Positions 1 to 64,000 of a stretch of DNA of 64,000 nt are shown piece by piece. The notes under the pieces are model-generated. The model was not told where the DNA came from. It was given only the letters and a program-made list of their open reading frames with translations, and did no database searches. Position 1 is the stretch's first letter. Every line of letters starts with the position of its first letter. This stretch comes from Desulfurellaceae bacterium bin18 (GTDB lineage: Bacteria > Desulfobacterota > Binatia > Bin18): NCBI GenBank assembly GCA_002238415.1, contig MPMI01000025.1, positions 1-64,000 of the forward strand. Reading direction: 5' to 3'. The position numbers were made by a program, and so were the translations under genes.

Positions 1-1
1 C

Positions 2-745
2 CGCCATACCCGCGAGCTCCTGACACATTATGACATTCCGACTCCGCTGACGAGCTATCACGATCACAGCGAATCAACCAAAGCACCCATACTCGTTGAA
101 ACCTTGCTGGCGGGCAAAAGCATCGCCTTGGTCAGCGATGCCGGCACCCCGTGCATCTCCGACCCAGGCTATCGTTTGGTCAAAAGTGCCGCTGAGGTGG
201 ACATCCCGACCGTTCCCATCCCCGGCCCGTCCATGCTGACCGCGTTGATGAGCGTAGGCGGTTTGCCAACCGATCGTTTTGCCTTTGAAGGATTTTTGCC
301 GGCAAAGAAAGGGCAGCGCCAAAGAGCGTTACGGGAGCTCTGCCATGAGGAGCGGACACTCATTTTTTACGAGTCCCCGCACCGTCTGTTGAGTACCCTG
401 TCTGACCTTACGCGTATTTTCGGAGATCGTGGCATCGTTGTTGGCCGGGAGCTGACCAAACAGTTCGAGGAAATCCTGCGCGGACCTGTCAGCGCGGTTC
501 TCAGCGCGTTCCACAACCGGTCGGTCAAAGGTGAAGTCGCGCTCGCAGTCGAAGGCTGGGACGGGAAAGACGAGAGCACTTCGGAACAATCCGCGGCAGA
601 ACTGATGCAGCAGCTCTTGGCGGACGGGGTCGGCTTGAAAGAGGCGGCGCGCACGGTGAGTGAGGCATGCCATATCTCAAAACGGGACGCGTATTCCATG
701 GGGGTAAAGATCAAAGCGGGCTCAAGGACTGATAATCACGATTGA
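2..745 (+). CDS. rsmI: 16S rRNA 2'-O-ribose methyltransferase RsmI, 5'-truncated by window edge
   Basis: RsmI methylates the 2'-hydroxyl of C1402 in 16S rRNA using S-adenosylmethionine. The reading frame is open from base 2 and continues to a TGA at 743-745, so the true start lies outside the window. The family motif LVSDAGTPCISDPG is visible, followed by PIPGPSMLTALMSVGG and the conserved FEGFLPAKKGQR and FYESPHRL blocks of the tetrapyrrole-methylase fold. The roughly 247 residues present lack only the first 30-40 residues of a usual 280-residue protein. The family assignment is firm; nothing in the visible part looks damaged. Confidence 0.95.
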   Translation, partial: RHTRELLTHYDIPTPLTSYHDHSESTKAPILVETLLAGKSIALVSDAGTPCISDPGYRLVKSAAEVDIPTVPIPGPSMLTALMSVGGLPTDRFAFEGFLPAKKGQRQRALRELCHEERTLIFYESPHRLLSTLSDLTRIFGDRGIVVGRELTKQFEEILRGPVSAVLSAFHNRSVKGEVALAVEGWDGKDESTSEQSAAELMQQLLADGVGLKEAARTVSEACHISKRDAYSMGVKIKAGSRTDNHD

Positions 746-894
746 AAAGAGAAGGCCGATCGCCAAGCAGGGGGGCTGAGTGGATGGACCGGTCGGAAAT
801 TGGTATGAAAAAACCCAAGACCGTATGATGCCCAGCAGGACGTTCCAACCCGGAAGACAGGGTAGGGAGAAACGAAGTAGGAGGAAAAGACACA

Positions 895-2028
895 ATGGCG
901 CTCGACTATGACAATATTATTGACGCGGACGGCCACATCCTTGAACCGGCGGACGCCTGGGAGCGGTATATCGATCCCGCCTATCGGGACCGGGCGCTCC
1001 GCATTCGGACGCTTGAGGGACGGGAAGTCCTGGAAATGAACGGCAGGCCGTCCCGTTTTTTTGACGTGCGCGTCTTGACCGGTCTGGGCGGTATGGGCAA
1101 GGGAACTAAAGAAATCGAACGGATGATGGAGCAAGCCTACCCCGGCAGCGCTCCCTTTGGGTCAATGGACCCCCAGGAGCGGGTGGCTCTCCTAGATCAA
1201 GAAGGCATTGCCAAGGCCATCCTGTATCCCAGCTTGGGTCTGACCTGGGAGTGCGAGATTGATGACGTCGAGCTGTCCCTGGCGTATGCCCAGGCGTACA
1301 ACCGCTGGATCTGTGACTTCTGTTCCGACTCGGACGGTCGCTTGATTGCCATTGCCCATATTTCGCTGGCCGACCCGTCAGCTGCCGCGGCCGAACTGGA
1401 ACGCTCCGTGCGCGCTGGCGCCAAAGGCGCTTTTCTCGCGCCCTATACGCTCACCCGTATCCCGCATGCCCATCCCGATCACGATATCTTTTGGGCAAAG
1501 GCCCAGGAACTTGCCGTGCCGGTCGCCATCCACCCCATGGCCGAACATCCCAAGATTCGGACCTATCAGCGTTTTGACGGCATGAAGAGCGCGCGCTGGA
1601 TGCAAAACGCACTCGGTATGCAGGGACCCCAGCAGGCGCTCTACGGGATGTTTCAATGGGGGCTGTTTGATCGGTTTCCCCAGATCAAGGTCATTCTGCT
1701 GGAGTCTGGCGCGGGGTGGATAGGCGCCGCCCTGGATCGGATGGATACGACGTATGAAACCAGCCTTGGCGATAATGTTCCGCTCAAGGAAAAACCGAGC
1801 GTCTATTTTAAGCGCCAGTGCTGGATTTCCGGCGATCCGGACGAACGGGCGCTCGCGCATATTATTGACTATGTGGGCAATGATCGTTTCTTCTGGGCGA
1901 CCGATTACCCCCACTTCGATCATCCTGGAAACTATATGGAGGAGTTGGAAGAACTGGTCGTGCCGCTGTCAGAGACCGCGCGCAATAATCTGCTCGGGGA
2001 TAGCGTCGCCCAAGTCTACGATATCTAA
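895..2028 (+). CDS. Amidohydrolase-2 family metal-dependent hydrolase (ACMSD-like TIM barrel)
   Basis: This is a 377-residue protein of the amidohydrolase-related family (PF04909 type), which includes decarboxylases and hydrolases acting on ring-cleavage products. The N-terminus carries the DADGHILEP motif where the first metal ligands sit. A conserved AIHPMAEH block and the C-terminal FFWATDYPHFDHPGN motif hold the other metal ligands. An AGGAGG ribosome-binding site at 879-884 fixes the ATG at 895. The gene ends converging on cobQ with a 4-base overlap. Its substrate cannot be told from sequence; decarboxylase, lactonase and hydrolase activities all occur in the family. Confidence 0.88.
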   Translation: MALDYDNIIDADGHILEPADAWERYIDPAYRDRALRIRTLEGREVLEMNGRPSRFFDVRVLTGLGGMGKGTKEIERMMEQAYPGSAPFGSMDPQERVALLDQEGIAKAILYPSLGLTWECEIDDVELSLAYAQAYNRWICDFCSDSDGRLIAIAHISLADPSAAAAELERSVRAGAKGAFLAPYTLTRIPHAHPDHDIFWAKAQELAVPVAIHPMAEHPKIRTYQRFDGMKSARWMQNALGMQGPQQALYGMFQWGLFDRFPQIKVILLESGAGWIGAALDRMDTTYETSLGDNVPLKEKPSVYFKRQCWISGDPDERALAHIIDYVGNDRFFWATDYPHFDHPGNYMEELEELVVPLSETARNNLLGDSVAQVYDI

Positions 2029-3512
2029 ATATCCGGTTCTACAGGGCTGGGTCGACGCGCCGTGGCGAACAGCGCGTCCGTATCCACAGTGTCGGCCAGC
2101 GTAGCCGCTATGTCATCTAGGGCGGATTCGACGCTGGCCTCGTATTGTAGCGTCGTCGCCGTTGTGTCGCGGATGCGGCTAAGCCAAGCGCGTCGATACG
2201 TATCGTTCCCGAACAGCCCGTGCAGATAGGTCCCCTCAATTAGCCCGTCTTGGCTGCGCGTGCCGTCAGGGCCGGTTTCGAGTTGAAACATTGGACGGGC
2301 CAGGGCGCGTCCGTTTGATTGGCCGGTGTGAATTTCATAGCCGGTGACCGCCGCACCGCTCAGGGTGCAGCGTCCGCGTGCCGGACGAACGGTTTTTTCA
2401 CCGGCCATGGTCGTCTCGATTTCGAGCAGGCCGAGCCCTGGGCGCGATCCGACCGGACCGTCCGCGCCCGCTGGGTCGTGAATATGACGGCCCAACATCT
2501 GGAAGCCGCCGCATACACCCAAGATGCGTCCGCCGGCTCTGGCGTGCGCTATCACGTCGTGGTCCCAGCCCTGGGCGCGTAGGAAGTCCAGGTCGCCGTT
2601 GGTCGATTTGGTGCCGAAGAGGATCACGACGTCCACATCACGCGGAATCGGACGACCGGGCGGTACGAAGGTGAAATCCACGTCCGGCTCAAACCGTAAC
2701 GGGTCGGTGTCGTCGAAGTTCGCCAGACGGGACAGTAGAGGCGCGGCAATTCGAATGCAATCGGTGCGTCCGCTGTGCCCGAGTGAGAGCGACACCGCGT
2801 CTTCCGCGGGCAAGCGTGTCGCGGCCGGCATCCACGGGATGACGCCAAAGCACGGCCAACCCGTGTGCCGCTCAATCACCGCGACCCCTTCTGTAAACAA
2901 GGCCGGGTCGCCCCGAAACTTGTTGACCAGAAATCCCGCAATCAGTGCGTTGTCCTCGGGGCTCAGCACACTCTGGGTGCCGACCAAGGCGGCGATGACG
3001 CCTCCCCGGTCAATATCGCCGACCAGGCAGACAGGCACCCCTGCGGCGAGCGCGAAGCCCATATTGGCAATATCCCCGGTCCGCAGGTTGACTTCGGCCG
3101 GGCTGCCGGCCCCTTCGACGATAACCAGGTCGTGGGCGGCAACGAGACGCTGGAAACTCTGCATGACAGCGGTCATCAGACGGGCGCGTCCGGTAGTATA
3201 GTCGGCAGCATTCAGCAGGCCGGCCGGTTTGCCGTGGACGACGATCTGCGCCCCGCGGTCGGTCTGTGGCTTCAAAAGCACGGGGTTAAAATCCGGGTGC
3301 GGCTCGAGCCCGGCGGCACGCGCCTGTACGGCCTGAGCACGGCCAATCTCCCCGCCCGCCGCGCACGCGGCCGCATTGTTCGACATGTTCTGGGGTTTGA
3401 AAGGCGCGACCCGCCAGCCCTGTTGCTTGGCTATCCGACACAAGCCGGCGACGATAACCGACTTCCCGACGTCGGAACCTGTTCCCTGGATCATGAGGAT
3501 CCGCGCGCTCAT
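2025..3512 (-). CDS. cobQ: Cobyric acid synthase CobQ (CbiP)
   Basis: CobQ amidates four carboxyl side chains of adenosylcobyrinic acid a,c-diamide using glutamine and ATP, giving cobyric acid. The N-terminal dethiobiotin-synthetase-like domain begins MSARILMIQGTGSDVGKS with the ATP loop. The C-terminal glutamine amidotransferase domain has the nucleophile motif LGVCGGFQMLG and the later EIHTG and GTYLHGLF blocks. I chose the ATG at 3512 because homologues start just before the nucleotide loop; a longer frame upstream has low-complexity Pro/Gly sequence. This gives 495 residues, normal for the family. It lies 19 bases after the Nudix gene on the same strand and is probably co-transcribed with it. 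Confidence 0.95.
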   Translation of the reverse strand: MSARILMIQGTGSDVGKSVIVAGLCRIAKQQGWRVAPFKPQNMSNNAAACAAGGEIGRAQAVQARAAGLEPHPDFNPVLLKPQTDRGAQIVVHGKPAGLLNAADYTTGRARLMTAVMQSFQRLVAAHDLVIVEGAGSPAEVNLRTGDIANMGFALAAGVPVCLVGDIDRGGVIAALVGTQSVLSPEDNALIAGFLVNKFRGDPALFTEGVAVIERHTGWPCFGVIPWMPAATRLPAEDAVSLSLGHSGRTDCIRIAAPLLSRLANFDDTDPLRFEPDVDFTFVPPGRPIPRDVDVVILFGTKSTNGDLDFLRAQGWDHDVIAHARAGGRILGVCGGFQMLGRHIHDPAGADGPVGSRPGLGLLEIETTMAGEKTVRPARGRCTLSGAAVTGYEIHTGQSNGRALARPMFQLETGPDGTRSQDGLIEGTYLHGLFGNDTYRRAWLSRIRDTTATTLQYEASVESALDDIAATLADTVDTDALFATARRPSPVEPDI

Positions 3513-3531
3513 GGTGGGGCCGTCTGGCGAG

Positions 3532-3960
3532 CTAGGCGGATAGATGGGCCAGGGCGGCCCGCGCGACCGGGGCAAACGCCTCGCTGACGGTCTCGACGAG
3601 CTGGGCTAGTGGCACCCAACGCCGGCGCCGGTCGGTTTCGTACTCGTCCACCTCGCCCGTCACCTGGGCGGCGAAGAACGAAAAATGACGGAGGCCGTTT
3701 TTGTGGGCGAGGTCGAGCGCTTTCAGCAGTGGCCCGGTCCGCACCGTATAGCCGCTCTCCTCCATACACTCGCGGGCCGCGGCCTGCTCCAGCGTCTCGC
3801 CCGGATCAACCGTTCCGACCGGAAAGATCCAGGCATCGCGTTGCCGCCGGGCGGTAATGATCAGGATGGCATATGTTCCGTCCGGTTCTTGCCGATACGC
3901 CACAACACCGGCCTTTTGCCCTTCAACCGAGCCTGGGAGAGGGGGGTCTTGCAAAGCCAT
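3532..3960 (-). CDS. Nudix hydrolase
   Basis: Nudix enzymes hydrolyse nucleoside diphosphates linked to another moiety. With the ATG at 3960 the protein has 142 residues and a perfect Nudix box, G49-x5-E55-x7-R63-E64-x2-E-E-x-G, reading GTVDPGETLEQAAARECMEE. The metal-binding REcMEE segment is intact. The frame stays open upstream to a TTG at 4023 and an ATG at 3984, and none has a strong ribosome-binding site, so the start is uncertain. The gene is divergent from cobB and directly upstream of cobQ. That suggests a housecleaning or nucleotide-loop role in cobalamin metabolism, but this is inferred from position only. Confidence 0.88.
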   Translation of the reverse strand: MALQDPPLPGSVEGQKAGVVAYRQEPDGTYAILIITARRQRDAWIFPVGTVDPGETLEQAAARECMEESGYTVRTGPLLKALDLAHKNGLRHFSFFAAQVTGEVDEYETDRRRRWVPLAQLVETVSEAFAPVARAALAHLSA

Positions 3961-4034
3961 GGGGAGCCATGATGCCGAGGACATTCGCAGATTGCAAGGT
4001 AATACCCTATGATGAACGGACAAGGAGGGAAGCT

Positions 4035-5402
4035 GTGTACGGATTCGTTATTGCCGGCACGCAGAGCGGTGTTGGAAAAACCACGCTGACCCTCGGTTTG
4101 CTGGCCGCTTTACGAAAACGCGGCTTGTCCGTTCAGCCTTTCAAGATAGGCCCGGACTTTATTGATCCTGGGCACCACACTGCGGTCGCTGGAGTACCTT
4201 CCAGAAACCTCGATGGCTGGATGTTGTCGCGAGCCTACAACACAGCCATGTTCAACCGTAGTCTGCACGGCCCCGATGTGGGCGTTGTGGAAGGGATGAT
4301 GGGCCTGTTTGACGGCTATGACGGCAAGAACGAAGCCGGCAGCACGGCAGAAATGGCAAAATGGCTGGGGTTGCCGGTCCTGCTGGTGGTTGATGTCTCA
4401 GCCATGGCGCGCAGTGTTGCGGCCGTCATTCACGGATTTCAGCATTTCGATCCGGCGCTGAATGTCGCCGGCGTGATCTTCAACAAGATTGGCGGGCCGG
4501 GCCATCTGACCTATCTTGAAGAGGCCGTCCGCGACGTTCCCAATATCACCGTACTCGGCGGACTCCCAGCCGACGAGACCAGCACCCTGCCCGAACGCCA
4601 CTTAGGACTGGTCACCAGAGAAGAGAAACAATTATCTGCCGGACAGATCGATCACCTGGCCGGGGTGCTCGAAGACCATCTCGACCTGTCATCGCTCCTT
4701 CGGCTGTGTGCCCTTCCCCAACCCCCAACCCCTAACCTCCAGGCCCACAGGGCTCCGCTACCGGACTCTCCCGTTCGTTTTGGCATCGCCTGGGACGAAG
4801 CCTTCTGTTTTTACTATCCCGACAATCTGGAACTCCTGGAACAAGCAGGTGCCACCCTCGTTTTCTTCAGTCCGCTGCACGACCCGCATCTCCCCCCAAA
4901 TCTACACGGCCTCTACCTTGGGGGTGGCTATCCTGAAGTCCACGCCCGGACATTAGCCGCCAACACGAGTATGCGTCAGGAGATGAAAGATTTTATCCAG
5001 GACGGGAAAACGGTCTACGCCGAGTGTGGCGGGTTTATGTATCTGACCCAAGGCATCCAGGATGTTGAGGGACACGACTTCCCTATGGTTGGCGTCTATC
5101 CTACTGTCGTTCGTATGCGGTCGCGCCTGAGCGCGCTGGGATACGCAGAGGTGGCTATTACGCCAACCAATGACCTGTTCCCAGCCTTGCAAGTCCGCGG
5201 TCATGAATTTCACTACTCGGAATTGATGCCGGACCTTGCCGTCAAGCAGACTCGGACGCTGTATCAGGTCCGCCAGCGTGCAGCGGAGGCGACCCGACCC
5301 GAAGGCTATGTGTATAAGCGCTGCCTGGCGAGTTATATCCATCTGCACTTCGGCAGTAATCCGACGTTCGCCCGGCAGCTCGTCCGTTTGGCTTCCGCCT
5401 GA
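4035..5402 (+). CDS. cobB: Cobyrinate a,c-diamide synthase CobB (CbiA)
   Basis: CobB amidates the a and c acetate side chains of cobyrinic acid with glutamine and ATP. The protein opens directly on the ATP loop GTQSGVGKTT, continues with the PFKIGPDFIDPGHH block, and ends in a glutaminase domain with the YAECGGFMYL nucleophile motif and a conserved GHEFHYSE segment. An AAGGAGGG ribosome-binding site at 4023-4030 sits just before the GTG at 4035. I prefer this start over in-frame codons 160 bases upstream, which would add an unrelated N-terminal tail and overlap the divergent Nudix gene. The 455 residues match the usual length. An 8-bp hairpin follows the stop codon. Confidence 0.95.
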   Translation: MYGFVIAGTQSGVGKTTLTLGLLAALRKRGLSVQPFKIGPDFIDPGHHTAVAGVPSRNLDGWMLSRAYNTAMFNRSLHGPDVGVVEGMMGLFDGYDGKNEAGSTAEMAKWLGLPVLLVVDVSAMARSVAAVIHGFQHFDPALNVAGVIFNKIGGPGHLTYLEEAVRDVPNITVLGGLPADETSTLPERHLGLVTREEKQLSAGQIDHLAGVLEDHLDLSSLLRLCALPQPPTPNLQAHRAPLPDSPVRFGIAWDEAFCFYYPDNLELLEQAGATLVFFSPLHDPHLPPNLHGLYLGGGYPEVHARTLAANTSMRQEMKDFIQDGKTVYAECGGFMYLTQGIQDVEGHDFPMVGVYPTVVRMRSRLSALGYAEVAITPTNDLFPALQVRGHEFHYSELMPDLAVKQTRTLYQVRQRAAEATRPEGYVYKRCLASYIHLHFGSNPTFARQLVRLASA

Positions 5403-5422
5403 GCCAGCGCCACCGCGCTGGC
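5403..5422 (+). terminator. Perfect hairpin right after cobB stop, terminator-like
   Basis: An 8-bp perfect stem, GCCAGCGC pairing with GCGCTGGC around a CACC loop, starts at the base after the cobB TGA. The downstream sequence is GTTCGGTGTT, so the U-tract is weak. It separates cobB from the riboswitch-controlled btuB unit, which fits a terminator; an mRNA-stabilising stem is the alternative. Confidence 0.5.
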
Positions 5423-5436
5423 GTTCGGTGTTGAGC

Positions 5437-5465
5437 TTGACAATACAGTGGGCCTTCGATACCAA
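5437..5465 (+). promoter_or_regulatory. Candidate sigma70-type promoter for the riboswitch-btuB transcript
   Basis: A consensus TTGACA at 5437-5442 is followed, after 17 bases, by TACCAA at 5460-5465, a weak -10. The predicted start near 5472 would place the riboswitch at the very 5' end of the transcript, as expected. Confidence 0.5.
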
Positions 5466-5477
5466 CTGACCCGAACC

Positions 5478-5660
5478 GTGCTTGAGGTGCCCATCCAGGG
5501 TGGAAAAGGGAAGTCGGTGCGAAGCCGACGCGGTCCCGCCACTGTGATGGGGGAGCCTGTCTCGATGATGCCACTGCTGGCGAAAGCTGGCGGGAAGGCC
5601 GCTGACAGGCGTTGGGGTATGAACCCCTGAACCCCTAAGCCAGGAAACCTGCCTGAAGCC
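5478..5660 (+). ncRNA. Cobalamin riboswitch (B12 element) upstream of btuB
   Basis: The element carries the hallmark order of the adenosylcobalamin riboswitch: an opening GGTGCCC arm, GGGAAGTCGGTGCGAAGCCG, the CGGTCCCGCCACTGTGATGG core, GGGAAGGCCGCTGACAGGCG, and the B12 box AAGCCAGGAAACCTGCCTG at 5637-5655. It lies about 150 bases before the receptor start. A 14-base palindrome, CTCTCCGCGGAGAG at 5671-5684, follows and may be part of the expression platform. No U-tract is seen, so control of translation or a Rho-dependent effect is more likely than intrinsic termination. Binding of cobalamin would be expected to lower receptor expression. Confidence 0.95.
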
Positions 5661-5808
5661 ACGAACCGGCCTCTCCGCGGAGAGAGAAGGGTTACCGCAT
5701 GTTACCATTCTGGATACGCAGGCTTTTGCTGATCCACTCCGGGTGGTTTCCAGCAGTTCCCGACACACCCTCTTCTCTACCAAGGGCAGGTCTCCCCGAG
5801 GAGGGAAG

Positions 5809-7812
5809 ATGGGAAAGTCTACATGTTATGTCTCCGTTCTGGCCGTAGCGCTCCTGGTCTGGGGCGGCGGTCCATCCACGCTAGCCCAGGCCGACGAGAC
5901 GCATGCGGCCCAGCAATCCATGCCGACCACCGCGCTGGACCCCATCATTGTCACAGCGTCAAAGCTTGAAGAGCCACTTTCACAGGTATCAAACGCGGTA
6001 ACGGTCGTGACACAGGAAGACATCGCGCAGCGCCAGACCACCGACCTGTTTGAGCAGTTGCGCGAGGTGCCGGGTTTCTCCTTCAGTCAGACCGGCAGCC
6101 GGGGTGCGACGACCTCGCTTTTTACGCGGGGAGGTGAGGCGGATCACAATATGATCCTGATCGACGGGGTGAAGGTCAACCGGGCAGGTGGCAGTTTCAA
6201 GTTCGGCGATATGACAACTCTGGGCATAGGCCGCATTGAGGTGGTGCGTGGCCCACAGAGCGCACTGTACGGCTCTGATGCCATGAGTACGGTCATTCAA
6301 CTCCTGACCCCGCGCGGGCAGGGGCCGGCACGGGGCACCCTGAGTTTCCGTGCCGGCAACCCCGACACCTTTGAGGAACGTCTCAGTATCTCCGGTGGGA
6401 CAGGGTTATACGGCTATAACGTGGTCGTCGGACGGGTTGACAGCGGGGGCATCCTGCCGATCAATAACGACTACGGCAGCACGACTATCGCCTCCCGCTT
6501 CGACCTTGACCCCAGCGACGATCTGCAACTCACGGCTACCCTTCGCTATATTGACAGCCGCTTTCACGTGACCACCAGCAGCGGCGATATCCTTGACCGG
6601 CAGGGGAACGGTTTGGACCCCCAGGCGACCAGTGACAATCGTCGTATCATTCTCGGCCCGCGGGTGACCTATCAGCCCACCGCGTGGTGGCGACATAATC
6701 TCCAACTGGGGCTGCTGCACGAATGGTTCACCTATCGCGACCCGGAGAATAGAGGAGTCGATTGCCGAGACGACGACACTGCGACCTGGAACGACTGCGA
6801 CGGTATGGGCTCCCTCACCATCAATAGCGAGTACCGATTGTCTGCCGACTATTCTTCCGATTTTTTTCTGCCGGTCACGCTCGGTGTCGCGCCGACCTTT
6901 ACCCTTGGGGGCTATGTCGAAGACGAACACTACAACCAAAAGAATGGACCCAGTGGGAGCCGGAACGCTCAGGCGTTCTACTCCCAGCTGCATTTGGCGT
7001 GGCAAGAGACGATGTTCGTGACGTCCGGGTTCCGATTGGACGACGCGGTCACGTATGGGACGCACGTCAGCCCGCGGGTTTCGGCTGCCCTGATCCTCCC
7101 CGGTCTCGACACCAAACTGCGTGGCGGCTACAGCCAGGGCATCAAGGCAGCCAGTTTTTCTCAAAACGTCGACACCGCATTTTCCCGAGGGGATCCCGAC
7201 CTGGAGGCGGAGCAGTCCAAGAGTTGGGAAATCGGTCTTGACCAGCCCTTTTCTCTGGGCACGTTCGACACCCAGGTGAGTCTGACGTATTTTTCGACCG
7301 AATATAAAAATCTGATCGCGTATACCTTTGCGCCCGCACCAGCGCCGAATTACGTGAATGTGCACCGTGCCCGGAGTCGCGGGCTTGAAATCGGGACGTC
7401 CGCCGTCTTGCCTTACGGATTCTCGATACGAGGCTCGTATACCTATCTGGAAACCAAGGTGCTGGCGAATGCCGGAAACGACGGATTCGGATCCTTCAGG
7501 CAGGGTGGCCCCCTGGTTCGACGGCCTAAACACGTGGCTTCCTTCACCCTGAATTATGCCGGCGAGCGTCTGAACGCCAACTTTCATCTGTATATCAAGG
7601 GCAATGTCACCGAACGGCGCGGTGTCCTCCATGACGGCTACGAGCGGGCGGATATGGCCCTGTCCTATCTGTTATTCGAGGATCGCTGGGGTATCCGAGC
7701 TCTGACCCTGGAGGGGAAGGTGATGAACCTGTTTGACGCCGACTATCAGGAGATCCTGTACTTCTCGTCCGCGGAAACGACTTTTATGACCGGCTTCCGG
7801 GCGGAGTTCTGA
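5809..7812 (+). CDS. btuB: TonB-dependent outer-membrane vitamin B12 receptor, BtuB-type
   Basis: BtuB-type receptors bind cobalamin at the cell surface and pass it through a 22-strand barrel using TonB and the proton-motive force. The GAGGAGGGA site at 5798-5806 selects the ATG at 5809, giving 667 residues with a signal peptide ending near ALA-type sequence STLAQA. A TonB box, DPIIVTA, lies at residues 44-50. The plug domain follows (ILIDGVKVNRAGG, GIGRIEVVRGPQSALYGSDA), and then barrel repeats ending in a C-terminal aromatic-rich strand with a final Phe. The upstream riboswitch strongly supports cobalamin as substrate. It converges on cobC at the end of the uptake operon. Confidence 0.93.
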   Translation: MGKSTCYVSVLAVALLVWGGGPSTLAQADETHAAQQSMPTTALDPIIVTASKLEEPLSQVSNAVTVVTQEDIAQRQTTDLFEQLREVPGFSFSQTGSRGATTSLFTRGGEADHNMILIDGVKVNRAGGSFKFGDMTTLGIGRIEVVRGPQSALYGSDAMSTVIQLLTPRGQGPARGTLSFRAGNPDTFEERLSISGGTGLYGYNVVVGRVDSGGILPINNDYGSTTIASRFDLDPSDDLQLTATLRYIDSRFHVTTSSGDILDRQGNGLDPQATSDNRRIILGPRVTYQPTAWWRHNLQLGLLHEWFTYRDPENRGVDCRDDDTATWNDCDGMGSLTINSEYRLSADYSSDFFLPVTLGVAPTFTLGGYVEDEHYNQKNGPSGSRNAQAFYSQLHLAWQETMFVTSGFRLDDAVTYGTHVSPRVSAALILPGLDTKLRGGYSQGIKAASFSQNVDTAFSRGDPDLEAEQSKSWEIGLDQPFSLGTFDTQVSLTYFSTEYKNLIAYTFAPAPAPNYVNVHRARSRGLEIGTSAVLPYGFSIRGSYTYLETKVLANAGNDGFGSFRQGGPLVRRPKHVASFTLNYAGERLNANFHLYIKGNVTERRGVLHDGYERADMALSYLLFEDRWGIRALTLEGKVMNLFDADYQEILYFSSAETTFMTGFRAEF

Positions 7813-7877
7813 GTCACGGGCCGGACGGAACTCCGACTGCAAAACATCGTGCCCGACCCGGAGATACTCTCGAAAGG

Positions 7878-8885
7878 TCAGCGAGCGAGTAGCGCCTGGG
7901 CGAGGCGTGCCTCTGCATCCGCATCGGGCGGCAGGCCGATACGCAGCCGGTTTCGGCCCCAGTCAAAGCGGCGAACGGAGATACCGCACCCGGCCAAGCG
8001 GTGCCAGACACTGTTGGCGTCGTCTACCCTAACAAAGCGAAAGAGGTCTACGCCGCCCGCCACGCGCAGGCCGGCCGCGTTCAGAACCGCGTCCAGACGC
8101 GTGCGCGCCGTCGCCAGTCGGTGGCGGGTTTCCTGCTGCCAACCGCTATCTCGGTAGGCTTGCGCTCCTGCGGCCAGTGCCGGGCCGGATACGCTCCAGA
8201 CACCCAGACATCGCCGGACTGTTTCCAGGGTGTCCTGCGGCGCAATCAGTGCCCCAAGCCGGAGTCCGGGCAGACCGAAGAATTTGCCGAACGAGCGCAA
8301 AATGATGAGACCTGCCCGCCCGCCGCCTGCTGCCAGGGACAGGTCCGGCCGAACATCGGCATAGGCTTCGTCAACGATCAGCCAGCCGCCCTTTGCGGCC
8401 AGCGCCGTCCGCGCCGCCTCAAGCCGGCCCGGATTCCAGACGCGGCCGTCCGGATTATTAGGGTTGCACAGGACGACGAGATCGGTCGAGGCGAGGACAT
8501 TCAAGGGGTCCGATGTTTCTATGACCTGACATCCCGACGCTCGCCAGACCTCGGCATGGTCGGCAAAGGTCGGCCGCGTAATGGCCACTCGCGTCCCACG
8601 TCGGGGTCGGAGCAATGTCGGTAGGAGACGGATGAGTAGTTCGCTGCCCGGAATGGGTAGGACACACTCCGCCAGCGCTCCAAATGTCTCCGCCATTACG
8701 TTCCTGCAGGCTGCCATTGCGGTGGCGGTCGGCAAACGCTGGAGGATATCCGGCTGCGGGCTGTTCAGCGGATACGGCCAGGGGTTGATTCCGGTGGACA
8801 GATCGACCCAGGGTTCCGGCGCCTGGGGGAAACGGGCACGCATGAGGTCAAGCGCCCCTCCGTGGCCACACTCGTCCATTCTCAT
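7878..8885 (-). CDS. cobC: L-threonine-O-3-phosphate decarboxylase (CobC / Salmonella CobD), PLP-dependent
   Basis: This fold-type I aminotransferase-like enzyme makes (R)-1-amino-2-propanol phosphate, the linker of the cobalamin nucleotide loop. The protein begins MRMDECGHGG, a typical start for the family, and has NPNNPDGRVW around residue 141, Asp172 in VDEAYAD for the pyridine nitrogen, and the PLP lysine K201 in RSFGKFFGLPGLRLG. The ATG at 8885 overlaps the cbiB stop as ATGA, so a longer frame upstream is rejected. The 335 residues are slightly shorter than enteric CobD but normal for CobC. It is the last gene of the minus-strand operon. Confidence 0.92.
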   Translation of the reverse strand: MRMDECGHGGALDLMRARFPQAPEPWVDLSTGINPWPYPLNSPQPDILQRLPTATAMAACRNVMAETFGALAECVLPIPGSELLIRLLPTLLRPRRGTRVAITRPTFADHAEVWRASGCQVIETSDPLNVLASTDLVVLCNPNNPDGRVWNPGRLEAARTALAAKGGWLIVDEAYADVRPDLSLAAGGGRAGLIILRSFGKFFGLPGLRLGALIAPQDTLETVRRCLGVWSVSGPALAAGAQAYRDSGWQQETRHRLATARTRLDAVLNAAGLRVAGGVDLFRFVRVDDANSVWHRLAGCGISVRRFDWGRNRLRIGLPPDADAEARLAQALLAR

Positions 8886-9832
8886 GGCTGGGCTCCCCCG
8901 ACCGCCAGGACGAGCAGTACCAGTGCAGCTAGCAGCATGGTCCGCACGTAGAGATACAGCCCGCGCCGCGCGTCGTCCGGTCCGGGGTCTGGTGCGGTCG
9001 CATTCAGCCAAGGGTCAGCCGTCTTCGCACCCGCATACACGCGTGGGCCGCCCAGCCGAATGCCGAGCGCCCCGGCCATGGCGCTCTCCGGCCAGCCCGC
9101 ATTGGGCGAGCGATGAGTCCGGGCGTAGCGGAGCATGACGCGAACGGCGGCGGGTCTGAAACTCGCCAGCGCAATGAGGCCGCCTGTAAGTCGAGCCGGA
9201 ATGAGGTTGGCCGCGTCGTCGAGCCGGGCGGCAAAGCCGCCGAACGCCCATAGACGATCAGTTCGGTAGCCGAGCATGGAATCCAGAGTATTGATAGCCT
9301 TATACGCGATCAGCCCTGGCAAGCCGAGCAGGCTGCCCCAGAAGAGGGGTGCGATGACGCCGTCGGAAGCGTTCTCGGCCAGACTTTCCAGGTTCGCCCG
9401 TGCAACACCCGAGGTGTCGAGTTCGGTGGGATCACGGCTGACAATGTAGCTGACAGCCTGCCTTGCCTCTGTCAGATCGTCGTGTTCCAGGTGCTGGGTG
9501 ACGCGCAGGACGTGACAATACAGACTACGGCTAGCCAGCAGGCTGGAAGCTGCTGCCACTTCCACAGCGAAACCGAGCGGCGTCTCTGGAAGGAAGACAA
9601 CAAATAGGCAGGCGGACAGCGTGGCCGTGGCAACGACGACGAGCGTCGTCAGCATCCCGAGCGCGCGGCGGACGGCGGGGGTGAAACGATCCAGATTCAA
9701 TGTTGCTTCGAGTGCAGAGATCAGGCTGCCAATCCAGACCACCGGGTGGCGGATGCGGCGGTAGAGCCAGTCGGGCCAACCGCAAACGGCTTCAACCAAG
9801 AATGCGCCCAGCATGAGCATGGTCGACGACAC
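8882..9832 (-). CDS. cbiB: Adenosylcobinamide-phosphate synthase CbiB (CobD)
   Basis: CbiB joins aminopropanol phosphate to adenosylcobyric acid at the inner membrane. The protein has several hydrophobic segments, the N-terminal GWPDWLYRRIRHPVVWIGSL block, the conserved NLESLAENASDGVIAPLFW motif and the later YKAINTLDSMLGYR motif. I chose GTG at 9832 because AAGGGGTGG lies just upstream and homologues start close to the first membrane helix; GTG 9865 and ATG 9820 are alternatives. This gives 316 residues, usual for the family. It starts just after the btuD stop and overlaps cobC by 4 bases. Confidence 0.93.
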   Translation of the reverse strand: MSSTMLMLGAFLVEAVCGWPDWLYRRIRHPVVWIGSLISALEATLNLDRFTPAVRRALGMLTTLVVVATATLSACLFVVFLPETPLGFAVEVAAASSLLASRSLYCHVLRVTQHLEHDDLTEARQAVSYIVSRDPTELDTSGVARANLESLAENASDGVIAPLFWGSLLGLPGLIAYKAINTLDSMLGYRTDRLWAFGGFAARLDDAANLIPARLTGGLIALASFRPAAVRVMLRYARTHRSPNAGWPESAMAGALGIRLGGPRVYAGAKTADPWLNATAPDPGPDDARRGLYLYVRTMLLAALVLLVLAVGGAQP

Positions 9833-9834
9833 GC

Positions 9835-10608
9835 TCAGGCCACCCCTTCGATCTGTACGCTCCACTCGGCGCCCTGCCGCTCAACCCGCGCGTGCATACC
9901 ATAGACTGTCCGTATTCGGTCCGCGGTCAGGGTCTCTTCAGGCGAACCGTCCGCAAGGATTGTACCGCCTTTCATCCAAATGAGCCGGTCGGCAAAGCGG
10001 ACGGCAAGCCCCACGTCGTGCAGGACGACCAACACGCCGCCGCCCACGTCCACAAAACGCCGTAAGAGGCCCATGACCTGGAACTGGTGACGCAGGTCAA
10101 GGGCTGCGGTCGGCTCGTCGGCAATCAGGAGCGGTGCCTCGGCGGCAAAGGCTCGGGCACAATGAACACGGGCGAGTTCTCCGCCAGATAAGGTATCGGT
10201 TCGGCGGTGTGCCAGGTTGGCAAGGTCGCATGCAGCCACTGCGCGATCAACCGCCTCGGCATCCCTGGCGCGTAACCGTCCGAGTGCTGCGCCGTAGGCG
10301 AATCGTCCGAGCGCGACCACGTCACGCACGGTATTGGGCCAGGCGAGCGGACGCACTTGCGGGAGATATCCTACGCGGCGGGCTCGTTCCATGGACGAGA
10401 GTCGTGCCGTGGCCGCGCCGTCCAGCGTCGCCGACCCCGCGGAAAGCCGCCCGAGACCCAGCGCAGCGCGTAGCAAGGTAGTCTTGCCCGCACCATTGGG
10501 CCCGAGCATGGCAACCAGCTCGCCGGACCGTAGGGTAAAGGATGCCGCCTCCACGAGTATCGCCCGGCCGACCTTGACCGTCACGTTTTTTGTGCAGAGT
10601 TCAGTCAC
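9835..10608 (-). CDS. btuD: B12/iron-type ABC transporter ATP-binding protein (BtuD-like)
   Basis: This 257-residue ATPase powers import through the adjacent FecCD-type permease. Walker A is GPNGAGKTT near residue 36, the signature is LSGGE, Walker B is LLIADEP, and the switch histidine is in VLHDVG. A GTG start at 10608 overlaps the permease stop by 8 bases, so translation is coupled. The family also carries siderophores and haem. Its place between cobalamin genes and behind a BtuF-like protein makes B12 or cobinamide the likely cargo. Confidence 0.9.
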   Translation of the reverse strand: MTELCTKNVTVKVGRAILVEAASFTLRSGELVAMLGPNGAGKTTLLRAALGLGRLSAGSATLDGAATARLSSMERARRVGYLPQVRPLAWPNTVRDVVALGRFAYGAALGRLRARDAEAVDRAVAACDLANLAHRRTDTLSGGELARVHCARAFAAEAPLLIADEPTAALDLRHQFQVMGLLRRFVDVGGGVLVVLHDVGLAVRFADRLIWMKGGTILADGSPEETLTADRIRTVYGMHARVERQGAEWSVQIEGVA

Positions 10609-11590
10609 GGATCGCTCTCCGTTGCAGAGTGATCCAGATAAAGACGGGCGCGCCGATGAAAGCGGCGACTACGCCCAGCTTCAACTCCGAACTGGTCGGT
10701 GACAGGCGGACCGCGATGTCGGCAAGGACGAGGACGACCCCGGCAAGCAGCGCCGACGGTAGCAGGCTGCGCGCCGGGTCGTGACCGACGCGCGGGCGCA
10801 CAATATGTGGCGCGATGATGCCGACAAAGCCAATAGCGCCGGCGATCGCGACTGCCGCGCCGGTGGCCAGCCCGGTACCCAGCACCACCGCGAGGCGCTG
10901 ACGACGGAGATTGAGACCCACGCCGACGGCGGCTTCCTCCCCCAGAGTGAGAGCCGACAGCCCTCGGCGGGTCGCGAAGAGTATGGCCAGGCCGATAGCC
11001 ATGAACGGCGCAGCGAGGACCAAGTCGTCAACGCTACGGTTAGCGACGGAGCCCAGCATCCAGTTCACCATATCTGCCAGTGAGAACGGGTTAGGGGCAA
11101 GATTCATCAGCAACGACATGGCCGCACCCGCAAAGCTCGACAGGCCGACGCCGACCAGGATGAGCGTCACCACCGATGAGGTGTGGACCGCGACCAGGGC
11201 GATGAGGGCCGACGCTGCGGACGCACCCGAGATGGCGGCCACCGGTACGGTATACCCCCAGGCATCCGCGAAGCCGTAGTACAGTACAAACGTCGCTCCC
11301 AGAGACGCTGACGCCGACACGCCCAAGACCCCGGGCTCCGCGAGCGGATTACGGAGCAGACCCTGCATGGCCGCGCCACTTGCCCCAAGCGCGACGCCCA
11401 CGACGAACGCGGCCAGCGCGCGCGGCAAGCGAATCTGCCAGACAACCAGACTGTCACCAACCGGCGACTGGCCCAGGAACGCCGCCAGTACGCGGGGCGC
11501 GCCCATGGGGGTTGTGCCGAGAAAACAGGCGGCCACCAACACCACAACAGCCGTCGTGACCAAGGCAAGATTGAGCCCACTCGCGGTCAC
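10601..11590 (-). CDS. btuC: FecCD-family ABC transporter permease (BtuC-like)
   Basis: This 329-residue polytopic inner-membrane protein forms the channel of the B12 uptake system. About nine to ten hydrophobic helices are evident. Family motifs include LPRALAAFVVGVALGASGAAMQ-type sequence after the first helix, RNPLAEPGVLGVS and GFVGIIAPHIVR, the last being the loop that docks the ATPase. A GTG start at 11590 overlaps the binding-protein stop by 4 bases (GTGA). Gene order and overlap place it in the same transcript as cobO. Confidence 0.92.
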   Translation of the reverse strand: MTASGLNLALVTTAVVVLVAACFLGTTPMGAPRVLAAFLGQSPVGDSLVVWQIRLPRALAAFVVGVALGASGAAMQGLLRNPLAEPGVLGVSASASLGATFVLYYGFADAWGYTVPVAAISGASAASALIALVAVHTSSVVTLILVGVGLSSFAGAAMSLLMNLAPNPFSLADMVNWMLGSVANRSVDDLVLAAPFMAIGLAILFATRRGLSALTLGEEAAVGVGLNLRRQRLAVVLGTGLATGAAVAIAGAIGFVGIIAPHIVRPRVGHDPARSLLPSALLAGVVLVLADIAVRLSPTSSELKLGVVAAFIGAPVFIWITLQRRAIRD

Positions 11591-12438
11591 TGGGCGGTCT
11601 CTCCGCTGCCTGTCGTCGCCAGCGCCTCAATAGCGTCAAGCAGGAACCATCCGCCGCAAGCGATCCAGGCTCCATGAAGCGATACGACGGGTCGCTCGCG
11701 GAGCTGTCGGCGGGCGATGGGATGGCGGGCTGCGCTCCAACTGTCATAGTGATTCGTGGCTCCCCAGAAGACGGCCGCTACGAGGTCGGGCTGTTCACGG
11801 GCTAAGTGCTCAAGCGGCAGGGATCGCCAGCCGGGCTCCTGCTCGAAGTTGGCCAGACCCGCAGCGCGCAGCATCTCGTGGACCAGCGTGCCGGGTCCGC
11901 TCGTCACGCCAGCCGGCGTCGTATACAGCGCCGCCGGTGCGTCCGGTAGGGCGTGCAGGGCTGCCAGCCGCGCGTCCATCTCGGCGATCACTGCTGCGCC
12001 GCGGGCCTGCTGACCGAGCCCTTCTGCCACTGCTGCAATCGTGTTTCTGACACCGTCGAGGTCGTGGGCGGAGTCGATTTGCAGCACAGGTGTGCCTATA
12101 CGTTCGATAAACGCGGTGACATTCGGCCCTCCGCCGTAGGAGCGGACCACCAAGTCGGGCTGAAGGACGAGAACGTCTTCGGCCTGGGGGCGAATCTGTC
12201 TGAGCCCCTTGGCGTAGCCACGCATATAGGAAAAGGTTTTCTCGGCATCAGGCGAGACCGCCAGGATCTGCTCACGCGGTGCTAGCTTGAGCACATACTG
12301 ATCGGCGCAATAGTCAAGGCTGATGATGCGTCTCGACTGGTCCAGGCGTTGCGGCTGCTCGGCAGGGCTGCATGCGGCCAGCCCGACGAGCCCGACGAGA
12401 ACGGCAAGCCGGGGTACCGCCTCAGAAATCAATCCCAT
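11587..12438 (-). CDS. btuF: Cobalamin-type substrate-binding lipoprotein (BtuF-like)
   Basis: This is a 283-residue periplasmic binding protein of the helical-backbone class (PF01497 type). It starts with a hydrophobic signal and lipobox LAAC with the acylated cysteine at about residue 23, so it is probably tethered in the periplasm. Family blocks include RIISLDYCADQYVLKLAP, LVLQPDLVV and GAWIACGGWFLLDAIEAL. The ATG at 12438 lies 17 bases inside the end of cobO. Haem and siderophore binders share the fold; the operon context favours corrinoid binding. Confidence 0.85.
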   Translation of the reverse strand: MGLISEAVPRLAVLVGLVGLAACSPAEQPQRLDQSRRIISLDYCADQYVLKLAPREQILAVSPDAEKTFSYMRGYAKGLRQIRPQAEDVLVLQPDLVVRSYGGGPNVTAFIERIGTPVLQIDSAHDLDGVRNTIAAVAEGLGQQARGAAVIAEMDARLAALHALPDAPAALYTTPAGVTSGPGTLVHEMLRAAGLANFEQEPGWRSLPLEHLAREQPDLVAAVFWGATNHYDSWSAARHPIARRQLRERPVVSLHGAWIACGGWFLLDAIEALATTGSGETAQ

Positions 12439-13024
12439 GCTGGGCTTTGATACCGGCTTTGAAAGGATGCTTCACCTCGCGCATCTCGCTGACGAGGTCG
12501 GCATAGTCCTGAAGCTCCGGTTTGGCGTCGCGCCCTGTCAGAATGACACTCGTCCGGGTCGAGCGGGCTTTGAGGCCGGCAAGCACGGTCTCGACGGACA
12601 GATAGTCGTAGCGGAGCGCAATGTTGATTTCGTCCAGCACGACCAGATCATAGTCACCGCTTTCCAGCAGCGCCCGCGCCTTGGCAAAGGCAGCCTCGGC
12701 GGCGGCTGTGTCTTGGTCGCGGTCCTGTGTGTTCCAGGTGAAGCCATCGCCCATGCAGTGCCAGACGAGTTGATCGGGAAATCCAGCGAAGAATTTCCGT
12801 TCGCCGGTCATCCACTTGCCTTTGATGAACTGGACGACGCCGACCCGCTGGTCCCAGCCGAGCGCCCGGGCAATTACACCAAAGGCGGAACTCGACTTGC
12901 CTTTGCCGTTGCCGGTGTAGACCAGCACCAGACCTCGCCCCGGATGGCGAGCCGCGCTCACCTTACGGTGCTGCTCGGCCCGCAGGACCTTCATCTTTTC
13001 CTTATGCGTAGCGGCAGTGTCCAT
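12422..13024 (-). CDS. cobO: Corrinoid adenosyltransferase CobO/BtuR
   Basis: This enzyme transfers the 5'-deoxyadenosyl group of ATP to cob(I)alamin-type corrinoids. The P-loop TGNGKGKSSSAFG spans residues 37-49, followed by VQFIKGKW, VLDEINIAL and VILTGRDAKPEL, all typical of the CobA/CobO/BtuR family. I use ATG 13024, giving 200 residues; an ATG at 13054 is possible and neither has a clear ribosome-binding site. It heads the operon cobO-btuF-btuC-btuD-cbiB-cobC, in which every neighbouring pair overlaps or nearly touches. It is divergent from cobT across 200 bases in which I see no second riboswitch. Confidence 0.93.
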   Translation of the reverse strand: MDTAATHKEKMKVLRAEQHRKVSAARHPGRGLVLVYTGNGKGKSSSAFGVIARALGWDQRVGVVQFIKGKWMTGERKFFAGFPDQLVWHCMGDGFTWNTQDRDQDTAAAEAAFAKARALLESGDYDLVVLDEINIALRYDYLSVETVLAGLKARSTRTSVILTGRDAKPELQDYADLVSEMREVKHPFKAGIKAQHGIDF

Positions 13025-13225
13025 GGGCTTTGAATGTAAGCCCCATACATACAAACCAGCCTGACGAAGTCAAGGGTGGCAGCCTCACCTCGTGTCTGGT
13101 TCCGTTCCTCCCGTGACTGGTCGCTGCTCCCGCTCCATGCTAGGGTCTCGAAGCGTCGCCATTGGGCCGCTGTATACGAATGATCTCGTCTCGAAAAGAC
13201 GGAGGCCACGGAAGGAAATCTGTTC

Positions 13226-14251
13226 ATGTTCAATGTCCGGCCCGTCTCCCACGCACGGGATGCCGCGGTCCAGCATGCCATTGACACCAAAACCAAGCCG
13301 CACGGCGCGTTGGGAGTCATCGAGACCCTGGCCGCGCAGATTGCCCGCATCCAGGATACGCTCACGCCGCGCCTGGACCACTGTCGCCTGATCATTTTTG
13401 CGGGCGACCACGGGATAGCGGCTGAGGGGGTGTCTGCTTATCCACAAGAGGTGACGCGGCAGATGCTCAGCAATTTTCTCGCGGGTGGCGCTGCGGCAAA
13501 TGTCTTTGCACGCGTGAACGGTGTAGACCTACACGTCGTTGATGCCGGCGTCGCCGGCGCAACGCTGCAGGCCCCTGGACTCACCTCGCGGCGAATTGCT
13601 GCCGGAACCCGAAACAGCGTCGTGGAGGCTGCTATGACGCCGGAACAGTTTGAGGCCGCGCTTGGCAGCGGCCGCGAGATTGGTGCGGACATCAGCGCGG
13701 AGGCGGCGGCATTCGGTGAAATGGGGATAGCCAACACCTCATCCGCAAGCCTGATCGTCCACAAGCTTACCGGCATCGGGCTCGACGCGCTGGTCGGCGG
13801 GGGCACCGGACTTGACGCCGCCGGGCTGGCACGTAAGCGGGTGGTCCTTGCGCGGGCCGCAGCACGTACACCGGTCCGGCTCGATGCACGTGGAGCGCTC
13901 CGTGAGTATGGTGGATTCGAGCTGGTGATGATGGTCGGGGCGCTGATCGGCGCGGCCCAGGTCGGAACGGTCGTGCTTGTCGATGGGTTTATCGCGAGCG
14001 CCGCAGCGCTCGCCGCAGTCGAGCTTGCCCCGCCGCTGCGGGAGTATCTCATCTTTGCCCACCGCTCCGCCGAACCGGGCCACCGCGTGGTGCTTGAGGC
14101 CCTGGCCGCCCGTCCGGTGCTTGACCTGGAAATGCGTCTGGGTGAAGGCACTGGCGCGCTGCTGGTCTGGCCGATTCTCAAATCCGCTGCGGCGATGCTG
14201 TCGGACATGGCAACCTTCGAGGCTGCTGGGGTTAGCGGAGCAGGAGAATGA
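13226..14251 (+). CDS. cobT: Nicotinate-nucleotide-dimethylbenzimidazole phosphoribosyltransferase CobT
   Basis: CobT makes alpha-ribazole phosphate from nicotinate mononucleotide and a lower-ligand base. The 341 residues contain the family blocks FAGDHGIAAEGVSAYP, AGGAAANVFAR and MGIANTSSAS, GGGTGLD, and the C-terminal MRLGEGTGALL carrying the catalytic glutamate. The usual MGIGNT loop reads MGIANTS here, a mild substitution at the nucleotide-binding loop. A GGAAGGAAA site precedes the ATG. The stop overlaps the cobS ATG as ATGA, so the two are co-translated. Confidence 0.94.
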   Translation: MFNVRPVSHARDAAVQHAIDTKTKPHGALGVIETLAAQIARIQDTLTPRLDHCRLIIFAGDHGIAAEGVSAYPQEVTRQMLSNFLAGGAAANVFARVNGVDLHVVDAGVAGATLQAPGLTSRRIAAGTRNSVVEAAMTPEQFEAALGSGREIGADISAEAAAFGEMGIANTSSASLIVHKLTGIGLDALVGGGTGLDAAGLARKRVVLARAAARTPVRLDARGALREYGGFELVMMVGALIGAAQVGTVVLVDGFIASAAALAAVELAPPLREYLIFAHRSAEPGHRVVLEALAARPVLDLEMRLGEGTGALLVWPILKSAAAMLSDMATFEAAGVSGAGE

Positions 14252-15021
14252 ACGCGGCCCGTCAGGAACTCGACGCATTACTGCTCGCCGTTCAGTTCCT
14301 GACCCGTTGGCCGGTGCGGGTGTCAGGCGTCTTCTCTGAGGAGAGACTGTCTGCCATGGTCCGTTATTACCCGCTCGTCGGCGCCTTGATCGGTGCGTTT
14401 GCTGGAGGCGTATTTTGGCTCGCCCATTTGGTTTTTCCGATGAGTCTGGCAGTTGTCCTCTCCACCGCAGCCTCGTTGATCGCGACCGGTGCCCTGCACG
14501 AGGATGGATTCGCGGATGTCTGCGATGGGCTCGGCGGCACAGATCGGGAGAAAACGCTCGCCATCATGCACGACAGCCGGCTCGGAACCTACGGCGTGGC
14601 TGGGCTCGGGCTGATGCTTGCGACGAAAATCTTGGCCCTGGTCGCGCTGCCGTCACATATTGTCCCGTGGTTGCTGGTCGCCGCGCACGCCGCCAGCCGG
14701 TCGTCCTCCGTGCTTGCGATCGCGACGAGCCATTACGTACGAGCCGTCGGTGTGGCCACACCGGTCGCCGAGACGCTACGTCTCGGTGGCCTCCTATTCG
14801 CCCTGGCAACTGGTATGGCCGCGGTGTGTGGATTGGGGGTGGCGTATGCGCAGGCCATTATTCCCGTCGGTCTGACAGGGCTTGCCGCCGGGCATCTCGC
14901 CATGCGCGGTATGTATGAGCGTAGGCTGGGCGGATACACCGGAGACTGTCTCGGTGGCGTACAGCAAATGAGCGAGCTGGGGATGTATCTCGGAGTCGTT
15001 GGGGCGCTGGCGTCGCTGTGA
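14248..15021 (+). CDS. cobS: Adenosylcobinamide-GDP ribazoletransferase CobS
   Basis: CobS is the membrane-bound cobalamin synthase that joins activated cobinamide to alpha-ribazole. The 257-residue protein has multiple hydrophobic helices, the acidic GALHEDGFADVCDGLGG motif near residue 80 and the C-terminal GGYTGDCLGG motif, both diagnostic of the family. Its ATG overlaps the cobT stop. It converges on cobU with only 18 bases between the stops. Confidence 0.95.
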   Translation: MNAARQELDALLLAVQFLTRWPVRVSGVFSEERLSAMVRYYPLVGALIGAFAGGVFWLAHLVFPMSLAVVLSTAASLIATGALHEDGFADVCDGLGGTDREKTLAIMHDSRLGTYGVAGLGLMLATKILALVALPSHIVPWLLVAAHAASRSSSVLAIATSHYVRAVGVATPVAETLRLGGLLFALATGMAAVCGLGVAYAQAIIPVGLTGLAAGHLAMRGMYERRLGGYTGDCLGGVQQMSELGMYLGVVGALASL

Positions 15022-15039
15022 CGGTTGTGCGCATGAGGC

Positions 15040-15573
15040 TTAGGTCGGTTCCTTGAGGAGAACCGGCAAGCCCGCAGCTACGAAGTAGACGCGCTCCGCC
15101 AACCGGGCGACAGCCTGATTGAGCCGGCCGGCGTGATCACGGAAGGCGCGCGCCGCGGCGTTGTTCGGCACGATACCTAGGCCGACCTCATTGGCGACCA
15201 ATACTATTGGCCCGGATACCTTGGCGAGCGTGTCGAGCAGCGCGTCTTGGGCAGCGTCGATCCTCCGTCCGTGATGCATGAGGTTGCCGAGCCAGACTGT
15301 TAGACAATCGACCAGCAGACAGACCTTGGGCGCGCTCTCCTGCCGAATGGCAGCCGCGAGATCAAGCGGCGCTTCTACCGTGCGCCAGCCAGCCCCGCGC
15401 TGGCGGCGGTGCGCCTCGATCCGGCGTACCATCTCGTCGTCGACACGTTCGGCGGTGGCGATGTAGACCCGTTGGCTATGATAGCGTACCAGGGTCTCGG
15501 CGAATGTACTCTTGCCCGAGCGCGCACCGCCGAGTACCAGGGTCATGCTAGAATAAGGCTCGATCATACTCAT
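15040..15573 (-). CDS. cobU: Bifunctional adenosylcobinamide kinase/guanylyltransferase CobU (CobP)
   Basis: CobU phosphorylates adenosylcobinamide and then guanylylates it, giving the GDP-activated substrate of CobS. The protein (177 residues) has the P-loop GGARSGKS at residues 15-22, the VDCLTVWLGNLM block and the VANEVGLGIVP motif. ATG codons at 15573, 15567 and 15546 are all possible starts; none has a good ribosome-binding site, and I keep the longest. It is a separate minus-strand unit from the cobO operon. Confidence 0.93.
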   Translation of the reverse strand: MSMIEPYSSMTLVLGGARSGKSTFAETLVRYHSQRVYIATAERVDDEMVRRIEAHRRQRGAGWRTVEAPLDLAAAIRQESAPKVCLLVDCLTVWLGNLMHHGRRIDAAQDALLDTLAKVSGPIVLVANEVGLGIVPNNAAARAFRDHAGRLNQAVARLAERVYFVAAGLPVLLKEPT

Positions 15574-15643
15574 GGGCGTGTCGAATTACGTACCGGGACT
15601 CTCATCGCTAAAAACATGCCGCGACGAGTCCGAGAGGCATCCC

Positions 15644-15737
15644 TTATTTCCTGGCTATCGGATTCGGGATGGTGGTAAAAGGGGAGTCGGGTATATCTGA
15701 GACATGGGTCATAGCTTTGCCGTTGGGACAAAATCAT
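15644..15737 (-). pseudogene. C-terminal remnant of a UGSC-family protein
   Basis: The minus strand encodes HDFVPTAK, then, one frame over, MTHVSDIPDSPFTTIPNPIA and a stop. This matches the C-terminal part of the selenoprotein encoded at 21954-22496, which reads FVPTAKAMATVQGMSDYPFA followed by VIPHPIA. One missing G between AAG and CTATG restores the frame and the K-A-M triplet. Nothing upstream resembles the rest of the family, so it is an orphan fragment lying in the promoter region of the next plus-strand gene. The call rests on a short match, by eye, of about 30 residues. Confidence 0.55.
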
Positions 15738-15771
15738 GAGGGCACCAGGCCGGTGTCAGTGAGGGGGATAC

Positions 15772-16284
15772 ATGGAGACTCTGCTGGACCCGCTGCCGTC
15801 TGACAAACTCGCCCATCCGCCCAAACCGCCCCCGCAACTGCTCCGGAAGCTCGCATTTCTCGTGGGTCGCTTTCACGGCGATGGGAGCTATGCGAAAGGT
15901 GGGCGGCGATTTCACAAGCAGATGGTCGGAGCGTGGGAGGCGGGTGGTCAATTTCTGTCCCTACGTATGCGCGTGGTCTACCCGCTGAAGGACGGGCGCT
16001 TGGACGTGCATGACGCCTGTGTGATGCTCGGCTGTCATGCCGCCAGCCAGCAGCTTGAAGCCCGTGCCTACACCGATGGGGGAAGGTTGGTTGACTACCA
16101 ACTGATCTACAACGGACACAGTCTCTCTTTTCCGGACCGCCCACCCGGCCATCAGCCTAAAGCGAAACGCGCACGCAAGATTCTGAGCCCGCACGAAGGC
16201 GGCTTTGCCGAGCGGCTCGAGGTCGATTTTGGAACGGGGGCGTTTGAGTCGTATTCGCTCATTATGATGCAGAGGCAAGGCTAG
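15772..16284 (+). CDS. Conserved hypothetical protein, possible calycin/DUF1579-like barrel
   Basis: This 170-residue soluble protein has no signal peptide or membrane segment. The start LLRKLAFLVGRFHGDGSY resembles the opening L-x-FLxGxWxGxG strand of nitrobindin and DUF1579-type beta-barrels, and the rest alternates short strand-like stretches. That resemblance is weak and I assign no function. The ATG at 15772 follows GAGGGGG with good spacing. It stands alone between cobU and an ankyrin lipoprotein. Confidence 0.7.
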   Translation: METLLDPLPSDKLAHPPKPPPQLLRKLAFLVGRFHGDGSYAKGGRRFHKQMVGAWEAGGQFLSLRMRVVYPLKDGRLDVHDACVMLGCHAASQQLEARAYTDGGRLVDYQLIYNGHSLSFPDRPPGHQPKAKRARKILSPHEGGFAERLEVDFGTGAFESYSLIMMQRQG

Positions 16285-16438
16285 CGCTGTTCAGTATTGA
16301 GGGCCTGCTGTGGGGCCTCGGGGGTCTTGCCCGTCTTGGCAAGACTGGTAATTGATAGGGGGAAATGCGACGACTCTTTCAGCCTTTGTCCATAGGGCAT
16401 GGAATAGAGTCTGGAATATCTGCCGAAAAGGGGAAGGA

Positions 16439-16945
16439 ATGTCACATCGCCGTTTCACGTCTGTCGTTTACAGTGTCCTTGTTCTGACCGTGTGTGCCGC
16501 CGGCTGCGCGCCCGCACCGGCGGACGACCCGCGGGCTCAATTGAAGGCCTGGAACGTGAAATATAGTGAAAAGTCGTTTCGGAGCCGGGCGCAGATGGGC
16601 GATCTGAAGTCGGTCCAGCTTATGCTCGAAGCCGGTATGGACCCGAATGTTGCGGGGGCGCACGGAGAAACCGCCCTCCGCTATGCTGCGTCCGCTGGCA
16701 AGACTGACGTTGTTAATGCATTGCTCGAAGCCGGTGCGGATGTCAATGTTGAAGATAAGGACGGCTTCACGCCGCTACGCTATGCGGTATACAACGGCCA
16801 TAGAGATATCGTTGAGGCCCTCTTGGCCAAAGGGGCCGATGTACGAGGCGGAAGTGGAGATGGCTGGACGCCTGAAGCAGTCGCGATGGGCAGAGGCTAT
16901 CCCGAGATTGTCCGGCTCCTCAAAGATGCCCAGCCGCAAGGGTAA
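16439..16945 (+). CDS. Ankyrin-repeat putative lipoprotein
   Basis: The ATG at 16439 follows GGGGAAGGA and gives 168 residues. A hydrophobic signal of about 22 residues ends in CAAGC at Cys23, an atypical lipobox with Ala at -3. Three to four ankyrin repeats follow, with the consensus GETALRYAASAGKTDVVNAL, then DGFTPLRYAVYNGHRDIVEA and a last weaker repeat. Such proteins usually mediate protein contacts in the periplasm. No partner is indicated by neighbouring genes. Confidence 0.85.
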   Translation: MSHRRFTSVVYSVLVLTVCAAGCAPAPADDPRAQLKAWNVKYSEKSFRSRAQMGDLKSVQLMLEAGMDPNVAGAHGETALRYAASAGKTDVVNALLEAGADVNVEDKDGFTPLRYAVYNGHRDIVEALLAKGADVRGGSGDGWTPEAVAMGRGYPEIVRLLKDAQPQG

Positions 16946-17019
16946 TACCTGAATAAGTCAGTGGGGAGAGCCCTCGGTCGAGGTTTCGCTCCGCTATCCC
17001 CCCACCTCCTTCTCCCTTG

Positions 17020-17036
17020 CGGGAAAGAGTTTCCCG
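17020..17036 (+). promoter_or_regulatory. Hairpin abutting the AI-2E transporter start codon
   Basis: CGGGAAA-GAG-TTTCCCG forms a 7-bp stem with a 3-base loop that ends two bases before the ATG at 17038. The left arm is the only purine-rich stretch that could serve as ribosome-binding site, so the stem would hide it. Confidence 0.4.
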
Positions 17037-17037
17037 T

Positions 17038-18057
17038 ATGGACCCCGCCCAGCACGAACAACGAATTCAAACCATCTGCCTGCTCATTATCAGCACAGTG
17101 GCGGTAGCGGCCGCTCTGTACTGGCTGCGACCCGTTCTGGTTCCTTTTGTCCTGGCCGTGTTTATTGCCTATGGGCTGCTGCCGCTGGTTGAATTCCAGG
17201 TCCGTCACCTCCGCCTGCCGCAGTTCGTCGCCGTGGCTTCGACCCTGGTTGTCGGCGGGCTGATTCTCGGCAGCCTGGGCCTGCTTATCTCAACCTCCGT
17301 GAGTCAATTACAGGCGAATGCCGCCGCCTATCAGCAGCAGATTGAGTTGCTCGGTGCAAAAGTGTTGGCTCTCCTCCCAGCCGGTACGTTCCGCGCGGAA
17401 GGAAGCCCGTTCGCCCAACTGCCCCTCGGCAACATCAGCGGTATGCTGCTGCATACGACGAACGCCATAGTCGGCCTGCTCTCACAGGGCTTGCTGGTGT
17501 TGATTTTTGTCCTGTATTTGCTGCTTGGCGGCGCGCGGCACAACGGGCAATCCGGTGGTGTCTGGGCGGAGGTTGAGAAGCAGGTCGAACACTATATCGT
17601 GACCAAGGCCCTGATCTCACTGGCCACGGGGGTCCTGGTCGGCCTCACCCTGGCCGTCCTCGGCGTCGATCTGGCGCTGGTCTTTGGCCTGCTCGCCTTC
17701 CTGCTCAATTTCGTCCCCAGCGTCGGGTCGATCATCGCGACCTTGCTTCCCGTGCCTGTTGTTGTCGTCAGCCCGGATATCTCGACTACGACCGCAACCC
17801 TGGCCATCCTGCTGCCGGGCCTGATCCAGATCATTATCGGCAATATCATTGAACCCAAGGTCATGGGGGAAGCCCTCGACCTGCACCCGATCGTCATCCT
17901 CATGACTCTGATCGTGTGGGGCATGCTGTGGGGCGTGGTCGGCATGCTGCTGGCCACCCCAATGACCGCCATTCTGAAGATTCTGTTCGAGCGGCTCGAA
18001 CCTATGGCCCCGGTTGCCCAGGTCCTGGCCGGACGACTCGATGCGTTCCGCTCGTGA
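17038..18057 (+). CDS. AI-2E family transporter (PerM/TqsA-like membrane protein)
   Basis: This 339-residue protein of the PF01594 family has about eight hydrophobic helices. Conserved blocks include VPFVLAVFIAYGLLPLVEF, LLNFVPSVGSIIATLLP and GNIIEPKVMGEALDLHP, followed by the final helix pair. Members have been linked to autoinducer-2 export or ion/proton antiport; the substrate cannot be inferred here. I use ATG 17038 rather than the in-frame TTG at 17017. Confidence 0.9.
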   Translation: MDPAQHEQRIQTICLLIISTVAVAAALYWLRPVLVPFVLAVFIAYGLLPLVEFQVRHLRLPQFVAVASTLVVGGLILGSLGLLISTSVSQLQANAAAYQQQIELLGAKVLALLPAGTFRAEGSPFAQLPLGNISGMLLHTTNAIVGLLSQGLLVLIFVLYLLLGGARHNGQSGGVWAEVEKQVEHYIVTKALISLATGVLVGLTLAVLGVDLALVFGLLAFLLNFVPSVGSIIATLLPVPVVVVSPDISTTTATLAILLPGLIQIIIGNIIEPKVMGEALDLHPIVILMTLIVWGMLWGVVGMLLATPMTAILKILFERLEPMAPVAQVLAGRLDAFRS

Positions 18058-18134
18058 GTATGGTCTGCACACGACCGCCGCGCTGTGCTCCTTGTGTGAG
18101 ATCGGCTATGGGAAGAGGGGGAAGGGGCGGCCCG

Positions 18135-18508
18135 CTAGAGGTAGCCCGCCGGCTGCTCGGCGTAGCGACCCCAGGCGGACGGTAGTCCAAAGCCCCAACG
18201 AAACCAGAGTAGGATAAGAGGATGTCCGCCGACACGGACTGCCGCGTAATAGACCCAGCCTAAAACGGGCCAGCCTTCCGCCAGCAGGCAGTCTCGAAAA
18301 ACCGTATCTGCCTGCGCGCGTTCCTCGGCACTGCCGCCGTAATAATAGGCTCTATCGTGCTGAATACAGCACGCTAAGGAGATATCGAGGGCAGTGAGCA
18401 GCCTTCGCTCGTCGAATCATCCCAGGCCGGAATGCGCGTCGCCTGAACGGGGTACGCAGGCAGGACCACAAAAAAGAAGAAGACAAGAAAGAAGCGCGCG
18501 CGTTGCAT
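18135..18508 (-). pseudogene. Small secreted protein with HD-Y phospholipase A2-like motif, frameshifted
   Basis: An ATG at 18508 opens a clear signal peptide (MQRARFFLVFFFFVVLPAYP) followed by a mature start ending EGCSLPSIS and then a stop. Two bases over, the same strand continues ALDISLACCIQHDRAYYYGG, then an AEERAQAD segment, CLLAEGW, and a hydrophobic VRVGGHP-LILLWFRWGFG tail ending at 18135. The pattern CCxxHDxxYY with a later Asp and Cys recalls the catalytic His-Asp dyad of phospholipase A2-like folds. The total of 374 bases is one short of a multiple of three, so one lost base near 18375-18390 explains the break. It may be a pseudogene or a sequence error. Confidence 0.6.
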
Positions 18509-18654
18509 GGCTTCATTCTGTATCGCGGCAGTGATCGGACGCATAGCCCGACCTGGACTCCAGGGTTGACGGCCAGCCACGGGCGGGGGAACCTCGCCCC
18601 TCCGTCAGCGCCCAGGTAGCTGAACACCCCTACACGCGATAAAACTCAGGGGCA

Positions 18655-19245
18655 ATGAAAGTTGAGCTCGATTCAAGGTCTCTCCAACGCCTCCAAACAA
18701 CAGCCCCAGATTCGCCTACTGTGGTCGAGCTGAGGGGGGGGAGCGAGACCGTCCTTGCCATGCGCGTGGAGGAAGTCTTCTCGTACCGCCGGCCTCTCCA
18801 GCCGTTTGTATTAAATTGCATTGGCTATCAGGCGACGGGCGGGGTCTGGATCGTGACATTGGCCTTTCAGCTCGGCACGGAATCTGAGCGGCCCGTTGCC
18901 GGCCTTATATACCTCAATCCTCTACGCAATGAGGATGCTGTTTTCCTGCACCATCTCGCTCTCCAGGAGCGTGTTGTTTTTGTTTTTCTGAACCCAGCGC
19001 TGAGCAGTGGAGTGAGCCAGGAGCGAGTGTGGTCGCTGGAAGAGCGGTATCGCGTCCGCCTGCTGCTGAGCCAGACAGAGCGCGCGGTCTCTCAGCAGAC
19101 AGAAAATACGCCGGAGTTTGAACGGGCCAAGGCCGAGTTTGAGGCACGGTTTTCCTTATCTGACCTGCTGGCCAACCGGACGCCAATAGGCGGGACGGCG
19201 CCGTCCTTCTTTCTCGGCGCTATCCCCGGAGTCGTCTTGGAATAG
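18655..19245 (+). CDS. Hypothetical protein
   Basis: This 196-residue protein has no recognisable domain, signal peptide or membrane segment. The first half is rich in beta-strand-like alternation (VVELRGGSETVLAMRVEEVF) and the second half is charged and helical, with ERAKAEFEARF. It overlaps no neighbour and ends 20 bases before the truncated nuclease-helicase gene, so the two may be co-transcribed. I do not recognise it. Confidence 0.65.
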   Translation: MKVELDSRSLQRLQTTAPDSPTVVELRGGSETVLAMRVEEVFSYRRPLQPFVLNCIGYQATGGVWIVTLAFQLGTESERPVAGLIYLNPLRNEDAVFLHHLALQERVVFVFLNPALSSGVSQERVWSLEERYRVRLLLSQTERAVSQQTENTPEFERAKAEFEARFSLSDLLANRTPIGGTAPSFFLGAIPGVVLE

Positions 19246-19265
19246 TGGTCGGGAAGGGTTGCCGT

Positions 19266-20168
19266 ATGCACAAGGACAACGGACGCTATTACTACAGCCC
19301 CAGCGACCTGAACGAATTTATTGCCTCGCCGTTTGCGACGTGGATGTCGCGTTACGCCCTGGACTCGCCCGGTCTGGTTCAACCTGACCCCGAACCACTC
19401 GTCCTGACCACGCTCGCCGAACGGGAACGGCAACATCAACAAGCGTGCCTGACCCAACTCCGACAAGAGGGCCGTAAGATTCATACGTTGCCTGCGGACG
19501 CAGACCGCGTTGAGGCGACCATCCCACCCGATATGGGTGTGTTCTTAGCGACAACCTGGCGGCTGCATCCCGACATCTGTCATTTTTTATCTGACGCGGT
19601 ATACGAAGGTCGCCTCCACGCCGCGCCTCAAACGGCCCAGCGGCGCGTATGCCTGCCCCAAACAGGGAGCGGAATCATTACTCAGGAAGCTGGTCTGGTT
19701 TTCGTTCCTGTGCCACACGAAGGCAATACGCAAGCGAGTGACGAGGAAGTAGAGGCGGTACGCGAGGTGGTTAGCGAACTGCTCGGTCGGGACATCACGG
19801 ATACGACTGGACAGCGGCTACGGCTGTTACAACTGTCCGACATCCTGTGTGTTGCCCCGTACAATCTACAGGTGCGCAAACTCCAGGCCGCTTTGGGGCC
19901 GGATGCCAGGGTCGGTACGGTCGATAAATTTCAGGGTCAGGAAGCGCCGGTCGTCATTCTGTCCATGTGTGCCAGTCAGGGTGATACGTCTCCGCGCGGG
20001 ATCGACTTTCTGTTTCACAAGAATCGCCTCAACGTGGCCCTCTCACGCGCCCAGAGTCTGGCCACCGTGGTGGCCAGTCCGGCCCTGGCCCGGACCCGCT
20101 GCCAGTCCCTGGCCCACATGGAACAGGTGAATCTGTTTTGTCGCGTGATGGAGGAGGGAAAACAGTAA
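19266..20168 (+). pseudogene. Internally deleted TM0106-type RecB nuclease / Dna2-UPF1-like helicase
   Basis: The first 75 residues match the opening of TM0106-family fusion proteins (YYYSPSDLNEFIASPFATWM). From about residue 85 the protein jumps to the C-terminal half of a superfamily 1 helicase: TTWRLHPDICHFLSDAVYEG, GTVDKFQGQEAPVVILSM (motif V) and NRLNVALSRAQ (motif VI). The nuclease catalytic centre, the helicase Walker A and the DEAG motif are all absent. Relatives of around 1,100 residues are expected, against 300 here. The frame is intact across the join, so a product could still be made, but it cannot hydrolyse ATP. ATG 19266 follows GGGAAGGG. Confidence 0.8.
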
Positions 20169-20176
20169 CTGCAAAA

Positions 20177-20199
20177 CGGAGAGGGCTCTGTTCTCTCCG
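20177..20199. terminator. Inverted repeat between convergent genes
   Basis: CGGAGAG and CTCTCCG form a 7-bp stem around a 9-base loop between the nuclease-helicase stop and the stop of the small minus-strand gene. There is no U-tract on either side, so a terminator role is only suggested by position. Confidence 0.35.
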
Positions 20200-20201
20200 C
20201 G

Positions 20202-20375
20202 TTAGTCATCAGGATCGCCCAGGGGCTTCTCCCAGGCCATTTTCGCCAAGTACAGAAACACCCCGCCAATGCCTAACAAGACTAGGCCCTTGAGGTCGCT
20301 CTGTTGCAGATAATCAACGCTCTGCAGAAAGCACAGAAAACTGCCGACCACGAGTCCGATGGCTGTCCCCTTCAT
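20202..20375 (-). CDS. Small membrane protein, 57 residues
   Basis: An ATG at 20375 preceded by GGAGGG opens a 57-residue protein. It has two hydrophobic segments, AIGLVVGSFLCFL and GLVLLGIGGVFLYLA, and a charged C-terminus ending GDPDD. The good ribosome-binding site, hydrophobic pattern and clean placement between genes argue that it is real. I do not recognise a family. It lies about 140 bases downstream of the PLP decarboxylase on the same strand. Confidence 0.7.
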   Translation of the reverse strand: MKGTAIGLVVGSFLCFLQSVDYLQQSDLKGLVLLGIGGVFLYLAKMAWEKPLGDPDD

Positions 20376-20518
20376 GGCGTCCCTCCTTCCAGTCTATACC
20401 TGTCCTCCTCTCATACGAAAGGAGACGACGTCAAGCCGGGGTCAATTCCAGGTCAGGGGTGTGACCTGCTGAAGCGAGGTGAGGGGTTGACGCGAAGCCG
20501 CGTTCTCAGAGACCATGC

Positions 20519-21961
20519 CTACGCGTGTGACACCGCCCGGCACGCCGACCGAATATCTTCCAGACACATCTCCAGGCGATCCTGGTGAGTCCGAAAACAT
20601 AAGGCACAGATCCGGATAGCAAACCGACCGTCCAGCATCGTGCCGGTCAGCAGGACCCGTTTACGGGCATTGATGGTCTGAAGCCAGGTATGATTCAGTG
20701 CGTTGAGAGCGGGCGTATCCAAGCCGGGTCGGTTCAGCCGAAAGGCGACAATGGATAATTGCGGCTCGGCAACAATTTCAATCTCCGGAATTTTTCTGAG
20801 TTCGGCGGTGGCCCATGCGGCCAAATCGAGTTTTTCCTCCAGGGCCTGCCGAAAGGGCTGAACGCCGTGCATCTTGAGAGGTAGCCAGACGCGCAGCCCA
20901 CGAAAGTCGCGCGAGAGTTCGGGTGAGATCTGGCAAAAATCCACACAGTCGGGATCGTCCTGCATGGTCGGCAGATAGGCGGCTGCCTCACCTTGATGAG
21001 CCCGCTTGAGCGCGTCGCGCTCCCGTACCAGGAGAGACCCGGTGCCAAAGGGCAGGAAGAGGCCCTTATGCGGGTCCAGGGTAATCGAATCAGCCCGCTC
21101 AATCCCGCCTAATCGAGCCCGACCACGCCGGGTCAGCATAAAGAAACCTCCGTAGGCCGCGTCAACATGCAGCCAGAGCCCGTGTTGGTGGGCGATATCG
21201 GCCAGGGCAGTGAGATCGTCTACTGCGCCCGTATTGGTCGTGCCTGCATTTCCGAGAATGAGAAATGGTGTGAGACCCGCCTGCCGGTCTGCGGCAATGT
21301 GGTGTTGCAAGGCGTCAAGTCGGATGCGGAAGTGCTCATCAGTTGGAATCTCCCGAACGTTGTGAGCGGGAAATCCGGCCAGCAAGGCCGCCTTCTGAAC
21401 CGAATGGTGGGTCTGGCTTGAGGTGTAGAGCGTACCGGACAGAAAATCCTCTGGCAGGCGCTCACGGCGGGCGGTAAAAATGGCCGAGAAATTCGCCAGC
21501 GAGCCCCCGGTAGTCAGAAATCCACCGGCAGAGGGTGGATAGCCGATAATATCGCAGAACCAGCGCACCACATTGGCTTCAAGCTGGGCCAGGCCGGGGG
21601 ACGCGGCCCAGACGCCAACGTACCGATTCACCGCGTCACTGATCAGGTCAGCTACTGCGGCATGAAAGATACCGCCACCGGGCACGTAGGCCAGATAGCC
21701 CGGTCCGGCACAGTTGAAACTGCGAGGAATGGCGGTCTGGAACAGAGTCTGCAAAAGCTTGGAGTATGCCTGCCCCCGCTCGGGCAGAGGCTCTCGCAGG
21801 CTGCGGGCGAGTTCGGCTCCGCCTTCGGTGTTGGCGGCCGGCTGGTCCGGTAAGGACTCAATATGGGCAATAATATACTGCATCGCCTGGTCAACCAGAC
21901 GATGCATCTCGTCAGCCGAGGGCTCAAGCGGGAGAGACTCCGCTCCGCTGTCGCTAGGCAT
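20519..21961 (-). CDS. PLP-dependent group II decarboxylase (aromatic-amino-acid decarboxylase family)
   Basis: The 480-residue protein belongs to the PF00282 family of amino-acid decarboxylases. Visible features are His186 in SSQTHHSVQKA, the GNAGTTNTGAVDDL block, Asp267 in HVDAAYGG, and the PLP lysine K299 in LDPHKGLFLPFGTG. The C-terminal domain is complete. ATG 21961 overlaps the end of the UGSC selenoprotein gene by 8 bases, so an apparent longer frame upstream belongs to that gene. The substrate (tyrosine, tryptophan, glutamate or other) cannot be assigned. Translation coupling suggests a shared pathway with the selenoprotein. Confidence 0.93.
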   Translation of the reverse strand: MPSDSGAESLPLEPSADEMHRLVDQAMQYIIAHIESLPDQPAANTEGGAELARSLREPLPERGQAYSKLLQTLFQTAIPRSFNCAGPGYLAYVPGGGIFHAAVADLISDAVNRYVGVWAASPGLAQLEANVVRWFCDIIGYPPSAGGFLTTGGSLANFSAIFTARRERLPEDFLSGTLYTSSQTHHSVQKAALLAGFPAHNVREIPTDEHFRIRLDALQHHIAADRQAGLTPFLILGNAGTTNTGAVDDLTALADIAHQHGLWLHVDAAYGGFFMLTRRGRARLGGIERADSITLDPHKGLFLPFGTGSLLVRERDALKRAHQGEAAAYLPTMQDDPDCVDFCQISPELSRDFRGLRVWLPLKMHGVQPFRQALEEKLDLAAWATAELRKIPEIEIVAEPQLSIVAFRLNRPGLDTPALNALNHTWLQTINARKRVLLTGTMLDGRFAIRICALCFRTHQDRLEMCLEDIRSACRAVSHA

Positions 21962-22496
21962 CGGCCTGTGTCTCGCCTTGCAACAGAATCGCGACGCATT
22001 GCTGCACGGCATCCACGGCCTTTTCGTGCAGGGTCTGCTCGCTATTGCTGGCAATGGGATGAGGGATGACGGCAAAGGGATAATCGGACATGCCCTGGAC
22101 TGTGGCCATGGCTTTGGCCGTTGGGACAAAACGGTCCGTGATAATGGCGGTGGCCGCTACGCCGGCCTTTTCAGCGGTCAGGGCATCGTGCAAACTGCAC
22201 GATGAACAACTGCCTCAATCACCGACCGCGGAAATGACTGCGTCACACCCTGCGAACCCTCTCACCACGTCCTCAGGAGCCGGACGGCTGGCATCTGATT
22301 TATGCAGGCGGATGACGGTGCCGACACCGTGTTGTGAACGCAGGAGTGTTTCGACGTGATCGAGCAAAGTGTCCACATTGAGCTTACCGTTGTCGAGCAG
22401 GCCAACCGTCCGGCCGGCCAGAGAGGGCAGGCGGGAGACGGTCGCCTGGACCGCCTGGTCGTTGTCAAAAGTTGGATCAAGCACTCGTAGTGTCAT
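21954..22496 (-). CDS. UGSC-motif selenoprotein with in-frame UGA (Sec94)
   Basis: The frame opens at ATG 22496 after GGAGG, reads to a TGA at 22215-22217, and continues in the same frame to 21954. Read through, residues around the UGA are AVGD-U-GSCSSCSLHDAL, exactly the U-G-S-C motif that names this selenoprotein family. The downstream part (TDRFVPTAKAMATVQG, YPFAVIPHPIASN) is conserved too. With Sec94 the protein has 180 residues. Cys97 and Cys100 offer redox partners. A SECIS-like hairpin follows the UGA. The biochemical role is unknown; a thiol or selenol redox reaction is inferred. Standard gene callers would split it into a 93-residue and a separate downstream frame. Confidence 0.9.
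22184..22204 (-). promoter_or_regulatory. Bacterial SECIS-like hairpin for UGA recoding
   Basis: On the coding (minus) strand, CATCGTGC pairs perfectly with GCACGATG around the loop AGTTT. The stem begins 10 bases after the UGA, so the loop starts 18 bases after it. A G at loop position 2 and this spacing fit the usual bacterial SECIS layout recognised by SelB. Confidence 0.8.
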
Positions 22497-22533
22497 CGGG
22501 TTCCTCCGAATAGTGGTTAGTGGCCCCGTCCCC

Positions 22534-22680
22534 GTAGGGGCAACCCTCTGTGGTTGCCCGTCCTCTGTGGTTGCCCGTCCTCTGTGGTTGCCCGTCCTCT
22601 GTGGTTGCCCGTCCTCTGTGGTTGCCCGTCCTCTGTGGTTGCCCGTCCTCTGTCGTTGCCCGTCCTCTGTGGCTGCCGGG
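22534..22680. repeat. 17-bp tandem repeat array grown from a palindromic element
   Basis: The array starts with a palindrome (GGGCAACC-CTCTGT-GGTTGCCC, 22538-22559). Seven head-to-tail units of GGTTGCCCGTCCTCTGT follow from 22552 to 22670, six identical and the seventh with one change, then a degenerate partial unit to 22680. It fills the gap between the UGSC-partner gene stop and the selenoprotein start. A related single palindrome occurs at 26269-26298. Confidence 0.92.
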
Positions 22681-22695
22681 GTTCTTTCATACGTT

Positions 22696-23736
22696 TCATG
22701 GGGTTTCGATGATCTGCGTCACGGCCTGCGACCGGGAGCCCAACCATGGCGGCACAATAGCTCCAAACCCACCCGCCGGGCCACCCGCGGCAACCACCAG
22801 TAAGTCGTCCGGTGAGTGTAAGGCGCCGAAGCGCTGGTCCGCTCCCTTGCCCAGGTTGACGATCTGTTGTTTCCCCACCGTGGCCCAGTCGCGGCGCACA
22901 ACCCGAGCTGAGCGGTAGATATGCTCCTGAATGTCGTGCTTCTGCCAGCCCGCGGCCGCGATGAGCTCGCGCAGTTGTTTGGGAACGATCAAGGCATAAT
23001 TCCCGGCCCAGATTGAGTAGGTCAACATATTGTGGCGTATCTCCGCGGCAAAGGTCTCGGCGATTTCCTTTGGGTCACGGGTCCACTCGTTCATGGTTTG
23101 GTGCGGAGACTCTCCCGCCATAACCGTGACCGCCGACGCACCGGCGGGAATGCTACGCTGCTGTGCCAAGGGTGTCCACGGACTGTCTTCTTCGTCTTCA
23201 GCAATGCAGAAGGTGAATTTGCCCGGATGGCCCAGAGTCGAGCGGTCGAGCTGTCCGGGGACACAGCCCAGCACATTAATGAGTATGAGACGGATGGCAC
23301 GGCCAATACAGGCATTGGCCCGGCTGTGATTAGCCAGGACATTATGGGTGGCGTTCAGCCCGATACGCTGTCGAATGGGGCCGTTGACCACAATAAACTG
23401 GGCACTGCCACCGGTGCTCGCCGTGCTGCCGTGCAGATTGAACTCCGGCTGGCACATGGCTTTGATTACGGCGATGACCACGGGCATATAGGCCGGCAGA
23501 CAGCCTGCCATCACCGCATTGATGGCAACCTTCTCCGCGGTAATCGGACGTTGGCGGACGGACTCGACGCTAATAACCGCGCTCGGTGCTAGGCCAGCCG
23601 CATCGAGACAGTCCTGAACCAATTCCTCGGTAGGGGGAAGAATGGGCAGGCCATCCGTCCAGCCGCGTCGGTGATACATATCATTGACGGCGACGATATC
23701 GGCTAGGTCGTAGATTGGGGACCGTAATTGCGTCAC
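22696..23736 (-). CDS. Conserved protein associated with UGSC selenoproteins
   Basis: The 346-residue protein starts at GTG 23736, four bases before the MFS stop, and carries conserved blocks MYHRRGWTDGLPILPPTEEL, NAVMAGCLPAYMPVV and VVAAGGPAGGFGAIVPPW. I recognise this family mainly as the usual neighbour or fusion partner of UGSC proteins; its activity is not established. Several cysteines and the Gly-rich terminal motif suggest an enzyme. It sits directly upstream of the selenoprotein, separated by the tandem repeat array. Confidence 0.75.
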   Translation of the reverse strand: MTQLRSPIYDLADIVAVNDMYHRRGWTDGLPILPPTEELVQDCLDAAGLAPSAVISVESVRQRPITAEKVAINAVMAGCLPAYMPVVIAVIKAMCQPEFNLHGSTASTGGSAQFIVVNGPIRQRIGLNATHNVLANHSRANACIGRAIRLILINVLGCVPGQLDRSTLGHPGKFTFCIAEDEEDSPWTPLAQQRSIPAGASAVTVMAGESPHQTMNEWTRDPKEIAETFAAEIRHNMLTYSIWAGNYALIVPKQLRELIAAAGWQKHDIQEHIYRSARVVRRDWATVGKQQIVNLGKGADQRFGALHSPDDLLVVAAGGPAGGFGAIVPPWLGSRSQAVTQIIETP

Positions 23737-23739
23737 TGG

Positions 23740-25011
23740 CTATACCTTTCGTGGATGTGGATGGCGTAAAAGATAGGGAACAAGCGGCACCATAACCAGC
23801 AGGGGAAGACTGACCAGGACCGCGGCCCAGAGTACATCGAAGCGCTCGGTGATATAGCCCCCTGACCAGGGTCCCAACACGATGCCCAGACTGAAGGCCA
23901 TATTATAAAACCCAAAGGCTCTGCCGGACTGACCTTCGGTGAGATAGTCAACCATCAGGGGCAGGGTCGGGACAAGGGCGGCTGACAGGGCAAAAATTGT
24001 TCCCAGGGTGAGGGGGAACAGCCAGATCGAATCAAGGCTAGAAAACAGGCTGGGCGTCAGGACCGCCGCGGCGAGCAGGCCGAATTGGATGGGTTCCCGT
24101 CGCCCGCGCCGGTCCGACCACCAACCGATGAGTGGCTGGATAATCAGCATGGCTAGCCCCCAGCCTGAAAAAAACAGCCCGATATGTTGGCGCGTCCAGC
24201 CCAGCCGGGAGAACTGGAGCGGAAGCAATATCTCAATGGCCCCCAGCGTGGCGCAGGTGACGAGAATCACCAGGCAGGCGCACACGAGTTCACGCCGCAA
24301 TCCGTCTCGGAAAAGGGCTGGAGCGACAGAGTCGGCAACCACACGAGTGGTGGGGGGAGCCTGGCGCGGTAGCAGGGCAAAGACGCAGATGGCCAGGCCG
24401 AACGGCACCCCGGCAAAATACAGGAAGGGGTCACGCACCTGACCCAGACTGCCGAGGGCCGGCCCGGCAACCACGCCGATGCTGAAGGCCATCATCAGGA
24501 CGCTCATTTCCACGCCACGCCGCTCTGTGGTCGCCAGCCGGGCCGCAAGGGGAAGGGCCGCAGCCCAGGTTGCGGACGCGGCGATTCCTTGCGTGACGCG
24601 GCAGCCGAGCAGGGTCCAGAATCCGCTGGCCTGCCAGAATCCGAGCGAGGCGAGTCCCAGGGTCAGCATACCCACCGTCAGCCACCGCCGTTCGCCCCAG
24701 CGATCCACCAGCAGACCGAAGGGGAGATACAGCAGCAGAGAAATGAGGCCGTATGAGGCGTATAGCGTACCCGCGCGGGTTTCTCCCAAGCCCAATTCCG
24801 CCATAAAGCTTGGCAACGCCGGGATGATAACCGTATAGCCCACGGCATCGGTAAAAATAATGGCCACCGCCAAGCCGAGTAACAGCCAGCGTGGCCGCGA
24901 CGTCCGAGCGAGAGTGGGGGCTACCGCTGAGTGCGAAGCGGATAACGTAACCGCAGGTTGAGAAAGGGCAGCAAGGGGAGGGCGCGCCTGGGGGGGATCA
25001 GACTGCTTCAT
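23740..25011 (-). CDS. Major facilitator superfamily transporter
   Basis: This 423-residue inner-membrane transporter shows about twelve hydrophobic helices. The MFS signature between helices 2 and 3 is visible as PFGLLVDRWGERRWL, and a second copy of the pattern, WWSDRRGRREP, lies in the C-terminal half. ATG 25011 overlaps the end of the preceding gene by 14 bases, and its own stop nearly touches the next gene. A drug or metabolite efflux role is typical, but the substrate is unknown. Confidence 0.9.
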   Translation of the reverse strand: MKQSDPPQARPPLAALSQPAVTLSASHSAVAPTLARTSRPRWLLLGLAVAIIFTDAVGYTVIIPALPSFMAELGLGETRAGTLYASYGLISLLLYLPFGLLVDRWGERRWLTVGMLTLGLASLGFWQASGFWTLLGCRVTQGIAASATWAAALPLAARLATTERRGVEMSVLMMAFSIGVVAGPALGSLGQVRDPFLYFAGVPFGLAICVFALLPRQAPPTTRVVADSVAPALFRDGLRRELVCACLVILVTCATLGAIEILLPLQFSRLGWTRQHIGLFFSGWGLAMLIIQPLIGWWSDRRGRREPIQFGLLAAAVLTPSLFSSLDSIWLFPLTLGTIFALSAALVPTLPLMVDYLTEGQSGRAFGFYNMAFSLGIVLGPWSGGYITERFDVLWAAVLVSLPLLVMVPLVPYLLRHPHPRKV

Positions 25012-25504
25012 CGTTTTTGGCCGTGACCGGCTTGGTGGTTTGGGAGGAGAACAGGTCCGGATGTTGGGCAACAAAGACGCTGGGGTCGCCCCGCCCCAGC
25101 GCTCGCAGATAGGCTTGATTATGGTCCTGCAACCACTGTTTTTCAGGAATGGGGTCAGGCGCTCGCTCGTCCGTGGGCTCGGCCTGGAGGCTCATCTCCT
25201 GTTTGAGTTGCAAGAGGCGCTCGACGATCACCAGCGGGTTCTGACCAGCGTTCTGTTCCGCTGTCTCCAGCAGCAGCTCAGACGTCCGTCTGTTCAGATA
25301 ATCCAGCATCATAGTCCGCTGACGAGGGGTGGCAATCTTGCCGGCGGCCCGGGCCGCGACTTTGGCGTCCTCCTCCCCAAGCAAGGCGTAGACTTTGACC
25401 GCATTGAAGAAATAGGACGGGACGCTATGAGTCTGTTCGCGTCCTCGGGACCAGACGTAGAAGAGGAACAGAATGGCCAATAGTGTGACGAGCAGGACGA
25501 CCAT
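24998..25504 (-). CDS. Single-pass membrane protein of unknown function
   Basis: The 168-residue protein begins with one hydrophobic helix (MVVLLVTLLAILFLFYVW) followed by a cytoplasmic or periplasmic helical domain rich in Ala, Glu and Gln (GEEDAKVAARAAGKIATPRQ). No known domain is recognised. It overlaps the MFS gene start, so the two are probably co-expressed. Confidence 0.7.
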   Translation of the reverse strand: MVVLLVTLLAILFLFYVWSRGREQTHSVPSYFFNAVKVYALLGEEDAKVAARAAGKIATPRQRTMMLDYLNRRTSELLLETAEQNAGQNPLVIVERLLQLKQEMSLQAEPTDERAPDPIPEKQWLQDHNQAYLRALGRGDPSVFVAQHPDLFSSQTTKPVTAKNDEAV

Positions 25505-25577
25505 AATCGCTGAGCCTTACCCCTCCGGTCTCTCCCGGCCAGACTCTAACACCAACGCGCCTTCGGGCAACAGTGGC

Positions 25578-26195
25578 CTAGGCTGCCAGTCGCTCGCGCA
25601 CGCGGACCAGGCGCTCAGCGCCCCAGAACAGTTCGCCGTTGACCACATAGCTCGGGACGCCGAACACGCCCACCTTTTCGGCCTCGGCTTGTATGCGCTC
25701 CAACTCGCGGCGACCGTCGCCGTTCAGGTAATCGAGAAACCCCTGAGCATCGATACCGACTTCTTCCAGCACGTGCTTTAGCACTTGGGGGTCCTCAATA
25801 GCCAGTTCGCGTTTCCAAAAGCGTTCATACACGAGTTGGTGGTAGGGCCGAAAATCCCCCTGCTGTTTGGCGTATAACATGCCGATATGGCTCAGCGAGG
25901 AGTCGAAAATATGGCGGGGTCCCCGAATCGTCAGACCGCGTCGCGTGGCCTCCCGCCGACAGTCCATATAGCTGTATTTCACCCGCCGCCACTGATGGGC
26001 ATTCCTCTCCTCAGCCATGACTGTGCCCGCGTTATCGACCTGGGCAGAACCCAGAAATTTGGGAATGTCCAGTGTCAACGGCAGAAAGTTTACTGTCACA
26101 TCAAACTCGTTTTCGAGCTGAAAGGTTTCCTCTTGGGCAAGGTAGGCATACGGACTCTTATAATCAAAATAGTGGGTGATGGTGGTAATCGCCAT
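25578..26195 (-). CDS. DsbA-like 2-hydroxychromene-2-carboxylate isomerase family protein
   Basis: The 205-residue protein has the kappa-class GST/DsbA fold typical of 2-hydroxychromene-2-carboxylate isomerases. It opens with HYFDYKSPYAYLA, where the Ser of the DYxSP motif replaces the DsbA cysteine and binds glutathione, and ends with FGVPSYVVNGELFWGAERL. AGGAG before ATG 26195 fixes the start, ruling out a longer frame. The family acts in naphthalene-type aromatic breakdown, which would suit the nearby flavin monooxygenase-like gene. Confidence 0.88.
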   Translation of the reverse strand: MAITTITHYFDYKSPYAYLAQEETFQLENEFDVTVNFLPLTLDIPKFLGSAQVDNAGTVMAEERNAHQWRRVKYSYMDCRREATRRGLTIRGPRHIFDSSLSHIGMLYAKQQGDFRPYHQLVYERFWKRELAIEDPQVLKHVLEEVGIDAQGFLDYLNGDGRRELERIQAEAEKVGVFGVPSYVVNGELFWGAERLVRVRERLAA

Positions 26196-26268
26196 ACGGG
26201 TGCTCCTGTCTTCGTGGTTGCGGCTCGAACCTAGCCTATCCGCCGGCCCTCCTGCAAGGGAGGACCAT

Positions 26269-26298
26269 GTAGGGGCAACCCCCTGTGGTTGCCCGGCC
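26269..26298. repeat. Dispersed palindromic repeat, single copy
   Basis: GTAGGGGCAACC-CCCTGT-GGTTGCCCGG is nearly the same as the palindrome that seeds the tandem array at 22534. It lies in the divergent gap between the isomerase and the monooxygenase-like gene, just before the latter's ribosome-binding site. Confidence 0.8.
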
Positions 26299-26335
26299 CG
26301 TGCTCCAGTGCAATACACAAAACGAGGAGGACAGC

Positions 26336-27568
26336 ATGAGCAAGCGTATATCCACGGCGAAAATGGAACCGCGCCGCAGGCGCTATCCCCGGGTTGGCTC
26401 ACACGAGGAACTCGTCCGCCGGGCTCGAGCGCTGGCACCAATTCTCCGCCAACGCGAGCCGCATACCGATGACATCCGACATCTACCCGATGAAACCCGC
26501 CAGGAACTGCGGGCGGCCGGTCTCGCCCGGATTCTCCAACCTGCGCGCTATGGGGGGTGTGAGGCCCACCTGTCCGGTATGGTTGATATTCTGACGACGG
26601 TCGGCAGCGGCTGTGGTTCAACCGCCTGGTGCCTGGCCCAATACATCGGTCATAACTTTATGGTTGCGCAGTGGCCGGAACGTGCCCAGGAAACGGTCTG
26701 GGGGACGAGTCCGCAAAATCTGTTGAGCGGCATTCTCATCCCCCTTTTAGGCAAAGCCCGAAAGGTCCGGGGCGGGTATGAGCTGTCCGGGCAGTTTCCG
26801 TTCGTGAGTGGGGTCACGAGCTGTGACTGGTGCCTGTTTGCGGCCCTGGTGGAAAACGGACCGGGCGGTAAGCCTGAAGAGCGTTATTTCATCCTGCCCC
26901 AGGGCGCCTTTGAGATTCTCGATACCTGGGACGCCATCGGACTGCGGGGCTCGGCCAGCCACGATGTCAAAGCCAACCGCGTGTTTATCCCGACCCATAT
27001 GACGCTGCCGCTACGGCATCTGAAAGGCGGTGAGACGAGTCCGGGGCGCAAGGTCAATCGTGCGCCGCTCTACCGCTCACCCAGCTATATGACGTTCGGC
27101 ATTCTCATCTCCAGCGCGTCGGTCGGAATCGCCGAGGGCATTGTGCGCGACTACGTTGAGCAGGTTAAAAGCCGGGTCGCGCTCATGTCCGGCCAGGGCC
27201 TGCACGAGCAGGTGTTGCAACACACGAAAATTTCGGAAGCAACGCTGGCGGTCGAGGCCGCCAAAGCCCTGCTGCACAGAAACTGCGACGAGATCATGCA
27301 GATCATCGAAGCGGGCGACCTGCCGTCGCCCGAGCAGCGGACCAAATATCGTGCCGCGGGCGCTTACGCTGGCAAGCTGGCCTTCCAAGCAGCAAACCTG
27401 ATCTGGGATGCTGGCGGCGGTCGCGGAGTGTATATGAATAACCCCATTGCGCGCGCCTATCGCGATATCTGTACGGCAACCCGCCATTTCACCCATATCT
27501 GGGACGTGAACGGCGCAACCCACGGACGAGTCCGGGTCGGTCTGCCTCTGGATAATCCCGCGCTGTGA
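26336..27568 (+). CDS. Acyl-CoA-dehydrogenase-fold flavin monooxygenase (HsaA/HpaB-type)
   Basis: The 410-residue protein has the acyl-CoA dehydrogenase fold but matches the branch of two-component, FADH2-dependent oxygenases. These include the steroid enzyme HsaA and aromatic hydroxylases. Motifs include GSGCGSTAWCLAQYIGHNF, the SGQFPFVSGVTSCDWC strand and WDAIGLRGSASHDV. The C-terminus ends in the RDICTATRHFTHIWDVNG helix typical of this group. GAGGAGG precedes ATG 26336. A separate flavin reductase is normally needed; none is adjacent. Confidence 0.85.
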   Translation: MSKRISTAKMEPRRRRYPRVGSHEELVRRARALAPILRQREPHTDDIRHLPDETRQELRAAGLARILQPARYGGCEAHLSGMVDILTTVGSGCGSTAWCLAQYIGHNFMVAQWPERAQETVWGTSPQNLLSGILIPLLGKARKVRGGYELSGQFPFVSGVTSCDWCLFAALVENGPGGKPEERYFILPQGAFEILDTWDAIGLRGSASHDVKANRVFIPTHMTLPLRHLKGGETSPGRKVNRAPLYRSPSYMTFGILISSASVGIAEGIVRDYVEQVKSRVALMSGQGLHEQVLQHTKISEATLAVEAAKALLHRNCDEIMQIIEAGDLPSPEQRTKYRAAGAYAGKLAFQAANLIWDAGGGRGVYMNNPIARAYRDICTATRHFTHIWDVNGATHGRVRVGLPLDNPAL

Positions 27569-27583
27569 GTACCAACGAACCGA

Positions 27584-28228
27584 TCAGGCTCTGTTCCGTC
27601 TCCCGTGTCGCCACAGGAGCAGCATTGACCCCAAGACCAGCAGGTCCAGACAGAGATGCGCGGCAGCCAGCAACTCTCGGGGAAGGGGTTGGATTGTGGC
27701 CGCCAGAGGGACAAGAAAATCTGGCGCGGAAGCCTCGTCTGCCGCATGTTGGACCAGCCGTGTCAGGAGCCGGTGCTGCTGCTGAACCGAGTCCAGGGCG
27801 GTCCAGTGCAGATAGGCGAACACGCTGAAGGCCAGCGCCCAGGACACCAAGAGAGCGGTGGCGGTTCGGGGCCGATCAATGAGCCGGACGAGGACCGCAG
27901 AAAAAATCAGCAGCCCCAGTCCAACTCCGGCAAAGATGAACCAGAGTTGTCGGGCGGCTGCCGACTGCTGAAACACTAATCCGAGGATGTTGTGGGCGGT
28001 CACGATAGCCGTCGGGTCGAGGCCGACCTGGAGCGGGTCGATATGCGGGTCTATGCCAAGATCGGTCGTGGAACTGCCGCCCTCGTCTACGAGGCGAAAG
28101 TTCTCCTGGCCGAGTGTTGGCGGCTCGTCTGACTCTGCGGTAGCGCCGGGACTGCTACAGAGTGCCACACCAATAACAAGGGTAAAAAACAGGATCCGCA
28201 ATCGACTGCTGTCCGGTCTGTGAGTCAC
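27584..28228 (-). CDS. Hypothetical exported/membrane protein
   Basis: The protein (214 residues, GTG start at 28228) has an N-terminal signal-like segment (ILFFTLVIGVALCSS). A polar stretch follows, then three hydrophobic helices: LWFIFAGVGLGLLIFSAVLV, TALLVSWALAFSVFAYLHW and a last one before a basic tail. It resembles generic membrane proteins of unknown function. It converges on the monooxygenase-like gene with 15 bases between stops. Confidence 0.65.
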   Translation of the reverse strand: MTHRPDSSRLRILFFTLVIGVALCSSPGATAESDEPPTLGQENFRLVDEGGSSTTDLGIDPHIDPLQVGLDPTAIVTAHNILGLVFQQSAAARQLWFIFAGVGLGLLIFSAVLVRLIDRPRTATALLVSWALAFSVFAYLHWTALDSVQQQHRLLTRLVQHAADEASAPDFLVPLAATIQPLPRELLAAAHLCLDLLVLGSMLLLWRHGRRNRA

Positions 28229-28405
28229 GTGTCTGAATCCGCTCTGATATTTTGCTCTTCTTTATTGCCAGGAACGACAGCGACGTGCCAGCGGGGGTGG
28301 GTGCTGCAGAACGTCTCACACGGGTCGCCACCGGTCAGATGAATGCTTGTCTGGGTATCCGAGGTTTGCTATCCGTCCCTTCAATTCTTTCAAAAGGAGG
28401 CGGAC

Positions 28406-29390
28406 ATGGCTCAGACGCTTACAGAACTCTTAAAAGATGCGCCCCAAAACTGGGGACGCTGGGGTGCGGACGATGAACTCGGTTCTCTGAATTTTCTGAC
28501 CCAAGCGGAAGTCTTGCGCGGGGTGCGGGCTGTCCAGAACGGCAAAGTCTTTACGCTCCAGGTACGCATGTGTCATCCCGACGGTGACCCTGGCTATAAG
28601 GGGCGCAGCCAACCGAGCCGGATGATGGTCATGGACAAGGGCCATTATCTGAGCGGGAAAGCCCAGCCGTTTCCGGGCGGAATCGAGTACGCCGATGACG
28701 TCATGATGACCAATCTTCAGGCCACGACGCAGTATGATGCCTTAGGCCACGTCTGGTTCGACGACAAACTCTATAACGGCTATGATGCCAGAACGACCAT
28801 GGGTGGCGGACTCAGTAAAGACAGCATTCTGCCCGTAGCGGAACGCGGTGTGGTCGGCCGTGGCGTATTGCTCGATGTGGCCCGCTATAAAAACCTGCCC
28901 CATCTGTCTGCTGGGTATGGCATCAGTCTGGACGAGTTGCATCGGACGGCCGAACATCAAAAGTTGACCATCGAAAAGCACGATATTCTTCTGATTCGGA
29001 CCGGCTGGCTGAATCGCTTTTTTACTGAAGGGCCGGCGGCCTATTACGGTGAAAACGCAACGGATGAATCGCCCGATACCGCTGTCCAGGCTATGAGTGA
29101 ACCGGGTATTGCGTACAGTCCCGAACTGGTTCCACGAAATGGAAATTCCCAGCCTGGGCAGCGACACCCTGGCCAGCGAACAAACGTCTCACCCCGAGTC
29201 CGGCTGCTTTGTGCCGCTCCACGGGGCGCTCATGCGCAATCTCGGTGTCCTGTTCAGCGAAATCAACTGGCTCGAAGACCTGGCCACCGATTGTGCGCAA
29301 GACGGCCAGTACGCTTTTCTGTATGCCTGCACGCCGCTCAAGATTTTCGGTGCTGCCGGCTCGCCGATTAACCCGATTGTGGTGAAGTGA
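28406..29390 (+). pseudogene. Cyclase-family (kynurenine formamidase-like) hydrolase, frameshifted
   Basis: ATG 28406 follows a strong AAAGGAGG. The frame reads a normal cyclase-family protein (NWGRWGADDELGSLNFLT, TTQYDALGHVWFDDKLYNGY, DILLIRTGWLNRF) up to GIAYSPELV. It then jumps to another frame that carries the rest: WFHEMEIPSLGSDTLASEQT, HGALMRNLGVLFSEINW and GSPINPIVVK, ending at 29390. The break lies at 29123-29130, where the sequence reads GAACTGGT once. Restoring a second tandem copy of this octamer would give the expected ELVNWF and repair the frame, so loss of one 8-base repeat is likely. Either a real mutation or an assembly collapse could explain it. Confidence 0.85.
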
Positions 29391-29431
29391 AGACGGGCGC
29401 GGGCGAGATGCCCGCGCTCCCGGAGCAGGCC

Positions 29432-30325
29432 TTAGAGTCCCTGCAGAATTTTCGCCCGTTTGTCCTCGTACTCGGCGTCGGTCAAGTAGCCGCGCTCGTG
29501 CAGGCGTTCAATCTCCTGCAGGCGTTCTTCGGTCGCGACATACTGCACCGCCAGCCCTGATGCAAACGCGCTGCCGTCCGTACGCGCTTTGTAGCGGGCT
29601 TTGATAATCGCATCGACCTGACTGCCGTATTTGCGTATCGCATTGGCGCTGAGTTTGCTGAACAGACGGGTCTTGCTGGTACTCTCCTCGTCGGTGTCTC
29701 GAATCAGAGAGAGCGGCGCATCCCAGATCTTCTGGGAGAGCGTTTTTTCGTTACGCTGCACGCTCGATCGGACCTTCCCTAGTTTCCGGTAGGGTCGCAT
29801 TGGTGTCCCGGCCGTGACCACCACATCGGCCGCAGACTTTCTATCGGAATAGTCTCGCTCCCCCGTCACCGCTGGTGTCTGCGCCACCTGCTTGGGTGGC
29901 TCATAATAGGTCGTCACGTTGGCTTTGAGCGGTGTCAGTAAGCGCTCGGGCAGCGACGCCATGCCGGAGCCAACCCGAATGATGCTGCCACTATCGGAAT
30001 TGCTTTCGATAAAGACGTTCTGCTCTGACTTGCCGAGTGGTTTGTCCGGGTCGCGAATGGTCACCACCCAGCGCTCATCGTTTTCAACCGCCTTTTGCTT
30101 GGGCGCCCAACCCTCGTCCTTGGCCGTCTTAATCAACAGGGCGGCCAGTTGTTGCGGCGGCACTGAAAAATGAGCGGTTTGCGAGTCCGCATCGATTTCC
30201 CCCTCTTCTGCGAGTGGAGCGGTTGAAGCCGATTTGTCGGGACCTGAGAGTTTTGGAATAAGACTCCTGCTGCATGCCGGCAGGCTCAAGAGGAGCAGCG
30301 AGAGACACACATAAAGCACAGCCAT
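29432..30325 (-). CDS. Putative lipoprotein with C-terminal SHOCT-like domain
   Basis: With ATG 30325, preceded by AAAGGA at ideal spacing, the protein has 297 residues. It starts with a signal MAVLYVCLSLLLLSLPACS whose LPAC lipobox marks lipidation. A BamC/DUF-like extracytoplasmic region follows. The last 30 residues, EERLQEIERLHERGYLTDAE and on to AKILQGL, form a SHOCT domain, usually an oligomerisation module. The middle is low in recognisable motifs. Upstream ATGs at 30334 and 30331 are also possible. Confidence 0.78.
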   Translation of the reverse strand: MAVLYVCLSLLLLSLPACSRSLIPKLSGPDKSASTAPLAEEGEIDADSQTAHFSVPPQQLAALLIKTAKDEGWAPKQKAVENDERWVVTIRDPDKPLGKSEQNVFIESNSDSGSIIRVGSGMASLPERLLTPLKANVTTYYEPPKQVAQTPAVTGERDYSDRKSAADVVVTAGTPMRPYRKLGKVRSSVQRNEKTLSQKIWDAPLSLIRDTDEESTSKTRLFSKLSANAIRKYGSQVDAIIKARYKARTDGSAFASGLAVQYVATEERLQEIERLHERGYLTDAEYEDKRAKILQGL

Positions 30326-30570
30326 GCGCATCATCCTTTCTCGTTTTTGTTTGCAGTCGGTTTTCGCTCCATGTTTCCACTCCTCCGTCTCGTGGGGTGG
30401 TGGAGGCGCAGTCCCGATTGTAAGCCAAGTCGAGCGGGGGGACAACTCGGTCTAGTGGCGGGGTGGCTGGTGGGCGCCCTTGGGCTCTCGCCGACCCGTC
30501 ATAGCCGGATATATGGACGCAATGCTATAAGGTCTTGCATGAAGACGACGAGTTCGGAAGGAGACTATTC

Positions 30571-31608
30571 GTGAGCCAGCATATCAATCGACAGTGGCAT
30601 TTGGCCTGCCGCCCGCAGGGCATGGTCAAGGAATCGGACTTTGCGTATCACGAAGCCGAGATACCGCAGCTTGAAGACGGGCAGTTTCTGGTCCGTAATC
30701 TCTACCTCGCCTTTGAGCCGGCCATGCGGGGCTGGATCGAGGACCGCAAGAGCTATATCCCGCCGGTCCAGATTGGTGAGGTCATGCGGGCCCTGAGCGT
30801 GGGCCAGGTGGTTGAGTCGCGCCATCCGAATTTTCGGCCGGGTGAGTGCGTACAGGGCGGCTTTGGCTGGCAGGAGTATGCGGCCGCCAGTGAACGGGGT
30901 GGTCTGATGCCGCCGACGAAGATTCCGGTTGACGCCCCATTAACTTGGCCGTTGGGCGTTCTGGGAGTGACTGGTCTGACCGCGTATTTCGGTATTCTGG
31001 ACATCGGACAGCCCAAATCTGGCGAGACCTGTGTGGTATCGGGTGCGGCCGGGGCAACCGGCTCGATTGCCGGACAGATTGCCAAGCTCAAGGGCTGCCG
31101 GGTCATCGGGATTGCTGGCGGACCGGAAAAATGCCGCTGGCTGACCGAAGCGGCCCACTATGACGCGGCCATCGATTACAAGGCCGAAGATGTGGAAGCG
31201 CGGCTCGGCGCGTTATGCCCGGACGGCATCAATCTGTATTTTGATAATGTTGGGGGGGACATCCTGGACGCGGCGCTGGCGCATATTACGCTCAACGCGC
31301 GGGTGGTGCTGTGTGGCGGCATTTCGCGCTACAACGAGGCAACACCGCCGCCCGGACCGAAAAACTATATGAATCTGGTGATCCAACGGGCACGGATGGA
31401 GGGCTTTATTGTCATCGACTATACCGCCCGGTTCGGTCAGGCGGCTCAAGAGCTGACGGAATGGATCACCAACGACCGGTTGACCTTTCAGGAGGACATT
31501 CAAGAGGGATTTGAAAACGCGCCACGCACGTTTCTACGGCTTTTTGAAGGCAAGAATCAGGGCAAACAATTATTGAAAATTGCCGAGCCGTCATTGGACC
31601 GTTTGTAA
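30571..31608 (+). CDS. NADP-dependent medium-chain oxidoreductase (leukotriene B4 dehydrogenase / YncB type)
   Basis: The 345-residue zinc-free MDR enzyme reduces carbon-carbon double bonds of enones with NADPH. Visible are the N-terminal EPAMRGWIEDRKSYIPPVQI block, the LGVLGVTGLTAYFGILDIGQ segment, the Rossmann loop SGAAGATGSIAGQIAK, and DNVGGDILDAALAHI. GGAAGGAGA before GTG 30571 sets the start; in-frame upstream codons lack one. The gene is single and flanked by genes on the other strand. Confidence 0.92.
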   Translation: MSQHINRQWHLACRPQGMVKESDFAYHEAEIPQLEDGQFLVRNLYLAFEPAMRGWIEDRKSYIPPVQIGEVMRALSVGQVVESRHPNFRPGECVQGGFGWQEYAAASERGGLMPPTKIPVDAPLTWPLGVLGVTGLTAYFGILDIGQPKSGETCVVSGAAGATGSIAGQIAKLKGCRVIGIAGGPEKCRWLTEAAHYDAAIDYKAEDVEARLGALCPDGINLYFDNVGGDILDAALAHITLNARVVLCGGISRYNEATPPPGPKNYMNLVIQRARMEGFIVIDYTARFGQAAQELTEWITNDRLTFQEDIQEGFENAPRTFLRLFEGKNQGKQLLKIAEPSLDRL

Positions 31609-31624
31609 GGTTCAGCCGCGGGTC

Positions 31625-32578
31625 TCAGACTGCAAATACCCGCTCCGGGCCGGCAGGAATAATGCCGCTCGGATTCACTCTCCGAATGGTATAATATGTC
31701 CGTTTGATGTGCTCAAAATTCACCGTCTCGGCCACACCGGGCACGTCATACAGCCGTTTGAGATAGGCCGATAGATTAGGGTAGTCGATAATGCGGCGGA
31801 TATTGCACTTGAAGAGACCGTGATAGGCAATATCAAAACGAATCAGGGTCACAAACGCCCGCCAATCCGTCTCGGTGAGCCGCTCGCCAAGGAGATAGGA
31901 CTGCCCGTCCAGCCGTTGTTCCAATTCGTCCAGGCAGGTGAATACATCATTCACGGCCGCCTCATACGCCGCTTGGCTCACGGCAAATCCAGTCCGGTAG
32001 ACGCCGTTGTTGAGGCCCTCGTATATCCGCTCGTTCAGCGCGTCAATCTCAATCCGTAAGTCCGCAGGATAAAAATCAACTGCCGCGTCCCCATAAGCGT
32101 CAAAGGCGGTGTTGAACATGCGGATGATGTCAGCCGATTCATTATTGACCATCGTGCTCCGCTTCTTATCCCACAGAACCGGAACGGTCGGGCGGCCGGT
32201 AAAATGGGGGTCGGCGCGGGTGTAAAGTTCGTGGACGTAGCGAATATTGAACAGCGGATCGGGAACGGATCCAGGGTATTCACCAAAGCTATAGCCCTGG
32301 TCGGTGAATTCTGGGATAGCGATCGAAACCGAGACGGCGTCCTCCAGTTTTTTCAGCTTGCGGTAGAGCAGCGCTCGGCAGGCCCACGGGCAGTTGTAGG
32401 CAATATACAGGTGATAGCGCCCCGGCTCGGCCTGAAAGCCGCCGTCTCCGGTTGGACCGGACGAGCCGTCCGGGGTGATCCAATGTCGAAACGTCGATTC
32501 CTGCCGGATAAAGCGGCCCTGGGCGTCCGTGCGTTTTTTCATCTGCCAGTCGTCTTCCCATTTCCCGTCTACGAGCAT
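31625..32578 (-). CDS. Xi-class glutathione S-transferase (glutathionyl-hydroquinone reductase)
   Basis: The 317-residue protein matches the Xi class, which removes glutathione from glutathionyl-hydroquinones. Cys63 in the YNCPWACR motif is the catalytic residue. The N-terminal thioredoxin-like domain continues with PTVPVLWDKK and the NNESADIIRMFN contact loop, and the all-helical C-terminal domain contains LTETDWRAFVTLIRFD. GGAGG precedes ATG 32578. Its usual role is in quinone and aromatic metabolism, in keeping with other catabolic genes nearby. Confidence 0.93.
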   Translation of the reverse strand: MLVDGKWEDDWQMKKRTDAQGRFIRQESTFRHWITPDGSSGPTGDGGFQAEPGRYHLYIAYNCPWACRALLYRKLKKLEDAVSVSIAIPEFTDQGYSFGEYPGSVPDPLFNIRYVHELYTRADPHFTGRPTVPVLWDKKRSTMVNNESADIIRMFNTAFDAYGDAAVDFYPADLRIEIDALNERIYEGLNNGVYRTGFAVSQAAYEAAVNDVFTCLDELEQRLDGQSYLLGERLTETDWRAFVTLIRFDIAYHGLFKCNIRRIIDYPNLSAYLKRLYDVPGVAETVNFEHIKRTYYTIRRVNPSGIIPAGPERVFAV

Positions 32579-32607
32579 GGAGTCCTCCTTCCGATTGGTC
32601 TATCCAC

Positions 32608-33420
32608 TCACGAACGTGGCTGTTCTCTTAACACAACCTCGACCGGCTCCCCCACCGCAAGAGTACCCGCCGTCCGATGAATAATGTTCTGTCCAAAATA
32701 GACTTTCGTGCCGACCCGCCGATAGGTCGCCAGAGTACGCAGCGGCTCGACGCCGCGTTCACCCGTCGCCTGGTCGGTGGTGGTCACGGTACAGCGCTCA
32801 CACGGTTTGGCGACATCAAAGGTGATGGTATTAAGCTTCACCTGTTGCCAGCCGTCCTCGGCGTGAGGGTCGCAGCCGGTGACCACCAGATTGGGACGGA
32901 AACGGTTCATGGGTAGCGGTGTGTCGAGTCGCGCGTTGAGGTCGTCCAGGGACGCCTCCGAAACGAGCAGTAGCGGATAGCCATCGGAGAAGCCGGTGAA
33001 TGCCGGGGCTTTTGCATAGCGCGGGTCAACTTGGCGCTCGAAGGAATCCGCCATTTTGACCAACCGGACGGATTCTCCCAACCAGTCGGAAAAGAACTGG
33101 GCTACGGCGTCGCCCTGATCGACCGCCTCACACCAATCACGCCACACCCGCACGCGACGCGTTGGCCCAACGACACTCGTTGTTGATACCGAGACCGCCT
33201 GTCCCTCGGGTGTTGTAAGGCGTAGCGTGTCGGCCTCAAGTTGGGGGGTAATCAGGGCCAGGCGAGGATGCTCGCGCTGGGTCACGAACTCATTGTGCCC
33301 ATCAACGATCATCCAGCCCCGGTCGTGTCGGAGCCCGCGCGCGTCGAGCGCTGCCTGCGCACAGCGGATACCCGCGCACGATTTCACGGGATAGATATAA
33401 AGTGCGGTCACCGTAATCAT
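32608..33420 (-). CDS. MOSC domain protein with N-terminal beta barrel
   Basis: The 270-residue protein has the N-terminal MOSC barrel (ALYIYPVKSCAGI, GLRHDRGWMIVD) and the C-terminal MOSC domain with the RFRPNLVV strand and the conserved cysteine in AKPCERCTVTT. Related proteins bind molybdenum cofactor and reduce N-hydroxylated compounds. ATG 33420 lies 7 bases after the amidase stop, so the two form an operon; the longer frame upstream overlaps the amidase and is rejected. Confidence 0.92.
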   Translation of the reverse strand: MITVTALYIYPVKSCAGIRCAQAALDARGLRHDRGWMIVDGHNEFVTQREHPRLALITPQLEADTLRLTTPEGQAVSVSTTSVVGPTRRVRVWRDWCEAVDQGDAVAQFFSDWLGESVRLVKMADSFERQVDPRYAKAPAFTGFSDGYPLLLVSEASLDDLNARLDTPLPMNRFRPNLVVTGCDPHAEDGWQQVKLNTITFDVAKPCERCTVTTTDQATGERGVEPLRTLATYRRVGTKVYFGQNIIHRTAGTLAVGEPVEVVLREQPRS

Positions 33421-33427
33421 GTCGCTT

Positions 33428-34960
33428 CTATGCCTGCGACGGTGGGGGCGCGGCAAACACGTTTTTCTCGAAGGCGTCCGCGGCGCGTAAGACGGTGGCG
33501 TCATCCCCGTGCCGGCCAATCAGCATCATGCCCACCGGCAAGCCTTCCGAGACCGCGCAGGGAGCCGTCAGAGCGGGATGGCCGGTCACGTCGAACGGAC
33601 AGGTGTTGTGCAGCATTTCGAGGGCACGCTGCACATACTCTTCGCGGCTGGCGTCAGGTCCGGGAATTTCGGTGGCTTTCATCGGCAGGGTGGGCATGAG
33701 CAGCAGGTCGTGGGCTTGCAGGGCGGTATCGTAGGCCGCCCCCAGAGAGCGGGCCATGTTCTGGGCCTTGGCATAATAATGGCCATGATAATGTTCTTGC
33801 ATATAGCGGCCGAGCAGGATGACCATTTTGACGGTTTCCGACAGGTCGTTCGGACGGGTGAGCCGCCCGCGTGCCGCGGCATCAAGCAGGCTGGTGGTAT
33901 AATGCCCCTTCCAATTCGTCCCCATGCCGCCGCCTTCGACCATCAGCAGGGTCGGACCTTCGGTGGCAATACTGTTCCAGACATGCCGGCCATCGCGGTG
34001 CCAGGGTAAGGCTACGGTTGTGACCGTAGCCCCGAGTTTCTCAAATGCCTGGGCCGCTTTCCTGACGCTGTCATCTACGTCCGGTTCTGACACGTCCCAG
34101 CCAAAGCCCTCTTCCACAACACCAATTCGCAGCCCGCTGACCTCTCCGCTGAGGGCCTGAGTGTAAGCTTGGCCCTGGAGCCCGGCCTGCTGACGTGGAT
34201 CCAGTCCGTCCGGACCGGCCAATACCTCAAGCAGCAGGGCTGCATCATGGACGTTGCGCGTCATCGGCCCGGTATGATCCAGCGTGATTTCAATCGGCAT
34301 GATGCCGGTATACGGAACCAAGCCGTAGGTTGGTTTATGCCCGTAGATTCCGCACCATGAGGCCGGCATGCGAATCGAGCCGCCCTGGTCGCCGCCAATC
34401 GCCATATCGACCATGCCAGCCGCGACCAGAGCCCCGCTGCCGCACGAAGAGCCCCCGGTGGTGCGACTGTGGTTGTGCGGGTTGAGCACCGGACCGGTGG
34501 CATTGGTATGGCTGCCGCCGGAGAAGCACAGATTCTCACACACCGCCTTGCCCACAATATGTCCGCCGGCATCAAGAATGCGGGTTACAATGGTGGCGTC
34601 GATTTCCGGGGTATAGCCTTCGAGAATACTGCTGCCGTTCATCATGGGGACGCCGGCGACACAGACGTTGTCCTTGATGGCCAGGGTTTTGCCCGCTAAC
34701 GGTCCTGAGGATGCACCCTGGATGTCCGTTCGCCAGTACCAGGCCCCGAGTGGATTGTCTTCCGGCTGGGGCCGATAGCCCGGCGTCCGGGGGTGGGTGA
34801 CCGGCAGGCTCGGCTCGGTGAGTTCATCCAGTCGGGCGTAGGATTCCAGAACCCCAGCCATGAGGCCCTGAAACGATTCCAGGTCGTCATCGGTCAGTTC
34901 CAAACCGTAGCCGGTTGCAATATCGGCCAAGTCATCAATGGTCGGGCGTTTGACTGCCAT
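33428..34960 (-). CDS. Amidase-signature family hydrolase
   Basis: The 510-residue protein belongs to the amidase signature family, which hydrolyses carboxamides with a Ser-cisSer-Lys triad. The lysine is in LAIKDNVCV, the cis-serine in TTGGSSCGSGA, and the nucleophile in GGDQGGSIRMPASWCG. The C-terminal part carries the alternative-length extension seen in family members acting on small amides. AAGGAG upstream of ATG 34960 sets the start. The substrate is not predictable. It leads a two-gene unit with the MOSC protein. Confidence 0.93.
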   Translation of the reverse strand: MAVKRPTIDDLADIATGYGLELTDDDLESFQGLMAGVLESYARLDELTEPSLPVTHPRTPGYRPQPEDNPLGAWYWRTDIQGASSGPLAGKTLAIKDNVCVAGVPMMNGSSILEGYTPEIDATIVTRILDAGGHIVGKAVCENLCFSGGSHTNATGPVLNPHNHSRTTGGSSCGSGALVAAGMVDMAIGGDQGGSIRMPASWCGIYGHKPTYGLVPYTGIMPIEITLDHTGPMTRNVHDAALLLEVLAGPDGLDPRQQAGLQGQAYTQALSGEVSGLRIGVVEEGFGWDVSEPDVDDSVRKAAQAFEKLGATVTTVALPWHRDGRHVWNSIATEGPTLLMVEGGGMGTNWKGHYTTSLLDAAARGRLTRPNDLSETVKMVILLGRYMQEHYHGHYYAKAQNMARSLGAAYDTALQAHDLLLMPTLPMKATEIPGPDASREEYVQRALEMLHNTCPFDVTGHPALTAPCAVSEGLPVGMMLIGRHGDDATVLRAADAFEKNVFAAPPPSQA

Positions 34961-35152
34961 AGTGCGGGTCTCCTTGTCTCTGCTCGGTTTCGATATCCCT
35001 CTCCATAGCACAGGGTCTACGGCCTGGAGAAGATGGAGCGTTGTTCAAGCGATGGCCTGAGGTAGGGCGGTGTTCTCGTTCCGGCACAGCGTGCTATGTA
35101 AAACGACACGGAGCAGGAAGAATCGCCTGAGAACGGTTCCGGTCCACAGTGT

Positions 35153-35611
35153 ATGGCGGCCTTTATTCTTAATATTGGAGACCATGTGGCTCTGCGTGAG
35201 GGGTCCATCCTGGATTTAGGCGGAGGATTTCGGGTTAAAGGGCCGGACGCGGGCGAGGTGATTGACATCTCGGTCGGTATGGACGTGGTGGCCATTCAAT
35301 GGGAGCGTGCCCGGTTCCGTGGCTGGTATGATATCGAAACGCTATCGCGCCTGGTCCGCGTTGATCCGCCCACAGGGGCGTTGGTGCGCCTGTCCCAGGC
35401 CGAGATGCTGCGCTTTGCCTCAATTCAGGACTTGCTCACGCGATTGGGGTTTGAGGAAGACCAGGAACATGCCTGTCTGCGGCATGCCCGGCAGGGCCAT
35501 GTGGTTGAATTTGACCGCATGGCGGGCCAATCGGTTCCCAGTTTTGTCTCCCGGGGAATTCGGGACGGTTGGTTGCGTACCTACCTGCAAGAAGCCCCTC
35601 CATCCTCTTAA
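35153..35611 (+). CDS. Hypothetical protein
   Basis: The 152-residue protein has no signal or membrane segment. Its first third has a strand-rich pattern (ILNIGDHVALREGSILDLGG, GMDVVAIQWERARFRGWYDI) suggestive of a small beta-barrel or KOW-like fold, and the rest is helical. I do not recognise a family. No strong ribosome-binding site is seen before ATG 35153. Confidence 0.6.
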   Translation: MAAFILNIGDHVALREGSILDLGGGFRVKGPDAGEVIDISVGMDVVAIQWERARFRGWYDIETLSRLVRVDPPTGALVRLSQAEMLRFASIQDLLTRLGFEEDQEHACLRHARQGHVVEFDRMAGQSVPSFVSRGIRDGWLRTYLQEAPPSS

Positions 35612-35724
35612 TGACGCTTCTCTTCGCGTGCGTCCGCCCAATCCGAAAGAGATGGTTCACTCCTTACAGGGAAAGGCTTGAGGGTCTATCCATTCTTCCA
35701 TTGCCTGCTCGCCCCGTGTTTCTG

Positions 35725-35865
35725 CTACGTCTTACCTTTGGCCACGGGCTGCAGGGCATGGCTGTAGCGGTCTTGCTTCGACCTCACCTTGGCCGCGTTT
35801 CTCGCCTTGGCGGTCTTCTTCTGCTTCTGGCTACGTTGTTTTGACTTCGGTGACTTGTCGCCCAT
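35725..35865 (-). CDS. Small basic MGDKSPKS-type protein, 46 residues
   Basis: The protein begins MGDKSPKSKQRSQKQKKTAK and ends AKGKT; more than a third of its residues are Lys or Arg. The MGDKSPK start is one I recognise from short uncharacterised proteins in several proteobacteria, which supports a real gene. A nucleic-acid-binding role is possible from charge alone. It lies just downstream of hflC on the same strand. Confidence 0.72.
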   Translation of the reverse strand: MGDKSPKSKQRSQKQKKTAKARNAAKVRSKQDRYSHALQPVAKGKT

Positions 35866-35898
35866 CAATGCCCCCGTTCGATTTTCTGTGTTGATTAT

Positions 35899-36768
35899 CT
35901 ATTGGCTGCTCCCTCGTGCCGTGCCCGGACTTTGCAAATATTCCAGCAGCTCTGAGTTGGAATTGAGGACTAAGGTTGTATCGCTACTCAGGATCTTCTC
36001 ATACGCCTGGAGCCGACGGGTGAAGGCATAGAATTCCGCATCTTTGCCAAAAGCGTTAGCATAAATCCCGGTCGCCTCAGCATCGCCTCCCCCTTTGAGT
36101 TTTTCACTCGTCTCATACGCCGTGGCAAGGATCACTTCCCGCTCCCGGTCCGCTACCGCTCGCAGCTGTTGAGCTTGCTCCTCCCCCTCCGCCCGGTATC
36201 GCTTGGCAATGCGTTCCCGCTCCGCCCGCATCCTGGCGAACACGCTGGCCTGCACTTCGTCGGGCAGGTCGAGTCGTTTGATGCGAACATCGTTTACCTC
36301 AATCCCAAAAGTCTTGGCTGTCTCACGCGTAGCCTTGGTCACGGTTGCCATAATCTCTTCACGTTTCTCGCGAATCAGATCGAGGAAATTGTGCGTCGCT
36401 ATTTCTTGCCGAAGTCGGGCGGCAATAATGTCATCCAAGCGCGCCACTGCTCGTATCTGATCTCGTACGCGGCGATAGTATTGGAGGGGGTCTTGAATAC
36501 GCCAGCGTGAGACATGATCGACGAGGACGCGTTTCTTATCAAGCGTAATGTATTCGGCCGCACGCGCATCGGTTGTGAGTACGCGCTTCTCAAAACGCAC
36601 CAGATTCTGGATACCCGGTAGCTTAAAATAGAGTCCCGGCTCTTGGATGATACGTTTGGGATTGCCAAACTGGACAACCATGCCTTGCTCCCACTCGCCA
36701 ATGGTGAAGACGGTCTGCGCAGCAACAACGACAAAGACTAATCCCAATCCAACCAGTAATCGTGTCAT
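35899..36768 (-). CDS. hflC: HflC-type SPFH/band 7 membrane protein
   Basis: HflC forms a membrane assembly with HflK that controls the FtsH protease. The 289-residue protein has a single N-terminal helix (LLVGLGLVFVVVAAQTVFTI). The SPFH domain follows (QGMVVQFGNPKRIIQEPGLY), then the coiled-coil arm (EGEEQAQQLRAVADREREVI) and the C-terminal DTTLVLNSNSELLEYL segment. No hflK lies next to it. Instead a 51-residue frame at 36767-36920 overlaps its ATG as ATGA; I do not recognise that frame as HflK. Confidence 0.9.
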   Translation of the reverse strand: MTRLLVGLGLVFVVVAAQTVFTIGEWEQGMVVQFGNPKRIIQEPGLYFKLPGIQNLVRFEKRVLTTDARAAEYITLDKKRVLVDHVSRWRIQDPLQYYRRVRDQIRAVARLDDIIAARLRQEIATHNFLDLIREKREEIMATVTKATRETAKTFGIEVNDVRIKRLDLPDEVQASVFARMRAERERIAKRYRAEGEEQAQQLRAVADREREVILATAYETSEKLKGGGDAEATGIYANAFGKDAEFYAFTRRLQAYEKILSSDTTLVLNSNSELLEYLQSPGTARGSSQ

Positions 36769-37337
36769 CCTCTATCTCCATCTGATGGGGTGCCCCCTAG
36801 GGGATTATCCCCAATGCTCAGGAGGCCGGCGCGTTCTTTCAACAAGAGGGTCGTTTCGGACAGGTCAGTGACGGACCTCCGCGTTGGGGGAGACGACCCC
36901 TCCACGCGGTGAGGCGTCATAAACCGGTCAACGATGGAGGACAGCGACTTAGTGCGGTGGATAAAGCGTTAAGCGGAGATCGCCCAGGGTTGGCTCATTC
37001 ACCTTCCTCCTGTGTTGGAGTGCTGTCAAGAGGAGGGTCGACGGATGTTGACGGATACGGTTTCTATCAGATGCCGGTAGTCTTTCTTCTAGCAATGGGC
37101 GGAATGAGTTTATGACCTTCCGAAAAGTCGGGCAGGGGGCAGGGCGTCGGAGAGCCGTCCAGAGAAAGGTCCAATTCTTCGGGTGGAATAGGGCGGAGAC
37201 AGCAGATGGGTTTGACCCTGCCCCACAAAGTGAGACAGGGGGACTCTTATCTAGTCATCGTCCTCGTCGCCATCCCTCTCTTCAAAAGCGACAAGTATAC
37301 TCTTGCGGAAGCGGTCGGACAGCTCCGCTTACCTGCA
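36769..37337. other. Gene-poor stretch upstream of hflC
   Basis: This 570-base stretch holds repeat copy A (36895-37059). It also has a 51-residue minus-strand frame (36767-36920) coupled to hflC by an ATGA overlap, and a palindrome CCCCTAGGGG near 36795. The part from 37060 to 37337 shows no convincing gene on either strand. Confidence 0.6.
36895..37059. repeat. Divergent 165-bp direct repeat, copy A
   Basis: The segment from GACCCCTCCACGCGGTGAGG to ACGGATACGG aligns along its length with 38615-38775. Nearly identical blocks are AAACCGGTCAAC, ATGGAGGA and CGCCCAGGGTTGGCT. Both copies have the same orientation and each lies upstream of a minus-strand gene. Confidence 0.8.
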
Positions 37338-37640
37338 CTACCAACGCCGCTCGTGACCGCCACCGGACGAGCGATGCCCTCCTGAGCGTGGCTCGCGAGG
37401 TTTTGCCTCGTTGACCTTCAAGGCTCGGCCTTGGAACTCATAGCCATCGAACTGCTTGATGGCCGCTTGGGCTTCACTCGCGCTCCCCATCTCGACAAAT
37501 CCAAACCCACGCGAGCGACCAGTGTCTCTATCCATAATGATATTGGCGGACGTGACGGTCCCGGCCTGACCAAACAAGGTCTCGAGGTCAGGAGTCGTCG
37601 TCTCAAAAGAGAGATTACCGATATACAAATTCGTTGCCAT
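37338..37640 (-). CDS. RRM-domain RNA-binding protein
   Basis: This single-RRM protein of 100 residues binds single-stranded RNA. It starts MATNLYIGNLSFETT with RNP2 as LYIGNL, has RNP1 as RGFGFVEM, and ends in a Gly/Arg/Ser-rich tail (GGHRSSGGGHERRW). The length and tail are those of bacterial cold-responsive RRM proteins. ATG 37640 is the only start near the domain. Its leader contains a strong terminator-like hairpin between the likely promoter and the start codon. Confidence 0.94.
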   Translation of the reverse strand: MATNLYIGNLSFETTTPDLETLFGQAGTVTSANIIMDRDTGRSRGFGFVEMGSASEAQAAIKQFDGYEFQGRALKVNEAKPREPRSGGHRSSGGGHERRW

Positions 37641-37661
37641 ACAAACCTCTATATGAATACA

Positions 37662-37702
37662 AAAAGGCCCCAAGAACCACGAGTGCAGTTCCAGGGGCCT
37701 TA
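37662..37702 (-). terminator. Terminator-like hairpin in the leader of the RRM gene (possible attenuator)
   Basis: On the minus strand AAGGCCCC (37701-37694) pairs with GGGGCCTT (37671-37664) and is followed directly by a T-tract (TTTTTGTATTC). It ends about 20 bases before the RRM ATG and begins a few bases after the predicted transcription start, so it lies inside the leader. Confidence 0.75.
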
Positions 37703-37711
37703 GCGATCTCG

Positions 37712-37740
37712 AACTAAACTCAGCGAACAAACAAGGTCAA
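37712..37740 (-). promoter_or_regulatory. Candidate promoter for the RRM gene
   Basis: On the minus strand TTGACC (37740-37735), a 17-base spacer and TTAGTT (37717-37712) form a plausible sigma70 promoter placing the start near 37705, just before the leader hairpin. Confidence 0.45.
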
Positions 37741-37967
37741 CTATAGGTCTATGATTAGCAGACTCTTCGTCTGGACGCAAGCCACGCAGGAGCCTGGCTC
37801 AGCCATGACAATCCGGTCCACGCTGGCGTCCTGATTGGTAGCAGCCCCTCGGGCCGGTCAAAGTGATTCATCTTCGTTCTTGAGGGATGTGCGATAAGGT
37901 TGGGGGCAATTCTTACCAGCGTTTCCTTTTCTCCATGCAGCCTCGACGTGACCGTGGGGGTTCTTGC

Positions 37968-38588
37968 TTAGACGCCCCAGACGAACGAGGTTGCCTCAGC
38001 AGGCAGAAGTTGCTCCTTTCGTCTCGTTCCTACAGGAAACGTGGACGAAGTAGGCTGGGCGTATCCACGCGGCAGGCCGGTACGGATAAAATTTGGATCA
38101 AGATCGAGATACGAGCAGATACTCTCAAAGGCGTATAAGTGGTCCGTATCCCGTGCCCAAATCCACTCTTGGACCTCGCCGAACAACCGTTGCTCCCGCC
38201 GCGTGTGGGCCTGGCAATATCTGTGGTAGGTATGGACTGCTTCCTTGAGGACTGCCAGTAACAGGCGCCGCTCTCCGGTCCACGCCGCCAGCGATTCCCG
38301 AGCCGGGCGAGCAAACTGGTCTGGTGTTAAGATGTCCTGCTCCCATGGGGAGCGCTTCAAGCTCCTCGCACTTGGAGAACCCGTGGAACCTTGGTCAGGG
38401 GGTGGACTAGAGACAAACGTGCTGTTTGGGACGAGTTTGATTGTATCGGTAGCCGCGGTAAGAGTCGGCTCCTCGTCGATGTTGTATCCCTGCGGCGGCT
38501 TTCCTTCGTTGCCGTCCACGTCTGGAGGAATAGTGGAGCCGGATTCTTTCAGTAATATATCCACTTTGGGCAGAGAGTCTTCTGACAC
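37968..38588 (-). CDS. Conserved protein of unknown function with C-terminal helical domain
   Basis: With GTG 38588, which follows AAGGAG at good spacing, the protein has 206 residues. The first 100 residues are low in complexity and probably disordered (Pro, Ser, Thr, Asp). The C-terminal 90 residues, with LLLAVLKEAVHTYHRYCQ, EVQEWIWARDTDHLYAFESI and DLDPNFIRTGL, resemble a small conserved helical domain seen in deltaproteobacterial and related genomes. I know no function for it. An alternative GTG start at 38627 would fall inside repeat copy B. Confidence 0.72.
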   Translation of the reverse strand: MSEDSLPKVDILLKESGSTIPPDVDGNEGKPPQGYNIDEEPTLTAATDTIKLVPNSTFVSSPPPDQGSTGSPSARSLKRSPWEQDILTPDQFARPARESLAAWTGERRLLLAVLKEAVHTYHRYCQAHTRREQRLFGEVQEWIWARDTDHLYAFESICSYLDLDPNFIRTGLPRGYAQPTSSTFPVGTRRKEQLLPAEATSFVWGV

Positions 38589-38614
38589 AACCGGAGCTCC
38601 TTGTCGAGAAAAGG

Positions 38615-38775
38615 GACCCCTCCACACGGTGAGGAGTCAAAAACCGGTCAACAATGGAGGATGGCTGCTTAGTGTGACGGGAAAATAAGCCGGGATCGCC
38701 CAGGGTTGGCTTACCCACTCTCCGCCTATGCCGGAGTGGTGTCAAGGGTAGGGCTGGCGAAGGCTGACGGATAGG
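38615..38775. repeat. Divergent 165-bp direct repeat, copy B
   Basis: It runs from GACCCCTCCACACGGTGAGG to GGCTGACGGATAGG and pairs with copy A at 36895-37059. It is separated by 26 bases from the start of the gene at 37968-38588. No terminal inverted repeats are seen. Confidence 0.8.
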
Positions 38776-38824
38776 AACAGGTTAAGAGATCGGGGCTATG
38801 CCAGCAGCAAATCTGTGGTGCAAT

Positions 38825-39174
38825 TCATTCGTTACCCCCTAGAGCATGAAATCTCTCTACATGTTGCTGAAGATTCTCTGCCCGCGTGATTTCATACTCT
38901 CCTAACCAGAGCGTCGAGATAAACCAGGGATTACCGGGAACATCCTGCGGAACGTCATGCGCCCGTTGATACTGGTCATTCTGATAGCGCGCGACCCCCC
39001 GATTGGAGTATGCGACAAGAGATTTCGCCGGATGGCCTCGACCGTCTTAACGACCCGGGCATCCCTCGGAGGTAACACACCGAAAGTCACCAGTCCGAGC
39101 AGGCTGAGTCTTCTGGGGCGTATTGGTCTCTTAGGGGAAGCAGGCCAGAAGCGTCCACTGTTTGAGAAGAAAAG
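38825..39174 (-). pseudogene. C-terminal fragment of a GH15 glucoamylase-like enzyme
   Basis: Starting next to the tRNA 3' end, the minus strand reads LLGLVTFGVLPPRDARVVKT then VEAIRRNLLSHTPIGG. One frame over it continues RYQNDQYQRAHDVPQDVPGN and PWFISTLWLGEYEI to a stop at 38825. These are the C-terminal blocks of glycoside hydrolase family 15 proteins. The frame breaks in a run of six G bases, and a seventh would restore GGVARYQND. More than three quarters of the enzyme, including the catalytic acid, is missing, so this is a remnant. Confidence 0.8.
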
Positions 39175-39247
<73 letters not shown>

Positions 39248-39387
39248 ACAGGAAGGATATCTGGCAGGTCGGATGGGTAGGGGGCTGCCAGAAGGGTTCC
39301 AGACAGGCTAGCAGTCGCTTTTAGGCTTTGCAAGGGTGAACAAAGTACCCTTGGAAGTGGAATTTGAGGGCGCTTTTGGAAGAAAGG

Positions 39388-40596
39388 TTAGACCAGGCCA
39401 ACTTCCAGGAAGGTGAGGATCCCACGCAGGCCGGTGGCGTCGAAACGGGCGTTGATGCGGGAGCGGAAAATAAAGTGATAAAACCCGTCTTCGGATTTTG
39501 CTTCCGGCGGCGGATTTTCGTCCCAGGCGCCCTGCTGGCAGGCGTCCAACAGGCTCTCATCAACCGCATAGCTTCCCGAACGGGTATGCAGGGTCACGCC
39601 GCGTAGAATCCCTTTGTCGTCCAGCTTGGCCTGGAGTTGCACGTAGTTGCGGGCGGCCACGACATCGTCAACCTGGAGATTGCGGCGCTGCCGAATCAGG
39701 AGATGCTGAAACACGCGCTGGGCAACTCGGCGGACAAACGGCGCAAAGCGACTCGCCTTGGTATTGAGAAAGGTGAGGTTGCCCTTACGCACGTCGGGTA
39801 GAAAGTCGAGGGTGCCGCGCGGTCCCGGCATGGTGAGAAAATTTTCGCGGGCCGGCGGCGGAGCCATGGCCAGGAGTTCATTGCCTGAGGGCGGGGTGCG
39901 CTGGGCTTCTTCTTCATCTTCGGCTTCGCCGTCTGTTGACAGCCAGCCTTTTGCCAATACGTCATCCGGTCGGGCAAAGAGTTGGGGTTTGGCTCTCCGC
40001 GCCTTGGGATCCCCTTGTAGTGGCGACCGCTTGTGTTTGGTGTCCTTCAGCGCTTCTTCCAAGGGATTGTCAACCGGTGGTTTGCGACTGCGGCCTGGGG
40101 TGTTGAGGGCGAGCTGGGTCGGCTCTTTCTGGGTGACTGCGTCCGCCTTGTCCGGCGTTGGCTGATTTTTTTCTTCGGGCGGCTTGGTCAGCGGTGTCCC
40201 AACTGCGACGGTCTGCTCTTTGACCGTAGTATTTCGGTCGCTGAGAAAACGGGTCTTATCCGGAACTTGATCGTTGACCTCATCCGGTACACTGACGATC
40301 TGTTGCTCCGGGACGGCCGGGGGTGGCTGTTGTTCCTCCTTGGGCGGTTCCTCGGCTGGCTCCGGTTCCTGGACCTGAGGCGGTACCTGCGCGACCTGGG
40401 GCGGGATGAACGCCTCCGGCGGCAACAGCTCAACCGCCGTCAATTGTTCTTGCGGCGGGGCTGTGGCGCGTTTGAATTGGGGCCACAACAGGAGCAGAAG
40501 CAGATGCAGGAGGAGGGAGAATAGGAGGAAGCGCGCGAGTGGGTCACGCTGTGCGGGAGGGGAAGGTATTAAAACCGCAGCCGACATTTGAGGCAT
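39388..40596 (-). CDS. TonB-family energy-transducer-like protein
   Basis: The 402-residue protein has an N-terminal membrane anchor (FLLFSLLLHLLLLLLW). A long Pro/Glu/Gln-rich periplasmic spacer follows, then a C-terminal domain of about 120 residues with VQLQAKLDDKGILRGVTLHT and a final FYHFIFRSRI strand, in the style of TonB or AgmX/GltJ C-termini. It would connect inner and outer membranes; whether it serves the BtuB receptor cannot be told. ExbB and ExbD genes are not adjacent. An ATG at 40587 is an alternative start. Confidence 0.8.
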   Translation of the reverse strand: MPQMSAAVLIPSPPAQRDPLARFLLFSLLLHLLLLLLWPQFKRATAPPQEQLTAVELLPPEAFIPPQVAQVPPQVQEPEPAEEPPKEEQQPPPAVPEQQIVSVPDEVNDQVPDKTRFLSDRNTTVKEQTVAVGTPLTKPPEEKNQPTPDKADAVTQKEPTQLALNTPGRSRKPPVDNPLEEALKDTKHKRSPLQGDPKARRAKPQLFARPDDVLAKGWLSTDGEAEDEEEAQRTPPSGNELLAMAPPPARENFLTMPGPRGTLDFLPDVRKGNLTFLNTKASRFAPFVRRVAQRVFQHLLIRQRRNLQVDDVVAARNYVQLQAKLDDKGILRGVTLHTRSGSYAVDESLLDACQQGAWDENPPPEAKSEDGFYHFIFRSRINARFDATGLRGILTFLEVGLV

Positions 40597-40676
40597 TCTA
40601 GCTGTCTCGGACACGGGCCGCAAGGAAACGCGTGTGCCTTGCCCGGCGGCGCGGGCCGGCTTATAGTGGGGACACC

Positions 40677-40874
40677 ATGTTTGGTCTCGGTGTTGGCGAA
40701 CTCGCCATTATTCTCGTTATCGTCCTCATTATATTTGGGGCAGGGAAATTGCCGGAGATAGGTGAGGGACTCGGCAAAGGCATACGTAGCTTTCGAAAAG
40801 CCGTGAAAACTTCAGACGAGATCGATGTCACTCCCGAGCAGGGATCAGGCAAAGGCACTGACGAGCAGTCTTAA
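40677..40874 (+). CDS. tatA: Twin-arginine translocase subunit TatA
   Basis: The 65-residue protein has the TatA plan: a short N-terminus (MFGLGVGE), one membrane helix ([15 protein letters not shown]), the [19 protein letters not shown] amphipathic helix and an acidic tail. ATG 40677 is chosen because the helix must be near the N-terminus. It overlaps the convergent DUF3426 gene by 4 bases; tatB and tatC are not adjacent. Confidence 0.94.
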
Positions 40875-41941
40875 GAAGACTGCCCGAATTGGGCCGCGAC
40901 AACACGGCTGCTGAATTCGACGACCCGGTCGGGCGGATCGGTAAACGCAATCAGAAAATCAACACTTTCTCCGGCCGCGACCCAGAACTGCTTGGGCGGC
41001 ATGAGGCTCTGCAAGATATGCACCTGCCGGCGGGTGAGACTTTCGAGCACTTCTGGTGCCGTCTCAGTGCCACAGAAAATGAGCCGCTGGCCTAACACCT
41101 GACCATTGTCGCCGAGTAACGTGCCCTCGATTTGAATGCGCTGTGCAGGTGCCGTGGCTTGGTTCTCCGCCCTACCTGCAATGGCAAAGATCTGGTGTCC
41201 GTCTTTTGTATGCCAAAAGCCTCCCCGCATCTTTGTGAGGGCAATATGCCGCGCGGACGGGCGTTCGGCGTCGAGTAGGGGGCCAAGTACAGGGAGGTGA
41301 GAGAACACCACCACAGTCTGCTCCATATATGAGGATGCGACAAAGGTAACGCCGGCGTATCCGGTGACGATCAGGCCGAGGAACAGGATGGGTAACCGGG
41401 ATGAAAAAACTGCCCTGTGCGAGGCTGGAGTTGGACGGGGCGGTCGTTCGATCCTGCCTTCGTTAGTGTCGTCTTTGTCGGAGAAAGAGGCTGTGGCTGA
41501 CGGAAGAGTATCAGGCGCTCGCGGCGTGGCTGGGATGAACTGCGTTGGTGTGGTGTGGCTCGTCCTCGGCTTTGCCGGCCTTGCGGAACCGGTTGCCTCT
41601 GCGGCTTCTGATTCTCCGTCCGGGGCTAGATCGGGCGATGGGCTATCCGACCAGTCTTGATCGGCGGACAAATCAGCAGCGGATGTCTGTGTCGAAAGCG
41701 TGTCGGAAGAGGAGAAGTCGCCAGACGACGTAAAGGCCGGGTCGTCGGCAGAAGCCTCGGGTGGTGCGACTTCCGGATCAATATCTTGTTCTGGAAGGTG
41801 GTCTATTTGGACAAGGGGCGGGACAAATTGGAAAACATGTCCGCAGTCTGGTTGCGAACATTCAAAAAACGTTGTCTCATCAACCACCCCTGCCGCGTCG
41901 GTCCGATAACGAGTATGGCAGGAAGGGCATTCCACAATCAC
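40871..41941 (-). CDS. MJ0042-type zinc-ribbon, DUF3426 membrane protein
   Basis: The 356-residue protein begins with a zinc ribbon ([18 protein letters not shown], then [10 protein letters not shown]). A disordered acidic linker of about 130 residues follows, then one membrane helix ([20 protein letters not shown]) and a C-terminal DUF3426 domain ([20 protein letters not shown]). An AGGAGG sits six bases before GTG 41941, which I prefer to ATG 41962. The function of the family is not known. Confidence 0.88.
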
Positions 41942-42067
41942 ACCCCACCTCCTGTAATCCATTCCAAGTGTATGCTCAAGTGGAGAAAAATCAACTGCGT
42001 TGACGGCCAGTTGGAGAAGAAACTATAATGGGAAGGTGACTATCGAGAGGGTGAAGAGGGGCGATCT

Positions 42068-42892
42068 TTGATCATTCTTGCCACACTACGTATGGCCTTC
42101 ATTATCCTGCATACCGTGTTCTGGGGCGGTCCGGTCTATCTCTTCTCTTTTCTTGATCCGTATGCCGAGCGCGCGGCCCGCCTCATCCGATTGTGGGCAA
42201 AAGGAAACCTCTTGGCGTGCGGTGTGTCCATCCGTGTACAGGGCCTGAGTCAGCTGAATCCCCACTCGGCCTATCTTTTTATGTCGAACCACCAGAGCCA
42301 GTTTGATATCCTGGCTCTCATGGCTGCGCTGGAAGATTTCCCCCTGCGGTGGGTGGCAAAGCACGAACTGCGCAAAGTACCCATCCTGGGAGCATGTATG
42401 CAGCGGACCCATCAAATATTAGTCGACCGGGGAAGCCGGACCCAGGCCGTTGCCACCTTGCGCAAAGTCAAGGAACTCCTTGGCGCGCATATCTCCGTCC
42501 TGTTTTTCCCTGAAGGGACGCGCGGGGAAGACGGGCGTCTCTTGCCGTTTAAGCCCGGAGGTTTTATGGCTGCGGTGGAGGCGGGTGTGCCGGTCGTCCC
42601 CATCACGATTAACGGCAGCCGGTCGATTCTCCCCCCTGGAGACTGGAAGGTCCGTTCTGGAGAAATTGAGATTATCTTTGGCACGCCTATTCCGATTCAT
42701 CGAGACGGCACGCGAAAGGCGGCCCGCATCGCCCTGCTAACACAGGTTGAGAGGGCGATTGCCGCCCGGTTGAAAACCGCCGCGTCCCCGCCGACGGGTG
42801 CCAAGCACCCGTCACCTCTGCCACAAGCCGGACAACCGGAACGTCGGTATGAACAAGACGGCCGTGAGACCGCATATAGGGCCGCACCATGA
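42068..42892 (+). CDS. plsC: 1-acyl-sn-glycerol-3-phosphate acyltransferase PlsC
   Basis: PlsC makes phosphatidic acid at the inner membrane. The 274-residue protein has an N-terminal hydrophobic helix, the catalytic HX4D motif in SNHQSQFDI, the FFPEGTRGEDG motif and the VPVVPITINGSR block. A TTG start at 42068 follows AGAGGGG; ATG 42092 is the alternative. The C-terminal 45 residues are Pro- and Arg-rich and partly encoded by an inverted repeat, so they may be a late addition. The stop overlaps the rnj ATG (ATGA). Confidence 0.92.
   Translation: MIILATLRMAFIILHTVFWGGPVYLFSFLDPYAERAARLIRLWAKGNLLACGVSIRVQGLSQLNPHSAYLFMSNHQSQFDILALMAALEDFPLRWVAKHELRKVPILGACMQRTHQILVDRGSRTQAVATLRKVKELLGAHISVLFFPEGTRGEDGRLLPFKPGGFMAAVEAGVPVVPITINGSRSILPPGDWKVRSGEIEIIFGTPIPIHRDGTRKAARIALLTQVERAIAARLKTAASPPTGAKHPSPLPQAGQPERRYEQDGRETAYRAAP
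42793..42813. repeat. Inverted repeat inside the plsC tail
   Basis: GACGGGTGC-CAA-GCACCCGTC is a 9-bp perfect stem with a 3-base loop in the coding sequence of the variable plsC C-terminus, resembling a small palindromic repeat inserted in frame. Confidence 0.6.
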
Positions 42893-44556
42893 GTGACGGC
42901 CGCCTGCGTATTGTGCCATTAGGTGGCCTGGGCGAGATTGGGCTCAATCTGATGTTGATTGAGTACTGTCCGGCTGGCTCTGCGGAAACCGTCGCGATCG
43001 CCATAGACTGCGGGCTGATGTTTCCGGAACAGGAGATGTTGGGGATAGATATCGTCATCCCCGACCTGAGTTATCTGCGCGAGCAGCACCATCTGCAGGC
43101 GGTGGTGTTGACACATGGACACGAGGATCATATCGGCGCTCTGCCGCATCTGCTCAAAGAATTTCGGGTGCCGGTCTATGGGACGCCGTTCACCCTTGGC
43201 CTGGTGCGTGACAAACTGCGTGAACATCACCTTGCCGATGAGGTTCAGCTGAACGAATTCCGGCCTCGGGAATCCTGGGAGATCGGCCCTTTCCGTCTTG
43301 AAGGGATTCATGTCACACACAGTATTGTCGATGCCTCGGCTCTGGCCATTACCACGCCGCTCGGGACCATCATTCACACCGGAGATTTCCGGTTCGATCA
43401 GACGCCGATAGACGGGCAGCGGTCCGACCTGAGTCGTTTTGCCGAATGGGGAGAGCAAGGGGTGCTGCTCTTGATGTCCGACTCGACCAATGTTGAGCGC
43501 GCCGGCGCTACCCCGTCCGAACGCACGATCACCCGACCGCTTGAGGAGATTATTGCCCACGCCCAGGGTAAAGTCCTGGTGGCAACCTTTGCCTCGCATA
43601 TTCACCGCATACGCCAGGTTGTTGATGTGTCGGTCAAACAGGGACGCCAGGTTGGCGTTGTGGGCAAACGGCTGGTGAGCAATATTGACATTGCTGAGGA
43701 GACCGGGCATTTGCCGCTGCCCCAAGAGGCGCTGGTCGATATTGCGCGCGTACCGGACCTCGCTCCGCATACCGTGACCTTGCTCACAACCGGATCACAA
43801 GGCGAGCCTCTGTCGGCCTTATCCCGGATTGCGGTTGGAGATCACAAGCGGATACAGCTAGAGGCTGGGGATACCGTTATCCTCTCATCACGGGTTATTC
43901 CCGGCAACGAGCGGACCATTGCGCGGCTGATTGATCATCTCTCCCGACGGGGAGCCGAGGTCTATTATGAGGCCATTGCCTGTGTGCATGTGTCCGGCCA
44001 TGCGGCCCAGGACGAATTGCGTTTGATGCTCAACCTGGTGCGCCCCCAGTACTTTGTGCCCATACACGGGGAGTATCGTTTCCTGGCGCGGCACTGTGGG
44101 TTGGCCCGAGAGGTTGGAGTGGATCCCAATAATGTCTTTCTACTCGAAGATGGACAGGTATTAGAGATACGGGCCGGGGACGCGCGTCTGACCGGGTCGG
44201 TTCCCGCCGGCCGGGTGTTTGTTGACGGGCTGGCCGGGATCGAAGAAGAAGTCCTGCGTGACCGCCGACACGTGGCCGAGGACGGCCTGGTGGTCGCCAT
44301 CATCGGGCTGGAGCAACAGACCGGCGAGCTCTTGAGTGGCCCCGATCTGCTCTCGCGTGGCTTTCTTCCATCAACCAACGGAGACGGCTATGCCGCCGCC
44401 AAAGCGGCGGTCCGTGCCATGCTTGATGAGCTGCCGGCCGAGTCTCGGACTGATAGTGGTGTCGTCAAGGAGCAGGTTCGGCTGACCTTGCGGCGGTATT
44501 TTCGCAAGACACTCGGGCGTCGGCCTGTTGTCTTGCCGTTTGTCATGGAGATGTAG
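42889..44556 (+). CDS. rnj: Ribonuclease J
   Basis: RNase J is a dual endo- and 5'-exoribonuclease used in mRNA turnover and rRNA maturation. The 555-residue protein has the metallo-beta-lactamase motif LTHGHEDHIGALP near residues 74-82, the GLMFPEQEMLGIDIVIPD block, IIHTGDFRFD, and the beta-CASP motifs up to HVSGHAAQDEL and PQYFVPIHGEYRFL. The C-terminal domain is present. It is co-translated with plsC and followed by ftsK. Confidence 0.96.
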   Translation: MSDGRLRIVPLGGLGEIGLNLMLIEYCPAGSAETVAIAIDCGLMFPEQEMLGIDIVIPDLSYLREQHHLQAVVLTHGHEDHIGALPHLLKEFRVPVYGTPFTLGLVRDKLREHHLADEVQLNEFRPRESWEIGPFRLEGIHVTHSIVDASALAITTPLGTIIHTGDFRFDQTPIDGQRSDLSRFAEWGEQGVLLLMSDSTNVERAGATPSERTITRPLEEIIAHAQGKVLVATFASHIHRIRQVVDVSVKQGRQVGVVGKRLVSNIDIAEETGHLPLPQEALVDIARVPDLAPHTVTLLTTGSQGEPLSALSRIAVGDHKRIQLEAGDTVILSSRVIPGNERTIARLIDHLSRRGAEVYYEAIACVHVSGHAAQDELRLMLNLVRPQYFVPIHGEYRFLARHCGLAREVGVDPNNVFLLEDGQVLEIRAGDARLTGSVPAGRVFVDGLAGIEEEVLRDRRHVAEDGLVVAIIGLEQQTGELLSGPDLLSRGFLPSTNGDGYAAAKAAVRAMLDELPAESRTDSGVVKEQVRLTLRRYFRKTLGRRPVVLPFVMEM

Positions 44557-44572
44557 ATGTGGGGAGGGTGGA

Positions 44573-47059
44573 ATGGCAGTCAGGAAAAACTTACGCCGGC
44601 AAGACAAAGATGCCGAGCAAGAACACAGCACTGTTCAGGAACGTTCCGTTTCCCAGGAACGTTCCGCCTTGGGCGAGGGGCTTGGTGTTCTGTGCGTGAC
44701 GCTCACCATTTTTTTGGGGCTCGCCTTTTTTTCGTATCAGCCTGACGCTACGGACAGTAATCAGGTCGGCCGGGCCGGATATTTGGTCGCCCACGTTTTG
44801 TGCCGGGCATTCGGCCTGACGGCGTATCTATTCCCGGCTCTCTTGCTGTACGCTATGGCCCTCCGCTTTCACTGGCTGCGATGCGTCGCCCCATTCGTCC
44901 AGGGTATCTCGTTTGTTGTCTTTACCCTGGCAGCTTCAGCCTTTCTGGCCCTCTGGTTCGACGGACAGCCAGTCTTCCAGGCCGGAGGCTGGGTGGGGAG
45001 CTTCCTGGCTCTCCATCTGCGTCAAGCTGGGAATCTTGTCGGGGCCTACTTGCTCTTGTTTCCTGTTTTGCTGGTATCGTTTATGGGCACAACTCAGCTC
45101 TCCCTGGTGAAACTGGGGAGCGGGCTGGCTACAGGCGGACGCGCGCTCGGGCGGTTCGGCTGGTCTCGGCTGCGGGCTCTCTCAGGGCAGGTCGCGAGTC
45201 AGCTCTCAGGCCGGTTGGAACAGGTGACGACACGCTGGGCTGCCCGGCGGACGGAGCGACAAACACCGCTGTCTGAACCGGTATTCTGTGGAGGAGAAGA
45301 GGCCGAAGTCTATACGCTCAAAAAAAAGGCGCCGCCGTCCCGTCCGCTGCCAAAGAAGAAAACGCGCCAACCGGCGCCTGAATCTGAGCCGCTCGGCGCT
45401 CTCGATGAGCCGGAAGAGAGTAAGCCGCCTATTATTATTAGTCGGCCACCCGCGGCGACGGACGAGGACAAGCCGGCCCCTCCGGCGCAACCGCCAAGCC
45501 CGCCCGGTGGCGCGGACAATAGACCGTATACCTTACCCAGCTTGGCCCTGCTTGACCCGCCCGTCCGTTTAGCGGTCAAGGTTGATGAAGACGCGCTACA
45601 CGCCAGCTCTCAGATATTGGAAAATAAGCTCGGTGATTTTGGTGTTTCCGGCAGCGTGGTCGCGGTGCGGCCCGGCCCGGTTATTACGACCTATGAGTTT
45701 GAACCGGCGCCGGGGGTTAAGGTCAATCGTGTCGTGTCATTAGCCGATGATCTGCAAATGGCCTTACGCGCCGTGTCCGTCCGTATCCTGGCTCCCATTC
45801 CGGGCAAAGCCGTCGTAGGCATTGAGGTCTCTAATCCCAAGCGCGAGAAGGTGTGTCTGCGCGAGATTCTCGATAGTGGTGTCTGCCGACAGACCGAGTC
45901 GCCCCTGGCGCTGGCCTTAGGCAAAGATACGGTTGGTAACCCTGTGGTAACGGACTTGGCGCGAATGCCCCACCTGCTGGTAGCTGGGGCAACCGGGACC
46001 GGGAAGTCAGTCTCGCTCAATGTGATGATCATGAGTATTCTGGCCCGAGCGACGCCACGCGATGTTCGCTTTATTATGATTGACCCGAAAATGCTGGAAC
46101 TCTCCTTATACGAAGGTCTGCCGCACCAACTGTCGCATGTCATTACCAATCCCAAGGAGGCTGGGGTCGCCCTCCAGGAAGTCGTGCGGCGCATGGAATA
46201 CCGCTACAAACTGCTCAAGGATAAAGGCGTGCGGAATATTGCGGCCTATAACCGCGCCCTTGAAACCGGGGAAACGGATACCGACGGGGTTATCAAGCTG
46301 ACCGAGGTCGTCCACGACGACGAAGACGAACTGACTGCCGTGCCTTCGCGACCGCAGTCCAAGGCTCAGCTTGAACTCAACCATCAACGCCTCCCCTATC
46401 TGATTGTCCTGGTGGATGAACTGGCCGATCTGATGCTGACGGTCGGTCGGGAAATCGAGGAGCCGATTACCCGGCTGGCCCAGATGGGACGCGCGGCCGG
46501 CATTCATCTGATTCTGGCAACCCAGCGACCGTCCGTTGACGTGATCACGGGACTGATTAAAGCGAACTTTCCGGCCCGGGTTTCCTTTCAAGTCTCCTCT
46601 CGTATCGACTCCCGGACGATACTGGACGCCATGGGTGCCGAGCGTCTGCTGGGCGATGGTGATATGCTGTTCCTCCCGCCGGGCAGCGCCAAACCTCAGC
46701 GTATCCATGGCGCCTTTGTCTCAGAACCCGAGATCAGAAAGTTCGCCGTGGCAATTAAGAAGCAGGGCAAGCCGGTTTTCGACGAGGAACTGGTTACGGC
46801 GCTCGAATCGGCGCGAGCGCAGAAGGGGGCCGGTCCGCACGAGGAAGAGGATTATGACGAAATGTATGAACAGGCCCGCGACCTGGTGATGGAAAGTCGC
46901 CAGGCCTCCATCTCCTGGCTGCAACGTCGCTTGCGCGTCGGCTATAACCGGGCCGCGCGCATGATTGAACGGATGGAGCGCGAAGGTCTCATCGCGCCTG
47001 CCGGCGAAGCCGGGAAACCACGTGAGGTTCTGGTGCCGGCCCAGGCCGAGGCCGAGTAG
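44573..47059 (+). CDS. ftsK: DNA translocase FtsK
   Basis: FtsK couples cell division to chromosome segregation by pumping DNA at the septum. The 828-residue protein has about four N-terminal helices, a Pro/Lys-rich linker of some 90 residues and the RecA-like motor. Walker A is GATGTGKS near residue 471 and Walker B is LIVLVDELADLM. A C-terminal winged-helix gamma domain follows (SISWLQRRLRVGYNRAARMI), which reads KOPS sites. GGGAGGG precedes ATG 44573. Two copies of the palindrome GGAACGTTCC lie 18 bases apart near the 5' end (44638, 44656). Confidence 0.96.
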   Translation: MAVRKNLRRQDKDAEQEHSTVQERSVSQERSALGEGLGVLCVTLTIFLGLAFFSYQPDATDSNQVGRAGYLVAHVLCRAFGLTAYLFPALLLYAMALRFHWLRCVAPFVQGISFVVFTLAASAFLALWFDGQPVFQAGGWVGSFLALHLRQAGNLVGAYLLLFPVLLVSFMGTTQLSLVKLGSGLATGGRALGRFGWSRLRALSGQVASQLSGRLEQVTTRWAARRTERQTPLSEPVFCGGEEAEVYTLKKKAPPSRPLPKKKTRQPAPESEPLGALDEPEESKPPIIISRPPAATDEDKPAPPAQPPSPPGGADNRPYTLPSLALLDPPVRLAVKVDEDALHASSQILENKLGDFGVSGSVVAVRPGPVITTYEFEPAPGVKVNRVVSLADDLQMALRAVSVRILAPIPGKAVVGIEVSNPKREKVCLREILDSGVCRQTESPLALALGKDTVGNPVVTDLARMPHLLVAGATGTGKSVSLNVMIMSILARATPRDVRFIMIDPKMLELSLYEGLPHQLSHVITNPKEAGVALQEVVRRMEYRYKLLKDKGVRNIAAYNRALETGETDTDGVIKLTEVVHDDEDELTAVPSRPQSKAQLELNHQRLPYLIVLVDELADLMLTVGREIEEPITRLAQMGRAAGIHLILATQRPSVDVITGLIKANFPARVSFQVSSRIDSRTILDAMGAERLLGDGDMLFLPPGSAKPQRIHGAFVSEPEIRKFAVAIKKQGKPVFDEELVTALESARAQKGAGPHEEEDYDEMYEQARDLVMESRQASISWLQRRLRVGYNRAARMIERMEREGLIAPAGEAGKPREVLVPAQAEAE

Positions 47060-47110
47060 GCTGGGACTCACCCCTCCGTGCTTTATTCTTACACTGTGCG
47101 AAGATGGTCC

Positions 47111-47821
47111 ATGCGCTTTTTTAGGATCAGCCTGCTCTTCCTCCTGCTCGTCTTGTCTGAGGGCTCTTTTTTTGTCGCTCCTGCGGCCGAGGAGGCCCAG
47201 GGACAAGCTGCTGGCACGAAAGTGCCGAGCGAGACGGCCGCGATCGCAACGATTGTGGCCCGTCTCCAAGCGCGTTACGACGAAACCGAGGGTTTTCGGG
47301 CCGACTTTGTCCAGGAGGTGACCTCGGCCACACTGGGACAGACGCTCAGCTCTCGCGGACAGGTGTTCTTCAAGAAACCGGGCCGGATGCGTTGGGAATT
47401 TACGGACCCCCGGCAACTCGTGGTCGCCGATGGCAGCGCCCTCTGGCTATATCAACCCTCGGAGCGGCAAGTGATAAAGACACCTTTTCAATATGCTTTC
47501 AACTCACAGACGCCGATCTCGTTTCTCACCGGAGTCGGACGCTTGGAAAAGGACTTCTCCGTCCACCTTCAAGGGGAGACCGGCAGCGTGCACCGGCTGC
47601 GTCTCACGCCCAAGCAAGCGGCTGAGGCTGTAGGCCTGTTGGATATCGAGGTAAGTAAAGCAACGTTCGATATCCTCCAAGCTGTGGTTACTGACCCACT
47701 GGGCAATACCACGCGGGTATCCTTTGCGAATATCGACCGTGAGACGGCGCTGGGCGACACTCTCTTCAGGTTCGAGTTGCCACCGGGGATTGATCTGGTT
47801 GAACCCCTGCTTGGTCCGTGA
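47111..47821 (+). CDS. lolA: Outer-membrane lipoprotein carrier LolA
   Basis: LolA is the periplasmic chaperone that ferries lipoproteins from LolCDE to LolB. The 236-residue protein starts with a signal peptide (MRFFRISLLFLLLVLSEG) and has the family blocks FRADFVQEVTSATLGQT, GQVFFKKPGRMRWEFTDP and WLYQPSERQV. ATG 47111 is placed so that the signal is N-terminal. Its position right behind ftsK is a common arrangement. Confidence 0.94.
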   Translation: MRFFRISLLFLLLVLSEGSFFVAPAAEEAQGQAAGTKVPSETAAIATIVARLQARYDETEGFRADFVQEVTSATLGQTLSSRGQVFFKKPGRMRWEFTDPRQLVVADGSALWLYQPSERQVIKTPFQYAFNSQTPISFLTGVGRLEKDFSVHLQGETGSVHRLRLTPKQAAEAVGLLDIEVSKATFDILQAVVTDPLGNTTRVSFANIDRETALGDTLFRFELPPGIDLVEPLLGP

Positions 47822-47915
47822 ACGCCGCGCTACGGCCCGCCTGGTGCCTTGCGTGTGGGCCGAGATGATGCCAAGAACAGAGAATCGCTAAAACACAGGC
47901 ATACGGAGGAGAGCT

Positions 47916-49085
47916 ATGGAATCGCTCCGAGGAAAAGTCGCCATTGTAGGGGCGGCCGATACTGAGGTTGGTGTTGTGCCCCAGCTGAGCGCCACCCAAC
48001 TCTACGTCAACGCAGCCAAACGAGCGCTGGAAGACGCGGGCATCACCAAGGCTGAGGTCGATGGGTTGATTACCTGCAATTCGTTTGTCGAGCCCTATAT
48101 GTATCATGCGGAGATGATCGCCGAGTATATGCAGATCTTCCCGCGCTACTGTCTCAACGTGGCCACGGGCGGCGGGACGACCCTGGCGATTCTGCATCAT
48201 GCCGCCGCGGCGATTGCCAGTGGCATGTGTCACACGGTACTCATCACTATGGCGGACAATATGCTGTCCGGCCTCTCTCGGGATCGGGCGATTGAAGCCA
48301 TGTCAACGGCCGGACACGCCCAGTTTGAACGACCCTACGGTCCCCCTATCCCGGCGTTTTACGCGCTGATCGCCCAGGCGCATATGCACGCCTATGGAAC
48401 CACTAGCGAACAATTGGCCGCGGTGGCGGTGGCCTGTCGGCGGCACGCCTCGATGAATCCGGCCGCGCAGATGCGCGACCCGATTACGGTTGACGATGTC
48501 GTCAACTCAAGGATGATTGCCTCGCCCTTGCACCTGCTGGACTGCTCGCTGGTGTCCGACGGTGGAGCGGCTCTTATTCTTACCTCGGCCGAACGGGCCA
48601 GGGATTTCCCACATCCTCCCGTCTACATGCTGGGGGTCGGGGAGGGGCATTCGCACGAACACATCAGTCAAGCCCGCAGCCTCACGACCTCGGCGGCAAA
48701 AGAGGCAGGTGAACGCGCCTATGCCATGGCCGGGCTGGGGCCCAAGGATATTGACGTAGCTGAGTTGTACGACTGCTTTACCCCGGTCGTGGTCATTGAG
48801 CTGGAAGACTTGGGATTTTGTCCCAAGGGGGAAGGGGGGCGATTTGTTGAGGGCGGCCGGATTGAGTTAGGGGGTGAGCTCCCGGTGAATACGCATGGCG
48901 GGATGATGTCGCACTGCCACCCTGGGCATCCCGGCTCGATGTTTTCGGTAACGGAGGCGGTCTTCCAGTTGCGCGGCGCATGCGGACCACGTCAGGTCAA
49001 AGATGCCAACATCGCTTTTGTTCATGCGCAGGGGGGCATTATGTCCACGCACTGCTCCATGATTCTTGGGAAGGAGGTTGGATGA
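47916..49085 (+). CDS. Thiolase-like acyl-CoA acetyltransferase / SCP-x-type lipid-transfer protein
   Basis: The 389-residue protein belongs to the non-decarboxylating thiolase branch often paired with DUF35 proteins. It has AIVGAADTEVG at the start, NVATGGGTTLAILHHAAAAI at the first catalytic region, YDCFTPVVVIELEDLGFC, and the C-terminal GGMMSHCHPGHPGS motif with the catalytic histidine. The usual active-site Cys of the first motif is not seen in NVATGGG, as in several family members. GGAGGAG precedes ATG 47916. It overlaps or touches the DUF35 gene. Confidence 0.9.
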   Translation: MESLRGKVAIVGAADTEVGVVPQLSATQLYVNAAKRALEDAGITKAEVDGLITCNSFVEPYMYHAEMIAEYMQIFPRYCLNVATGGGTTLAILHHAAAAIASGMCHTVLITMADNMLSGLSRDRAIEAMSTAGHAQFERPYGPPIPAFYALIAQAHMHAYGTTSEQLAAVAVACRRHASMNPAAQMRDPITVDDVVNSRMIASPLHLLDCSLVSDGGAALILTSAERARDFPHPPVYMLGVGEGHSHEHISQARSLTTSAAKEAGERAYAMAGLGPKDIDVAELYDCFTPVVVIELEDLGFCPKGEGGRFVEGGRIELGGELPVNTHGGMMSHCHPGHPGSMFSVTEAVFQLRGACGPRQVKDANIAFVHAQGGIMSTHCSMILGKEVG

Positions 49086-49510
49086 TGACAACGGCAATAG
49101 CAAAAATAGCAAAGGCCCTGCCTGTTCCGACCGGCGAAACGCAACCGTTCTGGGAAGGCTGTCGGAATCAGGAGTTGCGCATCCAGCAGTGTGGCGCCTG
49201 TGGCCACTACCAATTTTATCCGCGTCTCTATTGTACGGCCTGCATGAGCGAGCAAGTCGAGTGGGTGCGGGCGTCCGGCCGCGGAACGGTATTATCGTTT
49301 ACCGTTGTCTATCGTCCGGTGACCAAAGCGTTTGCCGAGGAGGTGCCCTATGTCGTGGCGCTTGTCACCCTGGAGGAAGGTCCGCAGTTGATGAGTAATA
49401 TTATCGAGTGTGACCCTGAGCAGGTGGCGATTGGCATGCCGGTCGAGAGTGTTTTTGAGGACTGGTCAGAGGACATAGCGGTGCTGAAGTTCCGGCCGGT
49501 TCTGGCATAA
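49085..49510 (+). CDS. DUF35 OB-fold / zinc-ribbon acyl-CoA-binding protein
   Basis: The 141-residue protein has a zinc ribbon CGACGHYQFYPRLYCTAC (C-x2-C-x10-C-x2-C) followed by the OB-fold domain (GTVLSFTVVYRPVTKAF, PYVVALVTLEEGPQLMSNI). DUF35 proteins form complexes with thiolase-like partners and channel acyl-CoA between enzymes. AAGGAGG lies 7 bases before ATG 49085; an ATG three bases earlier overlaps the thiolase stop. The tight link to the thiolase supports a complex. Confidence 0.9.
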   Translation: MTTAIAKIAKALPVPTGETQPFWEGCRNQELRIQQCGACGHYQFYPRLYCTACMSEQVEWVRASGRGTVLSFTVVYRPVTKAFAEEVPYVVALVTLEEGPQLMSNIIECDPEQVAIGMPVESVFEDWSEDIAVLKFRPVLA

Positions 49511-49525
49511 GTGTAGAGGTTACGC

Positions 49526-51016
49526 ATGCACTACGACATCGTTATTCGGAACGGAACGATTATCGATGGCACTGGTCAACCCGGTGTGCAGGCAGATATT
49601 GGGGTCCGGGGCGATCGGATCGTCGCTGTTGGCAGCCTGAGTGGTGATGCGGACCAGGCGATTGACGCAACGGGTCGTGTGGTTACCCCTGGTTTTATCG
49701 ATGTCCACTCCCACGATGACTTTGCTCTGCTTGATCGTCCGCTGTGCGATTTCAAGATTCTGCAGGGCGTCACGACTGAGGTCATAGGCAACTGTGGCTT
49801 TGGGGCCGCTCCGGCAAATGATGCCTATCGCAACTTTTTACGGAGTTTTGGGCCGCTCTTGTTCGGTCCGATGGGCGACTTTTCGTGGGAGACAACAGCT
49901 GAGTTTTATCATGCGCCCGAATCCCGACCAGCCGCCGTCAATGTGGCCTGTCTCATTCCTCACGCAGCCGTTCGGTACGGAGCGCTATCTGATGAAAAGC
50001 AGGAGCCTGCCGCTCAGGATATTGAGCGCATGCAGGCCCTTGTCCAAGAAGGGATGGAGGCCGGGGCGGCTGGCCTGTCAACCGGCCTATTCTATGCGCC
50101 TGGCCGTTATGCTCAGACAGAAGAAGTGATTGCCTTGGCAAAAGTCGTGGCCGCATACAATGGTGTCTATGCGACGCATATGCGCGATGAAGCCGATCAC
50201 CTGCTCGACTCCATTCAGGAAACGATCCGTATTGGCGAAGAGTCCGGCGCGGGGGTCCAGATTTCCCATCACAAAGCTATGGGTCGAAAGAATTGGGGCA
50301 AAGTGCGAGACTCTTTGGCCCTGGTTGAGCAGGCGCGGGCGCGCGGTCTCGATATTTCCTCTGACGCCTATCCGTATACCGCAGGCAGTACTACGCTGGC
50401 GGCGCTCGTCCAGGGCGGTGTGATTGAACGCGCCGCTCCGAGCGATGTCTTGATTGCCTCAACGCCCGTCCAGCATGAGTATGATGGCAAGACGCTGGAA
50501 GACATTTGCCAACTGACGGGAAAGTCCCTCCAGCAGACTGTGGCTGAGCTTATTGCCGGAGAAGGAGAAAGTACGGTCGCTATTATTTTCGGGATGGATG
50601 AGGCAGATGTCCGTCGCGTTTTAGCGCACCCTACAACCATGATCGGCTCTGATGGTATTCCGTCTGTTGCGGGTAAGCCGCATCCTCGTCTGTACGGCAC
50701 GTTTGCCTGTGTCCTGGGGAAATACGTCCGGGACACACAACTACTGACGCTAGAAGAAGCGGTTCATCGGATGACTGGCTTACCCGCACAAAAATTCCGC
50801 CTTCGAGACCGTGGCCTCATTTGTGACGGTTCCTATGCCGACCTTGTCATCTTTGATCCCCAGACGGTTGCCGATGTTGGGACCTATCAAGAACCGCGCC
50901 GTCATCCTCCCGGCATTCACTCGGTTATTGTGAACGGAATAGTCACCATAGAGCAGGGTCGTCACCGCGGAACCCGCAACGGACGCCTCCTCCGGCATGA
51001 TGCTGCCGGAGTTTGA
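49526..51016 (+). CDS. N-acyl-D-amino-acid deacylase (D-aminoacylase)
   Basis: The 496-residue amidohydrolase removes acyl groups from D-amino acids or related amides using zinc. The N-terminal barrel strand YDIVIRNGTIIDGTG leads to the metal motif FIDVHSHDDF, and the family block TEVIGNCGFGAAP follows. Further marks are YATHMRDEAD, VQISHHKAMG, TMIGSDGIPSV and PHPRLYGTFA near the C-terminus. AGAGG precedes ATG 49526. It follows the thiolase and DUF35 genes by 15 bases, so all three may act on one acyl compound. Confidence 0.93.
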   Translation: MHYDIVIRNGTIIDGTGQPGVQADIGVRGDRIVAVGSLSGDADQAIDATGRVVTPGFIDVHSHDDFALLDRPLCDFKILQGVTTEVIGNCGFGAAPANDAYRNFLRSFGPLLFGPMGDFSWETTAEFYHAPESRPAAVNVACLIPHAAVRYGALSDEKQEPAAQDIERMQALVQEGMEAGAAGLSTGLFYAPGRYAQTEEVIALAKVVAAYNGVYATHMRDEADHLLDSIQETIRIGEESGAGVQISHHKAMGRKNWGKVRDSLALVEQARARGLDISSDAYPYTAGSTTLAALVQGGVIERAAPSDVLIASTPVQHEYDGKTLEDICQLTGKSLQQTVAELIAGEGESTVAIIFGMDEADVRRVLAHPTTMIGSDGIPSVAGKPHPRLYGTFACVLGKYVRDTQLLTLEEAVHRMTGLPAQKFRLRDRGLICDGSYADLVIFDPQTVADVGTYQEPRRHPPGIHSVIVNGIVTIEQGRHRGTRNGRLLRHDAAGV

Positions 51017-51043
51017 AAACGAGAGTGTAGAACCAGGGTGTCT

Positions 51044-51604
51044 TTAGATCATGTCCTCTGCCACCGGCCGAAACCCTTCCAACTCGGTCAGGCGGCCCTG
51101 TCGCAAGACCTGCACCACCCACTGATGCCCCTCCTGTGCCTCTCTGTGTTCCCGCCATTGCAGCCCGTATACGGCCTGGGCTTCCTCGGCCACTTCCTGG
51201 TCCGCTGCGTGTACGGCATACACGGCGGTTCCAAACTGCATGCCGCCCTGCTTCTTTGCCTGGCGAACGAGATAGGGTGGGTAGCGCTGCGTTGACACCA
51301 CATAATGATGATCGTCGTGGGTGACCTGCTCTTCCCATCCAGCCGGCCGCCACAGGGGACTAAAACCGTAATACCAGCCTAACAGGCCGCTGACGAACAG
51401 AAGCACGAGGCTGCCGAGAACCATGACGGCCCCAAACGGAGAATCATACAGCCAGGCGAGGCCACCGAAAAATAAGCCGGCGAGTCCGGTGACCACACCG
51501 GTATGAGCAAGAATAGTAATGAGTCGCACTCGGAATGTCCTTTCCCCACGGGAAGCAGGTATCTGCGAGGTTCGGGTGTAGCGTGTTTTTTTGTTCCCGG
51601 CCAC
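51044..51604 (-). CDS. Two-helix membrane protein of unknown function
   Basis: The 186-residue protein (GTG start at 51604) has a basic N-terminus, two hydrophobic helices (HTGVVTGLAGLFFGGLAWLY and GAVMVLGSLVLLFVSGLLGW) and a soluble C-terminal domain of about 90 residues. I recognise no family. It is convergent with the D-aminoacylase gene. Confidence 0.65.
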   Translation of the reverse strand: MAGNKKTRYTRTSQIPASRGERTFRVRLITILAHTGVVTGLAGLFFGGLAWLYDSPFGAVMVLGSLVLLFVSGLLGWYYGFSPLWRPAGWEEQVTHDDHHYVVSTQRYPPYLVRQAKKQGGMQFGTAVYAVHAADQEVAEEAQAVYGLQWREHREAQEGHQWVVQVLRQGRLTELEGFRPVAEDMI

Positions 51605-51765
51605 TCCCCGCAGGGCGTCCGGCTGTAATGAGAAAAGCTGAAAGTCTAATTATTGCGGGGCCTTACTGTGTCAGAACGAACGCGCCAACAGCGTGCCCGT
51701 GCGTTTACTCGCCCCCGGAAATATGTTACCCCTACCCATAAGTCTTACGCCGGGAGGAGGCGGTC

Positions 51766-52518
51766 ATGTCCGGCCATTCCAAATGGAGCACAATTAAGCA
51801 TAAGAAGGCGGTCAAGGACGCCCGTCGGGGCAAGATGTTCACAAAATTGATTAAAGACCTCTCGATTGCGGCCCGGATGGGTGGGAGCGACCCAGCAGCA
51901 AACCCCCGCTTACGCACGGCTATCGCCGCGGCAAAGGCAGCTAGTATGCCGGGAGATACGATAGACCGGGCGGTGAAAAAGGGCGCCGGAGAGCTTGAGG
52001 GCGTCAGCTATGAAGAGGTGACCTACGAGGGGCATGCGCCAGGCGGGGCGGCCATTATGCTTCAGACGCTGACGGACAATAAAAAGCGAACGGTTTCTGA
52101 AGTGCGTCATCTGTTCACTAAAAACGGTGGGAGCTTAGGTCAGCCCAATTCTGTTGCGTGGATGTTCACCCACAAGGGTATTATCACCATAGAAAAAGAT
52201 CAGGCTGAGGAAGATCAACTCATGGAAATCGCCCTTGACGCCGGAGCGGAAGATGTCACAACGGGCGATGATCTGTTTGAGATTGTGACAGCTCCCGACG
52301 GTCTCGAAGACGTGCGCCAGGCGCTCGAAAACGCCGCTATTGGGACGGCGTCGGTTGAGGCGACGATGGTGCCCCAAAACACGGTCAGTCTCTCCGGCAA
52401 GGAGGCCGAACAAACCTTACGTCTGCTCGACGCACTCCAGGAACTCGACGATGTCCAAACCGTTTCCGCTAATGTAGAAATTGCGGAAGAGGAGATGGAA
52501 CGACTCAGTGCGGCCTAA
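51766..52518 (+). CDS. yebC: YebC/PmpR-family transcriptional regulator
   Basis: The 250-residue protein starts MSGHSKWSTIKHKKAVKDAR, the hallmark of the YebC/TACO1 family, and contains the SLGQPNSVAWMF block. Members act as DNA-binding regulators or ribosome-associated factors that ease polyproline translation. GGAGGAGG precedes the ATG. It heads the yebC-ruvC-ruvA-ruvB cluster, a very common order. Confidence 0.96.
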   Translation: MSGHSKWSTIKHKKAVKDARRGKMFTKLIKDLSIAARMGGSDPAANPRLRTAIAAAKAASMPGDTIDRAVKKGAGELEGVSYEEVTYEGHAPGGAAIMLQTLTDNKKRTVSEVRHLFTKNGGSLGQPNSVAWMFTHKGIITIEKDQAEEDQLMEIALDAGAEDVTTGDDLFEIVTAPDGLEDVRQALENAAIGTASVEATMVPQNTVSLSGKEAEQTLRLLDALQELDDVQTVSANVEIAEEEMERLSAA

Positions 52519-52559
52519 GGAAGGGGAAAATCATCGACTCTCACAACGCTCAGGCTCCA

Positions 52560-53177
52560 TTGCGCGTGTTGGGGATAGACCCCGGCACCCTGCGGACCGG
52601 ATGGGGTGTCATTGAGAAGACGCGCCGGACGTTGACCTTTTGTGCCGGCGATGTCGTCTCTGTCAAAGGCTTCCGCTCCCTGCCCGAACGCCTGCGTCTC
52701 ATCTATGAAGAGCTTGTGACGGTGATTGACCGCTGGACTCCCCACGTCTTGAGTCTTGAAAAAGCCTTTGTGGCACATAACGTCCAGAGCGCTCTGCGCC
52801 TCGGCGAGGCGCGGGGCGTGGTGCTCCTGACTGCGGCCCAGGCCGGTCTGCGGATTGCCGAGTATAATCCCACGGAAATCAAGACGGCGGTGGCCGGTTA
52901 TGGCCGGGCCGGAAAAATGCAGGTCCAAAAAGCGGTTTTTTCCCAACTGCGCCATCCAGACGGAGAAGCGGGGGTCTTTCCGTCAAGCCAGGATGCAACG
53001 GATGCGCTCGCGGCGGCCATTTGTTACTGTAGCGCTGCCCGCATGCCCGATATGCTCCGCCAGGCTGGTGCGCAGCCACGGCGGTCTGGGGGCAGGAAGG
53101 CCCGCTCTTTGCGCGACGTCTTTACTGAACAGACGGTCGCTCAGATGCTCGCTGCAGACCCGAAAAAGCAGCGGTAA
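52560..53177 (+). CDS. ruvC: Holliday junction endonuclease RuvC
   Basis: RuvC cuts four-way DNA junctions. The 205-residue protein starts at TTG 52560 to give the family opening xRVLGIDPGTLRTGWGVIEK with the first catalytic Asp. The catalytic Glu lies in SLEKAFVAHN, and the final Asp pair lies in SSQDATDALAAAICY. The C-terminal tail of about 30 residues is basic and Arg/Ser-rich. No strong ribosome-binding site precedes the TTG, so the start could lie some codons away. It is followed by ruvA after 21 bases. Confidence 0.95.
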   Translation: MRVLGIDPGTLRTGWGVIEKTRRTLTFCAGDVVSVKGFRSLPERLRLIYEELVTVIDRWTPHVLSLEKAFVAHNVQSALRLGEARGVVLLTAAQAGLRIAEYNPTEIKTAVAGYGRAGKMQVQKAVFSQLRHPDGEAGVFPSSQDATDALAAAICYCSAARMPDMLRQAGAQPRRSGGRKARSLRDVFTEQTVAQMLAADPKKQR

Positions 53178-53198
53178 CAGCTCGCACGGCAACAGATT

Positions 53199-53786
53199 AT
53201 GATTGCGCGCCTCCACGGAGTGCTCCACGAAAAGACCCCTGAGCAGCTCATTGTCGACGTTGGCGGAGTCGGCTATCAGGTGTTGGTGTCGTTACAAACC
53301 TTCTACCATCTGCCGGGAGTAGGGGAACGGGTCAGTTTGCTCATCCATACACATGCGCGAGAAGATGCTCTCCAGTTGTTCGGCTTTCTGGAAGAAAAGG
53401 AAAAGTCCTATTTCCTGCTGCTGCGCGGCGTGAGTGGTATCGGCCCCCGCCTAGCCCTCAATATCCTGTCGGGCATTCCGGTGAATGAGCTTGAGAGCGC
53501 GCTTCATACGCGCGACGTGACTCGCCTGGTTGCGACTCCGGGCGTTGGAAAAAAGACGGCTGAACGTCTGGTTGTGGAACTCCAGGAGAAAGTCGGTGCG
53601 AGTGAACAGGAGAATGGGATGCCAGCGGCAATGCCCAGCCCACTCTCGACTGAAGCGACCTCTGCTTTGGTGAATCTGGGCTATCGCCAGGCGCAAGCCG
53701 AGAAGACCGTGCGCGCGGTTGTCCGGGATGGGCACACGGCTATTGCCGACGTGATCCGAGAATCGTTACGGAGGCTCAGCACATGA
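53199..53786 (+). CDS. ruvA: Holliday junction branch-migration protein RuvA
   Basis: RuvA tetramers hold the junction for RuvB. The 195-residue protein has the N-terminal OB-fold ([20 protein letters not shown]), two helix-hairpin-helix motifs ([16 protein letters not shown] and [19 protein letters not shown]) and the C-terminal RuvB-binding domain ([20 protein letters not shown]). Its stop overlaps the ruvB start as ATGA. Confidence 0.96.
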
Positions 53787-54895
53787 GCCGCGCCGCGAAA
53801 GACGTACCAAAAGAGACGCACGACGACCCGGATAGTCCGGGGCGCGATTTGCTGAATCCCCAAGTGTCACCGGTGGACGCTCTGTCGGATGGTGACACTG
53901 CCTGGCATGACGAGCCACGTGTCGAGGGTTCGCTCCGACCGCGCAGCCTTGAAGAATACATCGGACAGGAAGGGACAAAACAGAATCTGGCGATCGCGAT
54001 TGAAGCCGCCAAACAGCGGGATGATGTTCTGGACCACCTGCTCTTCTGTGGGCCGCCCGGATTGGGAAAAACATCCCTGGCGCATATTATTGCGCGGGAA
54101 ATGGATGGAACGATTCGGGCCACCACCGGCCCGGTGATTGAACGGCCCGGTGACTTGGCTGCTATTCTGACCAACCTGGAAGAGGGGGATGTTCTCTTTA
54201 TCGACGAGATCCATCGACTCAATCATGTGGTTGAGGAATTTCTGTATCCGGCAATGGAGGACTTTGAACTTGACCTCGTCGTCGGTCAGGGCCCTTCAGC
54301 GCGAACGGTCAAGTTGCCACTCAAGCACTTCACTTTAGTCGGTGCTACTACCCGCGCCGGGCTGTTAACCTCACCGCTGCGCGATCGTTTTGGGGCAACG
54401 TTTCGACTGGATTTTTACCAGGTGTCCGAGTTGGAACAGATCATTCGTCGGTCGGCCTCAATTCTGGAGGTTGAGACCGATGCGGGCGGAACCGCGGAAA
54501 TCGCGCGTCGCTCACGGGGAACACCGCGGATTGCCAATCGTCTGCTCCGACGGGTACGGGACTATGCCCAAGTGAAGAAGGAGCCCGTGGTGACGCAAGA
54601 AGTGGCTCATGTCGCCCTGACGCTGGTTGAAGTGGATGAGGCCGGATTTGATAAAATGGACCTGGCGATTCTGCGGACGATTATCGAGAAATTCAACGGT
54701 GGACCGGTCGGCGTCGAGACCATAGCGGCAGCCATTGGCGAAGAGAAGAACACCATTGAAGACGTATACGAGCCGTATCTCTTGCAGGAGGGGTTTTTGC
54801 AGCGCACGCCGCGGGGACGGGTGGCCACCCTCAAGGCGTACCAGCATTTGCAGATTGACCAGCCTCGAAAAAAAGAGCAGGGCGATTTGTTCTGA
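53783..54895 (+). CDS. ruvB: Holliday junction branch-migration ATPase RuvB
   Basis: RuvB is the AAA+ motor of branch migration. The 370-residue protein has a 50-residue N-terminal extension, then [18 protein letters not shown], Walker A in [14 protein letters not shown], Walker B in LFIDEIHRL, sensor 1 in [11 protein letters not shown] and the arginine finger region [10 protein letters not shown]. The C-terminal winged helix ends in [15 protein letters not shown]. It is translationally coupled to ruvA. Confidence 0.97.
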
Positions 54896-54986
54896 CGAGA
54901 GCGGCCAAAAGGAATGATGGTGGAACGTTGATTATGATGGTATATCTCCAGTGTCTTTGCTGCTGATATGAGCAGGGCGAGAGAGT

Positions 54987-57266
54987 ATGGAAGCCTCGGT
55001 CCACGAAAATCGCTCGGAGGAGCACAAACGCCGTCAGTTCTGGGAGGGTTTGGTCATCCTCGCTGCAGGGCTGGGTGTCTTTTTATTCGCCTTTCTCCAG
55101 AGCCGTTCTCCACAACTCAGCGACAGCGAAAGTCTCATCGGCAACCTTATTTTTATCCTCCTGATCAATCTCAATATCATCCTGCTTGTTTTGCTCGTTT
55201 TCCTGGTTGGGCGGAACCTGCTGAAGCTGTTTTACGATCGCCGTCGAAAGCTGCCTGGCGCACACCTGCGCTCTCGACTCGTCCTCGCTTTTTTGGGTAT
55301 TTCCCTTTTCCCGGCAGTACTCCTGTTCTTTATCGGGATCGGCTTTATGACGAAGTCGATCGAGAATTGGTTCGCCTTACGTGTTGAGCGCTCGTTAAGC
55401 AGCTCGCTCGAGGTCGTTGATGGGGTCTATGCCCGTCTTACGGATGAGACCCTCACTCACGCGCGGGCGATCGCCCGGACGATTATCTCCCAGGAACTCC
55501 TTGAGCCGACGCATTACGAGAGCTTGCAAGCCCGCATGAACAGCGAGCAGCACGAACGTGGTCTGACCCAGCTCGTCGTGTACTCCGCTGCGCTCACCCT
55601 TGTGGCCAATGCGCCGGAGACGAGCGGAGTGTTGACGGCCCCCCAACTCAGCGAGGACCTCCTGGAACGGGTCCGGTCTGAGATCGAGGAGGTCCAGCAA
55701 ATCGTGACACTAGAGCAGGCCGAGTTGGTGTACGGAGGTGTTCCCGTCATCATGGGAGAACACCTTGCTGGTGTTGTTGTGGCCGGCACTCAGGTTCCTG
55801 TGGATGTCGTCAGACAAGGATTGCAGGTGGTCGAGGCGTTGGGTGAATATCGCCAACTCAGAATCTTGAAGCAGCCAATCAAAAACAATTATGTGATTAC
55901 GATGTTCCTGGTCACCCTCGTCGTCATCTTCTCGGCGATCTGGGTCGGTGTCTATCTGGCGAAAAAAATTACGGTTCCCCTCCAACAATTATCGGCCGCG
56001 ACACGGGAGGTCGCTCAGGGCCACTGGGCGCACCGGATTGAGGGAGAAGGGGAGGATGAGATCGGCACGCTCGTTTCCGCCTTCAATCGGATGACCGTTG
56101 ACCTCCAGCAGAGCCACCAGGAACTTGAGACCCGGCGTCGCTATATGGAGATCCTGCTCGGGAATATCAACGCTGGCGTCGTCTCGTTTAATCGGGATGG
56201 TCGGCTCTCCACCCTGAACCGGGCGGCAGAGCAGTTGCTGCGTCTGCGCGCCGAGAGCGTCGTTGGGCAGGACTATCGTGATGTTTTCTCTGCAAGCGAA
56301 TTCCAAGCAGTGCAGCGCATCGTTCATGAGCTCCTTCTGGTGCAACACGACAACGGCAACGTCGCCAGTCAGGAACAGCGGGGCCAGCTCCGTTTGGATC
56401 GTGATGGGCACGTCCACTCCCTCCTGATAACCGGCACCTCTCTGCCTGACGACCGCGATCATGCCCTCGGGGTGTTATGCTTTTTTGAGGACGTGACGCA
56501 GATCGTCCAAGTCGAACGGATGGAAGCCTGGCGTGAGGTCGCCCGTCGGATTGCGCATGAAATCAAAAATCCGCTGACACCGATTCAGCTTGCGGCCCAG
56601 CGCCTTCAGCGCCGGTTTGGTCCCCAGATTACGGACGGGAGCGAAGTGTTTGACGAGTGTGTGCAGAGCATCGCGCATGAAGTCGACGCGATTAAAAAAC
56701 TCGTCAACGAATTCTCCACGTTTGCTCGTCTGCCGGCAGGAAAACATAATCTGCATGACCTGAATGCGTTGGCACAAGAGACAATTGTCCTGATCGCCGA
56801 AGCCTACCGCGATCTGGATATTGCCTTCGTGCCGGATCGCTCACTGCCGTTGTTCGAGTTGGATCGCGAGGGGATGCGCCGTGTTCTGCGCAATCTGTTA
56901 GACAATGCCGTTGTCGCCTGTCGAGAAGGAACGGATGGGACTCAGGGACGGATCGAAGTCACGACCCGATATCTGCGCTCGCTTAGTATTGCCTGCATCG
57001 AAGTCGCCGATAATGGCTGCGGGATTCCGCCTGACATCAAGGAACGCTTGTTCGAGCCGTATTTTTCAACCAAAAAGGACGGGACCGGACTCGGGCTGGC
57101 CATTGTTGCCACCGTGGTGGCTGATCATCAGGCATTTATCCGCGTACGGGACAATACGCCACGGGGCAGCCGGTTTATTATTGAGATGCCTGTGCGTGGA
57201 GGCGCGCGTCAGACAGATATGCGACGTGAGAAGCCCTCGTCAGCGTCAATTGAAAACGCAGCCTGA
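54987..57266 (+). CDS. NtrY-like sensor histidine kinase
   Basis: The 759-residue membrane kinase resembles NtrY. It has two to three N-terminal helices, an extracytoplasmic sensor of about 200 residues, another helix, and HAMP (AKKITVPLQQLSAATREVAQ). A PAS domain (LLGNINAGVVSFNRDGRLST) and the HisKA box with phosphorylated His524 in RRIAHEIKNPLTPIQL follow. The HATPase has N-box LLDNAVVACREG and G-boxes VADNGCGIPP and TGLGLAIVATVV. Its partner gene starts 18 bases downstream. In place of an NtrX activator, that gene encodes a receiver-LpxC fusion, so the kinase probably phosphorylates it. Confidence 0.93.
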   Translation: MEASVHENRSEEHKRRQFWEGLVILAAGLGVFLFAFLQSRSPQLSDSESLIGNLIFILLINLNIILLVLLVFLVGRNLLKLFYDRRRKLPGAHLRSRLVLAFLGISLFPAVLLFFIGIGFMTKSIENWFALRVERSLSSSLEVVDGVYARLTDETLTHARAIARTIISQELLEPTHYESLQARMNSEQHERGLTQLVVYSAALTLVANAPETSGVLTAPQLSEDLLERVRSEIEEVQQIVTLEQAELVYGGVPVIMGEHLAGVVVAGTQVPVDVVRQGLQVVEALGEYRQLRILKQPIKNNYVITMFLVTLVVIFSAIWVGVYLAKKITVPLQQLSAATREVAQGHWAHRIEGEGEDEIGTLVSAFNRMTVDLQQSHQELETRRRYMEILLGNINAGVVSFNRDGRLSTLNRAAEQLLRLRAESVVGQDYRDVFSASEFQAVQRIVHELLLVQHDNGNVASQEQRGQLRLDRDGHVHSLLITGTSLPDDRDHALGVLCFFEDVTQIVQVERMEAWREVARRIAHEIKNPLTPIQLAAQRLQRRFGPQITDGSEVFDECVQSIAHEVDAIKKLVNEFSTFARLPAGKHNLHDLNALAQETIVLIAEAYRDLDIAFVPDRSLPLFELDREGMRRVLRNLLDNAVVACREGTDGTQGRIEVTTRYLRSLSIACIEVADNGCGIPPDIKERLFEPYFSTKKDGTGLGLAIVATVVADHQAFIRVRDNTPRGSRFIIEMPVRGGARQTDMRREKPSSASIENAA

Positions 57267-57284
57267 GGTAGGGGAGGGACGTCA

Positions 57285-58592
57285 ATGGAAGAGCCCATCT
57301 TAATCGTGGACGATGAAGAAAAAATCCGGACGATGTTACGCGGAGTTTTGCAAGATGAAGGATTCCGTACACTTGAGGCGGACTCGGGTGAAGAGGTTCT
57401 CGACTTAGTCGCCGAGTGGCATCCGCGCCTGGTACTCCTCGACATCTGGATGCCACATGTGGACGGGATTGCTCTCCTCGAACAGCTTCAGTCCCGGGAC
57501 CCCGAATTGCCGGTTATTGTGATTTCCGGTCATGGAACGATCGAAACGGCCGTTCGTGCTACAAAACTCGGCGCGGCGGATTTCCTCGAAAAGCCCTTCT
57601 CGCTAGACACCTTACTCCGTTCGGTCCAGCGTGCCCTGGGAAAAGAGCCACGCCACGCCACTGCCGCCCAGACCGCCGCCGCGGCTGACGCGGATATCCC
57701 CGCCGGGCACGCGACGCGAAAAATCCCGGCTCGGACCATTCGTCAGAGCGTTGTCGTGCATGGCCGAGGGCTCCACTCGGGGGTGCGTACCGGGATTATT
57801 TTACATCCCTTATCGCCGGGGAGCGGTATTGTGTTCGGTCCCTTGTCCTCGGACATGATGATTCCGGCAACCGTCGAGTATGTCCAATCGACCGGCTACG
57901 CAACCAGCCTGTATCGGGAGGGAGCGGGGGTGAAAACGGTTGAACATCTGCTCTCGGCCCTGCACGGCTATGGCATCACCAATCTGCTCATTAAAATGCA
58001 GGGTGAGGTTCCTATTCTCGACGGGTCGGCGCTGGAATTCTGTCAATTGCTCGACAGTGCCGGCATTGTTGAACAAGACGAAGATGTAGAGGCCTTGAGC
58101 GTAGACCGGACCTATCAGGTCGGTGACCACAGCGCGGGGAAATTCCTCCGCATTGAGCCCTCGGAGCAGCTTGAGATCGACTACTGTCTGGAATACCCAG
58201 AGCCAGTCGGGAGACAGGAGTTCCACTACGTCCAGCGCGATGCTGACAGTTATCGTGAGACTATTGCGCCAGCGCGGACCTTCGGCTTTCTCAAGGAGAT
58301 TGAGGCACTTGAAGAGATGGGTCTTGCCAATGGTGGCCGGCTGAATAATTGCCTCGTGATTGGTGAGCAAGGGATCATCAATCCGCCCCTCCGCTTTGAG
58401 GATGAGCTTGTCCGCCACAAGGTTCTTGATCTGCTCGGCGACCTCTACCTGTTAGGCCAACCCATCCGAGGCAAGGTGACTGCCTACCGGACGGGACATG
58501 GCGACAATATCGCGCTGCTGCGGGCAATCCGCGAAGAGCAGGCTCCACGCGTGCCGGAGCCTGCGCCGAAAACAACTGCGGCTCCCCAGTAA
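57285..58592 (+). CDS. lpxC: Fusion of response-regulator receiver domain and LpxC deacetylase
   Basis: Residues 1-120 form a complete CheY-like receiver: acidic pair D9-D10 in ILIVDDEEKIR, phosphoacceptor D53 in LLDIWMPHVDG, Ser81 in VISGHG and Lys103 in EKPF. After a 30-residue Ala-rich linker, residues 150-435 are a full LpxC (UDP-3-O-acyl-GlcNAc deacetylase, committed step of lipid A). Zinc ligands are H221 (TVEHLLSALHGYG), H378 and D382 (RHKVLDLLGDLY), and catalytic H405 lies in YRTGHGDN. The AAA+ and DNA-binding domains of NtrX are missing. The frame is clean, with GAGG before ATG 57285. Phosphorylation would be expected to alter deacetylase activity or stability; this is inference. Confidence 0.95.
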   Translation: MEEPILIVDDEEKIRTMLRGVLQDEGFRTLEADSGEEVLDLVAEWHPRLVLLDIWMPHVDGIALLEQLQSRDPELPVIVISGHGTIETAVRATKLGAADFLEKPFSLDTLLRSVQRALGKEPRHATAAQTAAAADADIPAGHATRKIPARTIRQSVVVHGRGLHSGVRTGIILHPLSPGSGIVFGPLSSDMMIPATVEYVQSTGYATSLYREGAGVKTVEHLLSALHGYGITNLLIKMQGEVPILDGSALEFCQLLDSAGIVEQDEDVEALSVDRTYQVGDHSAGKFLRIEPSEQLEIDYCLEYPEPVGRQEFHYVQRDADSYRETIAPARTFGFLKEIEALEEMGLANGGRLNNCLVIGEQGIINPPLRFEDELVRHKVLDLLGDLYLLGQPIRGKVTAYRTGHGDNIALLRAIREEQAPRVPEPAPKTTAAPQ

Positions 58593-58596
58593 CTCC

Positions 58597-59892
58597 TTAG
58601 GGTGTCACCCGCTCCAACATTCTGGGAAATGGAATGGATTCCCGGACGTGATGCAGTCCGCACAGCCAGGTGACCATCCGCTCAATACCCATGCCGAAAC
58701 CGGCATGGGGAACGGAGCCGTAGCGTCGCAGGTCAAGATACCAAGAGAAGGCTTCTTCGGACAGGTCGTGCGCTTCCAGTTTTCCTTGTAAGACGGACAG
58801 GTCGTCCTCACGCTGGCCGCCTCCGATGATCTCGCCGTAGCCTTCTGGCGCTAAGACGTCCATGCATAAGGCAACTGTGGTATCCTGCGGGTCGGTCTTC
58901 ATATAAAAGGCCTTGTTCGCTATCGGATAGCGATGCACCATAACCGGACGGTCAAATTGTTCGGATAAAATGGTTTCGTCATCGCCGCCAAAGTCGTCCC
59001 CCCACTGAATGTCAACGCCTGTCGCTTGTAGGCGTTCGATAGCCTCGCCGTAGCTGATACGTGGAAACGGCTTCCTGACCTGAGCGAGTTTGGCGATATC
59101 ACGCTCAAGCGTCTGGAGTTCTGTCTGCCGGCTGGTCAGGACACGCTGGACAACGGCCTCCAGAAAATCTTCGGCCAGGCCCATATCGCCCTCCAGGTCG
59201 CAGTAGGCCACTTCGGGCTCAATCATCCAAAATTCAGTCAGATGGCGCCGCGTTTTGGATTTTTCGGCCCGAAAGGTCGGACCGCAGCAGTAGACTTTAC
59301 CGAACGCCATGGCACCAGCTTCCATATAGAGCTGACCGCTCTGGGTGAGATAGACGGTGTCATCGAAATAGTCGACTGGAAAGAGGGTAGTTGTGCCTTC
59401 ACAGGCGGCAGGGGTGAAGATCGGGGCATCGAGCAGGGTAAAGCCCCGCGTATCGAAGTAGTCTCGACACGCTTTGATGACTTCACTGCGAACACGCAGG
59501 AGTGCCTGCTGGCGTGAGGAGCGCAGCCACAGGTGGCGGTGGTCGAGCAGAAAGGCAACTCCGTGTTCTTTGGGGCTAATCGGGTAGGCATGAGCCTGCT
59601 GGGTGAGGTGCAAGGCGTTCACGCCAAGTTCAAATCCAATCTGCGAGCGCGTATCCGCCCGGACCGTGCCCTGGACCACAACGGACGACTCCTGGGTAAG
59701 GTCCTGGCCCAAGGCAAAGGTTTCGGCTGAGACGTCGCCCTTGAACACTACACACTGGATCGTCCCGGTGCCGTCGCGCACCTGAAGAAAGTGCAGCTTC
59801 CCGCTGGAGCGCTTATTATACAACCAGCCTCGAAGCTCGACCTCTTGCCCTTCGTATTGGGCAATATCCTTGACATAAACCCACTCAGGCAT
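58597..59892 (-). CDS. asnS: Asparagine-tRNA ligase
   Basis: AsnRS charges tRNA-Asn. The 431-residue class II enzyme has the N-terminal OB anticodon-binding domain ([20 protein letters not shown]) and motif 2 around [20 protein letters not shown]. The [14 protein letters not shown] block and motif 3 in [14 protein letters not shown] follow. GGAAGG eight bases before ATG 59892 sets the start. The final residues [13 protein letters not shown] are typical. It converges on the lpxC fusion with 4 bases between stops. Confidence 0.96.
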
Positions 59893-60002
59893 AAGCATTT
59901 CCTTCCTGGATCGCCGAACGCTGTTCAGAAGGGCACTATAGCATAAAGGAAGAGGAAGACATGAGGCCGAGCCGGACATTCGAGAGCCTTGGTCAGGGCT
60001 TA

Positions 60003-60599
60003 CTATTGTTCTGGCTGAGGATGTCTCTGACTTGGGAGGAATTCTTGCACTAGGGAGGATAATGATTGGGGCGGCTTCTGAGCCACTGGCGACGATTTTG
60101 TCGTTGGTGACATGACGCGGTGAAAGAGGCTGGACTCGCGCTGAAAGAATCCCTCGGTATGGTAGGATTCCCGGAAGCGGAAGTAAGTATAGTCTAAATG
60201 ATGACAGACCTCATGTAACAGGGTCCTGAGAAAGGTTCGGAACGCAACGGTTTGTTTGCGTTTTGCCGTCCGCATCCAGACTTGGATCGAATCATTTTTA
60301 CTGCCCCCGCCATATTGCGTATAGAGCCCGTGAAGTTCTCCCTGTTGGTTCGACGGACGAGTGCCGTGTACACGGACCTGGACCGTACGAACCCTGAGTT
60401 GCCAGCAGATGTGATTGACAATGGTCTGGGAGAGCGCTGCGACACGGGCTTGCTCTTCTGCCACGAGCGCGGCGGGCAGGGCTTTGACCGCCGCTCGAAG
60501 TTGTGGGCTTGAGTCAAGTCTAATCGTTGTGACCGCAGTGCTCCGGTCAAAGATTCGCTGCTGAAAAGGAGTCAATTTTGCACGCCAGTGTCGCCGCAT
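60003..60599 (-). CDS. HExxH putative metallopeptidase of unknown family
   Basis: The 198-residue protein carries a zinc-binding HEVCH at residues 129-133 in [15 protein letters not shown], with a conserved downstream [19 protein letters not shown] where His147 or Glu149 could be the third ligand. AGGAGG precedes ATG 60599. No signal peptide is seen, so it is probably cytoplasmic. The pattern recalls SprT-like and other small zincins without matching any one clearly. It is divergent from an exported-protein gene. Confidence 0.75.
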
Positions 60600-60740
60600 T
60601 GCAGCCTCCTGCACACCCTCACTTATTGTGGCCTGAAAGGAGCGGGACGGCAAGGGAGCGGCAAGGGCAGCAATCCTTTTCTTTTGCCGTGTAATGGCAT
60701 AGATTGCGAGCGCTCAGCGTTTGATCAAAAGGAGAAGACG

Positions 60741-61271
60741 ATGCGGGGCGGTTGGGCGGCGACGCTCTGGCTCCACCTCCTGACGGGCATTGCGTTCCTC
60801 TCGCTCGGTACGGAGGTCCGGGCGAATGGTTTTGTTCGCTTTTTCGCAAACCAGAAAATCGGACAGGAGATCATCGTGACCGGTGGCTTCCGACGTTTCC
60901 CCGATCGAGACAAACGACGCTATTTTGTACGAGATAGGCAGACGGGTGAGGTTGAGTACGTGGAATACTATGGGATGACGATGCTGCCGACCTTGGTTGT
61001 CGGCAACGGTACCGTTTCTATGAAGGCGAGTATCATGACCCGGATGCTCCTATTCTATTCGGACCGGGCTTTGGTGAAAGATATCCCTCTCAAGGGCGAG
61101 TCGTACTGGTTTACCGGGACGTTGATCGGCTATCAGTACGGGACGATGGGCATTACGCGGGGAATGGGCGTTGGTGGCGATCCGTATATTTTGCTCAGGA
61201 GCGTCTCAGCCAACCCCCCGGATACGCTCCCTCTGCCACCCCAAAAGAAAGAGAAAGAAGACGCCGACTAA
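60741..61271 (+). CDS. Hypothetical exported protein
   Basis: ATG 60741 follows AAAGGAGAAG and opens a 176-residue protein with a signal peptide ending near TEVRANG. The mature part (KIGQEIIVTGGFRRFPDRDK, YVEYYGMTMLPTLVVGNGTV) is strand-rich with no domain I recognise and ends in a Lys/Glu-rich tail. It stands alone before a 457-base gap. Confidence 0.72.
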   Translation: MRGGWAATLWLHLLTGIAFLSLGTEVRANGFVRFFANQKIGQEIIVTGGFRRFPDRDKRRYFVRDRQTGEVEYVEYYGMTMLPTLVVGNGTVSMKASIMTRMLLFYSDRALVKDIPLKGESYWFTGTLIGYQYGTMGITRGMGVGGDPYILLRSVSANPPDTLPLPPQKKEKEDAD

Positions 61272-61728
61272 GCCTTTGCAATTGGCGTTGGCCTCCTCTC
61301 GGAGCCGTCTTCATCGCCTCTCCGTTCGGTCGTTATGGTGGGCGCTATGTCGGATAAAGCGGTAACGCGGCTCAGAGTCTGGGGGCTCGATTGACTCTTG
61401 CCTCTCCTCAACGTGCGTACAGGCAACATGTTTACACTGTTCAGTACTCTCATATGACGGGCGCCTTCAGGATCAACCGAGACACGGTGGAATCCGAACG
61501 TCAGTGCGTGCTTCCTTACAACCGAGCCCGATAACCAGAGAATGTGAGGGACACGAACGGTATGACTTGGGACGCGTGGCCTTTCTAAAGCGCAACACGA
61601 CCATTCTTGAACGGATCACCTGGGCTTGATAATGAAGACTTTACAAGTCTATATTTGCACGCATTTCGTCGTCGCCAATGTATTTAAGGAGAAATCGGCA
61701 GCAGATTTGATGCTGAGGAGAGGACCGA
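61272..61728. other. Gene-poor stretch upstream of the first Mrp gene
   Basis: About 457 bases with only short, low-quality frames on both strands. The one signal I can support is the promoter-like pair at 61626-61655. No tRNA, repeat or gene remnant was recognised. Confidence 0.6.
61626..61655 (+). promoter_or_regulatory. Candidate sigma70 promoter for the Mrp-DUF971-Mrp unit
   Basis: TTGATA (61626-61631) and TATATT (61650-61655) are separated by 18 bases. The predicted start near 61662 gives a leader of about 67 bases. Confidence 0.5.
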
Positions 61729-62817
61729 GTGGACGAACACAACACCCCTGACATCCACACTCGTATCACTGAGCGTCTCAGGCAGATTCAATATCCAGGC
61801 TCACAGCGAGATATTGTGACCCTAGGACTTGTTGGCAAGGTCCAGGTCCAGACAGACAGTGCGGTGGTGCAGATCCGGGCAAGCAGTATCAAAGAAGATG
61901 TCCTCCGCCACTTGCGCGGACGCATCACGCAAGAATTGACGACCTTACCCGAGATCGTGCACGTCCATATCCACGCGTTTGCCGCTCAAGCTGGGGAACC
62001 GCACCAAGGGGGCCAAGCGGGGAATCAAGCTGTGCGAGAGCGCGCGGATATTCCTGGGGTTCGGCGTATTCTGGCGGTGGCCAGCGGGAAAGGCGGGGTC
62101 GGGAAATCTACGGTTGCGGTCAACCTCACCCTGGCTCTAGGGTCGTTGGGACATAAGGTTGGGCTGCTTGATGCCGACATTTATGGACCCAGCGTACCGC
62201 TGATGATGGGGACCGAGGCCACGCCACGGGCGGGGCAGGACAAAAAGATCTACCCGGTTGAAAAGTATGGGGTGAGTCTCATCTCGATGGGTTTTTTTCT
62301 GGATGACCAGTCTCCGGTGATCTGGCGAGGCCCCATTGTGATGAGCATTGTCCGCCAGTTCCTGCGTGACGTGATCTGGAGTGAGTTGGATTACTTGGTT
62401 GTGGACCTACCGCCCGGTACCGGAGATATTGCCCTCACCCTGGCTCAGGAAGTTCCCCTGCACGGGGGTGTTATCGTGACGACGCCGCAAGATGTGGCCC
62501 TGCTTGACGTCCAGCGCGGGATCAGCATGTTCAAACAGGTCAATGTCCCGCTGCTTGGGGTGATCGAGAATATGAGTTTTTACGAGTGCCCGGTCTGCCA
62601 CGAAAAAGAAGAAATCTTTGGCCATGGCGGCGCCCAGAAAACGGGACTGAAGGTGCTGGGTCAGGTGCCCCTGGTTGAAGAGGTGCGAGTTGGTGCCGAC
62701 GCGGGTAAGCCGGTGGTGGTCTCGGCTCCTGACCATCCGGTTGCCCAAGAGTTTTTTGGGATTGCCCGGCAGGTCGTCGCGGCAGAGGAAATGCAGTTGC
62801 CCCAGTCGGTCCACTAG
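61729..62817 (+). CDS. mrp: Mrp/NBP35-family iron-sulfur carrier ATPase, first copy
   Basis: ApbC/Mrp proteins carry iron-sulfur clusters to target enzymes using ATP. The 362-residue protein starts at GTG 61729 after GAGGAGAGG. It has an N-terminal MIP18/DUF59-like region, the deviant Walker A SGKGGVGKST at 119-128, Walker A' LLDADIYGPSVP, VVDLPPGTGDIALTL, and the C-terminal CPVC pair that binds the shared cluster. The N-terminal domain lacks the usual first strand detail but is full length. It is followed by a DUF971 gene and a second Mrp copy. Confidence 0.93.
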   Translation: MDEHNTPDIHTRITERLRQIQYPGSQRDIVTLGLVGKVQVQTDSAVVQIRASSIKEDVLRHLRGRITQELTTLPEIVHVHIHAFAAQAGEPHQGGQAGNQAVRERADIPGVRRILAVASGKGGVGKSTVAVNLTLALGSLGHKVGLLDADIYGPSVPLMMGTEATPRAGQDKKIYPVEKYGVSLISMGFFLDDQSPVIWRGPIVMSIVRQFLRDVIWSELDYLVVDLPPGTGDIALTLAQEVPLHGGVIVTTPQDVALLDVQRGISMFKQVNVPLLGVIENMSFYECPVCHEKEEIFGHGGAQKTGLKVLGQVPLVEEVRVGADAGKPVVVSAPDHPVAQEFFGIARQVVAAEEMQLPQSVH

Positions 62818-62837
62818 GGCTGAATAACGAGGATGCT

Positions 62838-63164
62838 ATGCCGACTCCCCTTCTCCTCACGCCCATTCCTGAAGACCAGCTCCTGCGTGTGCTGTGGGAT
62901 GACGATACCCTGAACGACTACCCCTTCGCCTATCTGCGGGGCTGGTGTCCGTGTGCGGTCTGCCAGGGGCATGGTGGCGAACGCCACTTTATTGAGGTGG
63001 AAAATCCTCAGCTTGTGAGTATCGATATGGTCGGTAATTATGCTGTGAATCCGACCTGGGATGACGGCCACGAAACGGGCATTTACACTTATGTCTACCT
63101 GCGGAGTTTAGGCGAGAGCCAAGATAGTCAGCATAGCCAGGATGATCCCGAAGGGACACATTAA
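62838..63164 (+). CDS. DUF971 domain protein
   Basis: The 108-residue protein has the DUF971 signature: LRVLWDDDTLNDYPFAYLRG, WCPCAVCQGH with a CxxC, and the C-terminal NYAVNPTWDDGHETGIYTYV block. These domains occur next to or fused with Mrp ATPases and are thought to help iron-sulfur delivery. It sits between two Mrp genes with 20 and 10 bases of spacing, so all three are likely co-transcribed. Confidence 0.92.
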   Translation: MPTPLLLTPIPEDQLLRVLWDDDTLNDYPFAYLRGWCPCAVCQGHGGERHFIEVENPQLVSIDMVGNYAVNPTWDDGHETGIYTYVYLRSLGESQDSQHSQDDPEGTH

Positions 63165-63174
63165 AGGCGCATCT

Positions 63175-64000
63175 ATGTCAACACCACCAACACCCCAGGA
63201 ATTATTAGAAGCCCTCAAACAGGTCAAATATCCCGGCTTTAACCGAGATATTGTCGCCTTCGGCGTGGTCAAGGATATTGCGGTCGGCGGTGCGGCGGTG
63301 ACGGTAGAGCTCGCCCCTTCAACCGGCAATGCGGAGGTCATCGCAGACATTCGACAGCGCGTGATTGAAACGCTCAGCCCGCTCGTCCACCTGCCTGTAG
63401 AGATTTCCATCCAGCAGCCGGACGCCCCAAAACCTACGCCTCAGTCCAAGCCCCAGATTCCAGGGGTGCGGCATGTGGTCGCGGTGGCCAGTGGCAAGGG
63501 TGGGGTTGGAAAATCAACGGTTTCGGTGAACCTGGCAACGGCGCTGGCTCGAACGGGCCAGCGGGTTGGGGTGATGGATGCCGATGTCTATGGACCGAGT
63601 ATCCCCCTCATGTTGGGTATTAACGAGAAGCCCAAGAGCACGGAAGATAAACGCTTGATCCCGGTTACCAAATACGACATGCGGATCATGTCCATGGGCT
63701 TTCTGATTCCAGACAGCCACGCCGTCATTTGGCGCGGGCCGATGATCGATAAGCTGCTGACCGAGTTTATTACCAAGGTCGAGTGGGGAGAACTGGATGT
63801 GCTCGTCGTGGACCTGCCGCCTGGCACCGGCGACGCGCAGCTGACCATGGTGCAAAAGGTTCCGCTCTCCGGCGGGGTCATTGTGACGACGCCCCAGGAT
63901 GTGGCGCTGCTTGATGCGCGTCGGGGCATCAAGATGTTTGAGGAAGTCGACGTTCCAATCTTGGGTGTTATCGAAAATATGAGTTACCTGATCTGTCGTT
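63175..64000 (+). CDS. mrp: Mrp/NBP35-family iron-sulfur carrier ATPase, second copy, 3'-truncated by window edge
   Basis: The 275 visible residues include an N-terminal MIP18-like domain (ELLEALKQVKYPGFNRDIVA), Walker A SGKGGVGKST near residue 106, MDADVYGPSIP, WRGPMIDKLLTEF and VVDLPPGTGDAQLTM. It parallels the first copy closely but differs in many residues, so they are true paralogues rather than a fresh duplication. The frame is open to the window end, just before the expected CxxC. Confidence 0.93.
   Translation, partial: MSTPPTPQELLEALKQVKYPGFNRDIVAFGVVKDIAVGGAAVTVELAPSTGNAEVIADIRQRVIETLSPLVHLPVEISIQQPDAPKPTPQSKPQIPGVRHVVAVASGKGGVGKSTVSVNLATALARTGQRVGVMDADVYGPSIPLMLGINEKPKSTEDKRLIPVTKYDMRIMSMGFLIPDSHAVIWRGPMIDKLLTEFITKVEWGELDVLVVDLPPGTGDAQLTMVQKVPLSGGVIVTTPQDVALLDARRGIKMFEEVDVPILGVIENMSYLICR

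Follow-up and report, generated by a model that had tools for sequence, protein, structure and literature searches.

Can lipid A synthesis be governed by a phosphorelay acting on an enzyme of the pathway itself, i.e. with LpxC as the output domain of a response regulator? This question is raised by a single gene in the window, the 64,000-nucleotide stretch of contig MPMI01000025.1 analysed here. Antibiotics are directed at LpxC, and lipid A synthesis is controlled mainly at this enzyme. To our knowledge, the LpxC proteins known so far are either free or fused to FabZ (PRK13188), and the control described for them acts by proteolysis, protein partners or transcription, never through an attached receiver.

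A receiver and an LpxC enzyme in one frame

The gene and its upstream neighbours comprise the following features:

52560–54895, + strand: ruvC-ruvA-ruvB, conserved upstream neighbours, in an order kept across Binatia loci
54987–57266, + strand: NtrY-type sensor histidine kinase, 759 aa (HAMP, PAS, HisKA and HATPase_c; Pfam)
57273–57277, + strand: Shine-Dalgarno-like GGAGG, 7 nt 5' of the fusion ATG
57285–58592, + strand: receiver–LpxC fusion gene, 435 aa, single intact frame (Pfam and NCBIfam)
57297–57626, + strand: receiver domain, residues 5–114 (Pfam Response_reg, E=4e-32)
57636–57731, + strand: linker, residues 118–149 (32 residues), Ala/Pro-rich, no in-frame start codon
57732–58529, + strand: LpxC deacetylase domain, residues 150–415 (Pfam LpxC, E=5e-87)

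The fusion gene starts with an ATG and is a 435-codon frame; the one intact frame of receiver and LpxC described by the sequence-only reading is thereby confirmed, both by the frame itself and by the Pfam and NCBIfam matches. The LpxC domain scored 292 bits with PF03331 (cut-off 27), and the NCBIfam lpxC model TIGR00325 scored 268.7 bits (cut-off 187.25). The receiver carries the phosphosite D53 together with D9, D10, S81 and K103, so that the set of phosphorylation residues is as complete as had been stated, and the LpxC half contains the zinc ligands H221, H378 and D382 as well as H405, again as read before, with E220, K379 and D386 in addition. Among response-regulator models, the best for the receiver was that of NtrX (NF051870, residues 5–121), while the whole protein reached only 133.6 bits with this model, against at least 600 for membership. 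Neither the AAA+ sigma-54 activator domain nor the Fis-type HTH was found by Pfam or NCBIfam, in agreement with the earlier view that the NtrX-type AAA+ and DNA-binding parts are missing. Judged by these scores, the protein is derived from NtrX but is not a member of the NtrX family.

In the predicted structure (mean pLDDT 87, pTM 0.85) both domains are well formed, and residues 123–143 of the linker are poorly predicted (pLDDT <50); the pTM suggests that the two domains may pack in a defined way. The modelled LpxC domain matched Aquifex LpxC with 39% identity, a Z-score of 39.1 and an rmsd of 1.4; the fusion therefore shares with known LpxC (PF03331, TIGR00325) the full domain, the zinc and catalytic residues and the fold (Z about 39). 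The modelled receiver matched solved receivers, including that of Brucella NtrX, with Z of ~22, and is 50% identical to the latter (4d6x). A genome search identified the fusion as the sole LpxC of the 5.24-Mb assembly, in which LpxB is also present. The LpxC domain is thus predicted to act as the deacetylase on UDP-3-O-acyl-GlcNAc, being the only LpxC of an LpxB-bearing genome.

Distribution of the fusion

The closest named relatives are Binatia/Binatota MAGs (88–95% protein identity), 'Binatia bacterium' being placed by NCBI in Candidatus Binatota. Within a class sample of 58 genomes, i.e. the window genome and 57 others of the same class, the fusion was present in 53, with 52 near full-length matches and one ending at residue 228 in a fragmented assembly. 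LpxC was absent altogether from the remaining five. True loss was rejected for the two most complete of them (G041 and G045), whose contigs end inside ntrY, before the expected gene; the other three are 80–84% complete. The fusion also lies on two independent single-contig chromosomes (L032, OX638322.1, and L037, OY282457.1). Since the same architecture occurs in dozens of independent assemblies, chance is excluded, and so is an assembly error confined to this contig, which had been named as an outcome that would overturn the finding.

We further sampled 395 genomes of the GTDB phylum, which also includes the Desulfovibrionales. An LpxC match at E<=1e-40 was obtained in 344 of these, and 91 of the 344 carried a fused LpxC, as called by match strength and open-frame length. 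Class and phylum samples combined, fusions span roughly 30 families. While 71 distinct fused genes were read individually, the remaining fusion counts rest on the search table. All 71 have invariant D9, D10, D53 and K103, with Ser or Thr at position 81 apart from one Cys, and invariant E220, H221, H378, K379, D382, D386 and H405 in LpxC, and the invariance of the phosphosite holds over deep divergence, down to 37% identity. The comparison across genomes proposed with the first description bore out a widespread fusion with the receiver before LpxC but not a conserved linker, which varies from 26 to 68 residues; any coupling between receiver and LpxC must therefore tolerate such variation. The receiver–LpxC fusion is real, old and widespread, and the evidence that selection has acted on each half is strong.

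Considering that the phosphosite never varies, readings in which phosphorylation of the receiver has no regulatory effect on LpxC lose ground. This applies to a passive fusion without regulatory consequences, in which either the receiver is a mere remnant or LpxC is set free, by cleavage or by translation from a start within the gene. An in-frame start in the linker, preceded by a Shine-Dalgarno-like motif, does exist in 10 of 54 fusions; however, the linker of the window gene has none and no such start is conserved among the others, and a relic receiver should have lost its phosphosite in the way the AAA+ and HTH parts lost theirs. We regard this as the least probable of the explanations considered.

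Outside the phylum, no fusion was found among 144 genomes from the phylum of L101 (Bdellovibrionales), with a threshold of E<=1e-60, or among 398 from that of L065 ('Proteobacteria'), with E<=1e-62, few candidates per genome being scored in both cases; viral contigs yielded none. LpxC ORFs of 449–482 aa in other phyla (G441–G444) are probably the known LpxC–FabZ enzyme. Apparent kinase–receiver–LpxC hybrids, i.e. ORFs of 600–1400 aa, were rejected, because their extra N-terminus is an out-of-frame, Arg/Pro-rich read-through of GC-rich DNA, covering the overlapping ntrY frame or other DNA.

Descent from NtrX

The receiver–linker–LpxC architecture is that of 60 of the 71 fusions read. The other 11 (L134–L138, L142, L143, L145–L147 and L157) are long forms of about 700–745 aa, consisting of receiver, NtrX-type AAA+ domain, remnant HTH and LpxC. 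An NtrX origin of the fused receiver, which had been implied before, was upheld by the best-scoring model (NF051870), by receiver identity and by the long forms, i.e.: within the phylum, the receivers of three NtrX orthologs share 54–59% identity with that of the window gene, which matches their closeness to one another, and the NtrX-like part of the long form L134 scored 268–296 bits with the NtrX of L173 and L176, against 184 bits with the NtrC-type regulator L169. In L173 and L176, two unfused relatives, lpxC, ntrY and ntrX lie side by side.

The long forms have been conserved very unevenly. Among the 11, mean pairwise identity is 60% for the receiver and 62% for LpxC, compared with 30% for the AAA+ core and 27% for the HTH region, whereas the NtrX orthologs of the phylum are best conserved in their AAA+ core (68–71%, receiver 57–62%). 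According to the alignment, none of the 11 has kept GAFTGA, changes are seen in the Walker B region, and the HTH is decayed or missing. In the six long forms scanned with Pfam, Sigma54_activat dropped from the 242–251 bits seen in NtrX to 48–116 and HTH_8 was not detected, while both GAFTGA and HTH_8 are present in the NtrX of L173 and L176. For one long form, a fold was predicted with low confidence (pTM 0.41) and was left out of our conclusions. Since receiver and LpxC kept their identity while AAA+ and HTH decayed, constraint evidently stayed on the switch and the enzyme, a pattern to be expected if the output of the receiver moved from transcription to the enzyme.

In the LpxC tree, a single branch (support 100/99) parts the fused from the free LpxC domains, which fits one fusion event. 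Some families contain both fused and free LpxC, and transfer or replacement must therefore have occurred as well. The long form is probably older than the short one, because it holds the NtrX-derived AAA+ and HTH parts, which would then have been lost more than once; the LpxC tree on its own would allow other orders of fusion and loss. Several individual genomes and families are of interest here. Families f41, f62 and f97 contain fused and free LpxC, and the fusions of f41 and f97 form one long branch, suggesting horizontal transfer or replacement of lpxC. In family f47, G258 (L132 and L190) and G300 (L133) encode divergent receiver–LpxC proteins (38–39% identity); G258 has in addition a free LpxC adjoining ntrY and a separate NtrX ortholog, so that two LpxC enzymes may coexist. 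G103 combines a fused (L155) and a free LpxC (L179) in one assembly, the free one near ntrY, which could mean that the bin is mixed (5% contamination) or that the pair is genuine.

Clear NtrX orthologs (>500 bits) were found in four of 20 genomes, i.e. the two unfused relatives together with G258 and G331, both of which retain NtrX besides the fusion. A separate NtrX ortholog is absent from the other 16 of the 18 fusion-bearing genomes tested. This distribution bears on a reversed flow of information, in which substrate occupancy of LpxC would alter receiver phosphorylation and the fusion would draw phosphate from NtrY, as a sink that senses a metabolite. In principle, coupling within a fusion can run in either direction, the catalytic residues of LpxC are intact and some genomes do keep NtrX; yet with NtrX, the obvious other target of NtrY, missing in 16 of the 18, a sink would have no competitor. 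Together with the invariant phosphosite, this makes such a role quite improbable, if a little less so than a passive fusion.

NtrY and the proposed control of LpxC

The gene for the kinase ends 18 bp before the fusion starts. NtrY_N scored 21.8 bits on it, slightly below the cut-off of 23.2, and its H-box is intact, with the phospho-acceptor motif ARRIAHEIKNPLTP. NtrY is therefore the likely kinase of the fused receiver, and a membrane location is predicted for it. In Binatia loci with enough flank, as well as in L122, L134–L137 and L142, ntrY lies immediately 5' of the fusion. The ruvC-ruvA-ruvB order is the same in L032, L034, L036, L037, L161 and L164–L167, and ruvC/ruvB also adjoin the unfused lpxC-ntrY-ntrX of L176, upstream as in Binatia. 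Where ntrY is unlinked from the fusion, it was still found in 20 of the 22 genomes tested, G436 and G417 having no match at E<=1e-60; the flanks fetched around the unlinked ntrY mostly contain no neighbouring ntrX, with the exception of G331. In families without adjacency, NtrY would nevertheless be the presumed partner of the fusion. The ten neighbours seen at five loci lacking an adjacent ntrY had no envelope theme in common; one of them, next to the long form L143, resembles the gene for undecaprenyl diphosphate synthase.

Downstream of the window fusion lies a convergent gene for a class II tRNA synthetase. Further along, two Mrp/NUBPL-type iron-sulfur carrier ATPases, each with FeS_assembly_P, occur nearly in tandem (61729–62817 and 63142–63999), with a small GBBH-like_N protein between them (62838–63164). 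The ORFs at 51044–51604, 60003–60653 and 60588–61271 have no Pfam match; in that at 60003–60653, a zinc-protease-like HEVCHHLD motif was noticed by eye.

A receiver binds its kinase at the DHp domain. Considering also that NtrY is a predicted membrane kinase, the receiver might be a mere docking part, keeping LpxC at NtrY and thereby near the membrane-bound later steps, without any switch. However, docking has no need of D9, D10, D53 and K103, which are invariant in all 71 proteins, and we consider it unlikely to be the function of the receiver, albeit somewhat more plausible than a phosphate sink.

Regulation of LpxC by the fused receiver is thus likely, going by the conserved residues, and an effect of phosphorylation on LpxC activity, i.e. 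the direct phosphorelay control named in the sequence-only reading, is what the sequences best suggest. A former ntrX would have fused to lpxC and lost its AAA+ and DNA-binding parts, leaving LpxC as the output of the receiver. The membrane kinase NtrY, encoded just upstream, would sense an envelope-related signal and phosphorylate D53, upon which the receiver would change conformation, probably dimerizing via its alpha4-beta5-alpha5 face; this change would reach the sole LpxC through the linker and alter its activity. Lipid A output could in this way be adjusted at the committed step as fast as a phosphotransfer proceeds, without transcription. The fusion with its intact residues, its conservation and NtrX origin, the neighbouring kinase and the loss of NtrX are seen in the sequences; both the phosphotransfer from NtrY to D53 and its effect on LpxC activity, including the sign, are parts of the model that we infer. 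We give this explanation as a whole a probability of roughly 0.65. It also seems probable that throughout Binatia, and in further lineages of the phylum, the phosphorelay has LpxC as its direct output, with the long forms preserving the intermediates, i.e. fusion followed by decay of the ATPase and DNA-binding parts while the switch was kept.

A conserved phosphosite would also agree with a receiver that acts on protein stability, on location or on some other partner. The main rival is accordingly a receiver that sets the amount of LpxC, its phosphorylation exposing the protein to FtsH, Lon or ClpXP or hiding it from them, with catalysis unchanged, in place of the enterobacterial FtsH/LapB route. 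Proteolysis is the usual means of LpxC control (PMC13333357, PMC12444477), and the fusions mostly end 1–9 residues past the LpxC fold (15 in the window genus), which allows hardly any C-terminal tail. Moreover, the LapB zinc ribbon was not detected among the best 150 of up to 330 candidates in 16 genomes of the window family (G000–G015), which may be a real loss or a limit of the search. On the other hand, no degron was identified, and the ribbon was found in eight of the 12 other fusion-carrying Binatia genomes searched, i.e. in at least eight of 28 class genomes with the same selection of candidates. Control of the protein amount therefore appears rather unlikely, though less so than docking, a sink or a passive fusion.

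Evidence for a connection between NtrYX and lipid A comes from other bacteria. In Rhodobacter sphaeroides and Caulobacter, both the envelope and the expression of lpxC respond to NtrYX (PMC7240162, PMC12444477); loss of NtrYX in R. sphaeroides raised the lpxC transcript 8.8-fold and LPS about two-fold, and lpxC showed no NtrX site (PMC7240162). It is tempting to guess, on the weak ground of these precedents, in which NtrYX lowers lpxC expression, that signalling through the fusion restrains lipid A synthesis. With the NtrX/NtrYX systems of Alphaproteobacteria (NF051870), the fusion has in common the NtrX-type receiver and the NtrY-type kinase partner. In contrast to known NtrX, which binds DNA, the window fusion has no AAA+ or DNA-binding domain, and its output is LpxC. 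Within the same GTDB phylum, the response regulator DVU2934 of Desulfovibrio vulgaris has the lpxC gene as its only mapped target (PMC3333781), and is thus another case of two-component control of LpxC, but acts by DNA binding on transcription and, unlike the fusion, is separate from LpxC.

Among the inputs that reach LpxC through transcription in Alphaproteobacteria, a 2025 review lists NtrYX and ChvGI; the terms response regulator, fusion and fused do not appear in it (PMC12444477). A 2026 review on the control of E. coli LpxC mentions no receiver or two-component link and names allosteric control of LpxC as an open question (PMC13333357). The statement that no LpxC had been described as the output of a response regulator holds for the open-licence literature searched, in which we found no description of a receiver–LpxC protein; protein databases may already show the architecture uncommented.

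Response regulators with enzymatic outputs are well known, such as the CheB, GGDEF, EAL, HD-GYP and PP2C types. As in the fusion, an N-terminal receiver precedes a C-terminal enzyme; however, those proteins act in signalling or chemotaxis, while the output of the fusion is an essential biosynthetic enzyme. The fusion is therefore a response regulator with a new and essential enzyme output. On the best reading, NtrX fused to LpxC, shed its transcription parts and became an enzyme controlled by signalling, and the long and short fusions offer a concrete evolutionary series of a two-component system dropping transcription to act on metabolism. The fusion would also tie NtrYX, the envelope phenotypes of which are loosely explained, to lipid A at the protein level. 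If the explanation is true, a sole LpxC with its own phosphorylation switch would provide a direct, quantitative handle on LpxC allostery. For the soil-dwelling Candidatus Binatia host, our data suggest direct control of lipid A synthesis by a signalling kinase, in place of control via gene expression.
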